Origin: Solwaraspora sp. WMMA2056 | Lineage (GTDB): Bacteria > Actinomycetota > Actinomycetes > Mycobacteriales > Micromonosporaceae | Assembly: GCF_030345095.1 (NCBI RefSeq) | Contig: NZ_CP128360.1 | Location: 2,728,001 to 2,792,000, forward strand | Direction: 5' to 3' | Length of the DNA: 64,000 nucleotides | Shown: one piece after another, positions 1-64,000 of the stretch | How positions within the stretch are numbered: the stretch's first letter is position 1 | Layout: every line of letters starts with the position of its first letter | Translations under genes and position numbers: made by a program | The notes under the pieces: model-generated | The model's database searches: none | Told to the model about the DNA's origin: nothing | The model's input: only the letters and a program-made list of their open reading frames with translations

Positions 1-72
1 GGCGGCGGCGACCTGGCCGGCGGCCTGGTCAGCGGCATCGACCAGTTGGCCTCGCGCGCCGGCAAGATCTGA
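1..72 (+). CDS. C-terminal end of an unidentified protein (cut by window edge)
   Basis: Frame 1 is open from the first base and stops with TGA at 70-72. Only 23 residues are visible, rich in Gly and Ala and ending in the sequence SRAGKI. The stop lies just 19 bp before the 3' end of the convergent alcohol dehydrogenase. The piece is too short to name a family; it is called coding because the codon third positions are G/C-rich and the frame is the only clean one. Confidence 0.45.
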   Translation, partial: GGGDLAGGLVSGIDQLASRAGKI

Positions 73-91
73 TCGGTCCGCTTCGTGCCGG

Positions 92-1126
92 TCAGGGCAC
101 CAGCACGGCCCGACCGTGGATCTTGCCCTCACGCAACTGCTGGTACGCCTGGACCGTCTCGGTCAGCGGGAACGTCTGCACCTCGGCGCGGAGCAGACCC
201 TGCCGGGCGAGCGCGATCACCTCGGCCAGTTCGGCTCGGGTGCCCCAGAACGGGACGATCACGTCGGTCTCGAACGGCACTGGCGGCGGGCCTTCCGCGG
301 TCGGTGTGACGGGCAGCGTACCGCCGCCGAGGCCGACGAGAGTGAGCTGCCCGCCGGTGGCGACGACCTGACGGGCCGTGTCGAGGGTTGCCTCGCCGCA
401 GACGAAGTCGAGGACCACCTCGGCACCGTCCGGTGCCGGACCGGTCAGTTCGCGGATCTGCTCGACCGCCGCCGGCCCGGCCTGCACGGTGTGGTGCGCG
501 CCCATCTGTTTGGCCAGCCGTAGCGCGGTGTCCCTGGTGTCCACCGCGATGATCGTCGCGGCGGTGGTCGCCGCGAGGATCTGTACGGCCATGTGACCGA
601 GACCACCGATGCCGATGACCACGCAGCAGGTGCCGGGTCGGAGCGCGTCGCGGCTCAGTGAGATCGCGTGGTACGGGGTGAGCCCGGCGTCGGTCAACGG
701 CGCCGCCTGCACCGGGTCAAGCCCGCCCAGCGGCAGCAGCCGGTCCGCCGGCACCACCACGTGGTCGGCCAGGCCGCCGTCGCGGCTGAGGCCGACGCCG
801 CCGACCGGTACGGTGCGGCACTGGTTCTCCCGCCCGCGCAGGCAGGCCCGGCAGCGCCCGCAGCCGAGGATTCCGTACACCGCCACGGCGTCCCCGTCGG
901 ACCATCCGCTCACCCCTGGGCCGAGCTGAGCGACCCGGCCGGCGATCTCATGGCCAAGGGTCATCGGGGTGGGGAAGACCCCGGCGGGCGCGTCGAGGAT
1001 GTGCAGGTCCGAGTGGCAAGCGCCGACGGCCGCCGTGGTCAGCAGCACCTCGCCGGGACCGGGGGTCGGGGTGGGCACCTCGACGAGTTCGAGGGTGCCC
1101 GGCGCGGTGAGTTGGATGGCACGCAT
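92..1126 (-). CDS. Zinc-dependent NAD(P) alcohol dehydrogenase (MDR family)
   Basis: A medium-chain dehydrogenase of 344 aa, the usual length, expected to oxidise alcohols or reduce aldehydes in the cytoplasm. Catalytic zinc ligands are visible as Cys37 (GACHSD) and His59-Glu60 (GHE). The structural zinc lobe is intact with Cys89, Cys92, Cys95 and Cys103. The Rossmann motif GIGGLG follows in the centre. The gene stands alone, with no cofactor-recycling or pathway partner beside it, so the substrate cannot be inferred. Family assignment is secure; substrate unknown. Confidence 0.92.
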   Translation of the reverse strand: MRAIQLTAPGTLELVEVPTPTPGPGEVLLTTAAVGACHSDLHILDAPAGVFPTPMTLGHEIAGRVAQLGPGVSGWSDGDAVAVYGILGCGRCRACLRGRENQCRTVPVGGVGLSRDGGLADHVVVPADRLLPLGGLDPVQAAPLTDAGLTPYHAISLSRDALRPGTCCVVIGIGGLGHMAVQILAATTAATIIAVDTRDTALRLAKQMGAHHTVQAGPAAVEQIRELTGPAPDGAEVVLDFVCGEATLDTARQVVATGGQLTLVGLGGGTLPVTPTAEGPPPVPFETDVIVPFWGTRAELAEVIALARQGLLRAEVQTFPLTETVQAYQQLREGKIHGRAVLVP

Positions 1127-1264
1127 GCCTTCAGCGTCGGCCCTGCCCGCCGGCCCCGTCCGGCGAACCGCCCCGGATCACCCGCTGCGGCTGAGTCGCC
1201 CCGTCCCGCGTCGCGCCGAAATGGATGCCGCCGTACCGACCTTGATCGGCGAAGTCGGGTCTTC

Positions 1265-1549
1265 TACGAGACGCGGTCCGTCGCGCCAAGGTAATAGCGG
1301 ACGGCGGTCGTCAGGGCCGTGAGGGTCGGGTAGGTGAGCTGGCCGGCCGGTCCGGCGACTGACGCCGGTCGAGCGACCGCACCCGGGAGAGGTCGATGAC
1401 AGCGGCGCTCGGCCAGTCCTGCCGGCTGAGCGGCACGAGGAAAGCAGGTGCGGGGTCGGGCGCGGTCCGTTCGCGCCTGCTCGGCGGTCGATCCGAGGGT
1501 CAGGCGTCGCGCTGCGCAAATGGTCGCTGCACACCCGACTGGGTGCCAC
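1265..1549 (-). pseudogene. Possible decayed gene next to the mini-GntR regulator
   Basis: This stretch between the dehydrogenase and the small GntR gene has no intact convincing gene, but two protein-like runs on the minus strand lie in different frames. One reads FLVPLSRQDWPSAAVIDLSR (around 1390-1445). The other reads GQLTYPTLTALTTAVRYYLG and ends at a TAG at 1265-1267. They could be one gene broken by a frameshift. This is an inference from residue composition only; no family is recognised. The rest of the 1127-1603 gap holds nothing else I can name. Confidence 0.25.
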
Positions 1550-1603
1550 AGTTGGTGCGCAGACAGCCGGCCGTGATCGGATCTGTCGTCGGATGATCGT
1601 CGG

Positions 1604-1834
1604 TCACCTCGGCCTGACGAAGACGCCCCGCCCTTTGACCACTTGGACGAGGCCCTCGTCTACGAGGACACGCACGGTGTGTAGCACGGTCCCTCGGGCG
1701 AGTCCGTACCGCTGCTGAAGCTGGACGACGCTGGGGATCGGCCGGCCCGGCGGTAGTTCTCCGGCTTCGATCTGGGCGCGAAGCAGGTCCGCGAGTTGGC
1801 GGTAGAGCGGCACCGGCCCGTCCGGATCGATCAC
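1604..1834 (-). CDS. Mini-GntR transcriptional regulator (winged-helix domain only)
   Basis: A 76-aa protein that is nothing but the GntR DNA-binding domain: PLYRQLADLLRAQI at the start, the recognition helix LARGTVLHTVRVL, and the wing VKGRGVFV at the end. Normal GntR proteins carry a 100-170 aa effector domain, which is absent. Such stand-alone domains are common in actinomycetes. It is divergent from a small gene starting at 1946. An inverted repeat CATGG-acga-CCATG (1884-1897) in the shared intergenic region is a candidate operator. Target and ligand unknown. Confidence 0.85.
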   Translation of the reverse strand: MIDPDGPVPLYRQLADLLRAQIEAGELPPGRPIPSVVQLQQRYGLARGTVLHTVRVLVDEGLVQVVKGRGVFVRPR

Positions 1835-1945
1835 GGCCCGAACGATATGCGTTGGCGGCGGGCCACATTCTGTTATGGCAGACCATGGACGACCATGTAC
1901 CGCCAGCGGTAGAGTTCCTTCATCGACGCGGAATGAGGAGGGCCT

Positions 1946-2239
1946 ATGGCCGAGACGTTGGTGGTTGGTCCGCGCCAGCTACCGGGGAGCGGTTTGGTGA
2001 GAGTCTGGATCGACAGCGGCAGCGGCGGCGGAAGCTATATCAAAGTCCGGCGGGAGCAGTTGGCACCTGCTGAGATGGCTCCGGCGAAGGTGAGGCCGCA
2101 ATCTACCGGCTTCGCGCGCAGAACCGGCCAGCGCCTCCGCCACCGCCCGTTGACCGGAAGCCGTGACGACCTGGCAACGCTGCTGACCTCACGTCGACGG
2201 CGAGTTCCACATCTGGCCGCCGCCCTGCGCGTCGGCTGA
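1946..2239 (+). CDS. Small hypothetical protein, possibly frameshifted
   Basis: The ATG follows a strong ribosome site (GAGGAGGG, about 6 bp before). The first roughly 40 residues look like a real soluble protein (LVRVWIDSGSGGGSYIKVR). After about residue 48 the frame turns Arg-rich, while the next frame reads a more natural ending (YRLRAQNRPAPPPPPVDRKP, stop). A single-base indel near 2090 is therefore likely, so the annotated length of 97 aa is doubtful. It is divergent from the mini-GntR gene and may be its target. No family recognised. Confidence 0.4.
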   Translation: MAETLVVGPRQLPGSGLVRVWIDSGSGGGSYIKVRREQLAPAEMAPAKVRPQSTGFARRTGQRLRHRPLTGSRDDLATLLTSRRRRVPHLAAALRVG

Positions 2240-2263
2240 GCCCGACGACCGGAAGGGCGGCAC

Positions 2264-2320
2264 CGATGTGAGGCTGAGGCACCCTACGACTCAGTTGTCA
2301 GGTATCTCAGCCTCACATCG
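2264..2320. terminator. Inverted repeat, probable bidirectional terminator
   Basis: A perfect 15-bp inverted repeat: CGATGTGAGGCTGAG at 2264-2278 and its complement at 2306-2320, with a 27-nt loop. It lies between the 3' ends of the small gene at 1946 and the convergent pepN gene. Its position fits transcription termination for both. The long loop is unusual for a terminator, so a protein-binding role is possible. Confidence 0.5.
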
Positions 2321-2364
2321 ATGGCGTCCGGTGCGCCGAGCCGGCCGGTCGGCTAGGGATTCGC

Positions 2365-4926
2365 TCAGCTGGCGGCAGCCGTGTCGGTGGCCCGCGCGGT
2401 CAACGCCCGGACCACCCCGTCGCGGCCCTCGGCGACCAGCCGGCGCAGCGGTGCCGGGTGGCCCTCGCCGGCCAACCACTCGTCGGTCGCGTCGACCGTC
2501 TCCTGCGACACCAGGTACGCCGGGTAGGCGAGCATGACGAACTCCTGCGCCGGCTCGCTGTCGCGGGTCGCCCAGATCCGGCCGGCCACCTCGAAGTACT
2601 TCTGCCGGTACGGCGCGGTCAGCTCGATCTGCGTCGGGTGCTGGAAGCCCTGCAGCAATGCCCGGTGCTGCCAGTTCGGCAGGCTGTCGGGTCCGGTCAG
2701 CTGGGCCCAGACGGCCGCCTTGTTGGCGACGTCCGGCAACAGGGCGCGGGCCAGCGCGGCCTCCCGTTCGCCACTGGCGGTACGGTCCCGGGCCAGCTCG
2801 GCGTCGATCTGTTCGCCGGTGGCGGCACCGTTGGCGGCCAACGACTGCAGCACCGTCCAGCGCAGCTCCGTGTCGATGGTCAGCCCCGGCACCACATCGG
2901 CGCCGTCGAGCCAGCCCCGCAGCACCGCCAGGTCGTCGTCGGAGCGGGCGGCGGTGGCGAAACTGCGCGCCCAGGCCAGCTGGAAACCGCTGCCCGGGTC
3001 GGCTGCCCGCAACGCCGTCCGGGCGGTACGGGCCAGGTCGGCCCAGCCCTGCGGTGCCCAGCCCGGCTCGGCGTAGAACGTCAGCGTGCTGGTCGCCTGC
3101 CGCAGGGTCGCGGTCACCAGGTTGATGTCGGTCTCGGCGGGCAGCCCGGCGAGGACCAGCGCGACGTAGTCGCGGGCGGCGAGTTCGCCGTCGCGCACCA
3201 TGTCCCAGGCCGCCGCCCAGCACAGCGCCCGCGCCAGCGACGACTCGAACGCGCTGATGTGCTGTACCACGTTGGACATCGAGTCCGGGTCGAGTCGCAG
3301 CTTCGTGTAGCTCAGGTCGTCGTCGTTGAGCAGCAGCACGTCGGCGGCGCGCTGCCCGACCAGCTCGGGCAGCGCGGTCCGCTCACCGCTGATGTCGACC
3401 TCGGCCCGGTGCCGGCGCACCAGTCGCCCGTCGACCAGGTCGTAGAGGCCGACCCCGATCCGGTGGGTACGCAGCGTCGGGTATCCGGTCGGGGCCTCCT
3501 GCAGCACCGTCACCTGCTGGTAGGTGCCGTCTGCGCCGACCGACAGCTCCGGCCGCAACGTGTTGACCTGGGCGGTCTCCAACCACTGGGCGGCGAACTT
3601 GCGCAGCTCCCGACCGGAGGCGGTCTCCAGCTCGGTGAGCAGGTCGTCGAAGGTGGCGTTGCCCCAGGCATGCCGCTGGAAGTAGCTGCGCAGGCCGGCC
3701 AGGAACGATTCCAGACCCACGTACGCGACGAGCTGCTTGAGCACGCTGGCGCCCTTGGCGTACGTGATGCCGTCGAAGTTGACCTCGACCGCCTCCAGGT
3801 CCGGCATCTCGCAGTAGACCGGGTGGGTGGAGGAGAGCTGGTCCTGCCGGTAGCCCCAGTTCTTGCGGACCGACAGGAACGTGGTCCAGGCGTCGGTGAA
3901 CCGGGTCGCCTCCGAGTTGCACCAGTGGCTGGCCCACTCGGCGAACGACTCGTTGAGCCACAGGTCGTTCCACCAGCGCATGGTGACCAGGTTGCCGAAC
4001 CACATGTGCGCCAGTTCGTGCAGCACGGTGTTGGCCCGCTGTTCGTACTCGAAATCGGTGACCTGGGAGCGGAAGATGTAGTGCGCCTCGGCGTGGGTGA
4101 CCGCACCGAAGTTCTCCATCGCGCCGGCGTTGAAGTCCGGCACCCAGATCTGGTCGTACTTGGGCAGCGGGTACCGGACCCCGAACTGGGTCTGGAAGAA
4201 GTCGAAGCCCTGTGCGGTGATCAGGTGCAGGTCGTCGACGTCGAGGTGGTCGGCCATGCTGGCCCGGCAGAAGTAGCCCAGGTCGACGCCGTCGTGGCTG
4301 CGCCGTACCTCGTGGTACGGGCCGGCGCACAGCGCGGTGATGTACGTGCTCATCCGCGCCGACTCGACGAAGTGGACGGTCTTGGCGTCGGTACCGGCCG
4401 GCTCCTCGCTGGCGACCGGCATGTTCGAGATGGCCCGCCAGTGCGCCGGCACGACCGCGTGCCAGGTGTAGACGCTCTTGAGGTCGGGCTGGTCGAAACA
4501 GGCGTACACCCGCTGGGCGTCGGCGGTCTCGAACTGGCTGTAGAGGTACGTCTCGCCGTCGACCGGGTCGACGCTGCGGTGCAGGCCCTGCCCGCTGGCC
4601 GAGTAGCTGAAGTCGGCCTCGACGACCAGGGTGTTCTCGGCGGCCAGGTCCGGCAGGGTCAGCCCGGTCTCGGCCGACCAGCCGGCCGGGTCGAGCGGGC
4701 GTCCGTTGAGCGTCGCGGTGTGCAGCCGGTCGGCCGCCACTTCGATGAAGGTGCTCGCGCCCGGCTCGGTGCAGCGGAAGGTGACCGTCGTCGTCGAGCG
4801 GAACACCCGGTTGTCCGTGGCGTTGCCGGCGGCGGACAGGTCCAGGTGGATGTCATACCCGGTCACATCGAGCAGGCGGGCACGTTCAGCCGCCTCGACC
4901 TGGGTCAGGTTGCGCACTCCAGCCAC
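2365..4926 (-). CDS. pepN: Aminopeptidase N (M1 family zinc metallopeptidase)
   Basis: Removes N-terminal residues from peptides in the cytoplasm. The protein is 853 aa, normal for actinobacterial PepN. The substrate-binding motif GAMEN is at 268-272. The zinc site HELAH is at 303-307 with the third ligand Glu326 in WLNE. The C-terminal half is the helical ERAP1-like domain. The gene is transcribed alone and is divergent from the DsbA-like gene at 5135, with a 208-bp promoter region between them. All key residues are present. Confidence 0.97.
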   Translation of the reverse strand: MAGVRNLTQVEAAERARLLDVTGYDIHLDLSAAGNATDNRVFRSTTTVTFRCTEPGASTFIEVAADRLHTATLNGRPLDPAGWSAETGLTLPDLAAENTLVVEADFSYSASGQGLHRSVDPVDGETYLYSQFETADAQRVYACFDQPDLKSVYTWHAVVPAHWRAISNMPVASEEPAGTDAKTVHFVESARMSTYITALCAGPYHEVRRSHDGVDLGYFCRASMADHLDVDDLHLITAQGFDFFQTQFGVRYPLPKYDQIWVPDFNAGAMENFGAVTHAEAHYIFRSQVTDFEYEQRANTVLHELAHMWFGNLVTMRWWNDLWLNESFAEWASHWCNSEATRFTDAWTTFLSVRKNWGYRQDQLSSTHPVYCEMPDLEAVEVNFDGITYAKGASVLKQLVAYVGLESFLAGLRSYFQRHAWGNATFDDLLTELETASGRELRKFAAQWLETAQVNTLRPELSVGADGTYQQVTVLQEAPTGYPTLRTHRIGVGLYDLVDGRLVRRHRAEVDISGERTALPELVGQRAADVLLLNDDDLSYTKLRLDPDSMSNVVQHISAFESSLARALCWAAAWDMVRDGELAARDYVALVLAGLPAETDINLVTATLRQATSTLTFYAEPGWAPQGWADLARTARTALRAADPGSGFQLAWARSFATAARSDDDLAVLRGWLDGADVVPGLTIDTELRWTVLQSLAANGAATGEQIDAELARDRTASGEREAALARALLPDVANKAAVWAQLTGPDSLPNWQHRALLQGFQHPTQIELTAPYRQKYFEVAGRIWATRDSEPAQEFVMLAYPAYLVSQETVDATDEWLAGEGHPAPLRRLVAEGRDGVVRALTARATDTAAAS

Positions 4927-5134
4927 CGTGGTGCCTCCGTCCGAAATCGTCCTGCCGTCTTCGTCGACGGCACGGGGACCTGCTGGGAATGGCCCCGTTC
5001 GGCCAAGTCTTTCACGTCATGGGCCGGTGGCGAGGCCGGCCCACATCATGGACGTGGGGTGGGTTGACCGACGTCCGGCGAGGTAAACCGGACCGGGACG
5101 GCCCAACGCCGCCGCAGAAAAGAGAGGGAGTCTG

Positions 5135-5761
5135 ATGTCCGACCGTCAGACCGTGGACATGTACTTCGACCCGATGTGCCCGTGGGCCTGGATCACCTCG
5201 CGGTGGTTGCTGGAGGTGGAGCAGGTCCGGCCGGTGGACGTGCGGTTCCGGGTGATGAGCCTGGCCGTGCTCAACGAGGGGCGTGATCTGCCGGAGGAGT
5301 ACCGCAAACTGCTGGACCAGGCCTGGGGACCGGTCCGGGTCGCCGTCGCGGTGCAGGAAAAGCACGACCAGGCGGCGGTACGGGCGGTCTACACCGCGCT
5401 GGGCGAGCGGATCCACCTGCGGCGGGAGAGCATCGACGAGCAGCTGTACGCGGGGGCGCTCGCCGACGCCGGCCTGGATCCGGGGTTCGCCGCCGCGGCC
5501 GCCGACCCGACCTGGGACGGGCCGCTGCGGACCAGTCATGCCGCCGGGATGGCGCCGGTCGGCATGGACGTCGGCACTCCGGTGATCCACGCGCCCGGCC
5601 CGGACGGCACCGGCCAGGTCGCCTTCTTCGGCCCGGTGGTCACCCCGACGCCGCGTGGCGAGGCCGCCGGGCGACTCTGGGACGGGGTCCTGCTGGTCGC
5701 CTCGACCCCGGGATTCTACGAGCTGAAGCGGTCCCGGGACGTGGATCCCACGTTCGACTGA
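5135..5761 (+). CDS. DsbA-family thioredoxin-fold protein (mycothiol-dependent nitroreductase type)
   Basis: A 208-aa DsbA-like protein of the group that includes M. tuberculosis Rv2466c, a mycothiol-dependent reductase. It has no signal peptide, so it is cytoplasmic. The active-site motif is CPWA (Cys15-Ala18), so only the N-terminal cysteine of a CxxC pair is present; this fits single-cysteine chemistry with mycothiol better than dithiol exchange. The conserved run ITSRWLLEVE follows. The AGAGAG-GGAG leader before the ATG gives a good ribosome site. Function inferred from family. Confidence 0.88.
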   Translation: MSDRQTVDMYFDPMCPWAWITSRWLLEVEQVRPVDVRFRVMSLAVLNEGRDLPEEYRKLLDQAWGPVRVAVAVQEKHDQAAVRAVYTALGERIHLRRESIDEQLYAGALADAGLDPGFAAAAADPTWDGPLRTSHAAGMAPVGMDVGTPVIHAPGPDGTGQVAFFGPVVTPTPRGEAAGRLWDGVLLVASTPGFYELKRSRDVDPTFD

Positions 5762-5890
5762 CGGGCGGAAAGTCCCCGGCGTGTCGCTGCACGCGCCACG
5801 TGACGCGTCGGCGACGCGGGTCGTTTCCCAGGATGTTCACCCCGCCGGCCCGGCAGGTAGCCGGGTCCACCCGACGCATCGGAGGTCAAC

Positions 5891-6133
5891 ATGCTGGTCG
5901 ACATCGACATCGACGCCGACTACTGGGATCTGCCCGTGCTGCGTGAGGCGATCGCGGCCCGGGTCTGGGGCGCGGCGACCGAGGACGGCCCGTACGGGCC
6001 GGCGCCGTCGTACCCGTTGGCGGCCGTGACGCCGTCGTACCCGTTGGCGGTCGGGTCGTCGTACCCGACGGCGGTGGTGCCGGCCGCCCGGTCCGCCGGT
6101 GGCCGGCACCGGCGTGCCACCCCGGTGGGATGA
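5891..6133 (+). CDS. Small hypothetical protein with internal PSYPLA repeats
   Basis: An 80-aa frame with a clear ribosome site (CGGAGG, 7 bp before the ATG). The N-terminus is acidic (MLVDIDIDADYWDLP). The middle carries an imperfect repeat, PSYPLAAV-TPSYPLAV-GSSYPTAV, and the tail is basic. A competing frame on the other strand lacks a ribosome site. No family recognised. It lies 121 bp before the DUF1015 gene, in the same direction. Confidence 0.5.
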   Translation: MLVDIDIDADYWDLPVLREAIAARVWGAATEDGPYGPAPSYPLAAVTPSYPLAVGSSYPTAVVPAARSAGGRHRRATPVG

Positions 6134-6254
6134 TCCGCCGCGCCCGCCGCGCCTGCGATGGGCAGCGGCCCGGTGGAGCCGGGCCGCTGTCCATCGGGTG
6201 GACAGGGCGGATGTATCGGGCGTCACAGCAGACGCCGCCGGTAGCGTCCGCGCC

Positions 6255-7454
6255 ATGACGGTCGCACACCCGATTCCCCGCGCCTGGATCACCACCGGAG
6301 ACACCGGCGCGCAGAACTACGACGAGTTCGCCTCCGACGCCGAGATCACCGCGATCATCGAGGCGAATCCCCGTAGCGCGTTGGCGGTGGAGATGCCGCA
6401 CCGGGCCCCGGAGAGCCTGGGCCGGTCCTTCCTCGACTGCCTGCCGGTCGCCGCACAGCGGTTCGCCCAGGCCCGCGCCGACGGTAGCTACACCCCGGAC
6501 GACCAGGTGGCGGTGCTCTACCGGATCACCGAGCCGGCCAGCGACGCGGCCGCGTACGGCCTGTTCGTGATGGTCGACACCGACCAGATCTCGACCAGCG
6601 CCGACGAACCGGGCCTGGTGATCCGCAACGAGGACGTGTTCATCGCCAAGGTCCGCGAACGGGTCGCGCTCGCCGAGGCCGTCGGGCACCTGCTCTCCCC
6701 GGTGCTGCTGCTGCAGACCGGCGTCGGCGACGAGCTGCACGCCGCGCTGGCCGCGGCCTGCGACGCCGCCGGCGCACCGGCCGCGACCGACCTGGACCAG
6801 GCCGGCCGCACCCATGCGATCTGGCCGGTCGGGCCGGGCCCGCTGCAGGACCGGCTCTGCGCGCTGGCCGGCGGCGGCGAACTCGTCGTGGCCGACGGCA
6901 ACCACCGCAGTCTCGCCGCCCAGACCGGCGGGCTGACCCGCTTCCTGGCGGTCGTCACCACTCCGGCCTCGGTCGCCATCCAGCCGTACAACCGGCTGGT
7001 CAGCGAGTTGCCGTCGACCCCGGACGAGCTGCTGGCCGGGCTGCGGGCCGCCGGTGCCACGGTGACGGCGCTCGACGGTGCGCCGACGGTGCCGTCCGTC
7101 GGCGGCACCGTGCAGCTCTACCTGGCCGGTCGTGGCTACGAGGTGACCCTGCCGACCGGCTCCGGTGACCGGGTCGACAACCTGGACCACGCCCTGGTCG
7201 AGCGGGTGCTGCTGCGCGGCGTCCTCGGCCTCGACCCCGGTGACAAGCGGATCACCTACGTCGGCGGCGACTATCCGGCCGGCTGGCTGACCGGTGAGGT
7301 GGACGCCGGCCGGGCCGAACTGGCGGTACTGATCGCCCCGGTCACCGTCGACGACTTCGTCGCGGTGAACCTGGCCCGGCAGAAACTGCCCCGCAAGAGC
7401 ACCTGGTTCACCCCGAAGGCCCGGGGCGGCCTGGTGGTGGCCGAAATCGGCTGA
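6255..7454 (+). CDS. DUF1015 family protein
   Basis: A 399-aa protein matching the DUF1015 family, whose members are about 400 aa, cytoplasmic and of unknown biochemical role. The hallmark motif appears as ADGNHRS near residue 215, where most members have DGHHR. The ATG at 6255 was chosen because the family begins close to this point; the open frame extends upstream to 6099 without family-like residues. The next gene, rpiB, starts 43 bp downstream in the same direction. Confidence 0.88.
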   Translation: MTVAHPIPRAWITTGDTGAQNYDEFASDAEITAIIEANPRSALAVEMPHRAPESLGRSFLDCLPVAAQRFAQARADGSYTPDDQVAVLYRITEPASDAAAYGLFVMVDTDQISTSADEPGLVIRNEDVFIAKVRERVALAEAVGHLLSPVLLLQTGVGDELHAALAAACDAAGAPAATDLDQAGRTHAIWPVGPGPLQDRLCALAGGGELVVADGNHRSLAAQTGGLTRFLAVVTTPASVAIQPYNRLVSELPSTPDELLAGLRAAGATVTALDGAPTVPSVGGTVQLYLAGRGYEVTLPTGSGDRVDNLDHALVERVLLRGVLGLDPGDKRITYVGGDYPAGWLTGEVDAGRAELAVLIAPVTVDDFVAVNLARQKLPRKSTWFTPKARGGLVVAEIG

Positions 7455-7497
7455 CCCGGGTGTGCCGGTGCCCGGCCGGCGCTGACAGACTGCGGGT

Positions 7498-7965
7498 ATG
7501 CGCGTCTACCTGGCAGCCGACCACGCCGGCTACGAGCTGAAGGTGCACCTGGCCAACCACCTGGCCAAGCAGGGGTACGAAGTGACCGACGTCGGACCGC
7601 ACGAGTTCGACCCGGACGACGACTACCCGGCGTTCTGCCTGCACGCGGGCGCCCGGGTGGTCGCCGACCCGGGCAGCCTCGGGGTGGTGATCGGCGGTTC
7701 CGGCAACGGCGAGCAGATCGCCGCCAACAAGGTCCCCGGGGTCCGGGCGGCCCTGGCCTGGAACCTGGAGACCGCGCAGCTGGCGCGCACCCACAACGAC
7801 GCCAACATCGTCGCGATCGGTGCCCGTCAGCACACCCTCGACGAGGCGACCACCCTGGTGGAGGCGTTCCTGGCGACCGGATTCTCCGGCAACGACCGGC
7901 ATGCCCGGCGGATCGCCCAGGTCGCCGCGTACGAGGTCGACCGGGAGTTGCCGCCGCTGCCGTGA
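7498..7965 (+). CDS. rpiB: Ribose-5-phosphate isomerase B
   Basis: Interconverts ribose-5-phosphate and ribulose-5-phosphate in the pentose phosphate pathway. The 155-aa protein has the family start (YLAADHAGYELK), the phosphate loop GGSGNGEQIAANK and the motif RTHNDANI. The cysteine used as catalytic base in E. coli RpiB is replaced by Gly; the Glu in GNGEQ takes its place, as is known for the M. tuberculosis enzyme. It follows the DUF1015 gene closely and may be cotranscribed with it. Confidence 0.96.
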   Translation: MRVYLAADHAGYELKVHLANHLAKQGYEVTDVGPHEFDPDDDYPAFCLHAGARVVADPGSLGVVIGGSGNGEQIAANKVPGVRAALAWNLETAQLARTHNDANIVAIGARQHTLDEATTLVEAFLATGFSGNDRHARRIAQVAAYEVDRELPPLP

Positions 7966-7973
7966 CGGCGTCG

Positions 7974-8459
7974 TCAGCGGCGGGGCAGGTCCTCCCGGGG
8001 CACCCAGTGCCGGCGGACGATCGTCAGTGTCTCCTCGGCGGCGGCGAGGTCGTCTCCGGTGGGCCGGGAGGCGTCCCGGGCCCGTAGCGCGGTGGCCGGG
8101 TTGACCTGCGACGTGCCGGAGCCGACGAGACCGCGCAGGCCCCGGTCGGTGTCCCGGTCGTCGGAGCCGTAGCCGCTGCCGCCACCGCCGCCGGAGCGCC
8201 CGATGGTCTGCCGGCGCTGCCGATGCCCGCCGGGCTCCGGCCCACGCGGTACGGGGGAGGGCGGCCGGGGCCCCGGTGCCGGCGGGCGGGCCGGGACCGG
8301 ATCAGGGCCCGTCGGCGGGACCGGCCACTGCGCTGGTCGGTTTGCGGCCGCCGGCGTCGGGCGGTCCGATGCCGGCGTCGGCCGGTCCGATGTCGGTGCA
8401 CCCGGCTCGGTCGGCGTGCCGTGCCGCTGCCGTCGCCGTCGCCGTTCGATGTCCGCCAT
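7974..8459 (-). CDS. Proline-rich conserved hypothetical protein
   Basis: A 161-aa protein. Residues 10-105 are low-complexity, rich in Pro, Arg and Gly, and probably disordered. The last roughly 55 residues look folded and constrained (GLRGLVGSGTSQVNPATALR, then EETLTIVRRHWVP). No signal peptide or membrane segment is seen. It is convergent with rpiB, leaving 8 bp between the two stop codons. I do not recognise a family; the conserved tail suggests a real gene. Confidence 0.7.
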   Translation of the reverse strand: MADIERRRRRQRHGTPTEPGAPTSDRPTPASDRPTPAAANRPAQWPVPPTGPDPVPARPPAPGPRPPSPVPRGPEPGGHRQRRQTIGRSGGGGGSGYGSDDRDTDRGLRGLVGSGTSQVNPATALRARDASRPTGDDLAAAEETLTIVRRHWVPREDLPRR

Positions 8460-8488
8460 GCGCCGACCGTACCGCGCCCGGCGGCGGC

Positions 8489-9715
8489 TCAGAACACTTC
8501 GATGCCGGCCGGGGCGCGGTCCCAGCCGAACGCGGTCGCCGCCTCGGTCACCGCGCCGTGGCGCAGCTCGCGGACCCGGCCGGCGGCGGCCAGCGCCCGC
8601 AGCGACACCCCACCCAGGTACGCCGCGCCGAGATCACGCACGTCGCAGGCCAGATCCGCCGGTTCGGTGCTCGGTACGCAGCGGGCCCACTCCCGGTCGC
8701 CGGTGAGCCGCCAGCGGCCGGCGTTGTCCGGCAGCAGCCCGTCGGTGACGTCGACGACCACGTCCACCCCGGCGGCGTACCGGCGGGCGGCCAGTGCCGC
8801 GCCGACGTCGACCAGCCGGACCCAGAGGCTGTCGGCGAGGGTCGCGCCGAGCTGCCGGGGCTCGTCGACCAGGTGCAGCAGCGGTTCGTCGGTCGCCGAG
8901 TACCGCAACGAGACACTGCGGCTCAGGTCGATGCCGGTGAGGAACCGCCACAGCTGCGCGTACGCGGCCGGATCGTCGGCCACCGCCTCGACGACCTGGA
9001 CCCGGGCCTGCGGGCCCCGGGCGGACCAGTCGCTCGTCGTGCGCCACAGGGCGTAGCCGTCCGGCCCACCCGGCCCGTCGTGGACCACCGCGCGCAGCGC
9101 CGTCTGCCCGGACTGCCGGGCGGGCGTGTCGGCCAGCACGTACCGCCACCAGCGATCGTCGCGGCCCGACCAGCCGGGCCGACCGACCCGGACCCGCTCG
9201 TAGACCGCCGCCAGCGCCGGTGCCAGCGCGTCGGGGTCACCGGTGCGCAGGCCGGTGGTCGGACCCGAGCCGGCGACCCGGGTCTCCCGTAGGTCGATGT
9301 CGAGTTCGAGGCGCTGCGCCGCCATGCCGTAGCCGTACCGGGGATAGATGCGACCCTCGCTGGCCCAGAGCACCGCCACGGCCTCGCCGCCGTCGCGGAC
9401 CTCGCGCAGCTGACGGTGCATCAGCCGGGTGAGCAGCCCGCGTCGCCGGTGGGTCGGTGCCACCACCACCATCGTGACGTGCGCGGCCGCCAGCACGTTG
9501 CCGGGAACGGTCAACTGCCGGGTGTACGCGCCCGCGTGGCCGACTATCCGGTCGTCGTCGGTGACGACCAGGCACCGGTCGGGTTCGAAGACGTCGCGTT
9601 CCATGGCGACGAAGTCCGGGTCCGGATTCTGGTGGAACGCCGCCAGCAGCAGCTCCAGGACAGGATCGAAATCCGCTGGTACGGCGGCCCGCATCGGCGG
9701 CGAAATATCGGTCAC
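8489..9715 (-). CDS. Eis-like GNAT N-acetyltransferase
   Basis: A 408-aa protein with the three-part plan of the Eis (enhanced intracellular survival) family: an N-terminal GNAT domain, a second GNAT-like domain, and a C-terminal sterol-carrier-like domain. The acetyl-CoA loop appears as VAPTHRRRGLLTRLM at about residues 85-100. The SCP-like tail contains DVRDLGAAYLGG, typical of these enzymes, and ends in a short C-terminus. Eis enzymes acetylate lysines or aminoglycoside amines; the substrate here is not deducible. Confidence 0.92.
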   Translation of the reverse strand: MTDISPPMRAAVPADFDPVLELLLAAFHQNPDPDFVAMERDVFEPDRCLVVTDDDRIVGHAGAYTRQLTVPGNVLAAAHVTMVVVAPTHRRRGLLTRLMHRQLREVRDGGEAVAVLWASEGRIYPRYGYGMAAQRLELDIDLRETRVAGSGPTTGLRTGDPDALAPALAAVYERVRVGRPGWSGRDDRWWRYVLADTPARQSGQTALRAVVHDGPGGPDGYALWRTTSDWSARGPQARVQVVEAVADDPAAYAQLWRFLTGIDLSRSVSLRYSATDEPLLHLVDEPRQLGATLADSLWVRLVDVGAALAARRYAAGVDVVVDVTDGLLPDNAGRWRLTGDREWARCVPSTEPADLACDVRDLGAAYLGGVSLRALAAAGRVRELRHGAVTEAATAFGWDRAPAGIEVF

Positions 9716-9828
9716 TGCACCTGTCTAGCCGATCGGTGGCGGGGTCGGCGACCTATTTGTCGGCTCGCTACTCTCGAAAGTGAGCATCTAGCGGTACGGG
9801 GGTCCGCCCGCACCCGTGGGGAGGAAAC

Positions 9829-10467
9829 ATGCCGGATCAGCACACGCCATGGGCCGAGCGGACCGTCGAGGTGCCGCCGCAGCGGACACCGGACGGCGGC
9901 GAGACCGCGACCCTGCCGGGCGGTGCGCCGGGTGGTGCCGACGCGGCGGGCGGCCCCGGCGCCGACGGTGCCGGGGTGTTCCAACGCGGGGTCGCGCAGG
10001 TCGGCCGGGCCACGCCCCGGACCGCCGAGTTCACCGCGCCGCACGAACCGACCGGCACCGGCTGGCCGCCGGAGGCCGGCGGACCCGGCTGGGCGGACGG
10101 CCCGGTACCCCAGCCCCGCCCGCCGATGAGCCACCATCTGGCCCAGTTGCGCCGGGGCGGTGAGTGGAGCGTGCTCGGCGGGCTGTTCGCCTTCGTCTGC
10201 TGGGGCGTCTGGGCGATCTCGGCGCGCGGCAACCTGGGCAGCCCGGTGCTCACCTTCGTGCTGACCCTGCTGGTCGGCGTCGGTCTGTTCGCGCTCTGCC
10301 GGGTGGTCGGCCGGGTGGTGCTGGAGCGCCAGCTCGGCCGGGTACGCCGGGGCGCCCGCGCCTCGCACATGGTGACCGGCGCGTACCTGATCGTCGTCGG
10401 GTTCGCGTACCTGCGGCAGACCGAATGGGTGGTCAGCGCCTGGAACTGGATCGCCGGTTGGTTCTGA
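9829..10467 (+). CDS. Hypothetical membrane protein
   Basis: A 212-aa protein. The first 100 residues are Pro/Gly-rich, charged and probably disordered in the cytoplasm. Three hydrophobic segments follow at about 120-138, 143-162 and 185-203. The run MSHHLAQLRRGGEWSVLGG marks the start of the membrane part. A GGGGAGG ribosome site precedes the ATG. The next gene (PAP2) starts 38 bp after the stop in the same direction. No family recognised. Confidence 0.78.
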   Translation: MPDQHTPWAERTVEVPPQRTPDGGETATLPGGAPGGADAAGGPGADGAGVFQRGVAQVGRATPRTAEFTAPHEPTGTGWPPEAGGPGWADGPVPQPRPPMSHHLAQLRRGGEWSVLGGLFAFVCWGVWAISARGNLGSPVLTFVLTLLVGVGLFALCRVVGRVVLERQLGRVRRGARASHMVTGAYLIVVGFAYLRQTEWVVSAWNWIAGWF

Positions 10468-10505
10468 CCCGGGCGGTGCCGTCCGGCCGGCGCTACCGTG
10501 ACGAC

Positions 10506-11423
10506 ATGCGCAGTCGCGGCGCGACCCTTCTGGCGGCCTGGTGCCTACTGCTGGCCGTCGGGCAGACTCTGGCGTTCGCGCTGGTCTGGTGGGCCTTCGT
10601 CCGGACCTGGCGGGGGCAGATGCTCGACACGATCGCGCTGACCGGCAACTCGATCGGCCAGGACGAGGCGTACGGGCCGGCGAGCACGGTTCTCGGTGTG
10701 GTGTCGGTGGCGTCGTTGGCGCTGGCGACCGGGGTCATCGGGTTCATCGCGCTGCTGCGCGGCCGGGTGCTGCTCGCTGTGGTGGCGATGGCGGTGATCG
10801 CCGGGTCGAACCTGACCACCCAGCTGTTCAAGTACCGGGTCGGCCGGCCGGATCTGGGCGTCGACCCGATCGACGCGTACGCGGCCAACAGCCTGCCCAG
10901 CGGGCACACCACGGTCGCCGTGTCGGTGGCGGTGGCGTTGGTGCTGGTGTTGCCGGCGGCGCTGCGGGGGATCGGTGCGCTGGCCGGCGCGGCGTACGCG
11001 GCGGCCGCCGGGGTGGCGACGCTGTCGGCCGGTTGGCACCGGCCCAGCGACGCGGTGGCGGCGATCCTGGTGGTGGGGGCCTGGGCGGCGGCCGGGATGC
11101 TGGTGCTCGCGCTGGCCCGGCCGGCCGACGCCGAGTTGCGCCCCAGCGGCCGGCACCCGGCCGCGTCGACCCTGCTGGTCACGGCCGGGCTGGCGTTGCT
11201 GGTCGTGGCCGGGCTGGCGCTGGTGTCGACCGAACCGGTGACCGCGACTGCGCTGGAGGTGGTGAGCCGCCGCCGGCTGTTCGTGGCCTACGCCGGCAGC
11301 GCGGCGGGGATCGCCGGCACGGCAGCGTTGGTCCTGGCGACGGTCCTGGCCACCGCCCGGTACGTGGTCGTCTCCCCGGCCGCGGCCCCGGACCGCGCGA
11401 CGGTGGGAACCGTCCGGGATTGA
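10506..11423 (+). CDS. PAP2-family membrane phosphatase
   Basis: A 305-aa integral membrane protein with about six hydrophobic segments. The PAP2 signature is complete: KYRVGRPD (first motif), PSGHT (second, with catalytic His) and GWHRPSDAVAA (third, His and Asp). Such enzymes remove phosphate from lipid phosphates such as phosphatidate or undecaprenyl diphosphate, facing outside. The ATG at 10506 starts directly before the first membrane segment; the frame upstream of it is not membrane-like. Confidence 0.9.
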   Translation: MRSRGATLLAAWCLLLAVGQTLAFALVWWAFVRTWRGQMLDTIALTGNSIGQDEAYGPASTVLGVVSVASLALATGVIGFIALLRGRVLLAVVAMAVIAGSNLTTQLFKYRVGRPDLGVDPIDAYAANSLPSGHTTVAVSVAVALVLVLPAALRGIGALAGAAYAAAAGVATLSAGWHRPSDAVAAILVVGAWAAAGMLVLALARPADAELRPSGRHPAASTLLVTAGLALLVVAGLALVSTEPVTATALEVVSRRRLFVAYAGSAAGIAGTAALVLATVLATARYVVVSPAAAPDRATVGTVRD

Positions 11424-11440
11424 GCCACGTCTCAGTGGAC

Positions 11441-12334
11441 ATGACGACTTATCGAGGCGTACGGGTGGCGGCGACCGCCGCCTCCCTGTTGCTGCTGACC
11501 ACTGCATGTGCCCAGACCGGCGGGGCTGACGCCGCCGAGGACGCCGTCGCTGGCGGCTCGGCGCTGTCCGGCGACGCACTGGTGCTGCGGGTGGACCACA
11601 CCGGTGGGTTCACCACCCCGGCGATGCTGGCGACCCGGCTGCCGTTGATCAGTGTGTACGCGGACGGCCGGGTGATCACCCAGGGCCCCACGATCCTGGT
11701 CTATCCCGGTCCGGCGATGCCCAACCTGCAGGTCCAGACGATCAGCGCCGAGCAGGTCGACGACCTGGTCAAGCAGGCGCTGGCCGCCGGGGTCGGGACC
11801 GTGTCGGACCTCGGCACCCCGCCGGTGGCCGACGCCACCTCCACCCGGTTCACCGTGCAGACCGACGACGGCGTCGAGCAGTTGGAGGTCTACGCGTTGG
11901 CGGAGGCCGCCGACGCCGGGCAGTCAGGGCTGACCGACGAGCAGGTCTCGGCCCGGGAGAAGCTGCGGGCGTTCGCCGACTCGCTGACCGACCTGCCGGG
12001 CACGATCGGCGGCTCGGCGGACGATTCCGCGCCGTACGTGGCGACGGCGATCGCCGCTGTCGCCGAGCCGTGGGTGGCCGTCGACGAGACAGTCGACGCC
12101 AGCCAGGCGGAGGTGGCCTGGCCCGGCCCGCAACTGCCCGGTACGGCGCTGTCGCCGAACCTGGAGCTCGGCTGCGTGACGGTCACCGGTGCCGAGCTGG
12201 AGAAGTTGCGGACGCTGGCGGAGGACGCCACCACCGCCACCCCGTGGACCTCCGACGGTAAGCGGTGGACCGTCACCCTGCGGCCGCTGCTGCCCGACGA
12301 GTCGGACTGCGCCGACATCGCCGCGTCGCGCTGA
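11441..12334 (+). CDS. Putative lipoprotein, unknown function
   Basis: A 297-aa exported protein. It begins with a basic start, a hydrophobic stretch and the lipobox LTTAC, so the mature protein would be lipid-anchored at Cys24. The remainder is soluble, with alternating beta-like stretches (LISVYADGRVITQGP, RFTVQTDDGVEQLEVY). It starts 17 bp after the PAP2 gene and is probably cotranscribed. A long hairpin terminator follows. No catalytic motif recognised. Confidence 0.82.
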   Translation: MTTYRGVRVAATAASLLLLTTACAQTGGADAAEDAVAGGSALSGDALVLRVDHTGGFTTPAMLATRLPLISVYADGRVITQGPTILVYPGPAMPNLQVQTISAEQVDDLVKQALAAGVGTVSDLGTPPVADATSTRFTVQTDDGVEQLEVYALAEAADAGQSGLTDEQVSAREKLRAFADSLTDLPGTIGGSADDSAPYVATAIAAVAEPWVAVDETVDASQAEVAWPGPQLPGTALSPNLELGCVTVTGAELEKLRTLAEDATTATPWTSDGKRWTVTLRPLLPDESDCADIAASR

Positions 12335-12357
12335 CCCTCCCCAGCCGCCGGCGATCC

Positions 12358-12400
12358 CGGTCGGGGTGTCCGCGACGACTCGTCGCGGACACCCCGACCG
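12358..12400. terminator. Strong bidirectional hairpin terminator
   Basis: A perfect 21-bp inverted repeat: 12358-12378 pairs with 12380-12400 around a single base, so the real loop is a few bases larger. The stem centre is GGGTGTCCGCGACGA. It sits between the convergent lipoprotein and metH genes and can end transcription from both sides. No T-run is visible, as is common in high-GC actinomycetes. Confidence 0.85.
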
Positions 12401-12437
12401 GCTGCGTCCTCGTCGGTGTGCGGCAGCCAGCTGCGGC

Positions 12438-16112
<3,675 letters not shown>

Positions 16113-16132
16113 CTGGCTACCTCCGTACTGTC

Positions 16133-16230
16133 CGGAGGCGCCCTTGTCACTGGTCACGCCCCCGCTGACAGGTCGTGATCGCGGCCGAGCGTGGCGGGCG
16201 CTCCACGCCCGTCGCAGCGCCTCTCGACCT
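16133..16230 (-). promoter_or_regulatory. S-adenosylhomocysteine (SAH) riboswitch controlling metH
   Basis: On the minus strand the leader folds as the SAH aptamer. P1 is GGTCGAG (16229-16223) with CTCGGCC (16189-16183). The 5' junction is AGGCGCTGCGA (16222-16212). P2 is CGGGCG with CGCCCG (16211-16206, 16200-16195). The 3' junction is CCACG, where the family usually has CCAGG. A P3-like hairpin (TCACG with CGTGA) follows, then AAGGGCGCCT, whose GCGCCT (16141-16136) can form the pseudoknot with AGGCGC. The overlapping CCTCCG (16138-16133) can instead pair with CGGAGG (16125-16120), the metH ribosome site. SAH binding would free that site, so the switch turns metH on. Inferred by eye from the published aptamer. 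Confidence 0.85.
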
Positions 16231-16373
16231 CGCGCCGAGTCTACCCCTGCGGGCCCGGACACACCCGCAGCACGGCTGCCGTGCCCTTCGCACACCTGTC
16301 GGGTAGCTTCGTTCACCGGCTGGGCCGCCCACCGCGTCAGGGCGGCCACCGGACCGACGGGAGATGTAACGAC

Positions 16374-16904
16374 ATGGGCAGGAAGACGGTGTACGTCTCC
16401 GATTTCAGCGGTGCTGTTCTGGATCCGGGCGACGAGGTGGTGCGGGTGGTCGTCCTGGAGCACCCGGACCTGGTCGCCGGCCCGGTGCGGCTGGAAGCGC
16501 GACCCGACGAGGTGGACAGCATCGACGACGCGGCGCTCGACGTCGCCGTGGTGGAGATCCACGACGGGCAGGGCGACGGCGAGCCACGCCGGGTGACGCT
16601 GACCGCCAGCGAGTTCGACTCGCTCGCCACCGACGTGCCCATGGCCCAGCTGCTGCGGACCGCCGAGCGGGTCAAGCCGGCCAGGACCACCCGCCGGTCG
16701 ACCGAGCGGATCGACTACGCGACCCTGGAGCACGCGGGCAAGCCGCACCGCGGTCGGACCACCGAGGATGAGGCCCGGCTGGTCCGCGACCACCTCGACG
16801 AGATCAACAAGCGGTTGGCCGACGAGGGGCTGCGCCAGATCGACCCGGCCGATCCCGACCACGCCGAGCGGTACGGCTTCGCCACCCCCGCTGAGCCGGC
16901 CTGA
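16374..16904 (+). CDS. Conserved hypothetical protein
   Basis: A 176-aa soluble, acidic protein. The N-terminal half is predicted beta-rich ([20 protein letters not shown]). The C-terminal third is basic then helical ([20 protein letters not shown]). No signal peptide or membrane segment is present. The ATG at 16374 is where the protein-like composition starts; the open frame extends upstream across the metH leader, which is ruled out by the riboswitch there. Divergent from metH. Family not recognised. Confidence 0.8.
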
Positions 16905-17002
16905 CCAGCCCGGATCGGCCGGCCTGAAATGTCGGTCCCCCGCTGCATACTCCGGTCGGGCCGACGACGGCCGTCGGCGTCGTGCGAACCGGAGGGTGAT
17001 CA

Positions 17003-18103
17003 ATGGGGACACCAGGTACGCGAGTGCTGCTCGCGGTGGGAACGGCGAAGGGCCTGTTCGTCGCCACCAGCGACGACGACCGGCGTAGTTGGCAGGTGAC
17101 CGGCCCGCACCTGCCGATGACCGCCGTGTACGCCGTCGCGGTCGACACCCGTCGGGCGGTGCCCCGGCTGCTCGCCTCGGTCACCAGCTCCCATTTCGGG
17201 CCGAGCGTGAGCGTCAGCGACGACCTCGGACGCACCTGGTCGGAGCCGCCGCAGCCGCCGGTGGCGTTCCCGGCCGACACCGCAACCGCCCTGGACCGGG
17301 TCTGGCAGCTGGTGCCGGCGTCACCGGCCGAGCCCGACGTGGTGTACGCCGGCAGCCAGCCGTCGGCACTGTTCCGGTCGACCGACGGCGGGGTCAGCTT
17401 CGAGCTGGTCCGACCGTTGTGGGACCACCCGCACCGGCCGCAGTGGGGTGCCGGGTTCGGCGGTCAGGCGATCCACACGGTGCTGCCCGACCCCCGCGAC
17501 CCGGCCACCGTGCTGGTCGCCATGTCTACCGGCGGCGTCTACCGCACCGGCGACGCCGGGGCGAGCTGGGCACCGGGCAACACCGGCATCCGGGCCTACT
17601 TCCTGCCCGACGAGTGGCCGGAGTTCGGCCAGTGCGTGCACAAGGTGGCCCGGGACGCGGTCGCGCCGGACCGGCTGTATGCGCAGAACCATCACGGGGT
17701 CTACCGCTCGGACGACGCCGGGGCCACCTGGTCGTCGATCGCCGACGGACTGCCCAGCGACTTCGGGTTCCCGATCGCGGCACACCCGCACCGGTCCGGG
17801 GTGATCTACACCTTCCCGTTGACCGCCGACGCGCAACGGTTCCCGGTCGACCACCGCTGTCGGGTGTTCCGGTCCGCCGACGCCGGAGCCAGCTGGCAGC
17901 CGTCGACGGCGGGCCTGCCCGAGCACCCCTACTACCCGGTGGTGCTGCGGGACGCGTTGACCACCGACGACGCGCCGACCGCCGGGGTCTACTTCGGCTC
18001 CCGCAGCGGCGACGTCTTCGCCAGCCGGGACGAGGGCGACTCGTGGCGGACCGTCGCCACCGCCCTGCCCGACGTGCTCTGCGTCCGCGCGGCGGTGGTC
18101 TGA
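17003..18103 (+). CDS. Sialidase/BNR-repeat beta-propeller protein
   Basis: A 366-aa protein made of repeated Asp-box (BNR) turns of the form S-x-D-x-G-x-x-W: [40 protein letters not shown] and SRDEGDSW. Six boxes suggest a six- or seven-bladed propeller of the sortilin/exo-sialidase-like class. There is no signal peptide, so it is likely cytoplasmic and not a classical secreted sialidase. A MoaD/ThiS-like gene starts right after its stop codon, pointing to a linked function. Enzymatic role unknown. Confidence 0.9.
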
Positions 18104-18379
18104 GTGGTGACCCTGCTGGTGCCGGGTCCGCTGCGGGCCGACAGCGACGGCCAGGCCCGGTTGTCCGTCGCGACCTGCGGCACGCTGCGGGCGGTCCTCG
18201 ACGAGGTGACCGAGCGCTGGCCGCGCCTGGCCCGCCGGATCCGCGACGAGCAGGGCCAGATCCGCCGGTACGTCAACGTCTACGTCGACGGCGCCGACCA
18301 CCGGCACAGCGGCGGTCTGGACACTCCGGTCCCGGACGGTGCCCAGGTGCAGGTGATCGGATCGGTCGCCGGCGGCTGA
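18104..18379 (+). CDS. MoaD/ThiS-family ubiquitin-like protein
   Basis: A 91-aa beta-grasp protein ending in the Gly-Gly needed for adenylation or thiocarboxylation (GSVAGG at the C-terminus). MoaD/ThiS proteins carry sulfur for molybdopterin or thiamine synthesis, and some are protein modifiers. Neither moa nor thi genes are nearby. The start GTG directly follows the TGA of the propeller gene, so the two are translationally coupled. That link, and not cofactor synthesis, is the clue to its role. Confidence 0.85.
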   Translation: MVTLLVPGPLRADSDGQARLSVATCGTLRAVLDEVTERWPRLARRIRDEQGQIRRYVNVYVDGADHRHSGGLDTPVPDGAQVQVIGSVAGG

Positions 18380-18434
18380 ACCCCCGTCCGGGGGATCCGT
18401 CGAGGCGGCCGCGACCACCCTCAGCTGGACCGGC

Positions 18435-19721
18435 ATGATGCCGGGCGTGCCACGCCTTCTGATCGACCTCAGCCCGCTGCGGTCCAGTGTCCCGTACCGC
18501 CGGATGTGGCTCGGCACCTCGCTGTCGGCGATCGGCACCGGCCTGACCACCGTCGCGGTCAGCCTGCAGATCTACGACATCACCGGGTCGACCTTCAACG
18601 TCGGCCTGGTGGGGCTGTTCGCGCTGGTACCACTGGTGGCGTTCGGCCTCTACGGCGGGGCGATCGTCGACGCCTACGACCGGCGTCGGGTGGTGGTGAC
18701 GACCTCGACCGGCCTGCTGCTGGTCGGAGTGGGCTTCACCGCCCAGGCCTGGTTCGACGTCGGCAGCGTCGGGCTGCTCTACGCCCTGGTGGCGGTGCAG
18801 AACGCGCTGTTCGCGGTCAACAATCCGGCCCGTACGGCGATCGTGCCGCGGCTGCTGCCGGTCGGCCTGCTGCCGGCGGCGAACGCCCTCACCGGTCTGT
18901 CGATGGGCCTGTCGTACACGGTCGGCCCGCTGCTCGCCGGGGCCCTGGTCGGCTGGTGGGGCTACTCGGCGACGTACGCCGTCGAAGTGGCGCTGGTGGC
19001 GGTGGCGCTGGTGACCCTGGTGGCGTTGCCGCCGGTGCCGCCGGAGGGCGAGGTCCGCCGGGCCGGGCTGGCGTCGGTCTGGGAGGGCCTGCGATTCCTC
19101 GGCACCCGACCCAACGTACGGATGACGTTCCTGGTCGACCTGGCCGCGATGGTGTTCGCCATGCCACGGGTGCTGTTCCCGGCGATCGGAGCGACCGCGA
19201 TCGGCGGCGGGGCGACCACCGTCGGTCTGCTCAGCGCCGCCATCGCCGCCGGTACGGTCACGGCCAACCTGTTCTCCGGCCCGCTGGGCACGGTCCGTCG
19301 GCAGGGGCTGGCGGTGCTGCTGTCGGTGGCGGCGTGGGGTGCGACGATCATCGCGTTCGGGCTGGTCGTCGCCGCGTCGCCCGGCCCGGCACCCGGTGGC
19401 GGCGCGGGTCCGGCACTCTGGCTCGCGGTGGCGGCGCTGGTGGCGGCCGGTGCGGCCGACGCGGTCAGTTCGGTGTTCCGGATGACGATCCTGCAGGCGG
19501 CGACGCCGGACGCGCTGCGGGGCCGACTGCAGGGGGTCTTCATCGTGGTGGTCGCCGGTGGTCCGCAACTGGGCCAGCTGGTGCTGGGCACGACCGCGCA
19601 GTTGACCGGGGAGGCGCTGGCCGCCGTGACCGGCGGCGCGGCCTGTCTGCTGGTGCTGGTGGCGCTGGCCCGCTACCAGCCGGGGTTCGCCCGGTACGAC
19701 GCCCGGGATCCCACTCCCTGA
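18435..19721 (+). CDS. MFS transporter (enterobactin-exporter EntS-like)
   Basis: A 428-aa membrane protein with about 12 hydrophobic segments, of the major facilitator class related to EntS (MFS_3). The opening RRMWLGTSLSAIGTGLTTVA and the loop between helices 2 and 3, YGGAIVDAYDRRRVVV, are typical. It probably exports a small molecule by proton antiport. No siderophore genes lie nearby, so the substrate is open. It starts 55 bp after the MoaD-like gene; a GC-rich hairpin (CCCCCGTCCGGGGG) lies between them. Confidence 0.9.
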   Translation: MMPGVPRLLIDLSPLRSSVPYRRMWLGTSLSAIGTGLTTVAVSLQIYDITGSTFNVGLVGLFALVPLVAFGLYGGAIVDAYDRRRVVVTTSTGLLLVGVGFTAQAWFDVGSVGLLYALVAVQNALFAVNNPARTAIVPRLLPVGLLPAANALTGLSMGLSYTVGPLLAGALVGWWGYSATYAVEVALVAVALVTLVALPPVPPEGEVRRAGLASVWEGLRFLGTRPNVRMTFLVDLAAMVFAMPRVLFPAIGATAIGGGATTVGLLSAAIAAGTVTANLFSGPLGTVRRQGLAVLLSVAAWGATIIAFGLVVAASPGPAPGGGAGPALWLAVAALVAAGAADAVSSVFRMTILQAATPDALRGRLQGVFIVVVAGGPQLGQLVLGTTAQLTGEALAAVTGGAACLLVLVALARYQPGFARYDARDPTP

Positions 19722-19840
19722 GCGGCCGACCGGCACCGGCACAATGGTCGGCACCGGCACATCGGTCGGCGCCGACCACGAGACGGTCTGCGCTGACCCG
19801 TCCGACCGCCGGTACCGACGTGCGCCGAAGGAGTCGCTCG

Positions 19841-20599
19841 ATGGACAGGTTCACCGGCCGGGTCGCCGTGGTCACCGGAGCTGCCCAGGGGATCGGGGCC
19901 GCCACCGCCAGGCGGTTGGCCGACGAGGGTGCCACCGTGGTGCTGGTCGACCTGAGCGCACAGCGGGCCCAGCCGGTGGTCGACGAGATCGTCGCCGCTG
20001 GTGGCGCGGCGGTCGCCGTCGGCTGCGACGTGACCGACCCGGTGGCTGTCGACGCCATGATCGACCGGTTGGCGGCCGACCACGGTCGGCTCGACATCCT
20101 GGTCAACAACGCCGGGATCACCCGGGACAACATGCTGTTCAAGATGCCGGTCGACGACTGGGACGCGGTGCTGCGGACCAATCTGTCGAGCATGTTCCAC
20201 TGCTGCCGGGCGGTGCAGCGGCACATGGTCCCGGCCCGGTACGGCAAGATCGTCAACCTGAGCAGCCGGTCCGCGCTGGGCAACCGTGGCCAGGTCAACT
20301 ACGCGGCGGCGAAGGCCGGGGTGCAGGGGCTCACCGCGACCCTGGCGATCGAGCTGGGGCCGTACAACATCAACGTGAACGCGGTCGCCCCCGGCTACGT
20401 GGCCACGGCGATGACCGCAGCGGTCGCCGACCGCATCGGCGTGGACCCCGAGGAGCACCGCCGGCAGGTGGCCGAGCAGACGCCGTTGCGCCGGGTCGGT
20501 CAGCCGGCGGAGATCGCCGCGGTCATCGCCTTCCTCGCCAGTGACGACGCGTCCTACGTCAGCGGACAGACCCTGTACGTCAACGGCGGTGCCCGCTGA
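19841..20599 (+). CDS. Short-chain dehydrogenase, 3-oxoacyl-ACP reductase type
   Basis: A 252-aa SDR enzyme of the FabG kind. The cofactor motif TGAAQGIG is at residues 13-20, NNAG follows near 87, and the catalytic Ser-Tyr-Lys set lies in NLSSRSALGN and NYAAAKAG. An acidic residue after the second strand (VLVDLS) points to NAD preference. The ATG at 19841 follows GAAGGAG. Probably reduces a 3-oxoacyl thioester or a similar ketone. No fatty-acid synthesis genes are adjacent, so the exact role is unknown. Confidence 0.93.
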   Translation: MDRFTGRVAVVTGAAQGIGAATARRLADEGATVVLVDLSAQRAQPVVDEIVAAGGAAVAVGCDVTDPVAVDAMIDRLAADHGRLDILVNNAGITRDNMLFKMPVDDWDAVLRTNLSSMFHCCRAVQRHMVPARYGKIVNLSSRSALGNRGQVNYAAAKAGVQGLTATLAIELGPYNINVNAVAPGYVATAMTAAVADRIGVDPEEHRRQVAEQTPLRRVGQPAEIAAVIAFLASDDASYVSGQTLYVNGGAR

Positions 20600-20610
20600 C
20601 GCGACCGGGC

Positions 20611-22236
20611 TCACCGCTCCCGGTAGCTGGCGTGGTCGAAGTCGGCGTAGCCGCCGTCGTTGCCGATGTCCTGCACCCAGAGGCCGACGAACGCGCCGGT
20701 GAACCCCCACGCCTCCGGCTCGCCGTCGGTCATCCGGGCGGCGTACTCGTCGGACAGGATCGTCGCGTCGAGCTCCACCGGCAACTCCCGCCACTGGTCG
20801 CCCCGGTGGTAGCCGAACCGCAGCACCGGGCCGTCGAACACCACCCGCAGGCCGAGCTGGTCGACTTCGGTGACGTCGACACTGACCTGCGGGTACGCCC
20901 GGCGGCGCCCGCTGTCGCAGCTGAGCAGCTGCAGCTCCTGGCGACCGTCGTCGGTGCGGGTGACGTACGCGTAGTGCCAGTTCTCGGTGTTGTAGTAGCC
21001 GGTGACCCCGGCCAGCTGGCGTGGGGTGTCCGCGCGGAACTCGACGACGGTGTCGAACACGCAGTGCGACGCCCCCACCCGGCGGGCCACCAGGCTGGGG
21101 CGCTGTCGACCGACCGGTGACTGACCGCCGACGACGCGCAGGTGCGACGGGCGGCTGGTCAGGTCGAGCCAGTCCGGCGTGGCCGGGCGGCGCAACGTGG
21201 CCCAGCGTGGACCGAGTTGCGGGCTGTCGAAGTGGTCGGTCTCCGGCTCGGCGGGCCAGGGGTGCGCCGGCAGGTCGGGGGCGGGGACCTGTTCGGCCGG
21301 GAGCTGCCCGGCGACCCGGGGCCAGCCGTCGGCGGACCAGTCGACCCGCGCGATGGCGGTCTCCCGGCCGAGGACGCAGCGGCCGAGCGGGGTGTACGGC
21401 CGGGCGACCAGGTGGGCGAGGTACCACTCGCCGCGTGGTGTCTGCACCAGGCTGCCGTGTCCGGCCTTCTGCAGGGTCAGCTCGGGGCGACCGACCGAGG
21501 TGAGCATCGCGCCCTGCGGGTCGGCCTCGTACGGCCCGTGCAGCGACCGGGACCGGGCGACGGTGACCTGATGCTCCCAACTGGTGCCGCCTTCGGCGGT
21601 GACCAGGTAGTACCAGCCGTCGCGCCGGTAGACGTGCGGCCCCTCGGTGAGCCCGGCCGACGTACCGGTGAAGATGGTGACCGCGTCGCCGACCAGTCGC
21701 TGGGCCTCCCGGTCGTAGCGCTGGATCTCGATACCGCCGAAGCGGTCCCGGCCGGGCCGCCAGTCGGCGGTCATCGCCAGCAGCCAGGTGCTGCCGTCGT
21801 CGTCGTGGAACAACGAGGCGTCGAAGCCGTGGGCGTGCAGCCGCACCGGGTCGGACCAGGGTCCGTCGATCGACGGCGCGGTGATCAGGTAGTTCTGCGG
21901 GTCCCAGTAGCCGCTGGCGAAGCTGGACACATCACTGTAGACGAGGTGGAACAGCCCGTGCGCGTACGTCAGGTCGGGTGCCCAGACGCCGCAGGAGTCG
22001 CCGGCGCCGGTGAGGTCCAGCAGTCGGCGTTCGGTGAGCACTCCGCCAATCGGGCGCCAGTGCACGAGGTCCCACGAGTGGTGCAGGGTCACCCCGGGGT
22101 ACCACTCGAACGTCGAGGTGGCCAGGTAGTAGTCGTCGCCGACGCGCAGCACCGACGGGTCGGGGTAGAACCCGCGCAGCACCGGATTGGTGATGACCCG
22201 GGCCGAGGTGGCTACTTCGGTCGTTTCGGTCGGCAT
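20611..22236 (-). CDS. Glycoside hydrolase family 43 (beta-xylosidase type)
   Basis: A 541-aa enzyme without a signal peptide, so it probably acts on imported oligosaccharides. The GH43 catalytic set is visible: base Asp26 (YPDPS), the pKa-modulating Asp139 (FDAS) and the acid Glu198 (LTEGPHVY). The C-terminal half resembles the beta-sandwich of GH43 subfamilies active on xylo- or arabino-oligosaccharides. The ATG at 22236 has GGAGGA 6-7 bp ahead of it. It is divergent from a sugar ABC importer, and the two probably work together. Confidence 0.93.
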   Translation of the reverse strand: MPTETTEVATSARVITNPVLRGFYPDPSVLRVGDDYYLATSTFEWYPGVTLHHSWDLVHWRPIGGVLTERRLLDLTGAGDSCGVWAPDLTYAHGLFHLVYSDVSSFASGYWDPQNYLITAPSIDGPWSDPVRLHAHGFDASLFHDDDGSTWLLAMTADWRPGRDRFGGIEIQRYDREAQRLVGDAVTIFTGTSAGLTEGPHVYRRDGWYYLVTAEGGTSWEHQVTVARSRSLHGPYEADPQGAMLTSVGRPELTLQKAGHGSLVQTPRGEWYLAHLVARPYTPLGRCVLGRETAIARVDWSADGWPRVAGQLPAEQVPAPDLPAHPWPAEPETDHFDSPQLGPRWATLRRPATPDWLDLTSRPSHLRVVGGQSPVGRQRPSLVARRVGASHCVFDTVVEFRADTPRQLAGVTGYYNTENWHYAYVTRTDDGRQELQLLSCDSGRRRAYPQVSVDVTEVDQLGLRVVFDGPVLRFGYHRGDQWRELPVELDATILSDEYAARMTDGEPEAWGFTGAFVGLWVQDIGNDGGYADFDHASYRER

Positions 22237-22278
22237 CAGTGGTCCTCCGGGCTCGGGCTGCGGCACCATTTCGATAGT

Positions 22279-22288
22279 TTTCCGGAAA
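22279..22288. promoter_or_regulatory. Palindrome TTTCCGGAAA, candidate operator for GH43
   Basis: A perfect 10-bp palindrome about 43 bp before the GH43 start codon, in the region shared with the divergent sugar transporter. AT-rich arms around CCGG stand out from the GC-rich surroundings. LacI-family repressors, which usually control such clusters, bind short palindromes of this kind. No regulator gene is adjacent. Confidence 0.4.
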
Positions 22289-22415
22289 GTATGCCACCAG
22301 GATCGATGTTGCGGGAGCCATTGATTCCTGCGCATGGCATCGGGATTCCGGTCTTGACCGTCGCGGGATGCCGTCGTAGCGTGACCGCAACCATTGCCTG
22401 ATGTCGATCTAGCGG

Positions 22416-22427
22416 CGAAAAGTTTCG
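22416..22427. promoter_or_regulatory. CGAAA-AG-TTTCG inverted repeat, candidate xylan-type operator
   Basis: The 12-bp element has perfect 5-bp arms and lies about 80 bp before the ABC binding-protein start codon. CGAA(A)-n-TTTCG boxes are known in front of xylan and xylo-oligosaccharide genes of streptomycetes. This supports a xylose-polymer substrate for the neighbouring GH43 enzyme and importer. The assignment is by resemblance. Confidence 0.5.
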
Positions 22428-22507
22428 GTGACCGGGATCGATCGTATTTGGTATCCGACGGCGTGCGTGTCCTCCGCGACGCGCCCGCCCATGTGAGGGG
22501 ACGGCGC

Positions 22508-23794
22508 ATGGCGAGTCCGATCCACCTGTCCCGCCGGTCGCTGCTGGGCCTGGCCGGCCTGGGCGCCGGAGCGCTCGCGCTCGGCGCCTGCGGCGGTGAC
22601 GACGGCGACGGCGGTCCCGGCTTCGACTGGTGGCACATCCAGAACACCGACCCGATGCTGCCGGTCTGGGCTGCCCTGGCCGAGGAGTTCCAGGCGCAGA
22701 ACACCGGCGTCACGATCACCGTCACGCCGTTGGAGAACGAGGCGTTCAAGGCCCGACTGACCACCGTCACCCAGGCCGGCAACCCGCCGGACCTGTACCA
22801 CACCTGGGGCGGTGGGGTGCTGCGCCAGCAGGTCGAAGCAGGACTGTGCAAGGACATCACCGACGCCGTCGCCCCCTGGCGGGACATCCTCGCCCCGGCG
22901 TCGACCCTGCCGTACGAGGTCGACGGCCGGCTGTACGGCGTTCCGTTCGACATCGGCATGGTCGGCTTCTGGTACAACAAGGCGCTGTTCGCCGACGCCG
23001 GTGTGGACGCGCCGCCGCAGACCTGGGCCGAGTACCTCGACGTGGTCCGCGCGCTCAAGTCCGCCGGGATCACCCCCGTGGCGCTTGCCGGGGGCGAGAA
23101 GTGGCCGGGCCACTACTACTGGGCCTACCTCGCGATGCGCATCGGCGGCCTCGAGGCGCTCGACCAGGCGGCGCAGGACAACGACTTCACCACCCCGGCG
23201 TTCATCGGCGCCGGCGAGCGGTTGGCCGAGCTGGTCGCCCTCGAACCGTTCCAGCAGGGCTTCCTCGGCGCGTCGTACGGTGATCCCGACGGCCAGGCCG
23301 CCGCGATGGGCAACGGCCAGGCGGCGATGGAGCTGATGGGGCAGTGGGCGCCGGTGGTCCAGGAGGAGGCGTCCGGTGTCGAAGGAGGCATCGGCGAGAA
23401 TCTCGGCTTCTTCCCGTTCCCGGCGGTCGACGGCGGCGCGGGTTCGGCGTCGGACGCGTTCGGCGGCGGCGGCGGTTTCGCCGTCGGCCGGGAGGCACCC
23501 GACGACGCGCTGCGGTTCCTGGAGTTCATCAGCCAGGTCGACAACCAGCGCCGGGCGGTCGCCACGGGTGCGTTCCTGCCGGTGACCATCGGCGCCGAGG
23601 ACGCCATCACCGACCCGAACCTCGCGCTGGTCGCCGAGACCCTCGCCACGGCGACCGGCTTCCAGCTCTACCTGGACCAGGCCTACGCCCCGGCGGTCGG
23701 CCAGGAGGTCAACGACCGGGTCGCCGAGCTGATCGCCGGGCAGATGTCCCCGACACAGGTGGCCGAGGCGGTCACCACCGTGGCGCAGCGCTGA
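22508..23794 (+). CDS. Sugar ABC transporter substrate-binding lipoprotein
   Basis: A 428-aa family 1 solute-binding protein. It has a twin-arginine-like start (SRRSLLG) and a lipobox ending ALGAC, so it is probably exported folded and anchored by lipid. The mature part has the two-lobe pattern (DWWHIQNTDPMLPVW, then YGVPFDIGMVGFWYNK). The ATG at 22508 with GAGGGG ahead was chosen over the longer open frame. First gene of a three-gene importer operon; captures the sugar outside the membrane. Confidence 0.93.
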   Translation: MASPIHLSRRSLLGLAGLGAGALALGACGGDDGDGGPGFDWWHIQNTDPMLPVWAALAEEFQAQNTGVTITVTPLENEAFKARLTTVTQAGNPPDLYHTWGGGVLRQQVEAGLCKDITDAVAPWRDILAPASTLPYEVDGRLYGVPFDIGMVGFWYNKALFADAGVDAPPQTWAEYLDVVRALKSAGITPVALAGGEKWPGHYYWAYLAMRIGGLEALDQAAQDNDFTTPAFIGAGERLAELVALEPFQQGFLGASYGDPDGQAAAMGNGQAAMELMGQWAPVVQEEASGVEGGIGENLGFFPFPAVDGGAGSASDAFGGGGGFAVGREAPDDALRFLEFISQVDNQRRAVATGAFLPVTIGAEDAITDPNLALVAETLATATGFQLYLDQAYAPAVGQEVNDRVAELIAGQMSPTQVAEAVTTVAQR

Positions 23795-23797
23795 GCG

Positions 23798-24790
23798 ATG
23801 TCGGCCACGCCCACCGTCGCCGACCCGGCGCGTGCCCCGGGTCGGCCACTGACCCCGAGGGCCGACCGCGCCCTGCGGCGCCGCCGGATCAGCGACCGGA
23901 TCACCATCGTGGCGTTCCTGCTGCCCGCGCTGGTGCTGTTCGCCCTGCTGGTGATCGTGCCGATCCTGGTCGCCGGCTACACCAGCTTCTTCCGGTGGAA
24001 CGGATTCGGCGGCGTACCGACCGACTTCATCGGCCTGGACAACTTCGTCCGGCTGCTGGCCGACCCGGTCTTCCTCGGCGACCTGCGGCGGGGGGCGCTG
24101 CTGCTGGTGCTGTCGGTCACCGTCCAGCTGCCACTGGCCCTCGGCCTGGCGCTGCTGCTCAACCAGAAGCTGCGCGGCCGGGCGGTCTACCGGACACTGT
24201 TCTTCGCCCCGTACGTGTTGTCCGAGGTCATCACGGCGGTCCTGTTCACCATGGTCTTCTCCCCGAACCGGGGACTGGCCAACCACCTGCTCGGCCTGGT
24301 CGGCCTGGAGGCGCTGAGCTCGACCTGGCTCTCCGACCCGTCCACCGTGCTGTACTCGGTCTTCCTGGTGATGACCTGGAAGTACTTCGGCTTCCACATG
24401 ATCCTGCTGCTGGCCGGTCGGCAGAACATCCCGGCCGAGCTGCACGAGGCCGCGGCGACCGACGGCGCCGGCGGATGGCAGACCTTCCGGCACATCACGT
24501 TGCCGCTGCTCGCCCCGACGATCCGGATCTCGCTGTTCCTTGCGGTGATCGGCACCATCCAGCTGTTCGACCTGGTCTGGGTGCTGACCGGCGGTGGTCC
24601 GTTGAACGCCTCGGAGACGATGGCGGTGACCATGTTCCAGTACGGCTTCCGTCGCTTCGAGGTCGGCTACGCCAGCGCGATCAGCATCGCCATGTTCCTG
24701 ATCAGTCTGCTCTTCGCGGTGCTCTACCAGCGGTTCGTGCTGCGCCGCGACCTCGAAGGAGCCATCACCACCATGCGGGGCCGCAGATGA
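23798..24790 (+). CDS. Sugar ABC transporter permease (MalF-type)
   Basis: A 330-aa membrane protein with six main hydrophobic segments. The EAA loop that contacts the ATPase reads EAAATDGAGGWQTF at about residues 220-235. It starts 3 bp after the binding-protein stop and overlaps the next permease by 4 bp (ATGA), so the genes are cotranscribed and coupled. Forms the channel with the partner permease. No ATPase gene is present, so a shared MsiK-like ATPase elsewhere is expected. Confidence 0.95.
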   Translation: MSATPTVADPARAPGRPLTPRADRALRRRRISDRITIVAFLLPALVLFALLVIVPILVAGYTSFFRWNGFGGVPTDFIGLDNFVRLLADPVFLGDLRRGALLLVLSVTVQLPLALGLALLLNQKLRGRAVYRTLFFAPYVLSEVITAVLFTMVFSPNRGLANHLLGLVGLEALSSTWLSDPSTVLYSVFLVMTWKYFGFHMILLLAGRQNIPAELHEAAATDGAGGWQTFRHITLPLLAPTIRISLFLAVIGTIQLFDLVWVLTGGGPLNASETMAVTMFQYGFRRFEVGYASAISIAMFLISLLFAVLYQRFVLRRDLEGAITTMRGRR

Positions 24791-25683
24791 GCAGACCGGC
24801 ACGTTCTCCGCACCCCACGGCAGGTGGGTCCACCAGCGCCGCCGTGGCCGGCACCCGCCACCGCCGCACCCTGCGGGACCTGTCGCTGCATGCCGTCTCG
24901 GCCCTCGTCGGACTGCTGATCATCGTACCGATCGTCTTCGCGGTGCTCGGCGGCTTCAAGGACAACTCCCAGCTGTCGACCAACCCGTTCGGCCTGCCGG
25001 CGCCGTGGATTCCGGCCAACTACCTGGAGATCCTCGGCTCCGGATCGTTCTGGCGGCAGCTGTTCAACAGCACCCTGATCGCGGCCAGCACGGCCCTGCT
25101 CGTCGTCGTGGTCGCGGCGCTGGCGTCGTTCATCTTCGCCCGCTACGCCTTCCGCGGCCGGGAACTGGTGTTCCTGTTCTTCACCATCGGACTGATGTTC
25201 CCGTTCGCGGTGGCGATCCTGCCGCTGTTCATCCTGCTGCGCACGCTGGGGCTGCTGGACAACCCGCTCGGGGTGATCCTGCCGCAGGCGGCCTTCGGGC
25301 TGCCGGTGACGATCATCATCCTGCGGTCGTTCTTCCGGGCCATCCCGGCCGAGCTGGAGGAGGCGGCGATCCTGGACGGCTGCACGCCGTTCGGCTTCTT
25401 CTGGCGGGTCCTGCTACCGATGGCCCGGCCGGCGATCGCCACCGTCTCGGTGCTGGCCATCGTCGCCAGCTGGAACAACTTCATGCTCCCGTTGGTGGTG
25501 TTCAACGACCCGAGCTGGTGGACCATCCCGGTCGGTGTGCAGGAGTTCCAGGGCCAGTACGCCGACGACAGCGCCAAGGTGCTGGCGTACGTGGTGCTGG
25601 CGATGGTGCCGGCGCTGGCCTTCTACGCGGTCGCCGAGCGCCAGTTGATCGGTGGCCTGACCGTCGGCGCGACCAAGGGTTGA
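24787..25683 (+). CDS. Sugar ABC transporter permease (MalG-type)
   Basis: A 298-aa membrane protein with six segments. The EAA loop is EEAAILDGCTPFGFFWRVLL. It starts inside the end of the first permease gene (ATGA overlap). The last eight codons (LTVGATKG, stop) belong to a 23-bp unit that is repeated twice more directly after the stop codon. It pairs with the upstream permease to form the import channel. Confidence 0.95.
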   Translation: MSRPARSPHPTAGGSTSAAVAGTRHRRTLRDLSLHAVSALVGLLIIVPIVFAVLGGFKDNSQLSTNPFGLPAPWIPANYLEILGSGSFWRQLFNSTLIAASTALLVVVVAALASFIFARYAFRGRELVFLFFTIGLMFPFAVAILPLFILLRTLGLLDNPLGVILPQAAFGLPVTIIILRSFFRAIPAELEEAAILDGCTPFGFFWRVLLPMARPAIATVSVLAIVASWNNFMLPLVVFNDPSWWTIPVGVQEFQGQYADDSAKVLAYVVLAMVPALAFYAVAERQLIGGLTVGATKG

Positions 25684-25726
25684 CCGTCGGCGTGACCAAG
25701 GGTTGACCGTCGGCGTGATCATGGGC
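25658..25726 (+). repeat. 23-bp tandem repeat, three copies across a stop codon
   Basis: Unit TGACCGTCGGCGTGACCAAG plus GGT. The first copy (25658-25680) is the coding 3' end of the permease gene, the second (25681-25703) begins with its stop codon, and the third (25704-25726) has diverged slightly (GATCATGGGC). A fourth unit may begin at 25727. The repeat looks like slippage duplication of a gene end into non-coding DNA. Confidence 0.9.
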
Positions 25727-25820
25727 TGACCGCCCGGCCGGACGACGCCGCCGGTCGGCCGGACTTGCCGACCTGCGGACGGTTGTCCGCCCACCGTCGG
25801 TCAACGAAGACTCCGAACCC

Positions 25821-27833
25821 ATGACCCGCCGCAGCCTCGTGACCGTCTCGGCCGTCGTGGTCGTCGTCCTCGCCCTGGCCGTCACCGTCACCCTCGTGGT
25901 GCTCGGCCGCGATGGTCCGCCGTTGACCGCGAGCGACCCGGGTGCCGGGATCTCCGTACGGGTGGACGGCTCGGCCGTCGACGGCCGGGGTGCCAGCCTG
26001 CGGGTCGAGGCGGCCGACGATCCACCGGCGTTCCCGCAGCAGAGCATGATCACCCCGCTCGGTGAGGTCGCGCGGGTGGAACTCGACGGCGGCGAACTCA
26101 CCGGGCCGGCCACCATCACCTTCGACTACCCGCCGGACGCGCCGGTCGACGACATGTTCATCGCCACCTACGTCGCCGACTGGGAGCAGTGGCTGCCGCT
26201 CGGCGGCGACATCGACACCGCCGCCGGCACCATCAGCACCCAGACCCGGCACTTCTCCTACTGGGTCGTCGCGGCCTGGGACCAGGAGGAGACCGCCGCG
26301 CAGGCGGCGCTGGTGCTGCAACGCGAGATCAACGCCAACCGGTACGCACGGGGCGTCGCCGGGATCCTGTCCGTGCCGCCGCCGCTGGAGTGCCGCTACC
26401 AGGCCCTGCCGGTCCGGGTCGACCTGGGCGACTTCATCCCGGGGATGGACACCTGCGCCCGGTTCCACCCCGACCGGGACGGCACCTACCAGTTCAGTAT
26501 CGGCAACACGGTCGGCTATCCGCTGCTGCTGGAGTTCCCGCCCGCGCTGACGGTCGAATCGGCACCCGACTCCGGCACCGGGCCGACCGGCCGGGACAAC
26601 ATCTACACCGCGCTCGTCGAGGACGTCCGGACGTTGATGGGCGACACCGCCGTGGTGCTCAGCTCCGGCACCCGGGTCACCTTCCGACTCGACCCGGCCA
26701 AGCTGCCAGAGTCCGGTACGGTGACCCTCAGCGCCCGGCTCGACTACGGGCACGTCCTGCTGGACGCCTCCGGCCTGCTGCTGCAACTGCTGCTGCCGCT
26801 GAGCCCGGACAGCAGGGCGCTGCAGCTGTGGCGGCAGTCCGAGAAGTACCTGCAGACCGCCGAGTGCATCCTGACCGAGAGCATCAAGCTGGGTCGGATC
26901 GTCGGCAACCCGAACGGCGCCGACCTCACCGGCTGGGTGCTGTCGGCCGCGAACGCCTACTACGAGGGCGTGGTGCGGTGCGCCGAGCCACTCGTCGACT
27001 TCGTGATCAAGTTCATGGAGAAGCCGGCGGAGACCTACGTCGAAGGGATCTTCAACGGGATCAGCAACAGCCTGAGCGGACTGCTGAAACGGCGCTTCGA
27101 CGCGGTGCTCGCGATCTGGCGCAACGCCGGGGCGATCCGCGAGCTGCTCTCCGGCACGGTGGAGCTGGCCCGACAGACCTTCACCGGCGACAGCGGCCGC
27201 CGGTCGGTGCGGCTGACCGTCACCGATCCGCCGCTGGACCGGCTGGCCGAGGTGGTGCCCCGCCCCGGGGACGGCAACTTCGTCACCGGCACCGGCCCGA
27301 CTGATTTCGTGGTGACGCAGGAGAGCCAGTTCGCCCCGTTCGGCCCGTTCCGGGGCTGCCCGGGTGACCCGGAGTGGCAACTGGGCTGGAGTTCGACCCC
27401 GCACGGCACCGGCTACCTCTACCTGGGTGGGGCCAGCGACCTGATCAGCGCCCAGGTGCAGGTGTCACACGTACCGGCCGGGCAGCGGGCCGCCGTCGAG
27501 GAGTATCTGCGGCAGCTGGGGTCCGTCCAGTGCCGTGCCGAGCGGACCGCCGCCGACTACACCGACTACGGCCCGGTGGTGACCGCCCGGGACTACCCGG
27601 CGGTCACCCTGGTCTGGAACGCGGTGGAGCAGACCCCGGACTACCAGGCGGCCGGCAGCATCTGGTGGGGCTTCGACCCGCGTACCGGCTATCTGCTCAA
27701 GTTGCAGACCCAGCCGTTCGACAATCCCGAGATGCCGATCGGCGAGGTGACCGAGCACAGCGAGACCGCCTGGTACTACCTGGTGAAACGCGCCGAGGCG
27801 ATGCTCGGCACCGGGCTGGCGCCGGCGTCCTGA
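25821..27833 (+). CDS. Large secreted or membrane-anchored protein, unknown function
   Basis: A 670-aa protein with one N-terminal hydrophobic segment at about 8-30 (VVVVVLALAVTVTLVVLG) and a long extracellular part. Residues 45-160 look beta-rich, with a section like TFDYPPDAPVDDMFIATY that resembles ZU5-like or autotransport-type sandwich domains, but this is not certain. The middle (about 330-450) is helical. The last 180 residues contain several Trp and Cys, perhaps a disulfide-bonded domain. It stands alone. No family recognised. Confidence 0.8.
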   Translation: MTRRSLVTVSAVVVVVLALAVTVTLVVLGRDGPPLTASDPGAGISVRVDGSAVDGRGASLRVEAADDPPAFPQQSMITPLGEVARVELDGGELTGPATITFDYPPDAPVDDMFIATYVADWEQWLPLGGDIDTAAGTISTQTRHFSYWVVAAWDQEETAAQAALVLQREINANRYARGVAGILSVPPPLECRYQALPVRVDLGDFIPGMDTCARFHPDRDGTYQFSIGNTVGYPLLLEFPPALTVESAPDSGTGPTGRDNIYTALVEDVRTLMGDTAVVLSSGTRVTFRLDPAKLPESGTVTLSARLDYGHVLLDASGLLLQLLLPLSPDSRALQLWRQSEKYLQTAECILTESIKLGRIVGNPNGADLTGWVLSAANAYYEGVVRCAEPLVDFVIKFMEKPAETYVEGIFNGISNSLSGLLKRRFDAVLAIWRNAGAIRELLSGTVELARQTFTGDSGRRSVRLTVTDPPLDRLAEVVPRPGDGNFVTGTGPTDFVVTQESQFAPFGPFRGCPGDPEWQLGWSSTPHGTGYLYLGGASDLISAQVQVSHVPAGQRAAVEEYLRQLGSVQCRAERTAADYTDYGPVVTARDYPAVTLVWNAVEQTPDYQAAGSIWWGFDPRTGYLLKLQTQPFDNPEMPIGEVTEHSETAWYYLVKRAEAMLGTGLAPAS

Positions 27834-27883
27834 GCCAGCCCCGTCCCCTGTGGAGGGGCGGTGTCCACGGTAGTCTCTGCCGG

Positions 27884-28642
27884 GTGACGAGCATCCTGGT
27901 GCCCTACCATCTCGACGAGTACCTGCCCGAGCTGGACGTGCCGGGGACGGCGGAGACGACCGTCCTGCCGTCGCTGCCCGAGGGCACCGAGTGGGCGCGG
28001 CTGGCCTGGCTGTACGGGGCGGTCGCGGTGACCGTCGCCGGTGCGGTCTCCGCCGGCCACCGTCCGCTGGTGCTGTCCGGTGACTGCACCACCTCCCTCG
28101 GGGTGCTGGCCGGTCTGCAGCGCGCCGGGGTCGACCCGGCGGTCGTCTGGTGCGACGCGCACGGCGACCTGCAGACCCCGGAGACGACCAGCAGCGGCTA
28201 TCTCGGCGGGATGCCACTGCGGCTGCTGACCGGCCACCGCCCCGAGCTGATCGCGACGGCGCTCGACCTGATCCCGGTGGCGCCGGACCGGGTCGTCCTC
28301 GTCGACGGCCGGGACCTCGACCCGCCGGAGGTCGACCACCTGCGGGGGTCGGCGATCCGCCGCTGCGGGGTCACCGACCTCGCGGACACCGTCGCGCACC
28401 TGCCGGACCAGCCGATCTACCTGCACCTGGACGCCGACATCGTGGACCCGGTGGACCTGCCGGGGCTGCGGTTCCCCGCGCCGGGCGGACCGCACCTGAC
28501 CGAGGTGGCCGACGCGGTGACGACCCTGCTGGACACCGGCCGGGTCGCCGCCGTCGGGATCGCCTGCACCTGGGAGCCGGGCCACGGGGCCGCCGCCCGG
28601 TTCGGCCCGCTGGTCAGGGAGCTCCTGCGCCGGCTGGCCTGA
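27884..28642 (+). CDS. Arginase/agmatinase-family protein
   Basis: A 252-aa ureohydrolase-fold protein. Metal-ligand motifs are WCDAHGDL (DAHxD) and HLDADIVDP (DxDxxDP). The usual first motif GGDHS is here SGDCTTS, so the first manganese-binding His is replaced by Cys; this may change the metal site. The start GTG at 27884 opens directly with fold-like sequence. Its 3' end overlaps that of the convergent allophanate hydrolase gene by 29 bp. It could cleave a guanidino or formimino compound; the substrate is unknown. Confidence 0.85.
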   Translation: MTSILVPYHLDEYLPELDVPGTAETTVLPSLPEGTEWARLAWLYGAVAVTVAGAVSAGHRPLVLSGDCTTSLGVLAGLQRAGVDPAVVWCDAHGDLQTPETTSSGYLGGMPLRLLTGHRPELIATALDLIPVAPDRVVLVDGRDLDPPEVDHLRGSAIRRCGVTDLADTVAHLPDQPIYLHLDADIVDPVDLPGLRFPAPGGPHLTEVADAVTTLLDTGRVAAVGIACTWEPGHGAAARFGPLVRELLRRLA

Positions 28643-30437
28643 CCGCGGGGGGGTCGGCCGCCAGCGGTTCGGCCGGCGACCCCGGCGGCCCGCCGGCGAG
28701 GGCGGCCCGCCAGCCACCGGCGGCGGTGACGTCGACGGCGTCGCGGACGCCGTGCTCTTCAGCGAGGAACCCGGTGACCCGGCTACCGTCGTCGAGTTCG
28801 ACCGAGCCGAGCCCCAGCGGCGCCGGTACGGTGCCCAGCAGCGCGCCGACGGCCTGATGCGGCAGCCGCCACACCTCGACGGCGATGCCGCCGGGCGGGC
28901 CGTCGCCGGTGTGGACCAGCCCGGGGCGGGGCAGGCCCGGCCCGGCCAGCCGGTAGAGCCGGTAACCCGGGGCGGTCCGGGCCCGGTAGGTCAGCCGCCC
29001 GCCCAGCTCGACCAGCTGATGGTTGAGCGGCAGCCCGGTCAGGTGCGCGCCGGCCACCGCAACGGTGGTCGTCCCGGTCGGTGCGTCGACCGGGTCGGCC
29101 ACCGGTTCGCCGCACCACTGCGCGGCCAGGTCGAGCAGCGGGCCGTCGGCGAAGGCCGGGGCGATGAACTGGACACCGAACGGCAGTCCGTCGGCGCGGG
29201 TCCCGGCCGGTACGGCGACCGCGCACAGGTCGAGCAGGTTGACGAAGTTGGTGAACCGGCCCAGCCGGGCGTTGACACCGACCGGGTCGGCGGCGACCTC
29301 GGCCAGCGTGGGGTGGCCGGGGGTGACCGGCAGCAGGAGTGCGTCCACGTCGGACCAGACGCCCTCGGTGTGGCGGCGCAGCGCCGCCAGGCGGTCCAGT
29401 CCGGCGAAGACGTCGGGCCCGGCGATGTCACGTCCCCGCGAGACGATGGTCCGTACCGTCGGGTCGAGGTGCGGGCCGTCCGGCTCCAGCAGGTGCCCGA
29501 ACGCGGCCCAGCGGGCGGCCAGCCACGGTCCGTCGTAGAGCAGCCGGGCGGCAGCCAGGAACGCGGTGACGTCGACCTCCACCACGTGCGCGGCGACGGT
29601 CCGCAGCCGCCGCAGCGCCGCCCGCCAGGCGGTCTCGTGCACCGGGTCGAGGTCCAGCGGCCGGTCCGGTACGGCGACCACCCGCATCCGGGTGGCGACC
29701 CCGGCCGGCGGTTGGGCCGGCATCGGCCGCGACCACGGATCGTCGGGATCGGCCCAGGTGAGGGCGGCGAGCGCCGGGCGGGCCCCGGCGACGGTCCGGG
29801 TGAAGGTGGTGACGCAGTCCAGCCCGGCGCAGGCGGGCAGTACCCCGACGGTGGAGATCAGCCCCCGGGTCGGTTTCACCCCGACGATGCCGTTGAAGGC
29901 GGCCGGCACCCGGCCGGACCCGGCGGTGTCGGTGCCGAGCGCCAGCGGCACCAGGCCGGTGGCGACGGCGAGGGCACTGCCGGAGCTGCTGCCGCCGCTG
30001 ACGTGTGCGGCGCTGGCCGCGCTGTGGCAGGCGCCGTACGGGCTGCGGGTGCCGACCAGCCCGGTGGCGAACTGGTCCAGGTTGGTCTTACCGATGACCA
30101 CGGCACCGGCGTCGGTGAGTCGGCGTAGCGCGGTGGCCGAGGCGGTGGCCGGTCGGCCGGCCAGGGTCGGGCAGCCGGCGGTGGTGGGGTGGCCGGCCAG
30201 GTCGAGGTTGTCCTTCACGGCGACGGCGGTGCCGGCCAGCGGGGCCTGCGGGTCGACGCGGGCGGCGGCGTCGGCGACCTCGGCCGGGTCGAGCAGGGTG
30301 ATCCAGATCGGCTGTTCGGGGTCGGTGGCCAGCTGCGCGGCGCGGGTCGCGGCGGCCAGCTGCGCGGTGGGAGTGGCGGCGGCCGCCCGCGTGGTGCGGG
30401 TCGCTGCGGTCACGTCGTCCGGTGCGGTCGATGTCAC
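28614..30437 (-). CDS. atzF: Allophanate hydrolase
   Basis: Hydrolyses allophanate to ammonia and carbon dioxide in the cytoplasm. The 607-aa protein has an amidase-signature domain (catalytic Lys75 in AVKDN, cis-Ser near 150 in GGSSSGS, nucleophile Ser174 in DTAGSGR). Its roughly 140-residue C-terminal domain is typical of AtzF and urea amidolyase. The GTG at 30437 was chosen because GGAGGT lies 7 bp before it. No urea carboxylase is present in the window. It is the last gene of the BMP importer operon, separated by a strong hairpin. Confidence 0.92.
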   Translation of the reverse strand: MTSTAPDDVTAATRTTRAAAATPTAQLAAATRAAQLATDPEQPIWITLLDPAEVADAAARVDPQAPLAGTAVAVKDNLDLAGHPTTAGCPTLAGRPATASATALRRLTDAGAVVIGKTNLDQFATGLVGTRSPYGACHSAASAAHVSGGSSSGSALAVATGLVPLALGTDTAGSGRVPAAFNGIVGVKPTRGLISTVGVLPACAGLDCVTTFTRTVAGARPALAALTWADPDDPWSRPMPAQPPAGVATRMRVVAVPDRPLDLDPVHETAWRAALRRLRTVAAHVVEVDVTAFLAAARLLYDGPWLAARWAAFGHLLEPDGPHLDPTVRTIVSRGRDIAGPDVFAGLDRLAALRRHTEGVWSDVDALLLPVTPGHPTLAEVAADPVGVNARLGRFTNFVNLLDLCAVAVPAGTRADGLPFGVQFIAPAFADGPLLDLAAQWCGEPVADPVDAPTGTTTVAVAGAHLTGLPLNHQLVELGGRLTYRARTAPGYRLYRLAGPGLPRPGLVHTGDGPPGGIAVEVWRLPHQAVGALLGTVPAPLGLGSVELDDGSRVTGFLAEEHGVRDAVDVTAAGGWRAALAGGPPGSPAEPLAADPPAVRPAGAGAP

Positions 30438-30456
30438 GGGGGATACCTCCGGTGGC

Positions 30457-30522
30457 GCCGGGGGTACGGCCGGTGCGGGACCGGGCGCGCGGTGGGGCGC
30501 GCACACCGGCCGTACCCCCGGC
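30457..30522 (-). promoter_or_regulatory. Large intergenic hairpin between transporter and atzF
   Basis: A perfect 19-bp inverted repeat (30457-30475 with 30504-30522) around a GC-rich loop that can fold again. It lies between the BMP stop codon and the atzF ribosome site (30445-30450). It can act as a partial terminator or as a 3' end protecting the transporter mRNA, giving less atzF than binding protein. Confidence 0.75.
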
Positions 30523-30529
30523 GGGTCGG

Positions 30530-31702
30530 TCAGGACGACGGGATCTGGCCGACGACGCCGTCGACGAAGTAGTCGATCGACTCGATCGTCTGGTAGTCGG
30601 GGATGGTGTCGGCGGGTACCCGTACGGTGCCTGCCTGGTCGACGACCGGCCCGGCGAACGGCGAACCGTCCTCGGCGCTGATCTTGGCCTTGGCCTGTTC
30701 GACGAGGTCCTTGGTCTCCTCGTCGACCGCCGGCCCGTACGCCGACTGCACGAACGGGTTGTCGCCGGTCTTCAGCCCGACCCGGAAGTTGGCGTTGTAC
30801 TCGCTGCCGGTGAACTCACCGTCCATCATGGTCTCGACCATCTTCGTGTACAGCGGTCCCCAGTCCCATTCGGAGCCGGTGAGCCAGCCGGTCGGGGCGA
30901 GTTCGCTGGCGTCGGCGTGGTAGCCGACGGTGTAGGCGCCGGCCGCCTCGGTGGTGCGGATGATGGTGGCGGTGCAGTCCTGGTGCTGGCTGATCACGTC
31001 GACGCCCTGGGAGAGCAGGCTGTTGGTGGCTTCGGCCTGCTTGGCCGGGTCGCACCAGCTGGAGGTGTTGACCACGTAGGTCTTCGCGTCGGGGTTGACC
31101 GAGGCGGCACCGAGCTGGAACGCGTTGATGTTGTCCAGCGTCTGCGAGATCGGGAACGCGTACACGTACCCCAGTTTGTTGGTCTTCGTGGTTTTTCCGG
31201 CGACGATGCCGGCCAGGTAGACCGGCTCGTAGACGGTGCCGAAGTAGGTGCCGAAGTTCGGCGGCAGGTCGCCGTCGACGATGTTGCCCTGTTGCAGCAC
31301 CACCACGTCGGGGTTGGCGGCGGCGACCTTGAGCGCCGGGTCCTTGTGGCCGTACGAGGTGGCGAAAATGATCTTCGCGCCCTTGCGGATCATGCTCTCC
31401 ATCACCCGGGTGGCGTTGTCGTCCTCCGGGACGTTCTCGGCGGTCAGCACCTCCAGATCCGGGTACGCGGCGGCGACGGCCTGACTGCCGGCGTACGCGG
31501 CCTGGTTGTAGCCGTAGTCGTCCTTGGGTCCGACGAAGATGAAGCCGATCGCGGTGCCGCCGGTGCCGGGCGCCCCGGCGGCGTCCCCGGTCGACGCGGC
31601 GGTGGTGGTGTTGGTGGCACAGCCGGCCAGCAGTACGGCGGCGAGCGTGGTGGCGGCCGTGGCGGCAAGCGCGCCGCGACGGGACAGTCTTCGGATGCTC
31701 AT
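30530..31702 (-). CDS. BMP-family ABC substrate-binding lipoprotein
   Basis: A 390-aa basic-membrane-protein family binding protein, a family that captures nucleosides or purine-like bases. Lipobox LLAGC at residues 24-28. Typical motifs follow: FIFVGPKDDYGYNQ, VMESMIRKGAKIIFATSYGH and DVISQHQD. GGAGGA lies 8 bp before the ATG. It is transcribed after the ATPase and the two permeases. The presence of atzF downstream suggests a nitrogen-rich ring or ureide as ligand; that is inference. Confidence 0.93.
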   Translation of the reverse strand: MSIRRLSRRGALAATAATTLAAVLLAGCATNTTTAASTGDAAGAPGTGGTAIGFIFVGPKDDYGYNQAAYAGSQAVAAAYPDLEVLTAENVPEDDNATRVMESMIRKGAKIIFATSYGHKDPALKVAAANPDVVVLQQGNIVDGDLPPNFGTYFGTVYEPVYLAGIVAGKTTKTNKLGYVYAFPISQTLDNINAFQLGAASVNPDAKTYVVNTSSWCDPAKQAEATNSLLSQGVDVISQHQDCTATIIRTTEAAGAYTVGYHADASELAPTGWLTGSEWDWGPLYTKMVETMMDGEFTGSEYNANFRVGLKTGDNPFVQSAYGPAVDEETKDLVEQAKAKISAEDGSPFAGPVVDQAGTVRVPADTIPDYQTIESIDYFVDGVVGQIPSS

Positions 31703-31721
31703 CTGGGGGTTCCTCCGTGAT

Positions 31722-32633
31722 CTATTTGGCGGGGGTCAACTCGAAGACCCGGGAAAGTCCTTCCGGGGCGGCGTTGCTGCGGCGGCGGCCGAGCAGCACC
31801 AGCGCGGCGATGGTCACCAGGTACGGCAGTGCGTCCAGGGCGAACTGGTTGAAGCCCAGGCCACGGGCCTGCAGCGCGGGGGAGAGGGCGAGGGCGGCGC
31901 CGAACAGGTACGCCCCGCCGACGGCGCGCAGCGGATGCCAGGCGGCGAAGATGACCAGGGCGACGGCGATGAAGCCCCGACCGGCGGTCATGTTCTCGAA
32001 CCAGGCGGTGGCGTACGCGGTGGACAGGTGCGCGCCGCCGATACCGGCGAGCAGACCACCGGTCACCACGGCCAGGTAGCGCACCAGCTGCGGCGAGTGC
32101 CCGTACGCGGTGAGCACCTCGCCGCGTTCGCCGGCCCCCCGGATGGTCAGGCCGACCCGGCTGCGGTACAGCAGCCACCAGATCGCCGGGGCGAGCAGGT
32201 AGGAGCCGTAGACGAGCGGGTCGTGCTGGAAGAAGATCGGCCCCAGCCAGGGGATGTCGGCCAGCAGCGGGATCGGGTACGGCCGGAACGGGCTGATCGC
32301 CCGGCCGACGTACGCGGCCCCGAACATCGAGGTCAGCCCGAGGCCGAGGAAGAGCACGACCAGGCCGGTGGCGAGCTGGTTGGCGCCCCGGCAGAGCACC
32401 ATCACCGCGTGGACCAGGGCGAGCAGGCCGCCGGCGGCGGCACCGGCCACCACCCCGGCCCACGGGCTACCGGTCTCGGCGGTGACGGCGTACGCGGCGA
32501 GCGCGCCGGTGAGCATGCTCCCCTCGGTGCCGAGGTTGATCACCCCGGCGCGTTCGGCGATGGTCTCGCCGAGGGCGGCGTAGAGGATGGCGGTGCCGCC
32601 GCGCACCCCGCCGGTGAGGACGTCGACGATCAC
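31722..32633 (-). CDS. ABC transporter permease (NupQ/YufQ type)
   Basis: A 303-aa permease of the BMP-type nucleoside importer class, with about eight hydrophobic segments. Conserved residues include ERAGVINLGTEG near the start and GAGERGEVLTAYG in the coupling loop. The GTG at 32633 overlaps the end of the upstream permease by 4 bp and has AGGAG 7 bp ahead. Works with the other permease and the two-domain ATPase of the same operon. Confidence 0.94.
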   Translation of the reverse strand: MIVDVLTGGVRGGTAILYAALGETIAERAGVINLGTEGSMLTGALAAYAVTAETGSPWAGVVAGAAAGGLLALVHAVMVLCRGANQLATGLVVLFLGLGLTSMFGAAYVGRAISPFRPYPIPLLADIPWLGPIFFQHDPLVYGSYLLAPAIWWLLYRSRVGLTIRGAGERGEVLTAYGHSPQLVRYLAVVTGGLLAGIGGAHLSTAYATAWFENMTAGRGFIAVALVIFAAWHPLRAVGGAYLFGAALALSPALQARGLGFNQFALDALPYLVTIAALVLLGRRRSNAAPEGLSRVFELTPAK

Positions 32634-33688
32634 TTCTTGCTCCTTCGGGTGAAGCCGAGCACGACGAGCAGCACGATGGCCATCAGCACGTTGACCGAGG
32701 CGGCCGGCAGGTTGGCGTCGATCTGCAGGCTGTCGCCGGTCATCGCGATCGCGGCCAGCAGCAGCGCGGCCAACGCGACCCGCAGCGGCCGGTGCAGCGC
32801 CAGCCAGCTGGCCAGGAAGCCGACGTAGCCGAAGTTGGCGGTCATGCCGGGGCGCAGCTTGAACTCCGTACCGGCGAAGTGGACCAGCCCGGCCAGGCCG
32901 GCGAGTGCGCCGCCGACGAGCATCGAGGTGACCAGCAGCGTGCCGACCCGCAGGCCGGCGCGGCGGGCCGCTTCCGGGTTGCCGCCGACGACCCGCAGCC
33001 GGAATCCCCAGCCGGTGCGCGACATCAGCCACCAGATGGCGACCAGCGCGATCCCGGCGACGACGATGCCGGTGTTGAGGGTGCCGCCGGGCACGAACAG
33101 TGGCAGCCGGGCGGTGTCTTCCAGGGGTCGGCTGGCGGGTTGGCCGAAGCCGGAGGCGTCCTTCCACGGGTCGTAGATCAGCAGCAGCATGATGTCGATG
33201 GCGATGAAGTTCATCAGCAGCGTGGTGATCGCCTCGTTGACCTTGACGGCGAGCCGCAGGCCGGCGGCGATGCCGGCCCACGCCGCGCCGCCGACCATCG
33301 CCGCGACGATCATCAGGGCAAGGACGACCGGGCCGGGCAGCCGCTGGTCGGTGACGAGGCCGACGCCGGCGGCGCAGACCGCGCCGATCACGATCTGGCC
33401 TTCGCCGCCGACGTTGAGCAGGCCGGCCCGCGCCGGTACGGCGACGGCGAGCGCGGCGAGCACCAGCACCGAGGCCCGCACCAGTACGGTCTGCGCCTGG
33501 GCCGGGTCGGCCAGCGACGTCACCATGTCGCCGTACATGGCCAGCGGGTCCACGCCCTTGGCGGCGGCGAAGGCGCCGAAGATCACCGGAGCGGCGAGTA
33601 CGGCGACGACGACCCGCAGCCACAGTTCTGCTCGATTGTCGACAGTTTTTGCCTGTTCGGGGGCAGGGCGTACCAACGTGTCGGTCAC
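32630..33688 (-). CDS. ABC transporter permease (NupP/YufP type)
   Basis: A 352-aa permease with about nine hydrophobic segments, the longer partner of the pair. The family motif PARAGLLNVGGEGQI is at about residues 80-95, and RVVGGNPEAARRAG forms the ATPase-contact loop. The GTG start overlaps the ATPase stop by 4 bp (GTGA). The tight overlaps through four genes indicate one coupled operon. Confidence 0.94.
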   Translation of the reverse strand: MTDTLVRPAPEQAKTVDNRAELWLRVVVAVLAAPVIFGAFAAAKGVDPLAMYGDMVTSLADPAQAQTVLVRASVLVLAALAVAVPARAGLLNVGGEGQIVIGAVCAAGVGLVTDQRLPGPVVLALMIVAAMVGGAAWAGIAAGLRLAVKVNEAITTLLMNFIAIDIMLLLIYDPWKDASGFGQPASRPLEDTARLPLFVPGGTLNTGIVVAGIALVAIWWLMSRTGWGFRLRVVGGNPEAARRAGLRVGTLLVTSMLVGGALAGLAGLVHFAGTEFKLRPGMTANFGYVGFLASWLALHRPLRVALAALLLAAIAMTGDSLQIDANLPAASVNVLMAIVLLVVLGFTRRSKK

Positions 33689-35262
33689 CTCAGGTCACTC
33701 CTACCAGCCGCTTCGGCGTGGTTGCCGCCACCAGCGCTGCCCAGCATCAGCTGGCCGATCGCGTACCGGTCGGTGCTCGCCGGTGTCACGACCCCGGCCA
33801 GCTCCCCGTTGTGCAGCACCGCGATCCGGTCGCTGATCGCCAGCAGCTCGTCCAGGTCCTCCGAGACCACCAGCACCGCCGCCCCGGCGTCGCGCTGCTC
33901 CAGCAGCAGCTCCTGGGTCCGCCGGGTGGTCGCGATGTCCAGCCCCCGACTCGGGTACGCGGCCACCACCACCGTCGCCGGCGCGCCCAGCGCCCGGGTC
34001 AGCAGCACCCGCTGCACGTTGCCGCCGGACAGCTCGGCCACCACCCGGTCACCGGCCGCCATCCGCAGCCCGGCCCGCTCCTCCCGCCGCACCGCCTCGG
34101 CCGTCACCGTCCGCCAGTCGATGCCCAGACCCCGACGGACCGCGCCGAGATCGGCCAACGCCATGTGCTCGGTGACGGTCAACCCGGGCACCACCGCGTC
34201 GGTGAGTGGATCCTCCGGCACCCCGACCGCCCCGGCGGCGAGGGCCTGCCGGGGCCGGCCGTGCACCACGACGTCCCCGATGTGCACCGAACCGGCGGCC
34301 ACCCGGCGCTCGCCGAGGATCACCTCGCACAGCTCACGTTGCCCGCTGCCGGCCACCCCGGCCACCCCGACCAGCTCACCCGGGCGCAGGTCCAGGTCGA
34401 TCGCGCGCAGCGCCGGCGCACCCCGGTCCCCGGTGACGTCGACACCACGCAGCCGCACGATCGGCTCGACGTCAGCGCCCGGCGGCTGGCGGTGGCCGGC
34501 CAGCCCCGGCACCGAGCGGCCGACCATCGCCTCGACCAGCTCCGCGTCGGTGTGCCCGGCCGGATCGGCGTTGCGCAGCACCACCCGACCGCCGCGCAGC
34601 ACGGTCACCCGGTCGGCGATCGCCCGCGCCTCGGCCAGCTTGTGGGTGATGATGACGATCGACAGTCCGTTGGCCCGCAACGCCCGCACCGCGGCGAACA
34701 GCGCGTCGACCTCCTGCGGGGCCAGCACGCTGGTCGGCTCGTCGAGGATCAGCAGCCGTGCCCCGGCCATCAGCACCTTGAGGATCTCCACCCGCTGGCG
34801 TTCCCCGATGGACAGGTGCGCCACCAGCGCGTCCGGGTGCACCGGCAGGCCGTACCGCCGGGCCTGCTCGGCGATCCGCGCGGACAGTGCCCGCCGCTGG
34901 AACCGCAGCCCGCGACCGGGCAGGGCCAGGGCGATGTTCTCGGTGACGGTGAACGCCGGGATCAGCCGCAGATCCTGGAAGACCATGCCGATCCCGGCCG
35001 CGCGGGCCGCCGCCGGCGAGTCGATCGCCGCCGGTACGCCGTCCACCCGCAGCTCACCGGCGTCCGGCCGGTACACGCCGTAGATCAGTTTCATCAGTGT
35101 GCTCTTGCCGGCGCCGTTCTCGCCGAGTACGGCGTGCACCTCGCCGGGTGCGACGTCGAAGTCGACGCCGTCGTTGGCGACGACCGCGCCGAACCGGCAG
35201 GTCAGGTTGCGGACCGACAGCAGCGCGGTGGCGCAGTCCACCGGCGTGGCCACGGCGGTCAT
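33685..35262 (-). CDS. ABC transporter ATP-binding protein, two fused domains (NupO/YufO type)
   Basis: A 525-aa double ATPase. The first domain has a full Walker A (GENGAGKST), signature LSIGERQR and Walker B (LLILDEPT). The second has a degenerate Walker A (GVAGSGQREL) and an intact signature LSGGNVQR, as is usual in nucleoside and sugar importers of this class. The ATG at 35262 overlaps the stop of the GntR gene (ATGA), so regulator and transporter are made from one message. Confidence 0.95.
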   Translation of the reverse strand: MTAVATPVDCATALLSVRNLTCRFGAVVANDGVDFDVAPGEVHAVLGENGAGKSTLMKLIYGVYRPDAGELRVDGVPAAIDSPAAARAAGIGMVFQDLRLIPAFTVTENIALALPGRGLRFQRRALSARIAEQARRYGLPVHPDALVAHLSIGERQRVEILKVLMAGARLLILDEPTSVLAPQEVDALFAAVRALRANGLSIVIITHKLAEARAIADRVTVLRGGRVVLRNADPAGHTDAELVEAMVGRSVPGLAGHRQPPGADVEPIVRLRGVDVTGDRGAPALRAIDLDLRPGELVGVAGVAGSGQRELCEVILGERRVAAGSVHIGDVVVHGRPRQALAAGAVGVPEDPLTDAVVPGLTVTEHMALADLGAVRRGLGIDWRTVTAEAVRREERAGLRMAAGDRVVAELSGGNVQRVLLTRALGAPATVVVAAYPSRGLDIATTRRTQELLLEQRDAGAAVLVVSEDLDELLAISDRIAVLHNGELAGVVTPASTDRYAIGQLMLGSAGGGNHAEAAGRSDLR

Positions 35263-35981
35263 TGCAGCGGCCTTGTCTCGACGGCCATCATCCGGGTCAG
35301 GGCCTGCGCGGCCCGTTGCTCGACGACGGCGACGGATTCCCCCAGATGCATCGTGAACCTCCGGTGTGCGGTGTCGAGGTCGCCACCGAGGACGGCCTCC
35401 AGGATGCCGAGGTGCTGCGCGATCGTCCGGTCGATCCGCTCGGCGGAGAGGAAGTCGTGCATCCGGACCACCCGGATGCGTTCGTTGACCACGCCGAGCA
35501 TCCCGGCGAGGGCGTTGTTGCCGGTGGCCTCGGCCAGCCGGACGTGGAAGCTCTCGTCGAGCAGCACGAAGCCGGGATCCGGCTCCGGGGTGTCGCGGCG
35601 CAGCACCAGCCAGTCGTCGCGCAGCGGCTCGACGACGGCCGGGTCGTGCGGCTCACCGGTCTCGGCCGGCCGGTGCAGCGCCGCCAGCTCCAAGGCGCGG
35701 CGTACCTCGTACAGTTGCCGGACCTCGACCAGGTTGGACGCCGCCGGTACGTAACCCCCGTCCGGCAGGCGTTCGACGAGGCGCTCGGCGTGCAACCGGG
35801 CCAGGGCCTGGCGGACCGGGGTACGCGAAACCGACAGCAGGGTGGCCAGCCGCTCCTCGCCGAGCCGGATCCGCAGCGGGAAGTCACCGACCAGCAGCCG
35901 CCGCTTCAGCTCGGTGTAGGCGTGCTCACCGGCCTGTGCTCGCGGAGGTGTGTCCAGTCTTGTATCCAACGCCGGATCCAT
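35259..35981 (-). CDS. GntR/FCD-family transcriptional regulator of the BMP importer operon
   Basis: A 240-aa FadR-like regulator. The winged helix is at about 20-85, with recognition helix LSVSRTPVRQALARL. The FCD ligand domain follows, with metal-binding residues in DESFHVRLAEATGN and AQHLGILEAV. The ATG at 35981 was chosen; a longer frame starting from TTG lacks a ribosome site. It is the first gene of the operon and overlaps the ATPase gene by 4 bp, so it most likely represses its own operon until a catabolic ligand binds. Confidence 0.9.
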   Translation of the reverse strand: MDPALDTRLDTPPRAQAGEHAYTELKRRLLVGDFPLRIRLGEERLATLLSVSRTPVRQALARLHAERLVERLPDGGYVPAASNLVEVRQLYEVRRALELAALHRPAETGEPHDPAVVEPLRDDWLVLRRDTPEPDPGFVLLDESFHVRLAEATGNNALAGMLGVVNERIRVVRMHDFLSAERIDRTIAQHLGILEAVLGGDLDTAHRRFTMHLGESVAVVEQRAAQALTRMMAVETRPLQ

Positions 35982-36083
35982 GAACGGACCGTAGGGGCGT
36001 CGTGCTTCCACGGTGTTTCCTGACGGTAAGCAGCCGGACGCGACAGCGGGCAAACCAGACCGATCCCGCGCATGTCCGGTGGG

Positions 36084-36602
36084 TCAGCGGCCGGTGGAGC
36101 CGTCGATCTTCTCCCGCAGGATGTCGGCGTGACCGGCGTGCCGCGCGGTCTCCTCGATCATGTGCACCAGCACCCACCGTCTCGTCGGCGGCAGGCCGCG
36201 GCCCGGCGGCCGGGCCGCGGGACCGGCCAGGTCGGTCCAGCCGTCGACGACCTCGTTCGCCCGCGCGATCGTCTCCCGGTAGTCGGCGAGCAGCCCGTCG
36301 ACCGTCTCCTGCGGGTCCGGTCGCAGGGTGGCGCGCAGATCGGAGATCGGCTCGCCGAGGAAGTAGAACCGCTCGACGTGGGCCAGATGCTTGATCAGCC
36401 CCAGCAGGCTGGTGCCGGACGGCACCCCGGCGGTACGGACCTGCGGCTCCGGCGTGCCCGCGACCTTGCCCGCGATCGAGTCCCGCAGGTAGTCGAGGAA
36501 GCCCACCAGGGTGGCCTGCTCGCCCGGCGCGGTCCACGCCGGCCCGGTGTCCTTGCGCCTGCGCCGTGCCCTTGGTGACGTCGGCCGCTCCGTTGCCGGC
36601 AT
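36084..36602 (-). CDS. DinB-fold protein (DUF664)
   Basis: A 172-aa four-helix metal-binding protein of the DinB_2/DUF664 group. Likely metal ligands are His85 region (LIKHLAHVERFYF), and HMIEETARHAGHADILRE near the C-terminus. Many actinobacterial members use mycothiol or other thiols. The ATG overlaps the stop of the upstream methyltransferase by one base (TGATG), so they are coupled. Substrate unknown. Confidence 0.88.
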   Translation of the reverse strand: MPATERPTSPRARRRRKDTGPAWTAPGEQATLVGFLDYLRDSIAGKVAGTPEPQVRTAGVPSGTSLLGLIKHLAHVERFYFLGEPISDLRATLRPDPQETVDGLLADYRETIARANEVVDGWTDLAGPAARPPGRGLPPTRRWVLVHMIEETARHAGHADILREKIDGSTGR

Positions 36603-37255
36603 CAGCCGTCCCCTTCGGTGCGCCGGATGAGCAGCACGTTGTCGATCACGGTGGCGGTCTGGCCGCCCGGCCCGGTGGCCCGCCGCTGCGGCATCTCGGC
36701 GCGCAGCACCGTCCACTGCTGCGGATCCAGATCGAGGCTCGCGGCGACCTCGTCGGGCGTCGGCAGGTGGGCGTCCGGGTCCTGGTTCCACGACCAGGGC
36801 GCGACGGAGCCGTGGTCGACGATCAGCAACCGGCCGCCGGGCCGCAGCGCCTGCGCGGCGGTACGCAGCACCCGGCTGCGGTCCAGCGCGAACGGCGTGT
36901 GGAAGTACTGCGCGTTGACCAGGTCGAACGTGCCGGTCGGGAAGCTGTGCGCCAGATCGTGCCGTTCGCCGGTCACCTGGTCGCCGAGGCCGAGCTCGCC
37001 GGCTGCCGCCTCGACGCGGGCCACCGCCGTACCGGAGATGTCCACGGCGGTGACCCGCCAACCACGCTGGGCGAGCCAGATGGCGTCGCCGCCGGGGCCA
37101 CATCCCAGATCCAGGGCCACGCCAGGGCTCAGCGATTCGGCGATCTCGACGAGTCGCTGGTTCGGCGGCTTGGCCGAGCCGGCCAGGTTGCGGTGCAGCT
37201 CCTCCCAGAACGACTCGGGGCCGGCGTCCAACTTCGGGCCCTGCCATCCATTCAT
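36602..37255 (-). CDS. SAM-dependent methyltransferase, class I
   Basis: A 217-aa methyltransferase with motif I LDLGCGPGGDAI at about 51-62, the acidic end of strand 2 (VTAVDISG) and motif IV FDLVNAQYFHTPF. The C-terminal segment matches tellurite-resistance or thiopurine-type small methyltransferases in plan only. It is coupled on both sides: it overlaps the hydrolase gene by 4 bp and the DinB gene by 1 bp. Acceptor unknown. Confidence 0.9.
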   Translation of the reverse strand: MNGWQGPKLDAGPESFWEELHRNLAGSAKPPNQRLVEIAESLSPGVALDLGCGPGGDAIWLAQRGWRVTAVDISGTAVARVEAAAGELGLGDQVTGERHDLAHSFPTGTFDLVNAQYFHTPFALDRSRVLRTAAQALRPGGRLLIVDHGSVAPWSWNQDPDAHLPTPDEVAASLDLDPQQWTVLRAEMPQRRATGPGGQTATVIDNVLLIRRTEGDG

Positions 37256-38316
37256 CGGTCTTCTCCTTCGGTGAAGAACGCCAGCAGTTCGGTGGTGACA
37301 AACGTCGTGTTCTCCTGCGGCAGCCAGTGGCCGGCGGCCGGCACCTCCACCGCGCGGGTGATCCGGGTCATCCGGGGCTCGACGGTCGACCGGGTGAACT
37401 CCAACAGGCCTTCGGCGGTCATCAGCATCGTCGGCATGCTGATTGGCGCCGCAGCCGTGTTGTCCCGTTCGTCCTGATCCAGGGTGCGGTACAGCTCGAA
37501 TCCACCGGTCAGCACCTGCGGGCGGCGGTAGGTGCGGGCGAACTCGTCGATCTGCGCGTCGCTGTACGGAGCCTCCGCACCGGGCCCGCCGAAGCTCGTC
37601 CCGCCGTAGGCGACGTAGCCGAAGAACAGGTCGAGGTACTCGCGGACGTCGTCGGCGACGATCGTCTCCGGGAACGTGTCCTGGTCGTGGAAGGCGAGAT
37701 GCCAGCTCAACGTCCGGTACGTCGCGGCGTCGAGCGCCGGGCCGGGCAGCGGGTAGTCCAGGTGGGCGTACCTGACCACCTCGTCGGGGAACTGCGCGGC
37801 GTACTGGAACCCGACCCCGGCCCCCAGGTCGTGCCCGACCAGGTTGACCCGGCGCAGGCCGAGCTGGTCGGCGAGCAGCGTGTGGACGTACCGGGCCAGG
37901 GTGGCCTTGTCGTAGCTCGGCGGCGCGCCCTCGCTGTCGCCCAGCCCCGGCAGGTCGACCGCGTACACCGTGAACCGCTCGGCGAGCGCAGGCATGATCG
38001 GCCGCCACTGGTACCAGGACTGCGGCCAGCCGTGCAGCAGGACCAGCGGCTCGCCGGTCCCGCCGGTGACGTAGTGCATCCGTACGCCGTCGACGTCGGC
38101 GCTGCCGTGCCGGAACAGCCGGTTGAACTCGGCGTCGTCGCGGGTGGCCGCGTCGGCCGCCGTCGACGATCCAGTGGCAGACGTACCCGCAGCGGTGTCC
38201 GGTGTCGATCCGTCTGCCGTCGTGCAGCCGGCCGTCAGAATGAGCGCGGCCGCGAGTGCGGTCAGGCGGCGTGACCACCGTACGGCGGTCGTCGATGGTG
38301 CTGTCGTGGTGATCAT
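37252..38316 (-). CDS. Exported alpha/beta hydrolase (epoxide-hydrolase-like) lipoprotein
   Basis: A 354-aa hydrolase. The first 31 residues form a signal with lipobox LTAGC, so the enzyme is probably lipid-anchored outside. The fold motifs are HGWPQSWYQW (oxyanion region), VGHDLGAGVGFQ with nucleophile Asp, and AGHWLPQE with the catalytic His. An Asp nucleophile fits epoxide or haloalkane hydrolases. First of a coupled three-gene operon. GGAGGT lies about 10 bp before the ATG. Divergent from the XRE-cupin regulator. Confidence 0.9.
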   Translation of the reverse strand: MITTTAPSTTAVRWSRRLTALAAALILTAGCTTADGSTPDTAAGTSATGSSTAADAATRDDAEFNRLFRHGSADVDGVRMHYVTGGTGEPLVLLHGWPQSWYQWRPIMPALAERFTVYAVDLPGLGDSEGAPPSYDKATLARYVHTLLADQLGLRRVNLVGHDLGAGVGFQYAAQFPDEVVRYAHLDYPLPGPALDAATYRTLSWHLAFHDQDTFPETIVADDVREYLDLFFGYVAYGGTSFGGPGAEAPYSDAQIDEFARTYRRPQVLTGGFELYRTLDQDERDNTAAAPISMPTMLMTAEGLLEFTRSTVEPRMTRITRAVEVPAAGHWLPQENTTFVTTELLAFFTEGEDR

Positions 38317-38398
38317 CGTTTTCGTTACCTCCGCCGCCAGCATCCGGATCACCGCGACGAGGTTGCAAGAAAAGTTGCCGATCCGCATCATGGGTGCC

Positions 38399-38980
38399 AT
38401 GAACGTCACCGCAGCGGACGTCCTTGCCGGGGTCGGCCCACGGCTGCGCGCCCTGCGCCGGGCACGTGGCGTCACCCTGGCCGGCCTGGCCGAAGAGACC
38501 GGTCTGACCCCGAGCACGCTCTCCCGCCTGGAGAACGGCCTGCTCCGCCCGACGTTGGAGCAGCTACTGCCGCTGGCGCGGGCACACGGCGTACCGCTCG
38601 ACGACCTGGTCGCGGCCCCACCCACCGGCGACCCACGGATCCACCTGCGGCCCATCCGCCGCTCCGGGCTGACGATCGTGCCGCTGACCCGGCGGGCCGG
38701 CGGTGTCCAGGCGTACAAGGTGATCTATCCGCCGGCCGGCCGGTCACCCACCATGAAACTGCAGACCCACGACGGGTACGAATGGTTCTACGTGCTCAAC
38801 GGGCGGATCCGGTTCGTCCTCGGCGACCAGGAGTTCGAGCTCGGCCCCGGCGAGGCAGCCGAGTTCGACACCCGTACGCCGCACTGGCTCGGCAGCGCCG
38901 ACGCCCAACCGGCGGAGACGCTCACCCTCTTCGGCGCCCAGGGCGAACGCGCCCACCTGTCGCCGGTGCCGACCAACTGA
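38399..38980 (+). CDS. XRE-family regulator with C-terminal cupin domain
   Basis: A 193-aa regulator: helix-turn-helix at about 12-65 (VTLAGLAEETGLTPSTLSRL) and a cupin sensor domain at 110-185 (HDGYEWFYVLNGRIRFVLG). Such proteins sense small metabolites or sulfur compounds. It is divergent from the exported hydrolase operon, which is its likely target. A direct repeat GTTGC-N7-GTTGC (38362-38378) just before the start is a candidate site. An alternative ATG lies 9 bp upstream. Its 3' end overlaps the convergent sigma-factor gene by 59 bp. Confidence 0.9.
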   Translation: MNVTAADVLAGVGPRLRALRRARGVTLAGLAEETGLTPSTLSRLENGLLRPTLEQLLPLARAHGVPLDDLVAAPPTGDPRIHLRPIRRSGLTIVPLTRRAGGVQAYKVIYPPAGRSPTMKLQTHDGYEWFYVLNGRIRFVLGDQEFELGPGEAAEFDTRTPHWLGSADAQPAETLTLFGAQGERAHLSPVPTN

Positions 38981-40112
38981 CATCAGCGCCATCGGAGGCG
39001 GACCGGGTGCCGCCCAGCGCAGCGGCACCGGTCGCATCGTCGGGTTCGGTCAACTCGCGTGGGACGCCCGCGCCCGCTTCCATCTCTGCGATCCGGCGGC
39101 GCAGCTCACGGCCGTTGGCGCCCCGGGACAGGTACTCCGTCTCGCGCCAATCGTCATCGTCCGGCGCGAACAGCGTCAACAGACGATCGACGTCGAGGTA
39201 CGTGGTGATGGCGGCGACCTGGCCGTCCGCCACATCGAGCAGGACCAGGGCGAACGGTACGTGCCCGGCCGGGCCAGGTCGGGTCTGCCAGAACGCCGGC
39301 GAGCCGTTCGCAGCGGTCGGCAGCAGCCGCGCGCCGGCACAGCCCGACCGTGGGTCGAGCAACGCGGTCCGGATGTGCTCGCGGCCCCGCAGCGACCACC
39401 GGAACGGCGGCATGGTCATCGTGGCGTCCTCGTGCAGCAGCGCGACGAGGGCCGTGACGTCGTGCTGCTCGAACGCGGCGCAGTAGCGGGTGAGCAGGTC
39501 GCGTTGCCGGCTGTCGGACGGTCGCAGCGGTTCCCCCGGGTCGGGGGCGGCGGTGCGCAGCGTGGCCCGCGCCCGTTGCAATGCACTGGTCACCGACGCG
39601 ACGCTGCTGTCCAACAGGTGCGCGACCTCGTCGGCCCGCCAGCGGAGCACGTCGCGCAGGATCAGCACCGCCCGCTGCCGGGGCGGCAGGTGCTGCAGCG
39701 CGGCGACGAACGCCAGCCGCAGCGACTCCCGTTGCAGCACCACGCTCTCTGGGGACGCGTCGACCGGCACGACCAGGTCGTCCGGGACCGGCAGCACCCA
39801 GGCGTGCTCCGGCACCGGTGGGCCGAGGTCACCGCCGGCCTGCGCCGCCGGGTCGAGGTCCATGGTCAACGCCCGCCGCTGTGCGCTGCGCAGCATGTCG
39901 ACGCAGACGTTGGTCGCGATCGAGTAGAGCCAGGTACGCAGCGAGGCGCGCCGCCCGTCGTACCGGTCGAACGAACGCCAGGCGCGGAGCATCGTCTCCT
40001 GGACCGCGTCCTCGGCCTCGAAACCGGAGCCGAGCATCCGGTAGCAGTAGCCGGTCAACTCGACGCGGAACGGCTCCAGCCGTTCCGCGTCGCTGGTCGA
40101 GGTCGGTGCCAC
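38922..40112 (-). CDS. ECF sigma factor with SnoaL-like C-terminal domain (SigJ/TIGR02960-like)
   Basis: A 396-aa sigma-70-family factor. Region 2 is at about 12-80 (GYCYRMLGSGFEAEDAVQE, then RASLRTWLYSIATN), region 4 at about 135-190 (LQHLPPRQRAVLILRDVL, HLLDSSVASVTSALQRAR). A SnoaL-like domain follows (FEQHDVTALVALLHEDAT) which in related sigma factors replaces an anti-sigma factor. GTG at 40112 was chosen because families of this group start there; an ATG at 40238 overlaps the divergent gene start. The target may be the divergent gene at 40237. Confidence 0.87.
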   Translation of the reverse strand: MAPTSTSDAERLEPFRVELTGYCYRMLGSGFEAEDAVQETMLRAWRSFDRYDGRRASLRTWLYSIATNVCVDMLRSAQRRALTMDLDPAAQAGGDLGPPVPEHAWVLPVPDDLVVPVDASPESVVLQRESLRLAFVAALQHLPPRQRAVLILRDVLRWRADEVAHLLDSSVASVTSALQRARATLRTAAPDPGEPLRPSDSRQRDLLTRYCAAFEQHDVTALVALLHEDATMTMPPFRWSLRGREHIRTALLDPRSGCAGARLLPTAANGSPAFWQTRPGPAGHVPFALVLLDVADGQVAAITTYLDVDRLLTLFAPDDDDWRETEYLSRGANGRELRRRIAEMEAGAGVPRELTEPDDATGAAALGGTRSASDGADVSWSAPATGGRVRPGRRRG

Positions 40113-40236
40113 CCGCCCGACGATACGGGCCGCCGCTCGGCCGGGCAGGTCCGGCGACGACCGATGAGTTTCGCCGGCCCACGCCGTACACCTCTGCGGA
40201 GGCGCGACCGGCGCGCCGGCCACGGAGGGAAAAGAC

Positions 40237-40878
40237 ATGAATCAGACCGATCGGGTACGGGAGGCGGTCGCCGCGCATCGCCGCGACCTGGTGGCGCTGC
40301 TCGCCGAGCTCGACCCGGGCCAGTGGGACGGCACGACGCTGTGCGCCGGCTGGCGGGTACGTGAGGTCGTCGCCCACATCACCATGCCGTTCCGTACCTC
40401 ATTGGGCCGAATGATGCTGGACCTGGTCCGCGCCGGCGGCCGGTTCGACCGGATGGCCGACCGCAGCGCCCGCCGCGACGCCACCGCCATGTCGCACGAG
40501 CAGTTGTCGACCGCCCTGCGGGACAACATCGACCACCCCTGGGCGCCGCCCGGCGGCGGCCCGGCCGGGGCGCTCGCCCACGAGGTCATCCACGGCCTGG
40601 ACATCAGCGTCGGTCTCGGGCTCGGCTACCGGGTGCCGATCGATCGGCTCAAACTGGTGCTGGCCGGGATGCGGCCCCGCAACATCGCCTACTTCGGCAC
40701 CGACCTGACCGGCGTCCAACTACAGGCGACCGACCTCGACTGGAGCCACGGCAGCGGGACACCGGTGCACGGGGCGGCACAGGATCTGCTGCTGGTTGTC
40801 TGCGGCCGGCGCCTCCCGCCGGGCCGGCTCGCGGGTTCCGCCGCCGACCGTTTCACCAGATCGGCGACCGCGTCCTAG
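40237..40878 (+). CDS. Maleylpyruvate-isomerase-family mycothiol-dependent protein
   Basis: A 213-aa protein of the TIGR03083 group, a DinB-like fold used with mycothiol. The conserved start is REAVAAHRRDLVALLAELD, then TLCAGWRVREVVAHI with the first metal His, and ALAHEVIHGLDI with the other ligands. True maleylpyruvate isomerase is only one member, and most are of unknown substrate. It is divergent from the sigma factor gene. A strong terminator follows the stop. Confidence 0.9.
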   Translation: MNQTDRVREAVAAHRRDLVALLAELDPGQWDGTTLCAGWRVREVVAHITMPFRTSLGRMMLDLVRAGGRFDRMADRSARRDATAMSHEQLSTALRDNIDHPWAPPGGGPAGALAHEVIHGLDISVGLGLGYRVPIDRLKLVLAGMRPRNIAYFGTDLTGVQLQATDLDWSHGSGTPVHGAAQDLLLVVCGRRLPPGRLAGSAADRFTRSATAS

Positions 40879-40910
40879 CTCCGACCAGTACGGCCGCTCC
40901 GGGTGCTGCG

Positions 40911-40954
40911 GCCCGGGGCGCGGACCGGGCCGGGTGCAGGTCCGCGCCCCGGGG
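40911..40954. terminator. Bidirectional hairpin terminator
   Basis: A perfect 15-bp inverted repeat, CCCGGGGCGCGGACC at 40912-40926 and its complement at 40939-40953, with a 12-nt loop. It separates the 3' ends of the mycothiol-linked gene and the convergent small gene at 40956. Confidence 0.85.
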
Positions 40955-40955
40955 C

Positions 40956-41240
40956 TCAAGGGGTCTCCAGCGGCGGGTCGACTCCGTTGACCGCCCGGCG
41001 GTGCTCACGTACGCCGGGGCGGCTCAGGGCGGACTTGTAGACGTTGAGCATCAACATGCGCCCGTCCCGGCCGAACTCCATCACCGTGCCGAGGATCGCG
41101 ATCACCAGGCAGTCCGGTCTGTCGATCCCGTACCGGATGTCGGAGACCCGTACGGTCAGGTCCCGGTCGCCGTACACCCAGTCGGCCTTGCCCAGGTGCA
41201 GCACGTCGCCGACGCACAGCAGCGGATCGTCGGTGGCCAT
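40956..41240 (-). CDS. Small conserved hypothetical protein
   Basis: A 94-aa soluble protein with alternating strands (DVLHLGKADWVYGDRDLTVRV, then CLVIAILGTVMEFG). A GTG directly before the ATG would add one residue. It overlaps the stop of the upstream gene by one base and is clearly coupled to it. This two-gene unit lies divergent from an XRE-DUF5753 regulator. No family recognised. Confidence 0.7.
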   Translation of the reverse strand: MATDDPLLCVGDVLHLGKADWVYGDRDLTVRVSDIRYGIDRPDCLVIAILGTVMEFGRDGRMLMLNVYKSALSRPGVREHRRAVNGVDPPLETP

Positions 41241-41683
41241 CACGCCGCTCCGGTGCCGGGTAGGGGCGGTGCCGGCAGCGCGAGAACCGCAAGCACCGCG
41301 CGGACCCGGCGGGCCCTGCCCGGATCATGAGTGTCCAGGATGGTCAGCGACCGCCGGAACGGCCGGCACGGCGCGGTCTCCTCACACTTCGGACAGTCTC
41401 CGTGCCGGGACGGCAGGTGGGTCTTCGTGTCCTCCCGGGCCTGCTCGGTGGCGCGGGCAGCGGCCACCGAGTCGGCGAAAGAACGCCGTGCGGCTGCGGG
41501 GGCCGGGGCGACGCCCCGGGCGCTGGCCAGCCGGAAGCGCGGATCCCGGTCGATGTCCGTCTCGCCGGGCGTCCGCTGCGGCAGCGGCGGACGGTTCGGC
41601 GTCGGATCGACGTTTCGCGGTGTGCCGATCGAAGTGTAGCGGGCAAGGCGGGGTGTCCCGCCGATTCCGTCGTTCCTTGGCAT
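41240..41683 (-). CDS. Hypothetical protein with a small Cys cluster
   Basis: A 147-aa basic protein. The N-terminal 50 residues are probably disordered; residues 65-85 are helical (FADSVAAARATEQARED). The motif CPKCEETAPC at about 97-106 could bind zinc. The C-terminus is hydrophobic. AGGAGG 5-8 bp before the ATG supports the start. Coupled to the 94-aa gene downstream. Function unknown. Confidence 0.68.
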   Translation of the reverse strand: MPRNDGIGGTPRLARYTSIGTPRNVDPTPNRPPLPQRTPGETDIDRDPRFRLASARGVAPAPAAARRSFADSVAAARATEQAREDTKTHLPSRHGDCPKCEETAPCRPFRRSLTILDTHDPGRARRVRAVLAVLALPAPPLPGTGAA

Positions 41684-41864
41684 TGATCCTCCTCGAATGG
41701 AGAACAGTCGAGCGTTCGTCGAACTCCACCCTGGACTGCCGAGCCGTGCTGGCGGAAGATTAGGCGACAGATCGGATAGGGCGAGTCAGTGCAGCAGCTG
41801 TCACGGAGAGAAGAGCGTCCTGTCTGAAGAATCGCCCCATGGTCCTGAGGAGAGCCTGAAGAAC

Positions 41865-42665
41865 ATGAAACCGATGAGCCCGAGCGAGTATTTGATCATG
41901 AGTCTTCGGTGCTTCCGGGAGTCGGCAGGGCTGACCCAGGAACAGTGGGGTGCCAGCATCGGATACTCGGCGCAGCATGTCAGTGCTATTGAGCGTGGCA
42001 ACCGTGCGGCACTGCCGGACTACCTCGCTAGGGTCGATGGACGTTACGGGACAACCTTCCTGCACTTCTATCAGAACTTCGTGCTCAGTGAATCCGCCCC
42101 CGTTTGGCTCCGTGAGTGGATCGAGATCGAGCGCGAGGCTGCGGTGCTGCGCTGGTTCGAGCCAAGTCTCATCCCCGGGTTGCTGCAGACCGAGGCGTAC
42201 GCGCGTGCGGTTCTCTCATGGGGTGGACTGCTGACGGCGGTGGAAATCGAGCAGCGGCTGTCGTCGCGGATGGACAGGCAGGCGGTGTTGTGCCGTGAAC
42301 CGACGCCTCCCATGGCGTTCTTCGTAGTCGACGAGCAGGCACTCCGGCGAACCGTGGGGGACGCCGCGGTGATGGGCGAGCAGTACGAGCGCTTGTTGAA
42401 GGTGTCAGAGATGCCCCATGTACACCTACAGGTGATCCCCTCCGGAGCCGGACCACATGCCGGGCTGGCGGGGGCGTTCATCCTGGCCCGGAGTACGGAG
42501 GGCACCGAGGCCGCCCACATTGATGCGGCCCTGGAGGCAGGGATCACCGACCGACCGAACGACATTGCGGCCCTTCACGCCCGATGGGACGCTATGCGGA
42601 GCGAGGCGCTGCCGCACTCGGCGGCGGTGAGGATGATCAAGGAAGTGGCGGAGACATGGACATGA
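41865..42665 (+). CDS. XRE-family regulator with DUF5753 domain
   Basis: A 266-aa regulator of a kind found in many copies in Streptomyces and Micromonospora relatives. The helix-turn-helix is at about 10-65 (AGLTQEQWGASIGYSAQHVS). The DUF5753 domain follows (EPSLIPGLLQTEAYARAVLS). These regulators are usually paired with a DUF397 protein, which overlaps its 3' end here by 10 bp. It has lower GC codon use than neighbouring genes, which may mean transfer. A second, truncated copy of its last 100 bp exists at 44290. Confidence 0.92.
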   Translation: MKPMSPSEYLIMSLRCFRESAGLTQEQWGASIGYSAQHVSAIERGNRAALPDYLARVDGRYGTTFLHFYQNFVLSESAPVWLREWIEIEREAAVLRWFEPSLIPGLLQTEAYARAVLSWGGLLTAVEIEQRLSSRMDRQAVLCREPTPPMAFFVVDEQALRRTVGDAAVMGEQYERLLKVSEMPHVHLQVIPSGAGPHAGLAGAFILARSTEGTEAAHIDAALEAGITDRPNDIAALHARWDAMRSEALPHSAAVRMIKEVAETWT

Positions 42666-42894
42666 CCCGGGAGCCGAGCTGGCGGAAGTCAAGTCGATCC
42701 GGCAACGGTGGGTCTACCTGCGTCGAGGTTGCGGACAACCTGCCGGGGCGGGTCCTGGTCCGGGACACGAAGGACCGCGACGGTGGGACGTTGACGTTCG
42801 GTTCGGCTGCGTGGTCGGCGTTCGTCGAACTGACGAAGGCCAGCTGACGCGACCGGCACGGCGACGGCCCCGTACCGGATGTGGTGCGGGGCCG
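42558..42894 (+). repeat. Long direct repeat, copy 1 (regulator 3' end plus DUF397 gene)
   Basis: This 337-bp stretch is repeated at 44290-44625. It covers the last 36 codons of the XRE-DUF5753 gene, the whole DUF397 gene and its terminator. Divergence is uneven: 42731-42848 is identical to 44462-44579, while the first third of the DUF397 genes differs at many positions. Confidence 0.88.
42656..42847 (+). CDS. DUF397 protein, copy 1
   Basis: A 63-aa protein of the DUF397 family. Motifs: PSWRKSSRSGNGGSTCVEVA, then LVRDTKDRDGGTLTF, ending SAFVELTKAS. DUF397 proteins are partners or modulators of the adjacent XRE-DUF5753 regulators, related to BldB/AbaA-like systems. The ATG lies inside the end of the regulator gene. 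A hairpin terminator follows. The last 39 codons are identical in DNA to copy 2 at 44387. Confidence 0.92.
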   Translation: MDMTREPSWRKSSRSGNGGSTCVEVADNLPGRVLVRDTKDRDGGTLTFGSAAWSAFVELTKAS

Positions 42895-42896
42895 TC
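42863..42896 (+). terminator. Hairpin terminator after DUF397 copy 1
   Basis: A 10-bp perfect stem, GACGGCCCCG at 42863-42872 with its complement at 42887-42896 and a 14-nt loop. The equivalent place after copy 2 (44594-44627) has several mismatches, so that hairpin is degraded. Confidence 0.75.
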
Positions 42897-43055
42897 ACTG
42901 AGCGAACTGCCCGTGCCCCAGGCCTCGGCCCGAGGTACGCACATGGTGCTCCCAGTGACGTGATGCCGTACTCCTTGATGTATGAGGTGCCCCGAGGATT
43001 CCGGACAGGGAGCCAATAAGGTTACCCTGTAAGGAAAGTCGAGGGAAGAAGCGCG

Positions 43056-43349
43056 ATGGCACGCATAAGCTCATACACCCCAGAGTTCCGTGAAGAAGCA
43101 GTGCAACTCGTTCTACAGTCGAACAAGCCAGTGTCGCAGGTTGCCCGGGAGATCGACGTTCACCCGGAGACGCTCCGTTCCTGGGTCCGCCAGTACCGGC
43201 GGGAAAACAGCGGCGCCCAGGACAGCCCACCGATCGGCGTCGACGAGCGCGCTCGACTGAAGGAACTCGAACGTCGCAACCGGGAACTCGAAATGGAGAA
43301 CAGCTTCCTGAAAAAAGCCGCGGCGTACTTCGCGAAGGACCCTCGGTAA
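43056..43349 (+). CDS. IS3-family transposase OrfA
   Basis: A 97-aa DNA-binding protein: helix-turn-helix at about 5-55 (YTPEFREEAVQLVLQSNKPV, then ETLRSWVRQYRRE) and a leucine-zipper-like helix at 65-90 (LKELERRNRELEMENSFLKK). The A-run AAAAAA at 43311-43316 near its end could allow a -1 frameshift; the -1 frame stays open from there into OrfB, which would give an OrfAB fusion transposase, the normal IS3 arrangement. Confidence 0.95.
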   Translation: MARISSYTPEFREEAVQLVLQSNKPVSQVAREIDVHPETLRSWVRQYRRENSGAQDSPPIGVDERARLKELERRNRELEMENSFLKKAAAYFAKDPR

Positions 43350-43354
43350 CGAGC

Positions 43355-44239
43355 TTGTACGAGTTCATCGAGACGATGCGACTCGACACCGCGAAGTACG
43401 CCTACCCCGTCGACTTCATGTGCGAACAACTCGGCGTGTCCAGGTCCGGATACTACGAATGGCGAACCCGCCCCGACTCCGCGACCGCCACCCGCCGCGC
43501 CCACCTTCGATCGGCCATCGAGGAGGTGTTCGCCGCGTCCGACGGCACCTACGGGCATCGACGTGTCCACGCGCAACTGCGGCGCCAGGGCGTGTCCGCC
43601 GGGCCGGAACTCGTCCGCCAGCTGATGCGCGAGCTCGGGCTCGTGCCGTGCCAGCCCCGCCCGAGGCGGTGGGGTCTCACCCAGTCGTCGTCCGGCACGG
43701 TGCCTGACCTCGTCGGCCGGGAGTTCACCGCCGACGCGCCTGGCGAGAAGCTCGTCGGCGACATCACGTACATCCCGACCGGCGAGGGGTGGCTGTATCT
43801 GGCGACCGTCATCGACTGCTGCACGAAGGAAGTCATCGGATACGCGATGGACGACCACTACCAGACGCCGTTGATATCCCGCGCCATCCGTAACGCCGCC
43901 CGGAATCGCGAACTCAGGAAGAACGCCATCTTTCATTCGGACCGGGGCAGCAACTACATGTCGGACGACTACGGCAGAACGCTGCGGGATCTGAGGTTGC
44001 GGCGATCTGCTGGCCGGACCGGAACTTGTTTCGACAATGCGATGGCGGAATCGTTCTTCGGTGCGCTGAAGAACGAACGCGTGTCGCGTGTGAAGTATCC
44101 CACTCGTGAGGCGGCACGCCGGGACGTTACTGCCTACATCGAATTCTGGTACAATCGTCAGCGTCTGCATTCAGCGGTGGGCTACCGACCTCCCCGGGAA
44201 GTCCACGCAGAGTTCGAGAACCTTCAAATCGCGGCGTGA
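43355..44239 (+). CDS. IS3-family transposase OrfB (DDE integrase)
   Basis: A 294-aa integrase-core protein. N-terminal HTH_21 segment (GTYGHRRVHAQLRRQG) is followed by the rve catalytic core with Asp136 (GDITY), Asp196 (HSDRGSNY) and Glu232 (AMAESFF), a D-59-D-35-E spacing typical of IS3. Separately translated from a TTG at 43355 or, more likely, made as an OrfAB fusion by frameshift. The frame is intact. Confidence 0.95.
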   Translation: MYEFIETMRLDTAKYAYPVDFMCEQLGVSRSGYYEWRTRPDSATATRRAHLRSAIEEVFAASDGTYGHRRVHAQLRRQGVSAGPELVRQLMRELGLVPCQPRPRRWGLTQSSSGTVPDLVGREFTADAPGEKLVGDITYIPTGEGWLYLATVIDCCTKEVIGYAMDDHYQTPLISRAIRNAARNRELRKNAIFHSDRGSNYMSDDYGRTLRDLRLRRSAGRTGTCFDNAMAESFFGALKNERVSRVKYPTREAARRDVTAYIEFWYNRQRLHSAVGYRPPREVHAEFENLQIAA

Positions 44240-44289
44240 AAGAACCGGCCGAACCACTGTCCGGAAAACGCGAGGCCCCTCAGTATCCC

Positions 44290-44396
44290 AACGACTTTGC
44301 GGCCTTCACGTCCGATGGGACGCTATGCGGAGCGAGGCGCTGCCGCACTCGGCGGCGGTGAGGATAATCAAGGAAGTGGTGGAGACATGGCCATGG
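44290..44396 (+). pseudogene. Truncated remnant of a second XRE-DUF5753 regulator
   Basis: About 107 bp match the last 36 codons of the regulator at 41865 (RWDAMRSEALPHSAAVRIIK in one frame), but everything upstream is missing and a one-base deletion breaks the frame. Because the target duplication of the neighbouring IS is intact, the truncation probably existed before the IS arrived. Confidence 0.8.
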
Positions 44397-44578
44397 CCCG
44401 GGAGCCGAGCTGGCGCAAGTCCTCCCGATCCAACGGGCAGGGCGGCAACTGCATCGAGGTGGCGGACAACCTGCCGGGGCGGGTCCTGGTCCGGGACACG
44501 AAGGACCGCGACGGTGGGACGTTGACGTTCGGTTCGGCTGCGTGGTCGGCGTTCGTCGAACTGACGAAGGCCAGCTGA
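44387..44578 (+). CDS. DUF397 protein, copy 2
   Basis: A 63-aa DUF397 protein. It differs from copy 1 mainly between residues 2 and 25 (SNGQGGNCIEVA against SGNGGSTCVEVA) and is identical in the rest. The start still lies inside the remnant of its regulator partner gene. Without a complete partner it could work with the regulator at 41865, or be a remnant. Expression is uncertain because the IS now separates it from the original promoter. Confidence 0.88.
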   Translation: MAMAREPSWRKSSRSNGQGGNCIEVADNLPGRVLVRDTKDRDGGTLTFGSAAWSAFVELTKAS

Positions 44579-44632
44579 CCCGGCCAGCACGGCGACAGCC
44601 CATACCGGACGTGGTGCAGGGCCGCCGGCTGC

Positions 44633-46033
44633 TTACCCGGCTGCCGTGGCGAGGCGGCGGGCGGCCTCGTCCATCTGGTCGGGTGGGGCGGCGGCATACG
44701 TCAGCCGCAGATGCGGTGCCGGTGGTTCGGCCGCGTACCAGGGACGGCCCGGGAAGACGACTACGCCCTCGGCTGCGGCTGCGGCAGCCAGTGCGACATC
44801 GTCGGTGCCGTCGGGCAGCGTCACCCACAGGTGCAGCCCGCCACGCGGGACCGTGGCGGGGACGAGGTCGGGCAGGTGCCGGCGCAGCGCGGCCAACAAC
44901 GCGTCCCGCCGGACCCGGAGGGCGGTACGCAGCCCGCGCAGGTGCCGTGGCCAGGCCGGGGCGGTCACCAGCTCCACAGTGGCCTGCTGCAGTGGGCCGG
45001 CGACGAAGAGGTCGTCGAGCAGCCGGGCGGCCCGCAGCCGGGCACCGGCCGGTCCGCGCGCGCCGATCGCGGCTATCCGCAGGCCGGGTGCGGCGGACTT
45101 GGTCAGCGACCGCAGGTAGACCACGTGCCCGTTGACGTCGTCGGCGGCGAGCGGCGGCGGAGCTTCGCCGTCGATGGTGAGGTCGCGGGCGTAGTCGTCC
45201 TCGATCAGGAACGCTCCGGCGTCGCGTACCGCTGTCATGACCGCCGCCCGGCGGTGCGCAGCCAGTGTCGCCCCGGTCGGGTTGGCGTGCAGCGGCTGAC
45301 AGTAGAACAGCCGCGCGCCGGTGCGGGCGAACGCGGCGGCGAGCTGGTCTGGGCGTACGCCGTCGGGGTCGGCCGGCACCGGCACCACCTGCAGCCCGTT
45401 CGCGCGGGCGGCGGCCAACGCTCCGAGGTACGTCGGGGATTCGACGAGCAGCGTGTCACCGGGCGCGACGAGCGCCCGCAACGCGGTGGAGAGCGCGGCC
45501 TGCCCGCCCGAACAGATGATCATGTCGTCGGTGCGTAGCCTGCCGCCGGTCGCCCGCGCGAACCAGGCACGCAGATCCTCCCGCCCCTCGACTGGGCCGC
45601 GTTGCCAGGCAGCGGGCTGGCGGGCGGCCCGGGCCAGTGCCGCGCCGAGCGCCGCCGCCGGCTGCAGCTCCGCGTCCAGGTAGCCGCCGGTCAGCGCGAT
45701 CGCGCCGGGCCTCGGCAACGCCAGCAGCGCCTGCATCTCGTCCTCACCTGGCCGGCGGGCACCGAGCGCCACCGTCTGCCAGGCCAGGTCGGGTGCTGCC
45801 TCAGGCGAGTGCCGGTCGTCGGGGCCGGCGGCGACGAAGGTGCCTCTGCCGGGACGCGCCTCGACCAGCCCACGGGCAACCAGACGCCGGACCGCCTCGG
45901 CGACGGTCACCGGTGAGGCACCGTGTCGGGCGGTCAGCTCGCGCACTGAGGGCAGCCGCGTCCCAGGGGCCGCCGCGGCGACCATCCGGAGCAGATCTTG
46001 GATAACACGGTCGGCTGCGTTACCGTCATTCAT
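44633..46033 (-). CDS. MocR-type regulator (GntR domain fused to aminotransferase)
   Basis: A 466-aa protein: a GntR winged helix at about 5-70 (RLPSVRELTARHGASPVTVA) and a class I aminotransferase-like domain at 90-460. The PLP lysine is in LRSLTKSAAPGLR and the ring Asp in FLIEDDYARD. MocR proteins use PLP with an amino compound as signal. It is divergent from an EamA exporter, and their start codons overlap on CATG. Its target is probably that exporter. Direct repeats in the overlap are candidate binding sites. Confidence 0.93.
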   Translation of the reverse strand: MNDGNAADRVIQDLLRMVAAAAPGTRLPSVRELTARHGASPVTVAEAVRRLVARGLVEARPGRGTFVAAGPDDRHSPEAAPDLAWQTVALGARRPGEDEMQALLALPRPGAIALTGGYLDAELQPAAALGAALARAARQPAAWQRGPVEGREDLRAWFARATGGRLRTDDMIICSGGQAALSTALRALVAPGDTLLVESPTYLGALAAARANGLQVVPVPADPDGVRPDQLAAAFARTGARLFYCQPLHANPTGATLAAHRRAAVMTAVRDAGAFLIEDDYARDLTIDGEAPPPLAADDVNGHVVYLRSLTKSAAPGLRIAAIGARGPAGARLRAARLLDDLFVAGPLQQATVELVTAPAWPRHLRGLRTALRVRRDALLAALRRHLPDLVPATVPRGGLHLWVTLPDGTDDVALAAAAAAEGVVVFPGRPWYAAEPPAPHLRLTYAAAPPDQMDEAARRLATAAG

Positions 46034-46057
46034 GAAAGCTAAGAGTAGCGTTACTGT
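46017..46057. promoter_or_regulatory. Direct repeats GCGTTACnGT, candidate MocR site
   Basis: GCGTTACCGT at 46017-46026 and GCGTTACTGT at 46048-46057 are 31 bp apart, about three helical turns, and surround the overlapping start codons of mocR-like and eamA-like genes. MocR regulators are known to bind direct repeats. Their place at the starts suggests leaderless messages and mutual control. Confidence 0.5.
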
Positions 46058-46949
46058 GGTCCGGCCGGTAACAGCGGACCGGCTCACCGGGCTCGCCCTC
46101 GGCGCGCTGGGGGTGCTCGCGTTCAGCATGTCGCTACCCGCCACCAGGGTCGCCGTCCACCAACTCGACCCGTGGTTCGTCGCCTTCGGCCGAGCCGTCG
46201 GCGCGGCGCTGCTCGCCTGGGCGTACCTCGGATTCACCCGCGCCCCGCGACCCACCCGCAGCCAGTGGCGGCGGCTGTCGGTCGTCGCCCTCGGCGTCGT
46301 CGTCGGGTTCCCGCTGTTCACCTCGCTGGCGCTGACCACCCAGCCGTCCGCGCACGGCGCAGTCGTCATCGCCGTACTGCCGGCGGTCACCGCCGTGTTC
46401 GCGGTGGTACGGGCGGGGGAGCGCCCACCACCGCTGTTCTGGGCCGCCGCCGGCGGCGGGCTGCTCGCGGTGCTCGGTTTCCTGGCCGCCGGCGGCGCGG
46501 TACGCGGCGCGCTGACCGCCGCCGACCTGTTTCTGCTCGTCGCGGTCGTCCTGTGTGGTCTCGGGTACGCCGAGGGCGGCGCGCTCGCCCGTGAACTCGG
46601 TGGTGCCCGGACGATCTGTTGGGCGCTGCTGCTGTCACTGCCGGTCACGGTGGCCGTGACGCTGGTCGTCGCCGTGAACCGGCTGCCGCACGCCGACGCC
46701 GTGACCTGGTCGGCGTTCGGCTACCTGACCGTGGTCTCGATGTTCCTGGGCTTCTTCGCCTGGTACGCCGGGCTGGCCCGGGGTGGTGTCGCCCGGGTCG
46801 GTCAGGTTCAGCTCGCCCAGCCGGTGCTCACCCTGCTCTGGTCCGCCGTGCTGCTTGGCGAGACGGTCAGCGGCGCTTCGATCATGACCGCGCTGGGGGT
46901 GCTGGCCTGCGTGGTCCTGACCCAGTACCAGCGAGCGCGCGTCGGCTGA
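46032..46949 (+). CDS. EamA/DMT-family exporter
   Basis: A 305-aa membrane protein with ten hydrophobic segments in two EamA halves (LAFSMSLPATRVAVHQLDPW in the first, YLTVVSMFLGFFAWYAGLA in the second). Such exporters remove amino acids, amines or similar metabolites. It is paired with the divergent MocR-type regulator, a common arrangement in which the exported compound or its precursor is sensed through PLP. Substrate unknown. Confidence 0.92.
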   Translation: MKAKSSVTVVRPVTADRLTGLALGALGVLAFSMSLPATRVAVHQLDPWFVAFGRAVGAALLAWAYLGFTRAPRPTRSQWRRLSVVALGVVVGFPLFTSLALTTQPSAHGAVVIAVLPAVTAVFAVVRAGERPPPLFWAAAGGGLLAVLGFLAAGGAVRGALTAADLFLLVAVVLCGLGYAEGGALARELGGARTICWALLLSLPVTVAVTLVVAVNRLPHADAVTWSAFGYLTVVSMFLGFFAWYAGLARGGVARVGQVQLAQPVLTLLWSAVLLGETVSGASIMTALGVLACVVLTQYQRARVG

Positions 46950-46964
46950 CACCGGCGACCGCCG

Positions 46965-47321
46965 TCACGCTGCGTCGGCGTGGCCCTCGTTGGTGTGTGC
47001 GGTGACGATGCGGCGGAGCACGTCGAGAGCCTGCTCAGCCTCGTGCCGGCCGACGGGTGCGGTGCGGCCGGCCACGTATCCCGTCAGAGCCTCGCGGATG
47101 ACATCGGACCGGCGGGCCGTCGACTCCTCGGCGAGACGGTCGAGCTGCTCGACGAGCGCCACGGGCAGCCGGATGCTCACCAGCATCATCGGTGCCTCCG
47201 GTGCAGGACCGGTCGCCGGCGCAGGGGTCACCGACCTGATGACCGGCGCCAGGCTGTCGGTGTTCTGAAACCAGGCGATGACCTCGTCCTTGGTCATCCG
47301 GTCGAAGTCCGGCTCGCTCAC
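46965..47321 (-). CDS. Ribbon-helix-helix domain protein
   Basis: A 118-aa protein with a CopG-like ribbon-helix-helix at about 55-100 (MMLVSIRLPVALVEQLDRLA, then TARRSDVIREALTGYV). The N-terminus (DRMTKDEVIAWFQNTDS) may be a partner-binding segment. The GTG at 47321 with GGAGGAGG ahead was chosen over the longer frame. RHH proteins of this size are often antitoxins, but no toxin gene is visible next to it, so a simple regulator is also possible. Confidence 0.78.
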   Translation of the reverse strand: MSEPDFDRMTKDEVIAWFQNTDSLAPVIRSVTPAPATGPAPEAPMMLVSIRLPVALVEQLDRLAEESTARRSDVIREALTGYVAGRTAPVGRHEAEQALDVLRRIVTAHTNEGHADAA

Positions 47322-47430
47322 AGGACCCGCCTCCTCCACTCGTCCAGGTCCGCGCCGCCATGGTACGGAGCGTCTGAATGCTCCTCGACGAGGCCAGCGG
47401 CGCCTGGAGCGGCGCTGCGAGAATGCGTCC

Positions 47431-48222
47431 ATGGGCGACGGTCTACGCGGCACACTGTCCCTGATCCGGTGGCGGTGGTGGGACGTACTGCGGCTCGCCC
47501 TGGTCCTGCTCTGGCTGGTCGCGGCGGGGACCGCCTGGTGGACGACACCTCGCCAGCAGAGCTATGAGCAGGCGAGGGCCGACGTGGCAGCCGGCCGGGT
47601 GATGGCGTACCAGTGGGGTGACAACTGGGACCGCCGGCCCGGCACCTGGTTCGGTCAGGCACCGCTGCGCTCCTCCGGCGACCTCGGCCCACTGTTCGTG
47701 TGGCGTACCGCAGATGGTCGGGTGCACTGGACCGACGCGGACGTCTTCGGTCAGGTCGCCCTGGCGGGGGCCGTCGTCGACGACGAGGGTTTCAGCGGCC
47801 CGGGTGCTGCCGCCCTCGCCCGCGATCTGCGCGCCGCCGGTCTGGAACAACGGGTGGGCGGCGTCCAGCCGGCCGGTTCGATCGGCCTCGGGGCCGGTTT
47901 CGTCCTGGGCGTCGTCTGCCTCGCCGTCATCGTCGGCGGTCCGGCCCCGGCCACCGGAACCCGCTGGTACTGGTTCTGGCTGGTCTACCTCGTCCCGTAC
48001 GGGCTCGGGTTGTTGTTCTGGCTGGCGGTGGACCGGCCCTGGACGGGTACGGCGACCGCGCCCCTCGGCCTCCTCGACGGCGGTACGCCGCGCCGACGTT
48101 CCGGGCTTCTCGGCTTCGGGACCGGTCTGCTCGCGGCGTTCCTGATCAGCTTCCTCACCATGGTCCTGAACGGGATCCTCGGGGACTGGTGGGTGCCGCG
48201 CCCCGGCGACCTATCGTCGTAG
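47431..48222 (+). CDS. Hypothetical membrane protein
   Basis: A 263-aa protein with an N-terminal membrane helix (about 20-38, LRLALVLLWLVAAGTAWW), an external domain of about 110 residues containing WGDNWDRRPGTWFG, and three C-terminal hydrophobic segments at about 150-170, 178-197 and 226-248. The next gene starts 2 bp after its stop, so they are probably cotranscribed. Family not recognised. Confidence 0.78.
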   Translation: MGDGLRGTLSLIRWRWWDVLRLALVLLWLVAAGTAWWTTPRQQSYEQARADVAAGRVMAYQWGDNWDRRPGTWFGQAPLRSSGDLGPLFVWRTADGRVHWTDADVFGQVALAGAVVDDEGFSGPGAAALARDLRAAGLEQRVGGVQPAGSIGLGAGFVLGVVCLAVIVGGPAPATGTRWYWFWLVYLVPYGLGLLFWLAVDRPWTGTATAPLGLLDGGTPRRRSGLLGFGTGLLAAFLISFLTMVLNGILGDWWVPRPGDLSS

Positions 48223-48224
48223 CC

Positions 48225-48917
48225 GTGACGAGTGTCGACGAGCTGCGGGCGCGGGTGACGGCCGCGTACGACCGGCTGGGTCTGCCGGCCTGGCCGAACC
48301 CGCACGCCGGGATGGACTCGCCACCCGAGGAGGAGTATTCGCGGGTCACCGACCCGGGCCGGTACGCGATCGTGCACGCCCGTGCCCGGGTGTGGGCCGA
48401 CGTGCTCGGCGACCGGACCGGCGTCGTCGTCGACGTGCTCGGGTCGGGGTCGCGCGACGTCGAGGGATCGCTCGGTACCTTCGACCGTGGCGTGCGGATC
48501 ACCCCGGCCAGGCCGGGCACCCTGCCGTTGCTGCTGCTGGAGCGCGACGCCCCACTCGACCGGGCCCCCGACCGGGCCGAGGGAACACTGCCGGTGCTGC
48601 ACGTCGACGTCGCGCGGCCCGGAACGGCGGTCGGCATGCTGCCGGACTGCGGCTGCGACGCCTGCGACCACGGCTCACAGGACCTGCTCGACGCGATCGA
48701 CAGCTGGGTGGGTCAGGTCGTCGCCGGCCCGATGGTGCTGCTGCGCGGTGCGGGCTGGTACGCGCGGTGGCACCCGGACGGCGGTGAGTCGGGCGGCGCG
48801 GGTCGGGGCCCGGACCACCGCCAGCTGATGGAGCTGTGCCGCCGACTGGCGGATGGCCAGGACGTCCGGCTGCCGGAGCGCTCCGAGGCGTTCGTCGGCG
48901 GTCCGTGGTTCGGCTGA
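48225..48917 (+). CDS. Conserved hypothetical protein, DUF6226-like
   Basis: A 230-aa soluble protein. The start (DELRARVTAAYDRLGLPAWP, then SRVTDPGRYAIVHARARVW) and the cysteine motif CGCDACDHGS at about 146-155 resemble DUF6226 proteins of actinomycetes. The Cys-rich loop might bind zinc. The GTG is 2 bp after the stop of the membrane protein gene. Function unknown. Confidence 0.78.
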   Translation: MTSVDELRARVTAAYDRLGLPAWPNPHAGMDSPPEEEYSRVTDPGRYAIVHARARVWADVLGDRTGVVVDVLGSGSRDVEGSLGTFDRGVRITPARPGTLPLLLLERDAPLDRAPDRAEGTLPVLHVDVARPGTAVGMLPDCGCDACDHGSQDLLDAIDSWVGQVVAGPMVLLRGAGWYARWHPDGGESGGAGRGPDHRQLMELCRRLADGQDVRLPERSEAFVGGPWFG

Positions 48918-48934
48918 GCCGGCATCGGCATCAC

Positions 48935-49921
48935 CTATTCGTGACCGTGGTGGACCGCCTCGTCCTCGGGCGAGAGCGGGCCGGCGTCGACCAGGTCGCG
49001 GACCATGGCAAGCATCGCGGTGACCGCCGGTGGGCGGAACGGTGGGGCGGTCATGGCGGCGAAGAGCTTCCGCCGGGGCAGGGCCGGGCTGGTCGGTCGC
49101 AGCACCACACCCGTACGGGTCGTGCCGCTGGCCAGCGTCGGCACCAGCATGACGCCCGCTCCGGCGGCGACGAGGGCCTGCTTGCCGTGCCAGTCGTCGC
49201 AGTGGAACGCGATCCGGGGCGGGCCACCGAGGGCCGTGGCCAGTGTGGTGAGCGGGCCGAGACAGTCCGGGTAGGCGCCATCGATCCATGTCTCGTCCGC
49301 CAGGTCGGGCAGGTGCACCCGCTTCTTGCCGGCCAGTGGGTGCGTCGCGGGTAGCGCGACCTGCAGCTCCTCTGCGACCAGGGCGACCAGGTCGACGCCC
49401 TCGACCACGGTGTGCGGGACACCGGCCGGGTCGGCGGCTGTGCGGGCCGCCGCCGGGTCGGCCCACAACTGCCACTCGGTGAGTAACGCGAGGTCGACGA
49501 GGCCGTCGGCGACCGCGTGCAGCGAGGCGGCAGGGTCGATGGTGATCAGCCGCAGCGCGACGTCGGGGTGTCGGGCGCGGAACCGGCTGATCGCCGCCGG
49601 AACGAGGGTCGTGTTGGCGCTGGCGAAGGCGCTCATGCGTAGTTCGCCGCCGGCCAGTCCACCGAAGGCCGCCACCCGTGACTCCAGATCCCGCAGCCGG
49701 GCGAGCACCTCGCGGGCCTGTTCGACGGCGGCGATGCCGGCCGAGGTCGGCCGTACGCCACGGGGCAGTCGGCGGAACAGCGGTACGCCGAGCCGGCGCT
49801 CCAGCCCGGCGATCTGTCGGGAGACCGCCGGCTGGGTCATCGTGAGCGCGTGCGCCGCTGCGGAGAACGACTGCTGCTCGGCGACCTCGACGAGCACTCG
49901 CAGAGACCAGGTGTCAAGCAT
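48935..49921 (-). CDS. LysR-family transcriptional regulator
   Basis: A 328-aa LysR protein: winged helix at about 3-62 (SFSAAAHALTMTQPAVSRQI) and a periplasmic-binding-like effector domain at 90-300. The C-terminal 30 residues are an acidic, His-containing extension (SPEDEAVHHGHE). It is divergent from the methyltransferase/dehydrogenase operon at 50045, its likely target. Two direct repeats GCTTATGGC lie between them. Confidence 0.95.
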   Translation of the reverse strand: MLDTWSLRVLVEVAEQQSFSAAAHALTMTQPAVSRQIAGLERRLGVPLFRRLPRGVRPTSAGIAAVEQAREVLARLRDLESRVAAFGGLAGGELRMSAFASANTTLVPAAISRFRARHPDVALRLITIDPAASLHAVADGLVDLALLTEWQLWADPAAARTAADPAGVPHTVVEGVDLVALVAEELQVALPATHPLAGKKRVHLPDLADETWIDGAYPDCLGPLTTLATALGGPPRIAFHCDDWHGKQALVAAGAGVMLVPTLASGTTRTGVVLRPTSPALPRRKLFAAMTAPPFRPPAVTAMLAMVRDLVDAGPLSPEDEAVHHGHE

Positions 49922-49928
49922 GCCTTCA

Positions 49929-49969
49929 GCTTATGGCAGGCAGGATCAATCGGCATTTGTGCTTATGGC
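49929..49969. promoter_or_regulatory. Direct repeats GCTTATGGC, candidate LysR site
   Basis: GCTTATGGC is present at 49929-49937 and 49961-49969, 32 bp apart, just upstream of the lysR start codon and in the shared promoter region with the divergent operon. The spacing of three helical turns fits binding by a LysR tetramer, although classical LysR sites are inverted T-N11-A repeats. Confidence 0.45.
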
Positions 49970-50044
49970 TTGGTGGCGACAGCGTAGGAGGAGACAGCCG
50001 ACCGGCGGTGCCGGCGGGCGCGCACTACACGCTCTGGAGGACCT

Positions 50045-50908
50045 ATGACCAGGATCGTCAACTCCGCGCAGGCCGAGTCGTGGAGCGGTCCGGAGGGTGC
50101 CCACTGGGCACGCCAGCCCGAGCGCATCGAAGCGATGCATTCGGTGTTGGACGAGCCGTTGCTGACCGCTGCCGGCATCCGCGTCGGAGACCGGGTGCTC
50201 GACATCGGTTGCGGCAACGGGGGCACCACTCGTCGAGCGGCCCGCGCCGTCACCGACGGACTGGGTGGATCAGACGGCGGTACGGTCGTCGGCATCGACC
50301 TCTCCGGTCCGATGCTCGACCAGGCTCGGACCCTCGCCGCCAGCGACGGCCTGACGAACATCACCTTCGAGTACGGCGACGCGCAGGTCCATCCGTTCAC
50401 CGCCGAGTCGTTCGACGTGGCGATCAGCCGATTCGGGATCATGTTCTTTGCCGACCCGGTCGCCGCCTTCGGCAACATCAGGCGGGCGCTGCGCCGGGGT
50501 GGCCGACTTGCCTTCGTCTGCCCGCAGCCGGCGCGGCGCAACGCCTGGTACCGGGTGCCGCAGATGGCCCTGCACGGTACCGAGAACGGGCCGCTGCCGG
50601 AGTCGGGGATGTTCTCGTTGGCCGAGCCGGGCCGGGTGACCGAGGTGCTGACGGCCGCTGGCTTCGTCGACATCCGTCCGGAGCCGGTCGCGGCACCGAT
50701 GACGTACGGCGTCGACGTGGCCGGGGCGGTCGAGTTCGTCATCGGCACCGGGCCAGTGCGGGCGTTGCTGGAGCAGGGGAGTCTGACCGTTGCCCGGGCC
50801 CGGCAACGGCTGACCGCCGGTCTGCGTCCCTACCTGGGGCCGGACGGGGTGGCACTGCCTGGGGCGTACTGGCTGGTCACGGCGACCCGGCCGGAGGGGG
50901 ACCGGTGA
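50045..50908 (+). CDS. SAM-dependent methyltransferase, class I
   Basis: A 287-aa methyltransferase of the Methyltransf_11/25 type. Motif I VLDIGCGNGGTTRRA lies at about 50-64, the acidic residue in VVGIDLSG follows, and FDVAISRFGIMFFAD gives motif IV. The opening NSAQAESWSGPEGAHWARQP is typical of a group of small-molecule methyltransferases in actinomycetes. GGAGG precedes the ATG. It overlaps the next gene by 4 bp. Substrate unknown; under the divergent LysR regulator. Confidence 0.92.
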   Translation: MTRIVNSAQAESWSGPEGAHWARQPERIEAMHSVLDEPLLTAAGIRVGDRVLDIGCGNGGTTRRAARAVTDGLGGSDGGTVVGIDLSGPMLDQARTLAASDGLTNITFEYGDAQVHPFTAESFDVAISRFGIMFFADPVAAFGNIRRALRRGGRLAFVCPQPARRNAWYRVPQMALHGTENGPLPESGMFSLAEPGRVTEVLTAAGFVDIRPEPVAAPMTYGVDVAGAVEFVIGTGPVRALLEQGSLTVARARQRLTAGLRPYLGPDGVALPGAYWLVTATRPEGDR

Positions 50909-52002
50909 CCTCCCAGGCCGGCAAGGTCGTCGTGGTCGGCGGGTACGGGGCGGTCGGCCACGCGACCGCGAGCATGCTGGCGGGATGGTTTCCCGGCCGG
51001 GTGGTGGTGGCGGGTCGGGATCCGGCGCGGGCGGCGCGGGCGGCCGAAGCCATCGGGGGCGGCACCACCTGGCGGCAGGTCGACGTGACGTCGGCGGCCG
51101 ACCGTGCCCGACTGCTCGCGGACGCGGCGCTGGTGGTGATGGCGGTGGAGCGGGCGAACGTGGCGGTAGCGCAGGAGGCGGTACGCCGAGGCGTCCACTG
51201 CGTCGACGTCACCGCCTCGCCGCAGCTGCTGCGGCCGCTCACCGACCTCGACCGGCACGCCGTCCGTACCGGATCGACCGTCGTGCTCAGCGTCGGCGTG
51301 GCTCCCGGCCTGACGAACCTGCTCGCCGACGAGTGCCTGCGGGAGCTGCCCGCAGCGGACACTGTGGAGCTGACGCTGATGCTCGGCACCGGCGATCCGC
51401 ACGGCCGTGACTCGGTCCGGTGGATCGTCGAGCAGGCCGCGACCGCGTCGGCCGGTAGGACCGGTGCCGGTGCCGACCGGCCGCGTCGGGCCCGGGTCGA
51501 GCTGCCGGGGGTCGGACGCCGTACCGTCTTTCCTTTCCCGTTCTCGGATCAGCATGTCCTGGCGGCCCGGCACGGCGTCCGGGCCACCACCCGGATGTGC
51601 CTGGACTCCAGGGTTCTGACGTGGACGCTGTTCGTTGGTCGGTCGTCCGGGCTGTTTCGGCTGGCCCGTCGGCTGCGGCTGAACGACCTACTGGTGTCGG
51701 CCCTGGTCGGGGCAAGGGTCGGTGCCGACCGGTTCGTGGTGCGGGCGAGCGCCAGTGCATCGAGGGGGCCGGCGGTGACGCGGGCGGTGGTCGGGCGCGG
51801 CACGAGTCAGGTCACCGGGGCGGTCGCGGCGGTGGTCGCCCGGCAGGTACTGACCGGCGGCACCGGGGTACCGGCCGGGCTGCCGGCCAGGCTGCCGGCC
51901 GGGGTGCTGCACATCGACCAGCTGACCGGCCTGCCGGAGCTGGTGGCGGAGCTGCGCCGGTACGGCGTGACGATGGAGCTACCGTCCGCGATTCGTAGAT
52001 AG
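50905..52002 (+). CDS. Saccharopine-dehydrogenase-like NAD(P)-binding oxidoreductase
   Basis: A 365-aa protein with an N-terminal Rossmann domain (VVVVGGYGAVGHATASMLAG) of the saccharopine dehydrogenase NADP-binding family and a C-terminal domain with VAPGLTNLLADECLREL. Many relatives have unknown substrates. The GTG start overlaps the methyltransferase stop (GTGA), so the two act in one pathway, perhaps methylation plus reduction of a ketone or imine. It ends 90 bp before the Rieske gene, with the operator palindrome in between. Confidence 0.88.
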   Translation: MTSQAGKVVVVGGYGAVGHATASMLAGWFPGRVVVAGRDPARAARAAEAIGGGTTWRQVDVTSAADRARLLADAALVVMAVERANVAVAQEAVRRGVHCVDVTASPQLLRPLTDLDRHAVRTGSTVVLSVGVAPGLTNLLADECLRELPAADTVELTLMLGTGDPHGRDSVRWIVEQAATASAGRTGAGADRPRRARVELPGVGRRTVFPFPFSDQHVLAARHGVRATTRMCLDSRVLTWTLFVGRSSGLFRLARRLRLNDLLVSALVGARVGADRFVVRASASASRGPAVTRAVVGRGTSQVTGAVAAVVARQVLTGGTGVPAGLPARLPAGVLHIDQLTGLPELVAELRRYGVTMELPSAIRR

Positions 52003-52043
52003 CGGGATGCCGCACCTACCGCGATGCCAACATCTATGCCAGG

Positions 52044-52055
52044 ATTGGATCCAAT
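52044..52055. promoter_or_regulatory. Operator palindrome ATTGGATCCAAT (site 1)
   Basis: A perfect 12-bp palindrome 38 bp before the Rieske oxygenase start codon. The same core TTGGATCCAA appears in front of the amine oxidase and the ABC binding-protein genes. The short AT-rich inverted repeat fits a FadR-type GntR operator, so the regulator at 59034 is the probable binder. Confidence 0.8.
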
Positions 52056-52092
52056 GCTCGTCGGATCGGATGCCTAGCTGGAAGGGGTGCCC

Positions 52093-53472
52093 ATGCTGCG
52101 CCGTGAGGAGAACGAGCGGATCACCCGTTCCGGGCCGGGCACCCCACTCGGGCGGCTGATGCGCGCGTACTGGCAGCCGGCGGCGCTGGTCTCGGAGCTG
52201 GACCCGCAGCGACCGGTCAACCCGGTCCGGCTGCTCGGCGAGGACCTGGTGCTGTTCAAACGTGCCGACGGCGGCTGGGCGCTGGTCGGCCGGTTCTGCG
52301 CGCACCGGGGCGTCGACCTGGCGTACGGCCGGCACGAGGACGGCGGGCTGCGCTGCCTCTACCACGGCTGGCTGTACGGACCGGACGGGCGCTGCCTGGA
52401 ACAGCCGGCCGAGCCACCGCACAGCACCTTCGCCAGCAAGGTCCGCATCCCCAGCTACCCGTGCGTCGAGCGCAACGGGATCATCTTCGCCTACCTCGGC
52501 GAGGGCGACCCGCCGCCGATGCCGCACTACGACTGCTTCCAGGCCCCCGACGAGTACACCTTCGCCTTCAAAGGGCTGTGGGAGTGCAACTGGCTGCAGG
52601 GCGTCGAGGGCGGCATCGACCCCAGCCACGTCTCCTTCCTGCACCGGTTCATCAACGAAGATCCGCGTGACGTCTACGGCCAGCAGTTCAGTGAGGAGGT
52701 CGCCGGCACCGGGCAGAAGCTGTCCAAGCTGGTCGGCGACGCCGACCGGCCGGACATCGAGGTCGAGCAGGCCGAGCACGGCCTGCGGGTGTACGCGTTG
52801 CGCCAGCTCACCGACGAGATCCGGCACGTACGCATCACGAACCTGGTCTTCCCCAACGCGTTCGTGGTGCCGTTCGGCAACAGCAAGGTCTTCTGCCAGT
52901 GGCACGTGCCGATCGACGACCACCACCACTACTGGTACATGATCTTCTACGACTTCGCCGAGCCGACCGACAAGGAGACCCTGCTCGCCCAGCGGCTCGC
53001 CGAGGTCTCCCTGCCGGACTACCGGCCGTTGCGCAACCGGGCCAACAACTGGGGCTTCGACCCGGCCGAGCAGCGCGACCTGACCTACACCGGGATGGGC
53101 CTGGACATCAACGTCCACGACCAGTGGGCGGTGGAGAGCATGGGGCCGATCCAGGACCGCACCGTCGAGCGGCTCGGCGTCTCCGACCGGGCCGTCACCG
53201 CCAACCGTCGGCTGCTGCTGCGCGCCATCGACGCCTTCGAAGCCGGCAACCCGGTCCCGGCCCGCCCCGCCGACGAGACCGCCGCCGCCGCGCTCACCGG
53301 CCCGTTGGCCGTCGACACCGTCGCCCCGACCGACGGTTGGGAACAGACCTGGCGCGACCGTGAGGCACAGCGCCGGGCCGACTCCCCATGGGCCGCCGGC
53401 CGGGCCGAGGTGGCCGGTCCGGTCGGACCGACCGGTGCGACCGGCGGCACCGGGATGGCCGCCGATGCGTAG
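52093..53472 (+). CDS. Rieske non-heme iron oxygenase, alpha subunit (phthalate 4,5-dioxygenase class)
   Basis: Uses a Rieske cluster and mononuclear iron to insert oxygen or to remove N- or O-methyl groups. The cluster ligands are Cys69-x-His71 and Cys88-x2-His91. The iron site is Asp176-x2-His179-x4-His184 (DPSHVSFLH). The 459-aa length and pattern match the phthalate/vanillate/N-demethylase branch, which needs only a separate reductase; none is in the window. The ATG at 52093 has AAGGGG 5-6 bp ahead. Its end overlaps the ligase gene by 8 bp. Confidence 0.93.
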   Translation: MLRREENERITRSGPGTPLGRLMRAYWQPAALVSELDPQRPVNPVRLLGEDLVLFKRADGGWALVGRFCAHRGVDLAYGRHEDGGLRCLYHGWLYGPDGRCLEQPAEPPHSTFASKVRIPSYPCVERNGIIFAYLGEGDPPPMPHYDCFQAPDEYTFAFKGLWECNWLQGVEGGIDPSHVSFLHRFINEDPRDVYGQQFSEEVAGTGQKLSKLVGDADRPDIEVEQAEHGLRVYALRQLTDEIRHVRITNLVFPNAFVVPFGNSKVFCQWHVPIDDHHHYWYMIFYDFAEPTDKETLLAQRLAEVSLPDYRPLRNRANNWGFDPAEQRDLTYTGMGLDINVHDQWAVESMGPIQDRTVERLGVSDRAVTANRRLLLRAIDAFEAGNPVPARPADETAAAALTGPLAVDTVAPTDGWEQTWRDREAQRRADSPWAAGRAEVAGPVGPTGATGGTGMAADA

Positions 53473-54997
53473 CGTCGACGAACGCGCGGTCGCCGACGGC
53501 GGCGACGGGCAGCGTGCGCTGCCGATGCTCGCCGCCGACCGGGGCGGCTTCATCGACCGCCACCAGCTGTGGACCGACGCCCAGTACGCCGCCGCCGGCC
53601 AACTGCGCCGGGTCGTCGACGAGCTGGGCATCGAGCTGATCCGGTTCTCCTTCGCCGACCAGCACGGCGTACTGCGCGGCAAGACGCTGACCCGGGCGGC
53701 GGCCGGCGCGGCCCTGCGCTCCGGGGTGACCGTCCCGTCGTCGCTGCTGCTCAAGGACCCGTCCGGGGCGTCGGTCTTCCCGGTCTTCGCCGCCGACCCG
53801 CAGGTCGGCGTGCCCGGCTTCGCCGGTGCCGGTGACCTGGTGCTGGTGCCGGACCCGACCACGTTCCGGGTGCTGCCGTGGGCGCAGCGGACCGGCTGGG
53901 TGCTGTGCGACCTGCGACTGCCGGACGGCTCGCCGGTGCCGCTGTGCACCCGCAGCCTGTTGCGCGGTCAGCTCGGCCGGCTGGCCGCCGCCGGGTACGC
54001 GATGACCGTCGGCGTGGAGCTGGAGTTCCACGTGTTCGCCGCCGACGCCCGCCCCGACGGCGGACTCGACGCCGACCAGGTGGGCCGCCCCGCCGCGCCC
54101 GGTCGGCCCAGCGTGGTGCGGCCGGTCAGCCGGGGCGCGCAGCTGCTGCACGAGGACGGCCTGGACCGCGCCGACGACCTCGTCCAGCTGCTGCACCACG
54201 GGCTGACCCGGCTCGACCTGCCGCTGCGGTCACTGGAGCTGGAGTTCGGGCCGAGCCAGTTCGAGATCACCCTGACCGCCGGGGACGCCGCCGACGCCGC
54301 CGACCAGGTGCTGCTGGCCCGCTCGGCGATCCGCCAGCTGTGTCGCCGGCACGGCTACCACGCCACGTTCATGTCCCGGCCGGCCGGTGCCGAGACCGCC
54401 TCCACCGGCTGGCACCTGCACCAGTCGCTGCGCGCTGTCGACTCCGGCGCGGCGGTCTTCGACCCGACCACACCGGGCGAGGCGCTCTCGCCGGTCGCCG
54501 GGCACTACCTGGCCGGGCTGCTGGAGCACGCCGGCGCGGCCGCCGCGTTCGCCACCCCGACGGTCAACGGCTACAAGCGCTACCTGCCGTTCTCGCTCGC
54601 CCCGGACCGGGTGGTGTGGGGGATCGACAACAAAGGGGCCATGGTGCGGGCCGTCGGTGCCGGCTCCGACACCGGCGTACGGCTGGAGAACCGCTGCGGC
54701 GAGCCGGCCGCCAACCCGTACCTCTACATCGCCTCGCAGCTGATCAGCGGCCTGGACGGGATCGAGCGGCGACTCGCCCCACCCCCTGCGGTGGAGGATC
54801 CGTACGCGGCCGACGCGCCCCGGCTGCCGACCTCGTTGGCCGAGGCGTTGACCGCGTTGGCGGCCGATCCGGCGTTCGCCGCCGCCCTCGGCGACCCGGT
54901 GGTCTCCTGGTACCTGACGCTCAAGCGCCGTGAGTTCGCCCGTTACCTCGCGTACGTCTCCGACTGGGAGCAGCGCGAGTACTTCGATCTGATCTGA
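53465..54997 (+). CDS. Glutamine-synthetase-family gamma-glutamyl ligase
   Basis: A 510-aa glutamine synthetase homologue, longer than true GlnA and without its adenylylation region. The metal motif VGVELEFHVF is at about 182-191, LEFGPSQFEIT at 260-270, and the ATP-site motifs NGYKRY and LENRCGEPAANPYLYIA follow. Members outside nitrogen assimilation (PuuA, IpuC, AtdA1) attach glutamate to an amine. Overlap with the Rieske gene and the amine enzymes around it support such a role. The last six codons are duplicated after the stop. Confidence 0.9.
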   Translation: MRSVDERAVADGGDGQRALPMLAADRGGFIDRHQLWTDAQYAAAGQLRRVVDELGIELIRFSFADQHGVLRGKTLTRAAAGAALRSGVTVPSSLLLKDPSGASVFPVFAADPQVGVPGFAGAGDLVLVPDPTTFRVLPWAQRTGWVLCDLRLPDGSPVPLCTRSLLRGQLGRLAAAGYAMTVGVELEFHVFAADARPDGGLDADQVGRPAAPGRPSVVRPVSRGAQLLHEDGLDRADDLVQLLHHGLTRLDLPLRSLELEFGPSQFEITLTAGDAADAADQVLLARSAIRQLCRRHGYHATFMSRPAGAETASTGWHLHQSLRAVDSGAAVFDPTTPGEALSPVAGHYLAGLLEHAGAAAAFATPTVNGYKRYLPFSLAPDRVVWGIDNKGAMVRAVGAGSDTGVRLENRCGEPAANPYLYIASQLISGLDGIERRLAPPPAVEDPYAADAPRLPTSLAEALTALAADPAFAAALGDPVVSWYLTLKRREFARYLAYVSDWEQREYFDLI

Positions 54998-55020
54998 CCG
55001 CGAGTACTTCGACCTGATCT
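54974..55020 (+). repeat. 22-bp tandem duplication at a gene end
   Basis: CGCGAGTACTTCGATCTGAT plus CT at 54974-54995 is repeated at 54999-55020 with one mismatch. The first copy encodes the ligase C-terminus (REYFDLI) and the stop. The second copy lies in the spacer and would encode the same residues again before a second stop (TAG at 55020-55022). It resembles the repeat at 25658. Confidence 0.9.
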
Positions 55021-55034
55021 AGAAGGAGCCGTCG

Positions 55035-56489
55035 ATGCCGTCATCCGTCGCCCCGCTGGCCGAGCTGGAGCCGTTCCACGTCGACGGCGAGTGGATCGCG
55101 CCGGGGCAGCGCACCCTGATCGAGGTGCGGGACCCGTCGGACGGTGCGGTGATCAGCCGGGTCGCCCAGGCCACCGCCGACGACGTGGCCGCCGCCGTGG
55201 CCGCCGCCACCCGGGCGTACGCCGACCGGCGCTGGAGCGGGCTGGCCCCGTTGGAGCGCACCCGGGTGCTGCACCGGCTGGCCGACCTGATCGAGGCGCA
55301 CCTCGAAGAGCTGGCGGTGCTGGAGACCCGGGACAATGGCAAGCCGATCGAGCGGTCCCGGGCGGACACCGGCGCGGCGGCCCGCGCCTTCCGGCACTTC
55401 GCCGGGGCCACCAGCCGGCTCACCGGCACGGTGGTGCCGATCGACGGCGGTGCCCACCACGTCTACACGGTGCTGGAGCCGGTCGGCGTCGCGGCGCTGA
55501 TCCTGCCGTGGAACTTCCCGATCATGACCGGCAGCTTCAAGATCGCTCCGGCGCTGGCCGCCGGCTGCCCGATCGTGGTCAAACCGGCCGAACAGACCCC
55601 GCTGACCATGCTGCGGCTGGCGGCGCTGGCCGCCGAGGCCGGCGTACCGCCGGGGGTCTTCAACGTGCTGACCGGCGACGGTGAGGTCGGCGCGGCCCTG
55701 GTGGCCCACCCCGGCGTGGCGAAGGTGTCGTTCACCGGGTCCACCGAGGTGGGCCGGGTGGTGATGGCCGGCGCGGCGCCGACGATGAAGCGGCTCACCC
55801 TGGAGCTGGGCGGCAAGAGCCCGAACATCGTCTTCGCCGACGCCGACCTGGACGCCGCCGTGCTGACCGCGATGCGGGCGTCGTTCGGCCACTCCGGCCA
55901 GATGTGCACCGCCGGCAGCCGGCTGCTGGTGCAACGTTCCATCCTGGACGAGATGACCGAGCGGCTGGCCGAGGCGACCCGCCGGGTGCCGGTCGGCAAC
56001 GGTCTCGACGGCGGGGTGACCGTCGGCCCACTGGTCTCCGAGGAGCAGCGGCAGCAGGTGCTGTCCTACATCGAGACCGGCATCCGGGAGGGCGCCACGG
56101 TCGCCGTCGGCGGCGGGGTGCCGGACCGGCCCGGCTACTTCGTCGAGCCGACCCTGTTCACCGGGGTCCGCAACGACATGGTCATCGCCCGGGAGGAGAT
56201 CTTCGGGCCGGTGACCGGGGTGATCGCCTTCGACGACGAGGACGAGGCCGTCGCGATCGGCAACGACACGGCGTACGGGCTGGCGGCCGGGGTGTGGACC
56301 CGGGACCTGTCCCGCGCCCACCGGATGGCCGCCGCGCTGCGGGTCGGCACGGTCTGGGTGAACACGTACAACATCTTCGACCCGGCGCTGTCCTTCGGCG
56401 GGGTCGGTGACTCCGGTCTGGGCCGGGACCTGGGCGACGACGCCCTGTACTCGTACTGCGAACGCAAGGGCGTCGTGGTCGCGCTCTGA
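55035..56489 (+). CDS. NAD(P)-dependent aldehyde dehydrogenase
   Basis: A 484-aa ALDH of the betaine/aminobutyraldehyde dehydrogenase type, oxidising an aldehyde to the acid in the cytoplasm. Catalytic Cys291 is in GQMCTAGSR and the general base Glu257 in LELGGKSP. The cofactor loop is FTGSTEVGR. Coupled closely to the ligase (37 bp) with AGAAGGAG ahead of the ATG. It probably takes the aldehyde released by the amine oxidase or the flavoenzyme of this cluster. Confidence 0.95.
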   Translation: MPSSVAPLAELEPFHVDGEWIAPGQRTLIEVRDPSDGAVISRVAQATADDVAAAVAAATRAYADRRWSGLAPLERTRVLHRLADLIEAHLEELAVLETRDNGKPIERSRADTGAAARAFRHFAGATSRLTGTVVPIDGGAHHVYTVLEPVGVAALILPWNFPIMTGSFKIAPALAAGCPIVVKPAEQTPLTMLRLAALAAEAGVPPGVFNVLTGDGEVGAALVAHPGVAKVSFTGSTEVGRVVMAGAAPTMKRLTLELGGKSPNIVFADADLDAAVLTAMRASFGHSGQMCTAGSRLLVQRSILDEMTERLAEATRRVPVGNGLDGGVTVGPLVSEEQRQQVLSYIETGIREGATVAVGGGVPDRPGYFVEPTLFTGVRNDMVIAREEIFGPVTGVIAFDDEDEAVAIGNDTAYGLAAGVWTRDLSRAHRMAAALRVGTVWVNTYNIFDPALSFGGVGDSGLGRDLGDDALYSYCERKGVVVAL

Positions 56490-56548
56490 CCGGCGGTGCC
56501 GGCACCGGTCGACCGCTGCGGCCGGTACGGGCACCGCCCTGAACACTG

Positions 56549-59098
56549 ATGGGATCCACTTTGACAGACACCGCATCCCAGATCGGCGTTCGCTCCGCCC
56601 TGGACGTCGCCGCCCTGCGCGCCGCCACCCCCGGTGCGGCCCTGGCGCACCACCTCAACTCCGCCGGTGCCGCTCTGCCCAGCCTCACCGTGCTCGACAC
56701 GGTCATCGCCCACCTGCGGCTGGAGTCCCGCCTCGGCGGCTACGAGGCCGCCGAGGCCGCCGGCGAGCGAACCGCCCAGGTGTACCAGCTCGTCGCCGAT
56801 CTCATTGGCGCCTCCGCCGCCGACATCGCCCTGGTGGAGAGCGCCACCGTCGCCTGGCACCGGGCGATCGACGCGCTGCGGCTGCAGGCCGGGGACCGGA
56901 TCCTCGCCTCGGCGTCCAGCTACGTCAGCTCGGCGCTGCACCTGCTCGAACTGCGCCGCACCCGGGGCATCGTCGTCGAGGTGCTGCCCACCGACGACTC
57001 CGGCGGTGTCGACCTGTACCAGCTGGAGCAGGCCCTGCGCCGACCGGCGGCGCTGGTCACGGTGGCCCACGTACCGACCTCGTCGGCGTTGATCGAGCCC
57101 GTCGCACAGGTCGGCGCCCTGTCTGCCGCCGCCGGGGTGCCGCTGCTGGTCGACGCGACCCAGTCGGTGGGTCAACTGCCGGTCGACGTACGGGCGATGC
57201 GGGCCGGCATCGTGGTCGCCACCGGCCGCAAGTTCCTGCGGGGTCCGCGCGGCACCGGGCTGCTCTACCTCGACCCGGCGCTGCACGAGCAGGCCCGCCC
57301 ACTGACCCCGGACGTACGGGGTGCCCGGTGGACCAGCGACGAGGAGTACGACCTGCTGCCCGGCGCGCGACGCTACGAGACCTGGGAAGCGTCGCACGCG
57401 TTGCGGCTCGGTCTGGGCGCCGCCCTCACCGAGGCGCTCGCCATCGGCGTCGACGTGATCTCGGCGTACGTCAGCGGGTTGGCCGCCCGGTTGCGCGCCG
57501 GCCTGGCCGGGCTCGCCGGGGTGCGGGTGGTCGACCCGCCGGCGGCCGGCGGCGGCATCGTCACGTTCGTCCGCGACGGCGAGGAACCGGCACAGACGGT
57601 ACGCACCCTACGGGCCGCCGGCCTGCACCTGGTCGCCGTGCCGGCCAGCCACGGGCAGTGGGACCTGGGTCGACGCGGCCTGCCGGCCGTGGTCCGCGCC
57701 TCGGTGCACGTCTACAACGACGACAGTGACATCGACGCGCTGCTCACCCAGCTGGCCCGCCCGGTCCCGCCCGCCGCCGGGCAGGTGACGACGCCCGAAC
57801 CGGCGCCGCCGTCGCCGGTCGTCGCCCCGCCCCCCGGCCCCAGCTCCGGCACCCTTGCCACCGGTGCCGCCCCTGCCCTGGTCACCGGCACCGACCGGCA
57901 CGCCGACGTGGTGGTGGTCGGCGCCGGCATCCACGGCCGCAGCGCCGCCTGGTCGCTGGCCGCCCGGGGGGTCCGGGTGGTGCAGCTCGACCGGCACCCG
58001 GCCGACCACACCGACGGCTCGTCGCACGGGCGGACCCGGATGATCCGGCGCGCCTACCCGTCGCCGGTCTGGGACGACCTGGTGCAGCGGGCGTACACCG
58101 GCTGGCACGAGCTGGAGCAGGCCGCCGATCGCCGGTTGGTCACCACCGTCGGTGGGCTCTACGCCCGGCCGGCCCGGTCCAGCGGCACGCTGCGGGGCCC
58201 GGGGTGCATGCTGGTCGACGCCAACCAGGCCGCCGGAATCCTGCCCGGCCTGGTCCTCGGCGCCGACATGGTCGCCGTCCACGACCCGGCGGCGGGCGTC
58301 ATCGACGCGGCAGCCGCGATGTCGGCGCTGGCCGCGCTCGGTGCCGCCGCCGGGGTGGACCGCCGGGACGGTTGCGCCGTCACCGGCTGGCACCCCGACG
58401 GTGCCGGGGTCCGGGTGCGCACCGACGACGGTGACCTGCTCGCCGACCGGCTGGTGATCTGCGCCGGCCCGTGGACCGCCGATCTGGTGCCGGATCTCGC
58501 CGGCCAACTCTCCGTCGTACGGATCGTCAACATCCACATCGGCTCGTCGTCCCCGGCGCTGCTGGCCCCGCCGGCGCTCGGCCCCTTCTCGGTGGAGGTC
58601 CCCGGCGTCGGGCTGCTCTACGGCATCCCGGCGTACGGCCCGGACACGGTCAAGGTCGGCTTCGACCACGGGCCCGTCGACGACCTCACCCGGCCGCCCG
58701 GGCCGGTCACCGCCGCCGAGCGCGACGCGTTGCTCACCGTCGCGCGCCGGTTCCTGCCGGCCGCCGACGGCCCGGTCACCGCCGAGGTGGCCTGCCGCTA
58801 CACGATGGCGCCGGGCAACCGGTTCGCGGTCGGGGCGCTGCCGGCGCATCCGCAGGTCCTGCTGGCGGCGGCCTGCTCCGGGCACGGGTTCAAGTTCGGC
58901 CCGGCGATCGGCGCGGCGCTGGCCGACCTGGCCACCGGGGTGCCCCGGTCGGACCTGGACTTCCTCGCCCCGGCGGCGATGGGCGTGGCCGGGATCGTGC
59001 CCGGCGACCCGGACGGTCCCGGCCCCGACCCGGTCACCCCCGGAACACCGTCGCCGACCGCCGCTCGTACCAGCGAGCCAACTGCTCACCGGCGCTGA
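56549..59098 (+). CDS. Fusion of class V aminotransferase and sarcosine-oxidase-like FAD enzyme
   Basis: An 849-aa two-enzyme protein. Residues 1-405 are a PLP fold-type I class V domain like isopenicillin-N epimerase or cysteine desulfurase, with Asp202 (VDATQS) and PLP Lys228 (GRKFLRGPRGTG). A Pro-rich linker spans 405-450. Residues 451-830 are a DAO-family flavoenzyme of the MSOX/SolA type: GAGIHG (458-463), SSHGRTRMIRRAY, and Cys749 (ACRYTM), the probable covalent flavin attachment. No stop or frame break separates the parts. I know no characterised enzyme with this fusion. Its 3' end overlaps the convergent GntR gene by 65 bp. Confidence 0.92.
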   Translation: MGSTLTDTASQIGVRSALDVAALRAATPGAALAHHLNSAGAALPSLTVLDTVIAHLRLESRLGGYEAAEAAGERTAQVYQLVADLIGASAADIALVESATVAWHRAIDALRLQAGDRILASASSYVSSALHLLELRRTRGIVVEVLPTDDSGGVDLYQLEQALRRPAALVTVAHVPTSSALIEPVAQVGALSAAAGVPLLVDATQSVGQLPVDVRAMRAGIVVATGRKFLRGPRGTGLLYLDPALHEQARPLTPDVRGARWTSDEEYDLLPGARRYETWEASHALRLGLGAALTEALAIGVDVISAYVSGLAARLRAGLAGLAGVRVVDPPAAGGGIVTFVRDGEEPAQTVRTLRAAGLHLVAVPASHGQWDLGRRGLPAVVRASVHVYNDDSDIDALLTQLARPVPPAAGQVTTPEPAPPSPVVAPPPGPSSGTLATGAAPALVTGTDRHADVVVVGAGIHGRSAAWSLAARGVRVVQLDRHPADHTDGSSHGRTRMIRRAYPSPVWDDLVQRAYTGWHELEQAADRRLVTTVGGLYARPARSSGTLRGPGCMLVDANQAAGILPGLVLGADMVAVHDPAAGVIDAAAAMSALAALGAAAGVDRRDGCAVTGWHPDGAGVRVRTDDGDLLADRLVICAGPWTADLVPDLAGQLSVVRIVNIHIGSSSPALLAPPALGPFSVEVPGVGLLYGIPAYGPDTVKVGFDHGPVDDLTRPPGPVTAAERDALLTVARRFLPAADGPVTAEVACRYTMAPGNRFAVGALPAHPQVLLAAACSGHGFKFGPAIGAALADLATGVPRSDLDFLAPAAMGVAGIVPGDPDGPGPDPVTPGTPSPTAARTSEPTAHRR

Positions 59099-59789
59099 TC
59101 ACATGGGCCTGCATCTCGCGTCGGGCGCGCTCACCGTCCTCTTCGGCCAGCGCCGCGATGATCCGCTCGTGCTCGTGGAAGTTGTCGTCGCGGTGCCGGG
59201 GGTTGTCCTGCAGCACCAGCGCGGAGACGTTGCGCGGGAACGCCTCGTTGATCTCCTTGATCACCCGGGCCAGCCAGTCGTTGCCGGCGACCTGGTGGAT
59301 CAGGGTGTGGAACCGGTCGTTCGCGGCGTTGGTCGACGTCGCCAGGGCCAGCCTGGCGCGGGCGACCCCCGGGTCGTCCTCGACCCGTCGTTGCGGGATG
59401 TTGCCCCGGGCCGCCTGCTCGGTGCGACGCAGCAACGAGTTGGCCGCCCGCAGCTCGTCGAGGACGTCGTCGGTGATCCGGCTGACCGCCCGCTCGCAGG
59501 CCAGCGCCTCGAGCTCGGCGCGGACCTCGTAGGCCTCGCGGACCTCCCAGGGCGCCGGCACCCGCACCACCGCGCCCCGGTGCGGCACCACCTCGATCAG
59601 CCCACCGGTCTGCAACTGCCGCAGCGCCTCGCGGACCGGGGTCCGGCTGACGCCGAGCAGCTTGGCCAGTTCCGCCTGACGCAGCTGGGCACCGATCGGG
59701 ATCTCGCCAGACATGATCTTGGCGCGGATGGCGGCGGCGGTGGCGTCGACGAGGGCACTGCTGGTCGTTTCCGTCGAGCTGACTGGCAT
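59034..59789 (-). CDS. GntR/FCD-family regulator of the amine cluster
   Basis: A 251-aa FadR-like regulator. Winged helix at about 12-80 (LLGVSRTPVREALRQLQTGG) and FCD ligand domain at 100-235, with metal-type residues in NDRFHTLIHQVAGND and HEHERIIAALAEED. The ATG at 59789 was chosen; upstream frame has no homology. It sits inside the cluster, divergent from the amine oxidase gene, and a double TTGGATCC operator lies in the shared promoter region. Most likely a repressor relieved by an amine or its acid. Confidence 0.93.
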   Translation of the reverse strand: MPVSSTETTSSALVDATAAAIRAKIMSGEIPIGAQLRQAELAKLLGVSRTPVREALRQLQTGGLIEVVPHRGAVVRVPAPWEVREAYEVRAELEALACERAVSRITDDVLDELRAANSLLRRTEQAARGNIPQRRVEDDPGVARARLALATSTNAANDRFHTLIHQVAGNDWLARVIKEINEAFPRNVSALVLQDNPRHRDDNFHEHERIIAALAEEDGERARREMQAHVISAGEQLARWYERRSATVFRG

Positions 59790-59926
59790 GCCCGGTGCCC
59801 CTGTCTGATCGGTGTACGGCGTAGCCGGCCGGACGTCCGGCCGGCTGCCATCGCCTCCACAGTGGTGCGATGTGGGTGTCACGATAGCAAGCCCGCCCGG
59901 AGAGCTGCGGGTCCCGTACATTTGCC

Positions 59927-59951
59927 TTTGGATCCCGGTTTTGGATCCAAA
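59927..59951. promoter_or_regulatory. Double operator: TTTGGATCCC and TTTGGATCCAAA (sites 2a, 2b)
   Basis: A perfect 12-bp palindrome at 59940-59951 and an imperfect copy at 59927-59936, with centres 13-14 bp apart. They lie between the GntR and amine oxidase genes. A -10-like TAGTAT (59961-59966) lies 15-16 bp after the palindrome half, so binding would cover the -35 region of the oxidase promoter. Confidence 0.8.
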
Positions 59952-59959
59952 CATCCTGC

Positions 59960-59978
59960 GGTAGTATCCGAGACTACC
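59960..59978. promoter_or_regulatory. Inverted repeat GGTAGT-N7-ACTACC
   Basis: Perfect 6-bp arms immediately after the double operator and overlapping the putative -10 element of the amine oxidase promoter. It could be a second regulator site or the first hairpin of the message. About 119 bp of leader remain before the GTG start; nothing else was recognised there. Confidence 0.35.
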
Positions 59979-60097
59979 TTGGCCAGGGAGTTTTCCGGAA
60001 GCACCGGCCCGCCGCAGCCGCACCGACCCCGACGCAGACCGACCCAGGCGAGCCGGACCACCCCGGGACGACTCCCGCGACGGCGACAGGAGCAACC

Positions 60098-62074
60098 GTG
60101 AGTGCCTGCCACCCCACCCCGGACGCACGGACCCACCGCAGCCACCCGCTCGACCCGCCGAGCCCGGCGGAGATCGCCCGTGCCGTGGCGGCCGCCCGCG
60201 CCGATGGCCGGCTCGGCGAGCGGACCCGCTACTGGGGCGCCACGCTGGACGAAGCCCACGCCCGTGCCGTCGCCACCGGGGCCGCCGCTGCCGGCGAGGT
60301 CCGCATCGGGCTGGTGGCCATGGACCACGCCGCCGGCACCGCCTGGGAGATCGACGTCGCGTTGACTGCAGGAACGGACGGCGCCGCCGACCGGTGCCTC
60401 GACTGGCGTCCGCTCGACCCACGCCGGCCGGGCATCACCTCCGAGGAGGCCCGCGCCGCCGCCCAGGCCTGCCGGCAGAGCCCGCTGTTCCGTGAGGTGC
60501 TCGCCAAGCGGGGCATCCACGACGTCTCCCTGGTCATGGTCGACGCCGAGTCGATGGGCGGCTTCGAGCCGAAGCGCTACGCCGACCGTCGGCTGACCTG
60601 GGGCACCGTCTGGCACCGGGTCGACGAGGGCGACAACGGCTACGTCCGCCCGGTGCAGGGCGTGGTGCCGATCATCGACATGGCCACCATGGAGGTGCTG
60701 GAGGTCGAGGACCACGGGGTGGTCCCGATCTCGGACGAGGCCGGCCCGCTGGAGGCGGCGGCCTGGCCGACCCGACCCGGCCTCAAGCCGCTGGACGTGG
60801 TGCAGCCCGACGGGCCCAGCTTCGACGTCGACGGCTGGCAGGTCAGCTGGCAGGGCTGGCGGCTGCGGGTCGGGTTCACCCACCGGGAGGGCCTGGTCCT
60901 GCACGACCTGGAGTTCCAGGGGCGACCGGTGGTCAAGCGGGCCGCCTGCAACGAGATGTACGTGCCGTACCTGGACCCCAACTCCACCCAGTACCGCAAG
61001 AACTTCTTCGACTGGGGCGAGTACGGTGCCGGACCACTGACCAACTCGCTGGCCCTGGGCTGCGACTGCCTCGGCGTCATCTACTACTTCGACACCGCCT
61101 ACCTCGGCGGCGACGGCGACCCGGTGACCATCCCGAACGCGATCTGCATGCACGAGGAGGACCACAGCGTCCTCTGGAAGCACAACGACCTGCGCCGTGG
61201 GGTCAGCCAGGTGCGTCGCTCCCGGCGACTGGTGATCTCGAACTTCCAGACGGTGGCCAACTACGACTACGGCTTCTACTGGTCGCTGTACCAGGACGGC
61301 CGCATCGAGCTGGAGGTCAAGCTCACCGGCATGCTCTCCGCCTCCGGCATTCACGACGGCGACGAGGTGCGCTACGGCCGGGTCGTCGCACCGAACGTGC
61401 AGACCCCCACCCACCAGCACTACTTCGGGCTGCGCCTGGACATGGCGGTGGACGGGCCGCACAACCGCCTCGTCGAGGAGCATGCCGAGGGGGAGACCGA
61501 TCCGGCGCTCGACCCGTACGGCAACGCGGTGCGCAACGTGCGGACCCCGCTGCTGCGCGAGTCGCAGGCCGCGCGGCGCACCGACCCGGCGACCGCGCGG
61601 CGCTGGCGGGTGGAGAGCGCCACCCGGACCAACCGGTACGGTGAACCGACCGCCTACCGGCTGCTGTTGCCGAACACCACCCGGTCGTTCGCCCGGCCCG
61701 ATTCGGTGATGGCCCGCCGGGCACCGTTCATCCATCAGCATCTGTGGGCCACGCCGTACGACCCGAGCGAGCAGTTCCTCGGCGGCCAGTACCCCAACCA
61801 CGCCGAGCCCGGCTCCGACGGGGTCCAGGTCTGGCAGCGTCAGGACCGGTCGATCGACGGCACCGAGTTGGTGCTCTGGCCGGTGCTCGGCACCCACCAC
61901 TTCCCCCGCCCGGAGCAGTGGCCGGTGATGCCGGTGGACGCCATCCACATGATCCTGGAGCCGGACGGCTTCTTCGACCGCAATCCGGCGATGGACGTGC
62001 CGGATCCGGCGGCGGCGCGGGGCACCGCGGACGCCTGCTGCGCGACCGACTCTGACGTGGTGCCGGCCGACTGA
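60098..62074 (+). CDS. Copper-containing primary-amine oxidase (TPQ enzyme)
   Basis: Oxidises a primary amine to aldehyde with release of ammonia and hydrogen peroxide. The 658-aa protein has the cofactor site TVANYDY with Tyr389 as TPQ precursor, catalytic base Asp305 (FFDWGEY), and copper ligands His439, His441 (HQH) and His600/601 (THHFPRP). The spacing equals that of Arthrobacter phenylethylamine/histamine oxidases, which prefer aromatic amines. No signal peptide, so cytoplasmic. GTG start with AGGAG ahead. Followed by the ABC binding-protein gene. Confidence 0.97.
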   Translation: MSACHPTPDARTHRSHPLDPPSPAEIARAVAAARADGRLGERTRYWGATLDEAHARAVATGAAAAGEVRIGLVAMDHAAGTAWEIDVALTAGTDGAADRCLDWRPLDPRRPGITSEEARAAAQACRQSPLFREVLAKRGIHDVSLVMVDAESMGGFEPKRYADRRLTWGTVWHRVDEGDNGYVRPVQGVVPIIDMATMEVLEVEDHGVVPISDEAGPLEAAAWPTRPGLKPLDVVQPDGPSFDVDGWQVSWQGWRLRVGFTHREGLVLHDLEFQGRPVVKRAACNEMYVPYLDPNSTQYRKNFFDWGEYGAGPLTNSLALGCDCLGVIYYFDTAYLGGDGDPVTIPNAICMHEEDHSVLWKHNDLRRGVSQVRRSRRLVISNFQTVANYDYGFYWSLYQDGRIELEVKLTGMLSASGIHDGDEVRYGRVVAPNVQTPTHQHYFGLRLDMAVDGPHNRLVEEHAEGETDPALDPYGNAVRNVRTPLLRESQAARRTDPATARRWRVESATRTNRYGEPTAYRLLLPNTTRSFARPDSVMARRAPFIHQHLWATPYDPSEQFLGGQYPNHAEPGSDGVQVWQRQDRSIDGTELVLWPVLGTHHFPRPEQWPVMPVDAIHMILEPDGFFDRNPAMDVPDPAAARGTADACCATDSDVVPAD

Positions 62075-62196
62075 CGGCCGGTACGCCGGCCGCCAGTCGA
62101 CCGGCCACGGGGAAATATCCACATTAGCCCGAGCGTCCGGAAATCAGACGTTCACAATCGCGATACGGTCCCGAATTGGGTACCGCAGATCATGGT

Positions 62197-62208
62197 TTTG
62201 GATCCAAT
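62197..62208. promoter_or_regulatory. Operator palindrome TTTGGATCCAAT (site 3)
   Basis: Core TTGGATCCAA at 62198-62207, about 52 bp before the ABC binding-protein start. Surrounding DNA is unusually AT-rich for this genome (TGATGAAATTTAATCC), as expected for a promoter. This is the third promoter of the cluster with the same palindrome. Confidence 0.8.
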
Positions 62209-62259
62209 CCTGATGAAATTTAATCCATCTTCGTCCCATACCCTGCCGAGGAGCGCACT

Positions 62260-63906
62260 ATGTCGGACGATTTCCGCAATCTTCCACAGAACCTGATATC
62301 CCGTCGCGCGATGCTGCGCGGCGCCGGCCTGCTCGGCCTCGGCTTCGGCGCCAGCAGCCTGCTCGCGGCCTGTGGCGTCGCGTCTGACGGCAACGACGAC
62401 GGCGACGACAGCGGCACCACCGGCGGCACCCTGACCCTCGGGATCGACGCCACCAGCGCCGTCAACGACCCCGCTTTCTACACCTCGCTCGGTGACTGGA
62501 TGGCCGTCGACTGCATCTGCCGGGGCCTGACCTTCATCTCGTTCGAGACCACCGAGCCGCAGGCCGACCTGGCCGAGAGCTGGGAAATCTCCGACGACGG
62601 ACTGACCTACACGTTCACCCTGCGCCAGGGGGTGACCTTCCACGACGGCAACACCTTCACCTCCGCCGACGTGCTGGCCAGTCTCGGCCGGCAGTTCAAC
62701 GCCGACGACCCGACCCTGCCCGACGGTGCCTCCCGGCCGTTGAACAGCCTCGGCGCCAACGTCGCCTCGCTCGACGCCCCCGACGAGTACACCGTGGTGA
62801 TGGTGCTCAACACCCCCGACGCGACGGTGCTCAACCGGCTGTCCGACATCGGTGGGCGGATCATCTCCAAGGCCGCCCTCGACGAGTACGGCGCCGACAT
62901 CGGCAAGAACCTCGTCGGCACCGGGCCGTTCAAGTTCTCCTCGGCGACCGCCGGCCAGCAGGTGGTGCTGACCGCGTTCGACGACTACCGCACCGGCCGT
63001 CCCAAGGTCGACCGGTTGGTGCTGCAGCAGGTGCAGGACCCGTCGACGATCGTGAGCTCGCTGCTCAGCGGCGACCTGTCCGCCACCCAGTTCACCCCGT
63101 ACTCGGCGATCGAACAGCTGAAGGCCGACGACGCGGTGACCTTCCACGAGACGCCGTACAGCTTCGACGCCATGATGATGATCGACGCCCGGCGGATCCC
63201 GGAGCTGGAGGTGCGCCAGGCCATCAACCTGGCGATCGACCGGGAAGCGATCATCGCCCAGGCGTTCTTCGGCATCGCGGCCCTGCCCGAGGGATACACC
63301 ATCCCGCCGTCGCAGAACGGCTACGACCCGAGCCTGGCCGACCTGAGCCGGTTCGACCCCGACGAGGCCCGCCGGCTGATCGAGGCCGCCGGTGCCACCG
63401 GTCGTGAGGTCGCCCTGATGGCCGCCAGCGACTCGTGGCACCCGCGTGCCGCCCAGATCGTCGCGCAGAACCTCACCGACATCGGGCTGACCGTGGTCAC
63501 CGACTCGGTCGACCCGGCCACCTACTTCAGCCGGCTGCTCGACCCGGACGACCCGTTCCACGAGCTGATGATCTGGGAACGCAACTCCTACATCCCGGAC
63601 CCGGACAACATGATCGGCGCGATGGGGATGCCGTCCGGTGTGTACGGCGACTTCACCTCCGGGTTCAAGACCCTGCCCGGGTCGGAGGCGTTCGCCGCCG
63701 ACCTGGCCGCGGCGAAGAACCTGCCCAACGGCGACGAGCGCACCGCCGCGTACACCGACATCCAGCGTCGCTTCGCCGAGCAGTACATGGTGCTGTCGAT
63801 GCTCTGCTACTCGGCCAACCCGGTGGTCACCGGCGCCAACGTCGAAGGTGCCAACGTCGCCGCGCTCGGCAGCCACCGCTGCTTCATGGAGAACGCCAGT
63901 GTCTGA
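62260..63906 (+). CDS. ABC transporter substrate-binding lipoprotein, oligopeptide/nickel family 5
   Basis: A 548-aa family 5 solute-binding protein. It starts with a twin-arginine-like signal (SRRAMLRGAG) and a lipobox ending LLAAC, so it is probably exported and lipid-anchored. The mature protein has typical motifs: LAESWEISDDGLTYTFTLRQ, GTGPFKF and RQAINLAIDREAI. Such proteins bind peptides but also amines, opines and glycosides. Controlled by the operator before it. The permease gene follows at the window edge. Confidence 0.95.
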   Translation: MSDDFRNLPQNLISRRAMLRGAGLLGLGFGASSLLAACGVASDGNDDGDDSGTTGGTLTLGIDATSAVNDPAFYTSLGDWMAVDCICRGLTFISFETTEPQADLAESWEISDDGLTYTFTLRQGVTFHDGNTFTSADVLASLGRQFNADDPTLPDGASRPLNSLGANVASLDAPDEYTVVMVLNTPDATVLNRLSDIGGRIISKAALDEYGADIGKNLVGTGPFKFSSATAGQQVVLTAFDDYRTGRPKVDRLVLQQVQDPSTIVSSLLSGDLSATQFTPYSAIEQLKADDAVTFHETPYSFDAMMMIDARRIPELEVRQAINLAIDREAIIAQAFFGIAALPEGYTIPPSQNGYDPSLADLSRFDPDEARRLIEAAGATGREVALMAASDSWHPRAAQIVAQNLTDIGLTVVTDSVDPATYFSRLLDPDDPFHELMIWERNSYIPDPDNMIGAMGMPSGVYGDFTSGFKTLPGSEAFAADLAAAKNLPNGDERTAAYTDIQRRFAEQYMVLSMLCYSANPVVTGANVEGANVAALGSHRCFMENASV

Positions 63907-63936
63907 GTCCACCCCCTCGGCCCGTCCGGGGGAGCA

Positions 63937-64000
63937 GTGACGGTCGCAGGGGCGCGGCCGGTCGGGCGATGGAGAGCCGGCTACGCCCGGCGCTCCATCG
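63937..64000 (+). CDS. Start of the next gene, probable ABC permease (cut by window edge)
   Basis: A GTG at 63937 preceded by GGGGGAG opens a frame that runs to the window edge with 21 residues (VTVAGARPVGRWRAGYARRS and one more). A basic N-terminus after a binding-protein gene is what an oligopeptide permease would show. Only position and ribosome site support it. Confidence 0.5.
   Translation, partial: MTVAGARPVGRWRAGYARRSI

Follow-up and report, generated by a model that had tools for sequence, protein, structure and literature searches.

A candidate GntR-controlled regulon in Solwaraspora for the catabolism of a compound containing an acidic aromatic amine

Gene content of the Solwaraspora unit

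The window analysed here is a 64,000-nucleotide stretch of the Solwaraspora sp. WMMA2056 chromosome. Seventeen neighbouring genes form a unit from 52093 to about 73004, spanning the window and a downstream extension; coordinates above 64000 continue the window numbering into the downstream locus (L003). The unit opens with a Rieske oxygenase alpha subunit of the LigXa_C type (52093..53472, + strand; Pfam Rieske and LigXa_C), from a group linked to glutamine-synthetase-like (GS-like) ligases, and a GS-like glutamate-amine ligase of the GoaS class (53465..54997, +; Gln-synt_C), whose gene start overlaps the Rieske gene end by 8 bases. These are followed by an aldehyde dehydrogenase (ALDH; 55035..56489, +; Aldedh), a fusion of an EgtE-like class-V aminotransferase fold with a DAO flavoenzyme (56549..59098, +; Aminotran_5 and DAO), a GntR/FCD regulator and presumed repressor with an operator in its upstream gap (59034..59789, −; assigned by Pfam), a copper/TPQ amine oxidase bearing the TPQ motif NYDY (60098..62074, +; Cu_amine_oxid), a peptide-type ABC binding protein (62260..63906, +; SBP_bac_5) and an OppC permease (63937..64806, +), of which only 63937..64000 lies inside the window.

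Beyond the window end, the unit adds the remainder of the Opp transporter, several hydrolases and a gamma-glutamyltransferase (GGT). In order, these are OppB (about 64815-65855), an alpha/beta hydrolase (65863-66555), OppD (about 66576-67595), OppF (67592-68599), an amidohydrolase-2 (about 68593-69360), a cytidine-deaminase-like protein (about 69354-69812), a creatininase-family protein (about 69943-70704), a cyclase/kynurenine-formamidase-like protein (70791-71423) and the GGT (71442-73004). All genes named in the original prediction, which span 52093-63906, were recovered in place by Pfam; of its ABC uptake genes the binding protein lies in the window, and the permeases and ATPases lie past its end, apart from the first OppC bases. 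The genes that follow the GGT, for an old yellow enzyme and an amidohydrolase-3, were left out of the unit; nothing in the loci of the relatives exceeds 45% identity to them.

Among the amine-oxidising enzymes, the TPQ oxidase passes the primary-amine oxidase model PRK11504 (735.8 bits, cut-off 651), and its nearest solved structure is the phenylethylamine oxidase 1rjo (432.9 bits). It resembles the phenylethylamine oxidase AGAO, presumably of Arthrobacter, in being a TPQ amine oxidase (433 bits), but its gene sits beside an arylamine-type ligase and a Rieske oxygenase. The ALDH falls below the cut-offs of its best NCBIfam models, betaine-aldehyde dehydrogenase (534 bits, cut-off 669) and phenylacetaldehyde dehydrogenase StyD (518, cut-off 800). 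The fusion, a single open frame in genome G015 as well, has a DAO half of the monomeric sarcosine oxidase/N-methyltryptophan oxidase type that scores just under the N-methyltryptophan oxidase model PRK11259 (243.5 bits, cut-off 257) and is not assigned to that family. Its aminotransferase half likewise stays outside the EgtE family TIGR04343 (165.7 bits, cut-off 400), and an EgtE-like C-S lyase role was set aside on this score.

The nearest solved structures to the binding protein are 8upi, a peptide ABC binding protein (162.6 bits), and AgaA 6hlx (138.9 bits). For the hydrolase block, NCBIfam scores are below cut-off for the deaminase-like (94 of 131 bits), creatininase (139 of 235) and cyclase (124 of 223) proteins; the latter two pass their Pfam models, and the deaminase-like protein falls short (20.8 of 25). 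Assignment of the amidohydrolase as a 4-sulfomuconolactone hydrolase was dropped at only 22.6 bits.

A nearly private operator and its conservation

The exact palindrome TTGGATCCAA occurs three times in the window, always in gaps: upstream of the Rieske gene (52045..52054), between gntR and the amine oxidase gene (59941..59950), and upstream of the binding-protein gene (62198..62207). With at most one mismatch there are four matches against 0.22 expected, and none of 100 shuffles reaches as many. The whole genome (7,010,427 bases) holds four exact copies against about 0.9 expected from base composition; the fourth was dropped, as it has no related gene beside it and overlaps open frames without a meaningful family match (best model 26.6 bits, cut-off 236). 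The downstream part of the unit (L003) contains no further copy, even with one mismatch. The operator is nearly private to the unit within the genome, and the GntR protein is predicted to repress its promoters through TTGGATCCAA until a substrate or metabolite binds.

Gene order and all three operator places are kept in six of six same-genus genomes, and the three-place pattern recurs in G015. G032 and both Paractinoplanes carry the exact operator at two of the three places, before the Rieske gene and between the amine oxidase and binding-protein genes; the gntR/amine oxidase place has one-mismatch copies in both Paractinoplanes and in Acrocarpospora. The latter, a different genus, has no exact site, but two matching gaps each contain a copy with one mismatch; its ALDH, fusion, gntR, TPQ oxidase, Rieske and ligase genes lie side by side in a locus that starts at a contig end inside the ALDH, and its GGT (54% identical) is on a separate contig. 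The P. toevensis unit is split over two contigs, with the break inside the amine oxidase gene. Orthologues of the fusion and of the Rieske oxygenase were found in the identical nine of 61 genomes. The shared operator proposed in the original prediction is therefore borne out by the three exact sites and their recurrence, and the genes do occur together elsewhere, in several actinomycete genera.

This conservation bears on whether the unit serves a single substrate at all. The TPQ oxidase, ALDH, GGT and Opp system belong to broad families acting on many amines, and the 1-naphthylamine ligase NpaA1 has a wide substrate range among aryl amines (PMC11335346), as would suit a nitrogen-scavenging unit of amine-salvage genes held under one repressor. 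However, the identical gene order and operator across several genera point to one route, and we regard a salvage unit as quite improbable.

The ligase-Rieske pair and its relatives

Judged by sequence, the ligase is closest to arylamine-type ligases. Its nearest solved structure is NpaA1 (8wwu, 435.7 bits; the next scores 192.3), an enzyme that takes many aryl amines as substrates (PMC11335346). It is 44.9% identical to NpaA1, 32% to IpuC, 27% to PuuA and 32% to the genome's own GlnA (the one of its two GlnA paralogues that was aligned), 44.5-47.9% identical to four arylamine-type ligases including NpaA1, and 42-51% identical to GoaS-type rows outside its close relatives. E232/E234 are retained, which, together with its being nearer to NpaA1-type enzymes than to true glutamine synthetase, places it in the GoaS class. 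The identities to IpuC and PuuA and a GGputSyn score of 244 bits (NCBIfam cut-off 650) set it outside the aliphatic-amine ligases.

Among solved structures the Rieske protein is closest to 9ina (244.6 bits), an entry code cited in a paper on isophthalate dioxygenase, IPDO (PMC12445078). It shares the LigXa type with the isophthalate and phthalate dioxygenases 9ina and 7fjl, its best solved matches. In an alignment with IPDO, using a deduced numbering offset, the arginine matching R234 is kept and H257 is replaced by Gln (residues as described in PMC12445078). The motifs HVRITN, QWHVPID and DINVHDQW are all present; 9ina and 7fjl lack the last in our alignments.

These affiliations bear on the original prediction, in which an N-methylated or aralkyl amine would be imported, demethylated by the Rieske and flavin enzymes, deaminated by the copper oxidase and oxidised as the aldehyde, with the ligase protecting the amine. 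The sarcosine-oxidase/N-methyltryptophan-oxidase type of the DAO half fits such a scheme, and the demethylase NdmA is among the Rieske matches. At 65 bits, however, NdmA is far behind the phthalate-type dioxygenases (245-200 bits), and on this ground we reject reading the Rieske protein as an NdmA-type N-demethylase; moreover, its close relatives accompany arylamine-type ligases, and the ligase is only distantly related to IpuC and PuuA. Homology, read in the light of NpaA1 (PMC11335346) and of the sad operon as described in PMC5632844, points instead to the ligase activating an aryl NH2, allowing Rieske attack on the ring and loss of the nitrogen, rather than protecting an amine. We therefore consider the demethylation scheme improbable. 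What stands of the prediction is that amine catabolism and uptake are organised jointly in one unit whose genes are conserved together; N-demethylation and the protecting ligase are not supported.

In the plasmid search, 13 proteins are 45-55% identical to the Rieske protein, and each of the 13 is encoded no more than about 6.5 kb from a GoaS-type ligase; none of 18 weaker plasmid Rieske matches is among the 40 of 64 plasmid records with GoaS matches listed, and in a second search GoaS matches were listed for 60 of 242 records. One of the 13 comes from Novosphingobium resinovorum SA1, which is described as degrading sulfanilate (PMC6167471, PMC5632844). The SA1 pair (Rieske 51.8%, ligase 47.3% identical to the Solwaraspora pair) lies about 2 kb from a maleylacetate reductase gene, and from phenotype and context we infer that it is the sulfanilate dioxygenase of SA1. 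A Palleronia pair has pca-type genes within 1 kb. A more distant pair occurs in genomes G158 and G413, at 65-69% identity for the Rieske protein and about 48% for the ligase; in G158 its 19.5-kb stretch offers no substrate clue, with AMP-ligase, two ALDH and thioesterase genes at least about 7 kb away.

In the sad operon of Hydrogenophaga PBC, the sulfanilate step is assigned to sadA, a dioxygenase, and sadB, a glutamine synthetase (PMC5632844). Like 4-aminobenzenesulfonate 3,4-dioxygenase SadA and SadB, here compared by description rather than sequence, the Solwaraspora pair joins a LigXa-type Rieske oxygenase to a GS-like ligase, with no beta subunit. Unlike the sad and SA1 pairs, it has no identified adjoining ferredoxin or reductase and is embedded with a TPQ oxidase, ALDH, fusion, Opp importer and hydrolases. 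Six-frame translation of 52093-73004, where the largest gap is 308 bases, shows no plant-type ferredoxin Cys pattern. Among nine proteobacterial pairs with gene tables, six carry both ferredoxin and reductase genes close by, two have flavodoxin and FAD oxidoreductase genes, and one has neither within 7.4 kb; IPDO is described as assayed with its reductase alone (PMC12445078). Since no ferredoxin or reductase gene was identified among those of the unit, we class it as sad-like in its mode of working and not as a sad operon proper.

The 1-naphthylamine (NpaA1) and chloroaniline-type systems also glutamylate an arylamine with a GS-like ligase before Rieske dioxygenation, but their oxygenases have alpha and beta subunits, a glutamine-amidotransferase gene lies between ligase and oxygenase, and their ligases carry Phe or Val at position 75, where Solwaraspora has Lys. 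The comparison covered four such ligases; we take that of Delftia pLME1 to be DcaQ. The E. coli PuuA/PuuB/PuuC putrescine route follows a comparable logic, in which a glutamylated amine is oxidised by a flavoenzyme and the aldehyde is oxidised in turn, but it has no Rieske oxygenase, and PuuA is only 27% identical to the ligase. The earlier statement that no described pathway combines these enzymes is not contradicted by searches of one open-licence library, although the ligase-Rieske half is of a described kind.

Lys at NpaA1 position 75 (Phe75 in the NpaA1 aryl pocket) is found in 27 of 27 Rieske-linked ligases and in none of 11 others, the latter chosen by us: nine plasmid matches (from 64 records), PuuA and one own GlnA paralogue, which has a gap at this position. 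On the tree, Lys75 looks like a single deep split with weak support (30/32; 34% of bootstrap trees need one change), and the two sets of rows, 27 and 11, are accordingly related rather than independent. The three Rieske motifs, chosen from an alignment containing 15 of the 26 linked loci, are present in all 26 of these loci and none of seven others: four alpha/beta systems, two LigXa-type loci with no GoaS match within 15-19 kb (L049, L050), and L079, which is cut at the locus end and cannot show the last motif. Both the Solwaraspora and SA1 pairs carry these marks, which were defined in the present analysis rather than taken from print. The marks are new, and appear to link ligase to Rieske type.

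The same neighbourhoods could be read as pointing to an N-heteroaromatic acid, with a pyridine or pterin-like ring, in place of an aniline; opening of the ring would then fall to the deaminase, creatininase and cyclase. Those three genes lie within the unit; a Nitratireductor pair is accompanied by creatininase, cytosine deaminase, FAD oxidoreductase, ureidoglycolate lyase and hydantoinase genes, and a Pseudooceanicola pair by ureidoglycolate lyase and hydantoinase/oxoprolinase genes. Such neighbours in marine plasmids may be chance, however, and the sole traceable function-tested relative acts on sulfanilate, as described in PMC5632844. In Acrocarpospora, moreover, no orthologue of the amidohydrolase-2 was found (best match 34 bits), in a search that covered amidohydrolase-2 and GGT among the block genes, on a locus with a contig end on one side. 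We consider a heteroaromatic substrate unlikely.

A proposed route and its meaning

Gene content, the nearly private operator, conserved synteny and the ligase and Rieske families are read directly from the DNA. On balance, they probably describe a catabolic regulon under GntR control whose substrate is an amine-bearing compound containing an acidic aromatic amine, degraded by glutamylation and then dioxygenation. The 17-gene set, under one apparent switch, probably imports a nitrogen-rich compound and strips its ring amino group after glutamate tagging.

The Opp-type system would import a peptide-like or conjugated compound, which the hydrolases and GGT may trim. The TPQ oxidase and ALDH, acting in the order originally predicted, which remains reasonable, would convert a primary-amine side chain to a carboxylate. 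The ligase-Rieske pair probably glutamylates and then dioxygenates the acidic aromatic amine, releasing its nitrogen: the ligase would join glutamate to the ring NH2, with Lys75 holding the acid group, and the Rieske oxygenase would attack the glutamylated arylamine to leave a catechol acid such as protocatechuate. The genome's protocatechuate route could open this product; PcaH and PcaG score above cut-off, and an adjoining PcaB match (328 bits, cut-off 356) is truncated where the locus ends. No HpaD scores above cut-off in the genome (best 47 bits, cut-off 321), which makes protocatechuate a better guess than a homoprotocatechuate route. For the aminotransferase-DAO fusion, the probable role is oxidation of an intermediate of the alpha-amino-acid type.

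Several points count against this explanation. The genes in 52093-73004 include no identified ferredoxin or reductase, and the unit no ring-cleavage gene; the scheme gives no definite position to the TPQ oxidase, the fusion or the hydrolases; and we know of no common natural 4-aminobenzylamine-like substrate.

A bolder reading, which we offer tentatively as possible but doubtful, is that the unit makes up a complete natural pathway for a compound that has an aminoalkyl end and whose aromatic amine is acidic or latent-acid. An example would be a 4-aminobenzoate- or 4-aminophenylacetate-like unit, possibly in a pterin- or nucleoside-aminobenzoyl conjugate; folate- or amicetin-like conjugates are an idea from gene content. 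If this reading is true, the regulon would exemplify the native surroundings out of which sulfanilate dioxygenases were recruited, and the Lys-for-Phe swap in the ligase aryl pocket would separate acidic from neutral arylamine substrates across the GoaS class.

Similar enzyme pairs are known from degraders of dye pollutants; here a related pair is chromosomal and linked to an operator in several actinomycete genera, which makes an inducer screen a direct test. The co-signature of ligase and oxygenase would likewise supply a rule, not yet proven at the bench, for predicting which GS-like ligases serve acidic arylamines and which kind of oxygenase accompanies them.

Extent and conservation of the gene unit

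Pfam confirms every enzyme named in the original prediction: a Rieske oxygenase, a GS-like glutamate-amine ligase, an aldehyde dehydrogenase (ALDH), a one-frame fusion of a class-V aminotransferase with a DAO flavoenzyme, and a TPQ copper amine oxidase. The shared operator that it proposed corresponds to three exact palindromes, TTGGATCCAA, in three gaps between genes: before the Rieske gene (52093-53472), between gntR and the amine oxidase gene, and before the binding-protein gene. The genome, a single contig of 7.01 Mb in which the window occupies 2,728,001-2,792,000, holds four exact copies vs about 0.9 expected from base composition, and no related gene was seen beside the fourth. A one-mismatch, operator-like site, TTGTATCCAA, lies elsewhere in the window (35960-35969).

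Genes past the window end encode OppC, OppB, an alpha/beta hydrolase, OppD and OppF, as well as amidohydrolase-2, cytidine-deaminase-like and creatininase-family proteins, a kynurenine-formamidase-type cyclase and a gamma-glutamyltransferase (GGT). The extent was examined by tblastn of all frames of at least 100 residues against Paractinoplanes tereljensis and P. toevensis. In both, matches span the Rieske gene through GGT in the window's order, and no frame of the neighbouring genes on either side exceeds 45% identity in either relative; the unit is thus about 21 kb (52093 to ~73004 in extended coordinates), with 17 genes when the fusion is counted once. Gaps between its genes are at most 308 bases. 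After GGT come Old-yellow-enzyme-type oxidoreductase and amidohydrolase-3 genes (73028-76596 in extended coordinates; L003:13028-16596); in the loci of the relatives, neither is matched at more than 45% identity.

The original prediction had called for a search for this gene set in other actinomycetes, and it is indeed kept together in same-genus and same-family genomes. In 20-kb stretches ending before GGT, all six same-genus genomes carry 16 genes, Rieske to cyclase, in identical order and with three exact operators apiece; two further members of the family, G032 and G015, have the same 16 genes in order. The Rieske orthologue (at least 83% identity) and the fusion occur in an identical set of 9 of 61 genomes, and Rieske matches at E 1e-130 or better in 3 of 396 genomes drawn from the phylum, the window's own counted in each case. 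G015 has a fourth exact operator directly upstream of the fusion (L047:14338), and in both Paractinoplanes a copy with one mismatch, TGGGATCCAA, lies at the corresponding position.

Acrocarpospora catenulata retains ALDH, fusion, gntR, TPQ oxidase, Rieske and ligase genes in changed order, and the transporter and hydrolase genes are absent from the 13.7 kb of its locus, which a contig end bounds on one side; these six genes may therefore be the core of the unit. The frame that follows them is one we take to be citrate-synthase-like. A genome-wide search there, covering amidohydrolase-2 and GGT alone among the transporter/hydrolase block, found no close amidohydrolase-2 (best 34 bits) and a GGT, 54% identical, elsewhere. 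Searches of one open-licence library listed no report of the whole gene set.

The ligase, the Rieske oxygenase and their plasmid relatives

The solved structure nearest to the ligase (53465-54997) is NpaA1 (8wwu; 435.7 bits, the next 192.3), shown to glutamylate 1-naphthylamine and anilines ahead of a Rieske dioxygenase (PMC11335346). The ligase is 44.9% identical to NpaA1, 32% to IpuC and 27% to PuuA, and 42-51% to all GoaS-type rows other than close relatives; among the three GS-family proteins of the genome, its Pfam score falls well under the other two. The Rieske oxygenase best matches 9ina (244.6 bits), an entry cited in a paper on isophthalate dioxygenase (PMC12445078), followed by 7fjl (210.8 bits), a phthalate dioxygenase (PMC12445004).

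Across 72,556 plasmids, the Rieske gave 31 matches at 1e-60. Thirteen have at least 45% identity, all 13 with a GoaS-type ligase within ~6.5 kb; the remaining 18 are at 39.4% or lower. Among nine such pairs with gene tables, a ferredoxin and an FAD oxidoreductase are encoded close by in six, a flavodoxin and an FAD oxidoreductase in two, and neither kind within the 7.4 kb covered in one. Novosphingobium resinovorum SA1, reported as a sulfanilate degrader (PMC6167471, PMC5632844), carries one such pair. In Hydrogenophaga PBC, the sad operon described for the same first step has genes for a dioxygenase (SadA) and a glutamine synthetase (SadB) (PMC5632844).

On Palleronia and Pseudooceanicola plasmids (L056:3978-5663; L060:16819-18492) the oxygenase appears split: a small separate protein bears the cluster motifs CPHRG and FHGW, and the alpha protein retains a Rieske-like N-terminus without them, possibly making a two-protein Rieske oxygenase. 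The proteobacterial pairs L051, L052 and L058 adjoin nitroreductase and DUF4863 genes, a setting that would fit an initial reduction of nitro-aromatic acids to amines.

Proposed oxidation steps and the fusion enzyme

The nearest solved match places the TPQ oxidase with phenylethylamine oxidase; the best ALDH models, betaine-aldehyde and phenylacetaldehyde dehydrogenases, both score under cut-off. The fusion keeps, in alignment, residues that we take to be the Cys that binds flavin, and the Arg and Lys that bind carboxylate, in monomeric sarcosine oxidase, which suggests an alpha-amino-acid-like substrate for its DAO half. The Cys and Lys motifs, like the aminotransferase motif GRKFLRGP, are found in all 11 related clusters. 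The Arg pattern as written is found in eight, being missed in G015, whose translation reads HGHIRMIRRAY, and in both Paractinoplanes; the TPQ motif is found in ten, the eleventh sequence being cut ahead of it.

Neither a redox partner nor a ring-cleavage enzyme was identified among the unit's genes. Elsewhere in the genome, both subunits of protocatechuate 3,4-dioxygenase score above cut-off, adjoined by a PcaB match (328 bits, cut-off 356) that is cut by the locus end; no HpaD scores above cut-off in the genome. The Palleronia pair has pca-type genes within 1 kb.

A ligase-Rieske co-signature and the candidate substrate

Docking of NpaA1 indicates that Phe at position 75 helps to hold the arene (PMC11335346). 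All 27 ligases that accompany a Rieske of this type (13 plasmid, 14 actinomycete) have Lys at this position, which is Phe (6), Val, His, Trp, Met or a gap in 11 other GS-family rows. On the oxygenase side, the motifs D[IL]N[VI]HDQW, HVR[IV]TN and QWHVP[IV]D, chosen from an alignment containing 15 of the 26 linked loci, occur in 26/26 of these and 0/7 others. The Lys75 counts are not independent, since the tree places a single, weakly supported change (30/32; 34% of bootstrap trees). Ligase and Rieske trees concur on the window's group and on a Cupriavidus-Polaromonas-Caballeronia group; Nitratireductor is placed differently, and several forks are left open.

In Nitratireductor and Pseudooceanicola the pair lies amid creatininase, deaminase, ureidoglycolate-lyase or hydantoinase genes, a setting that makes an N-heteroaromatic substrate a less probable alternative to be kept in view. 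On Nitratireductor pOM-1 (L057:2821-28330), creatininase, cytosine deaminase, FAD oxidoreductase, Rid and hydantoinase genes accompany the pair, perhaps an N-heterocycle route. We infer that Lys75 pairs with a carboxylate or sulfonate of the substrate; acting together, the TPQ oxidase and ALDH would supply an acid of the kind to which the ligase pocket seems suited.
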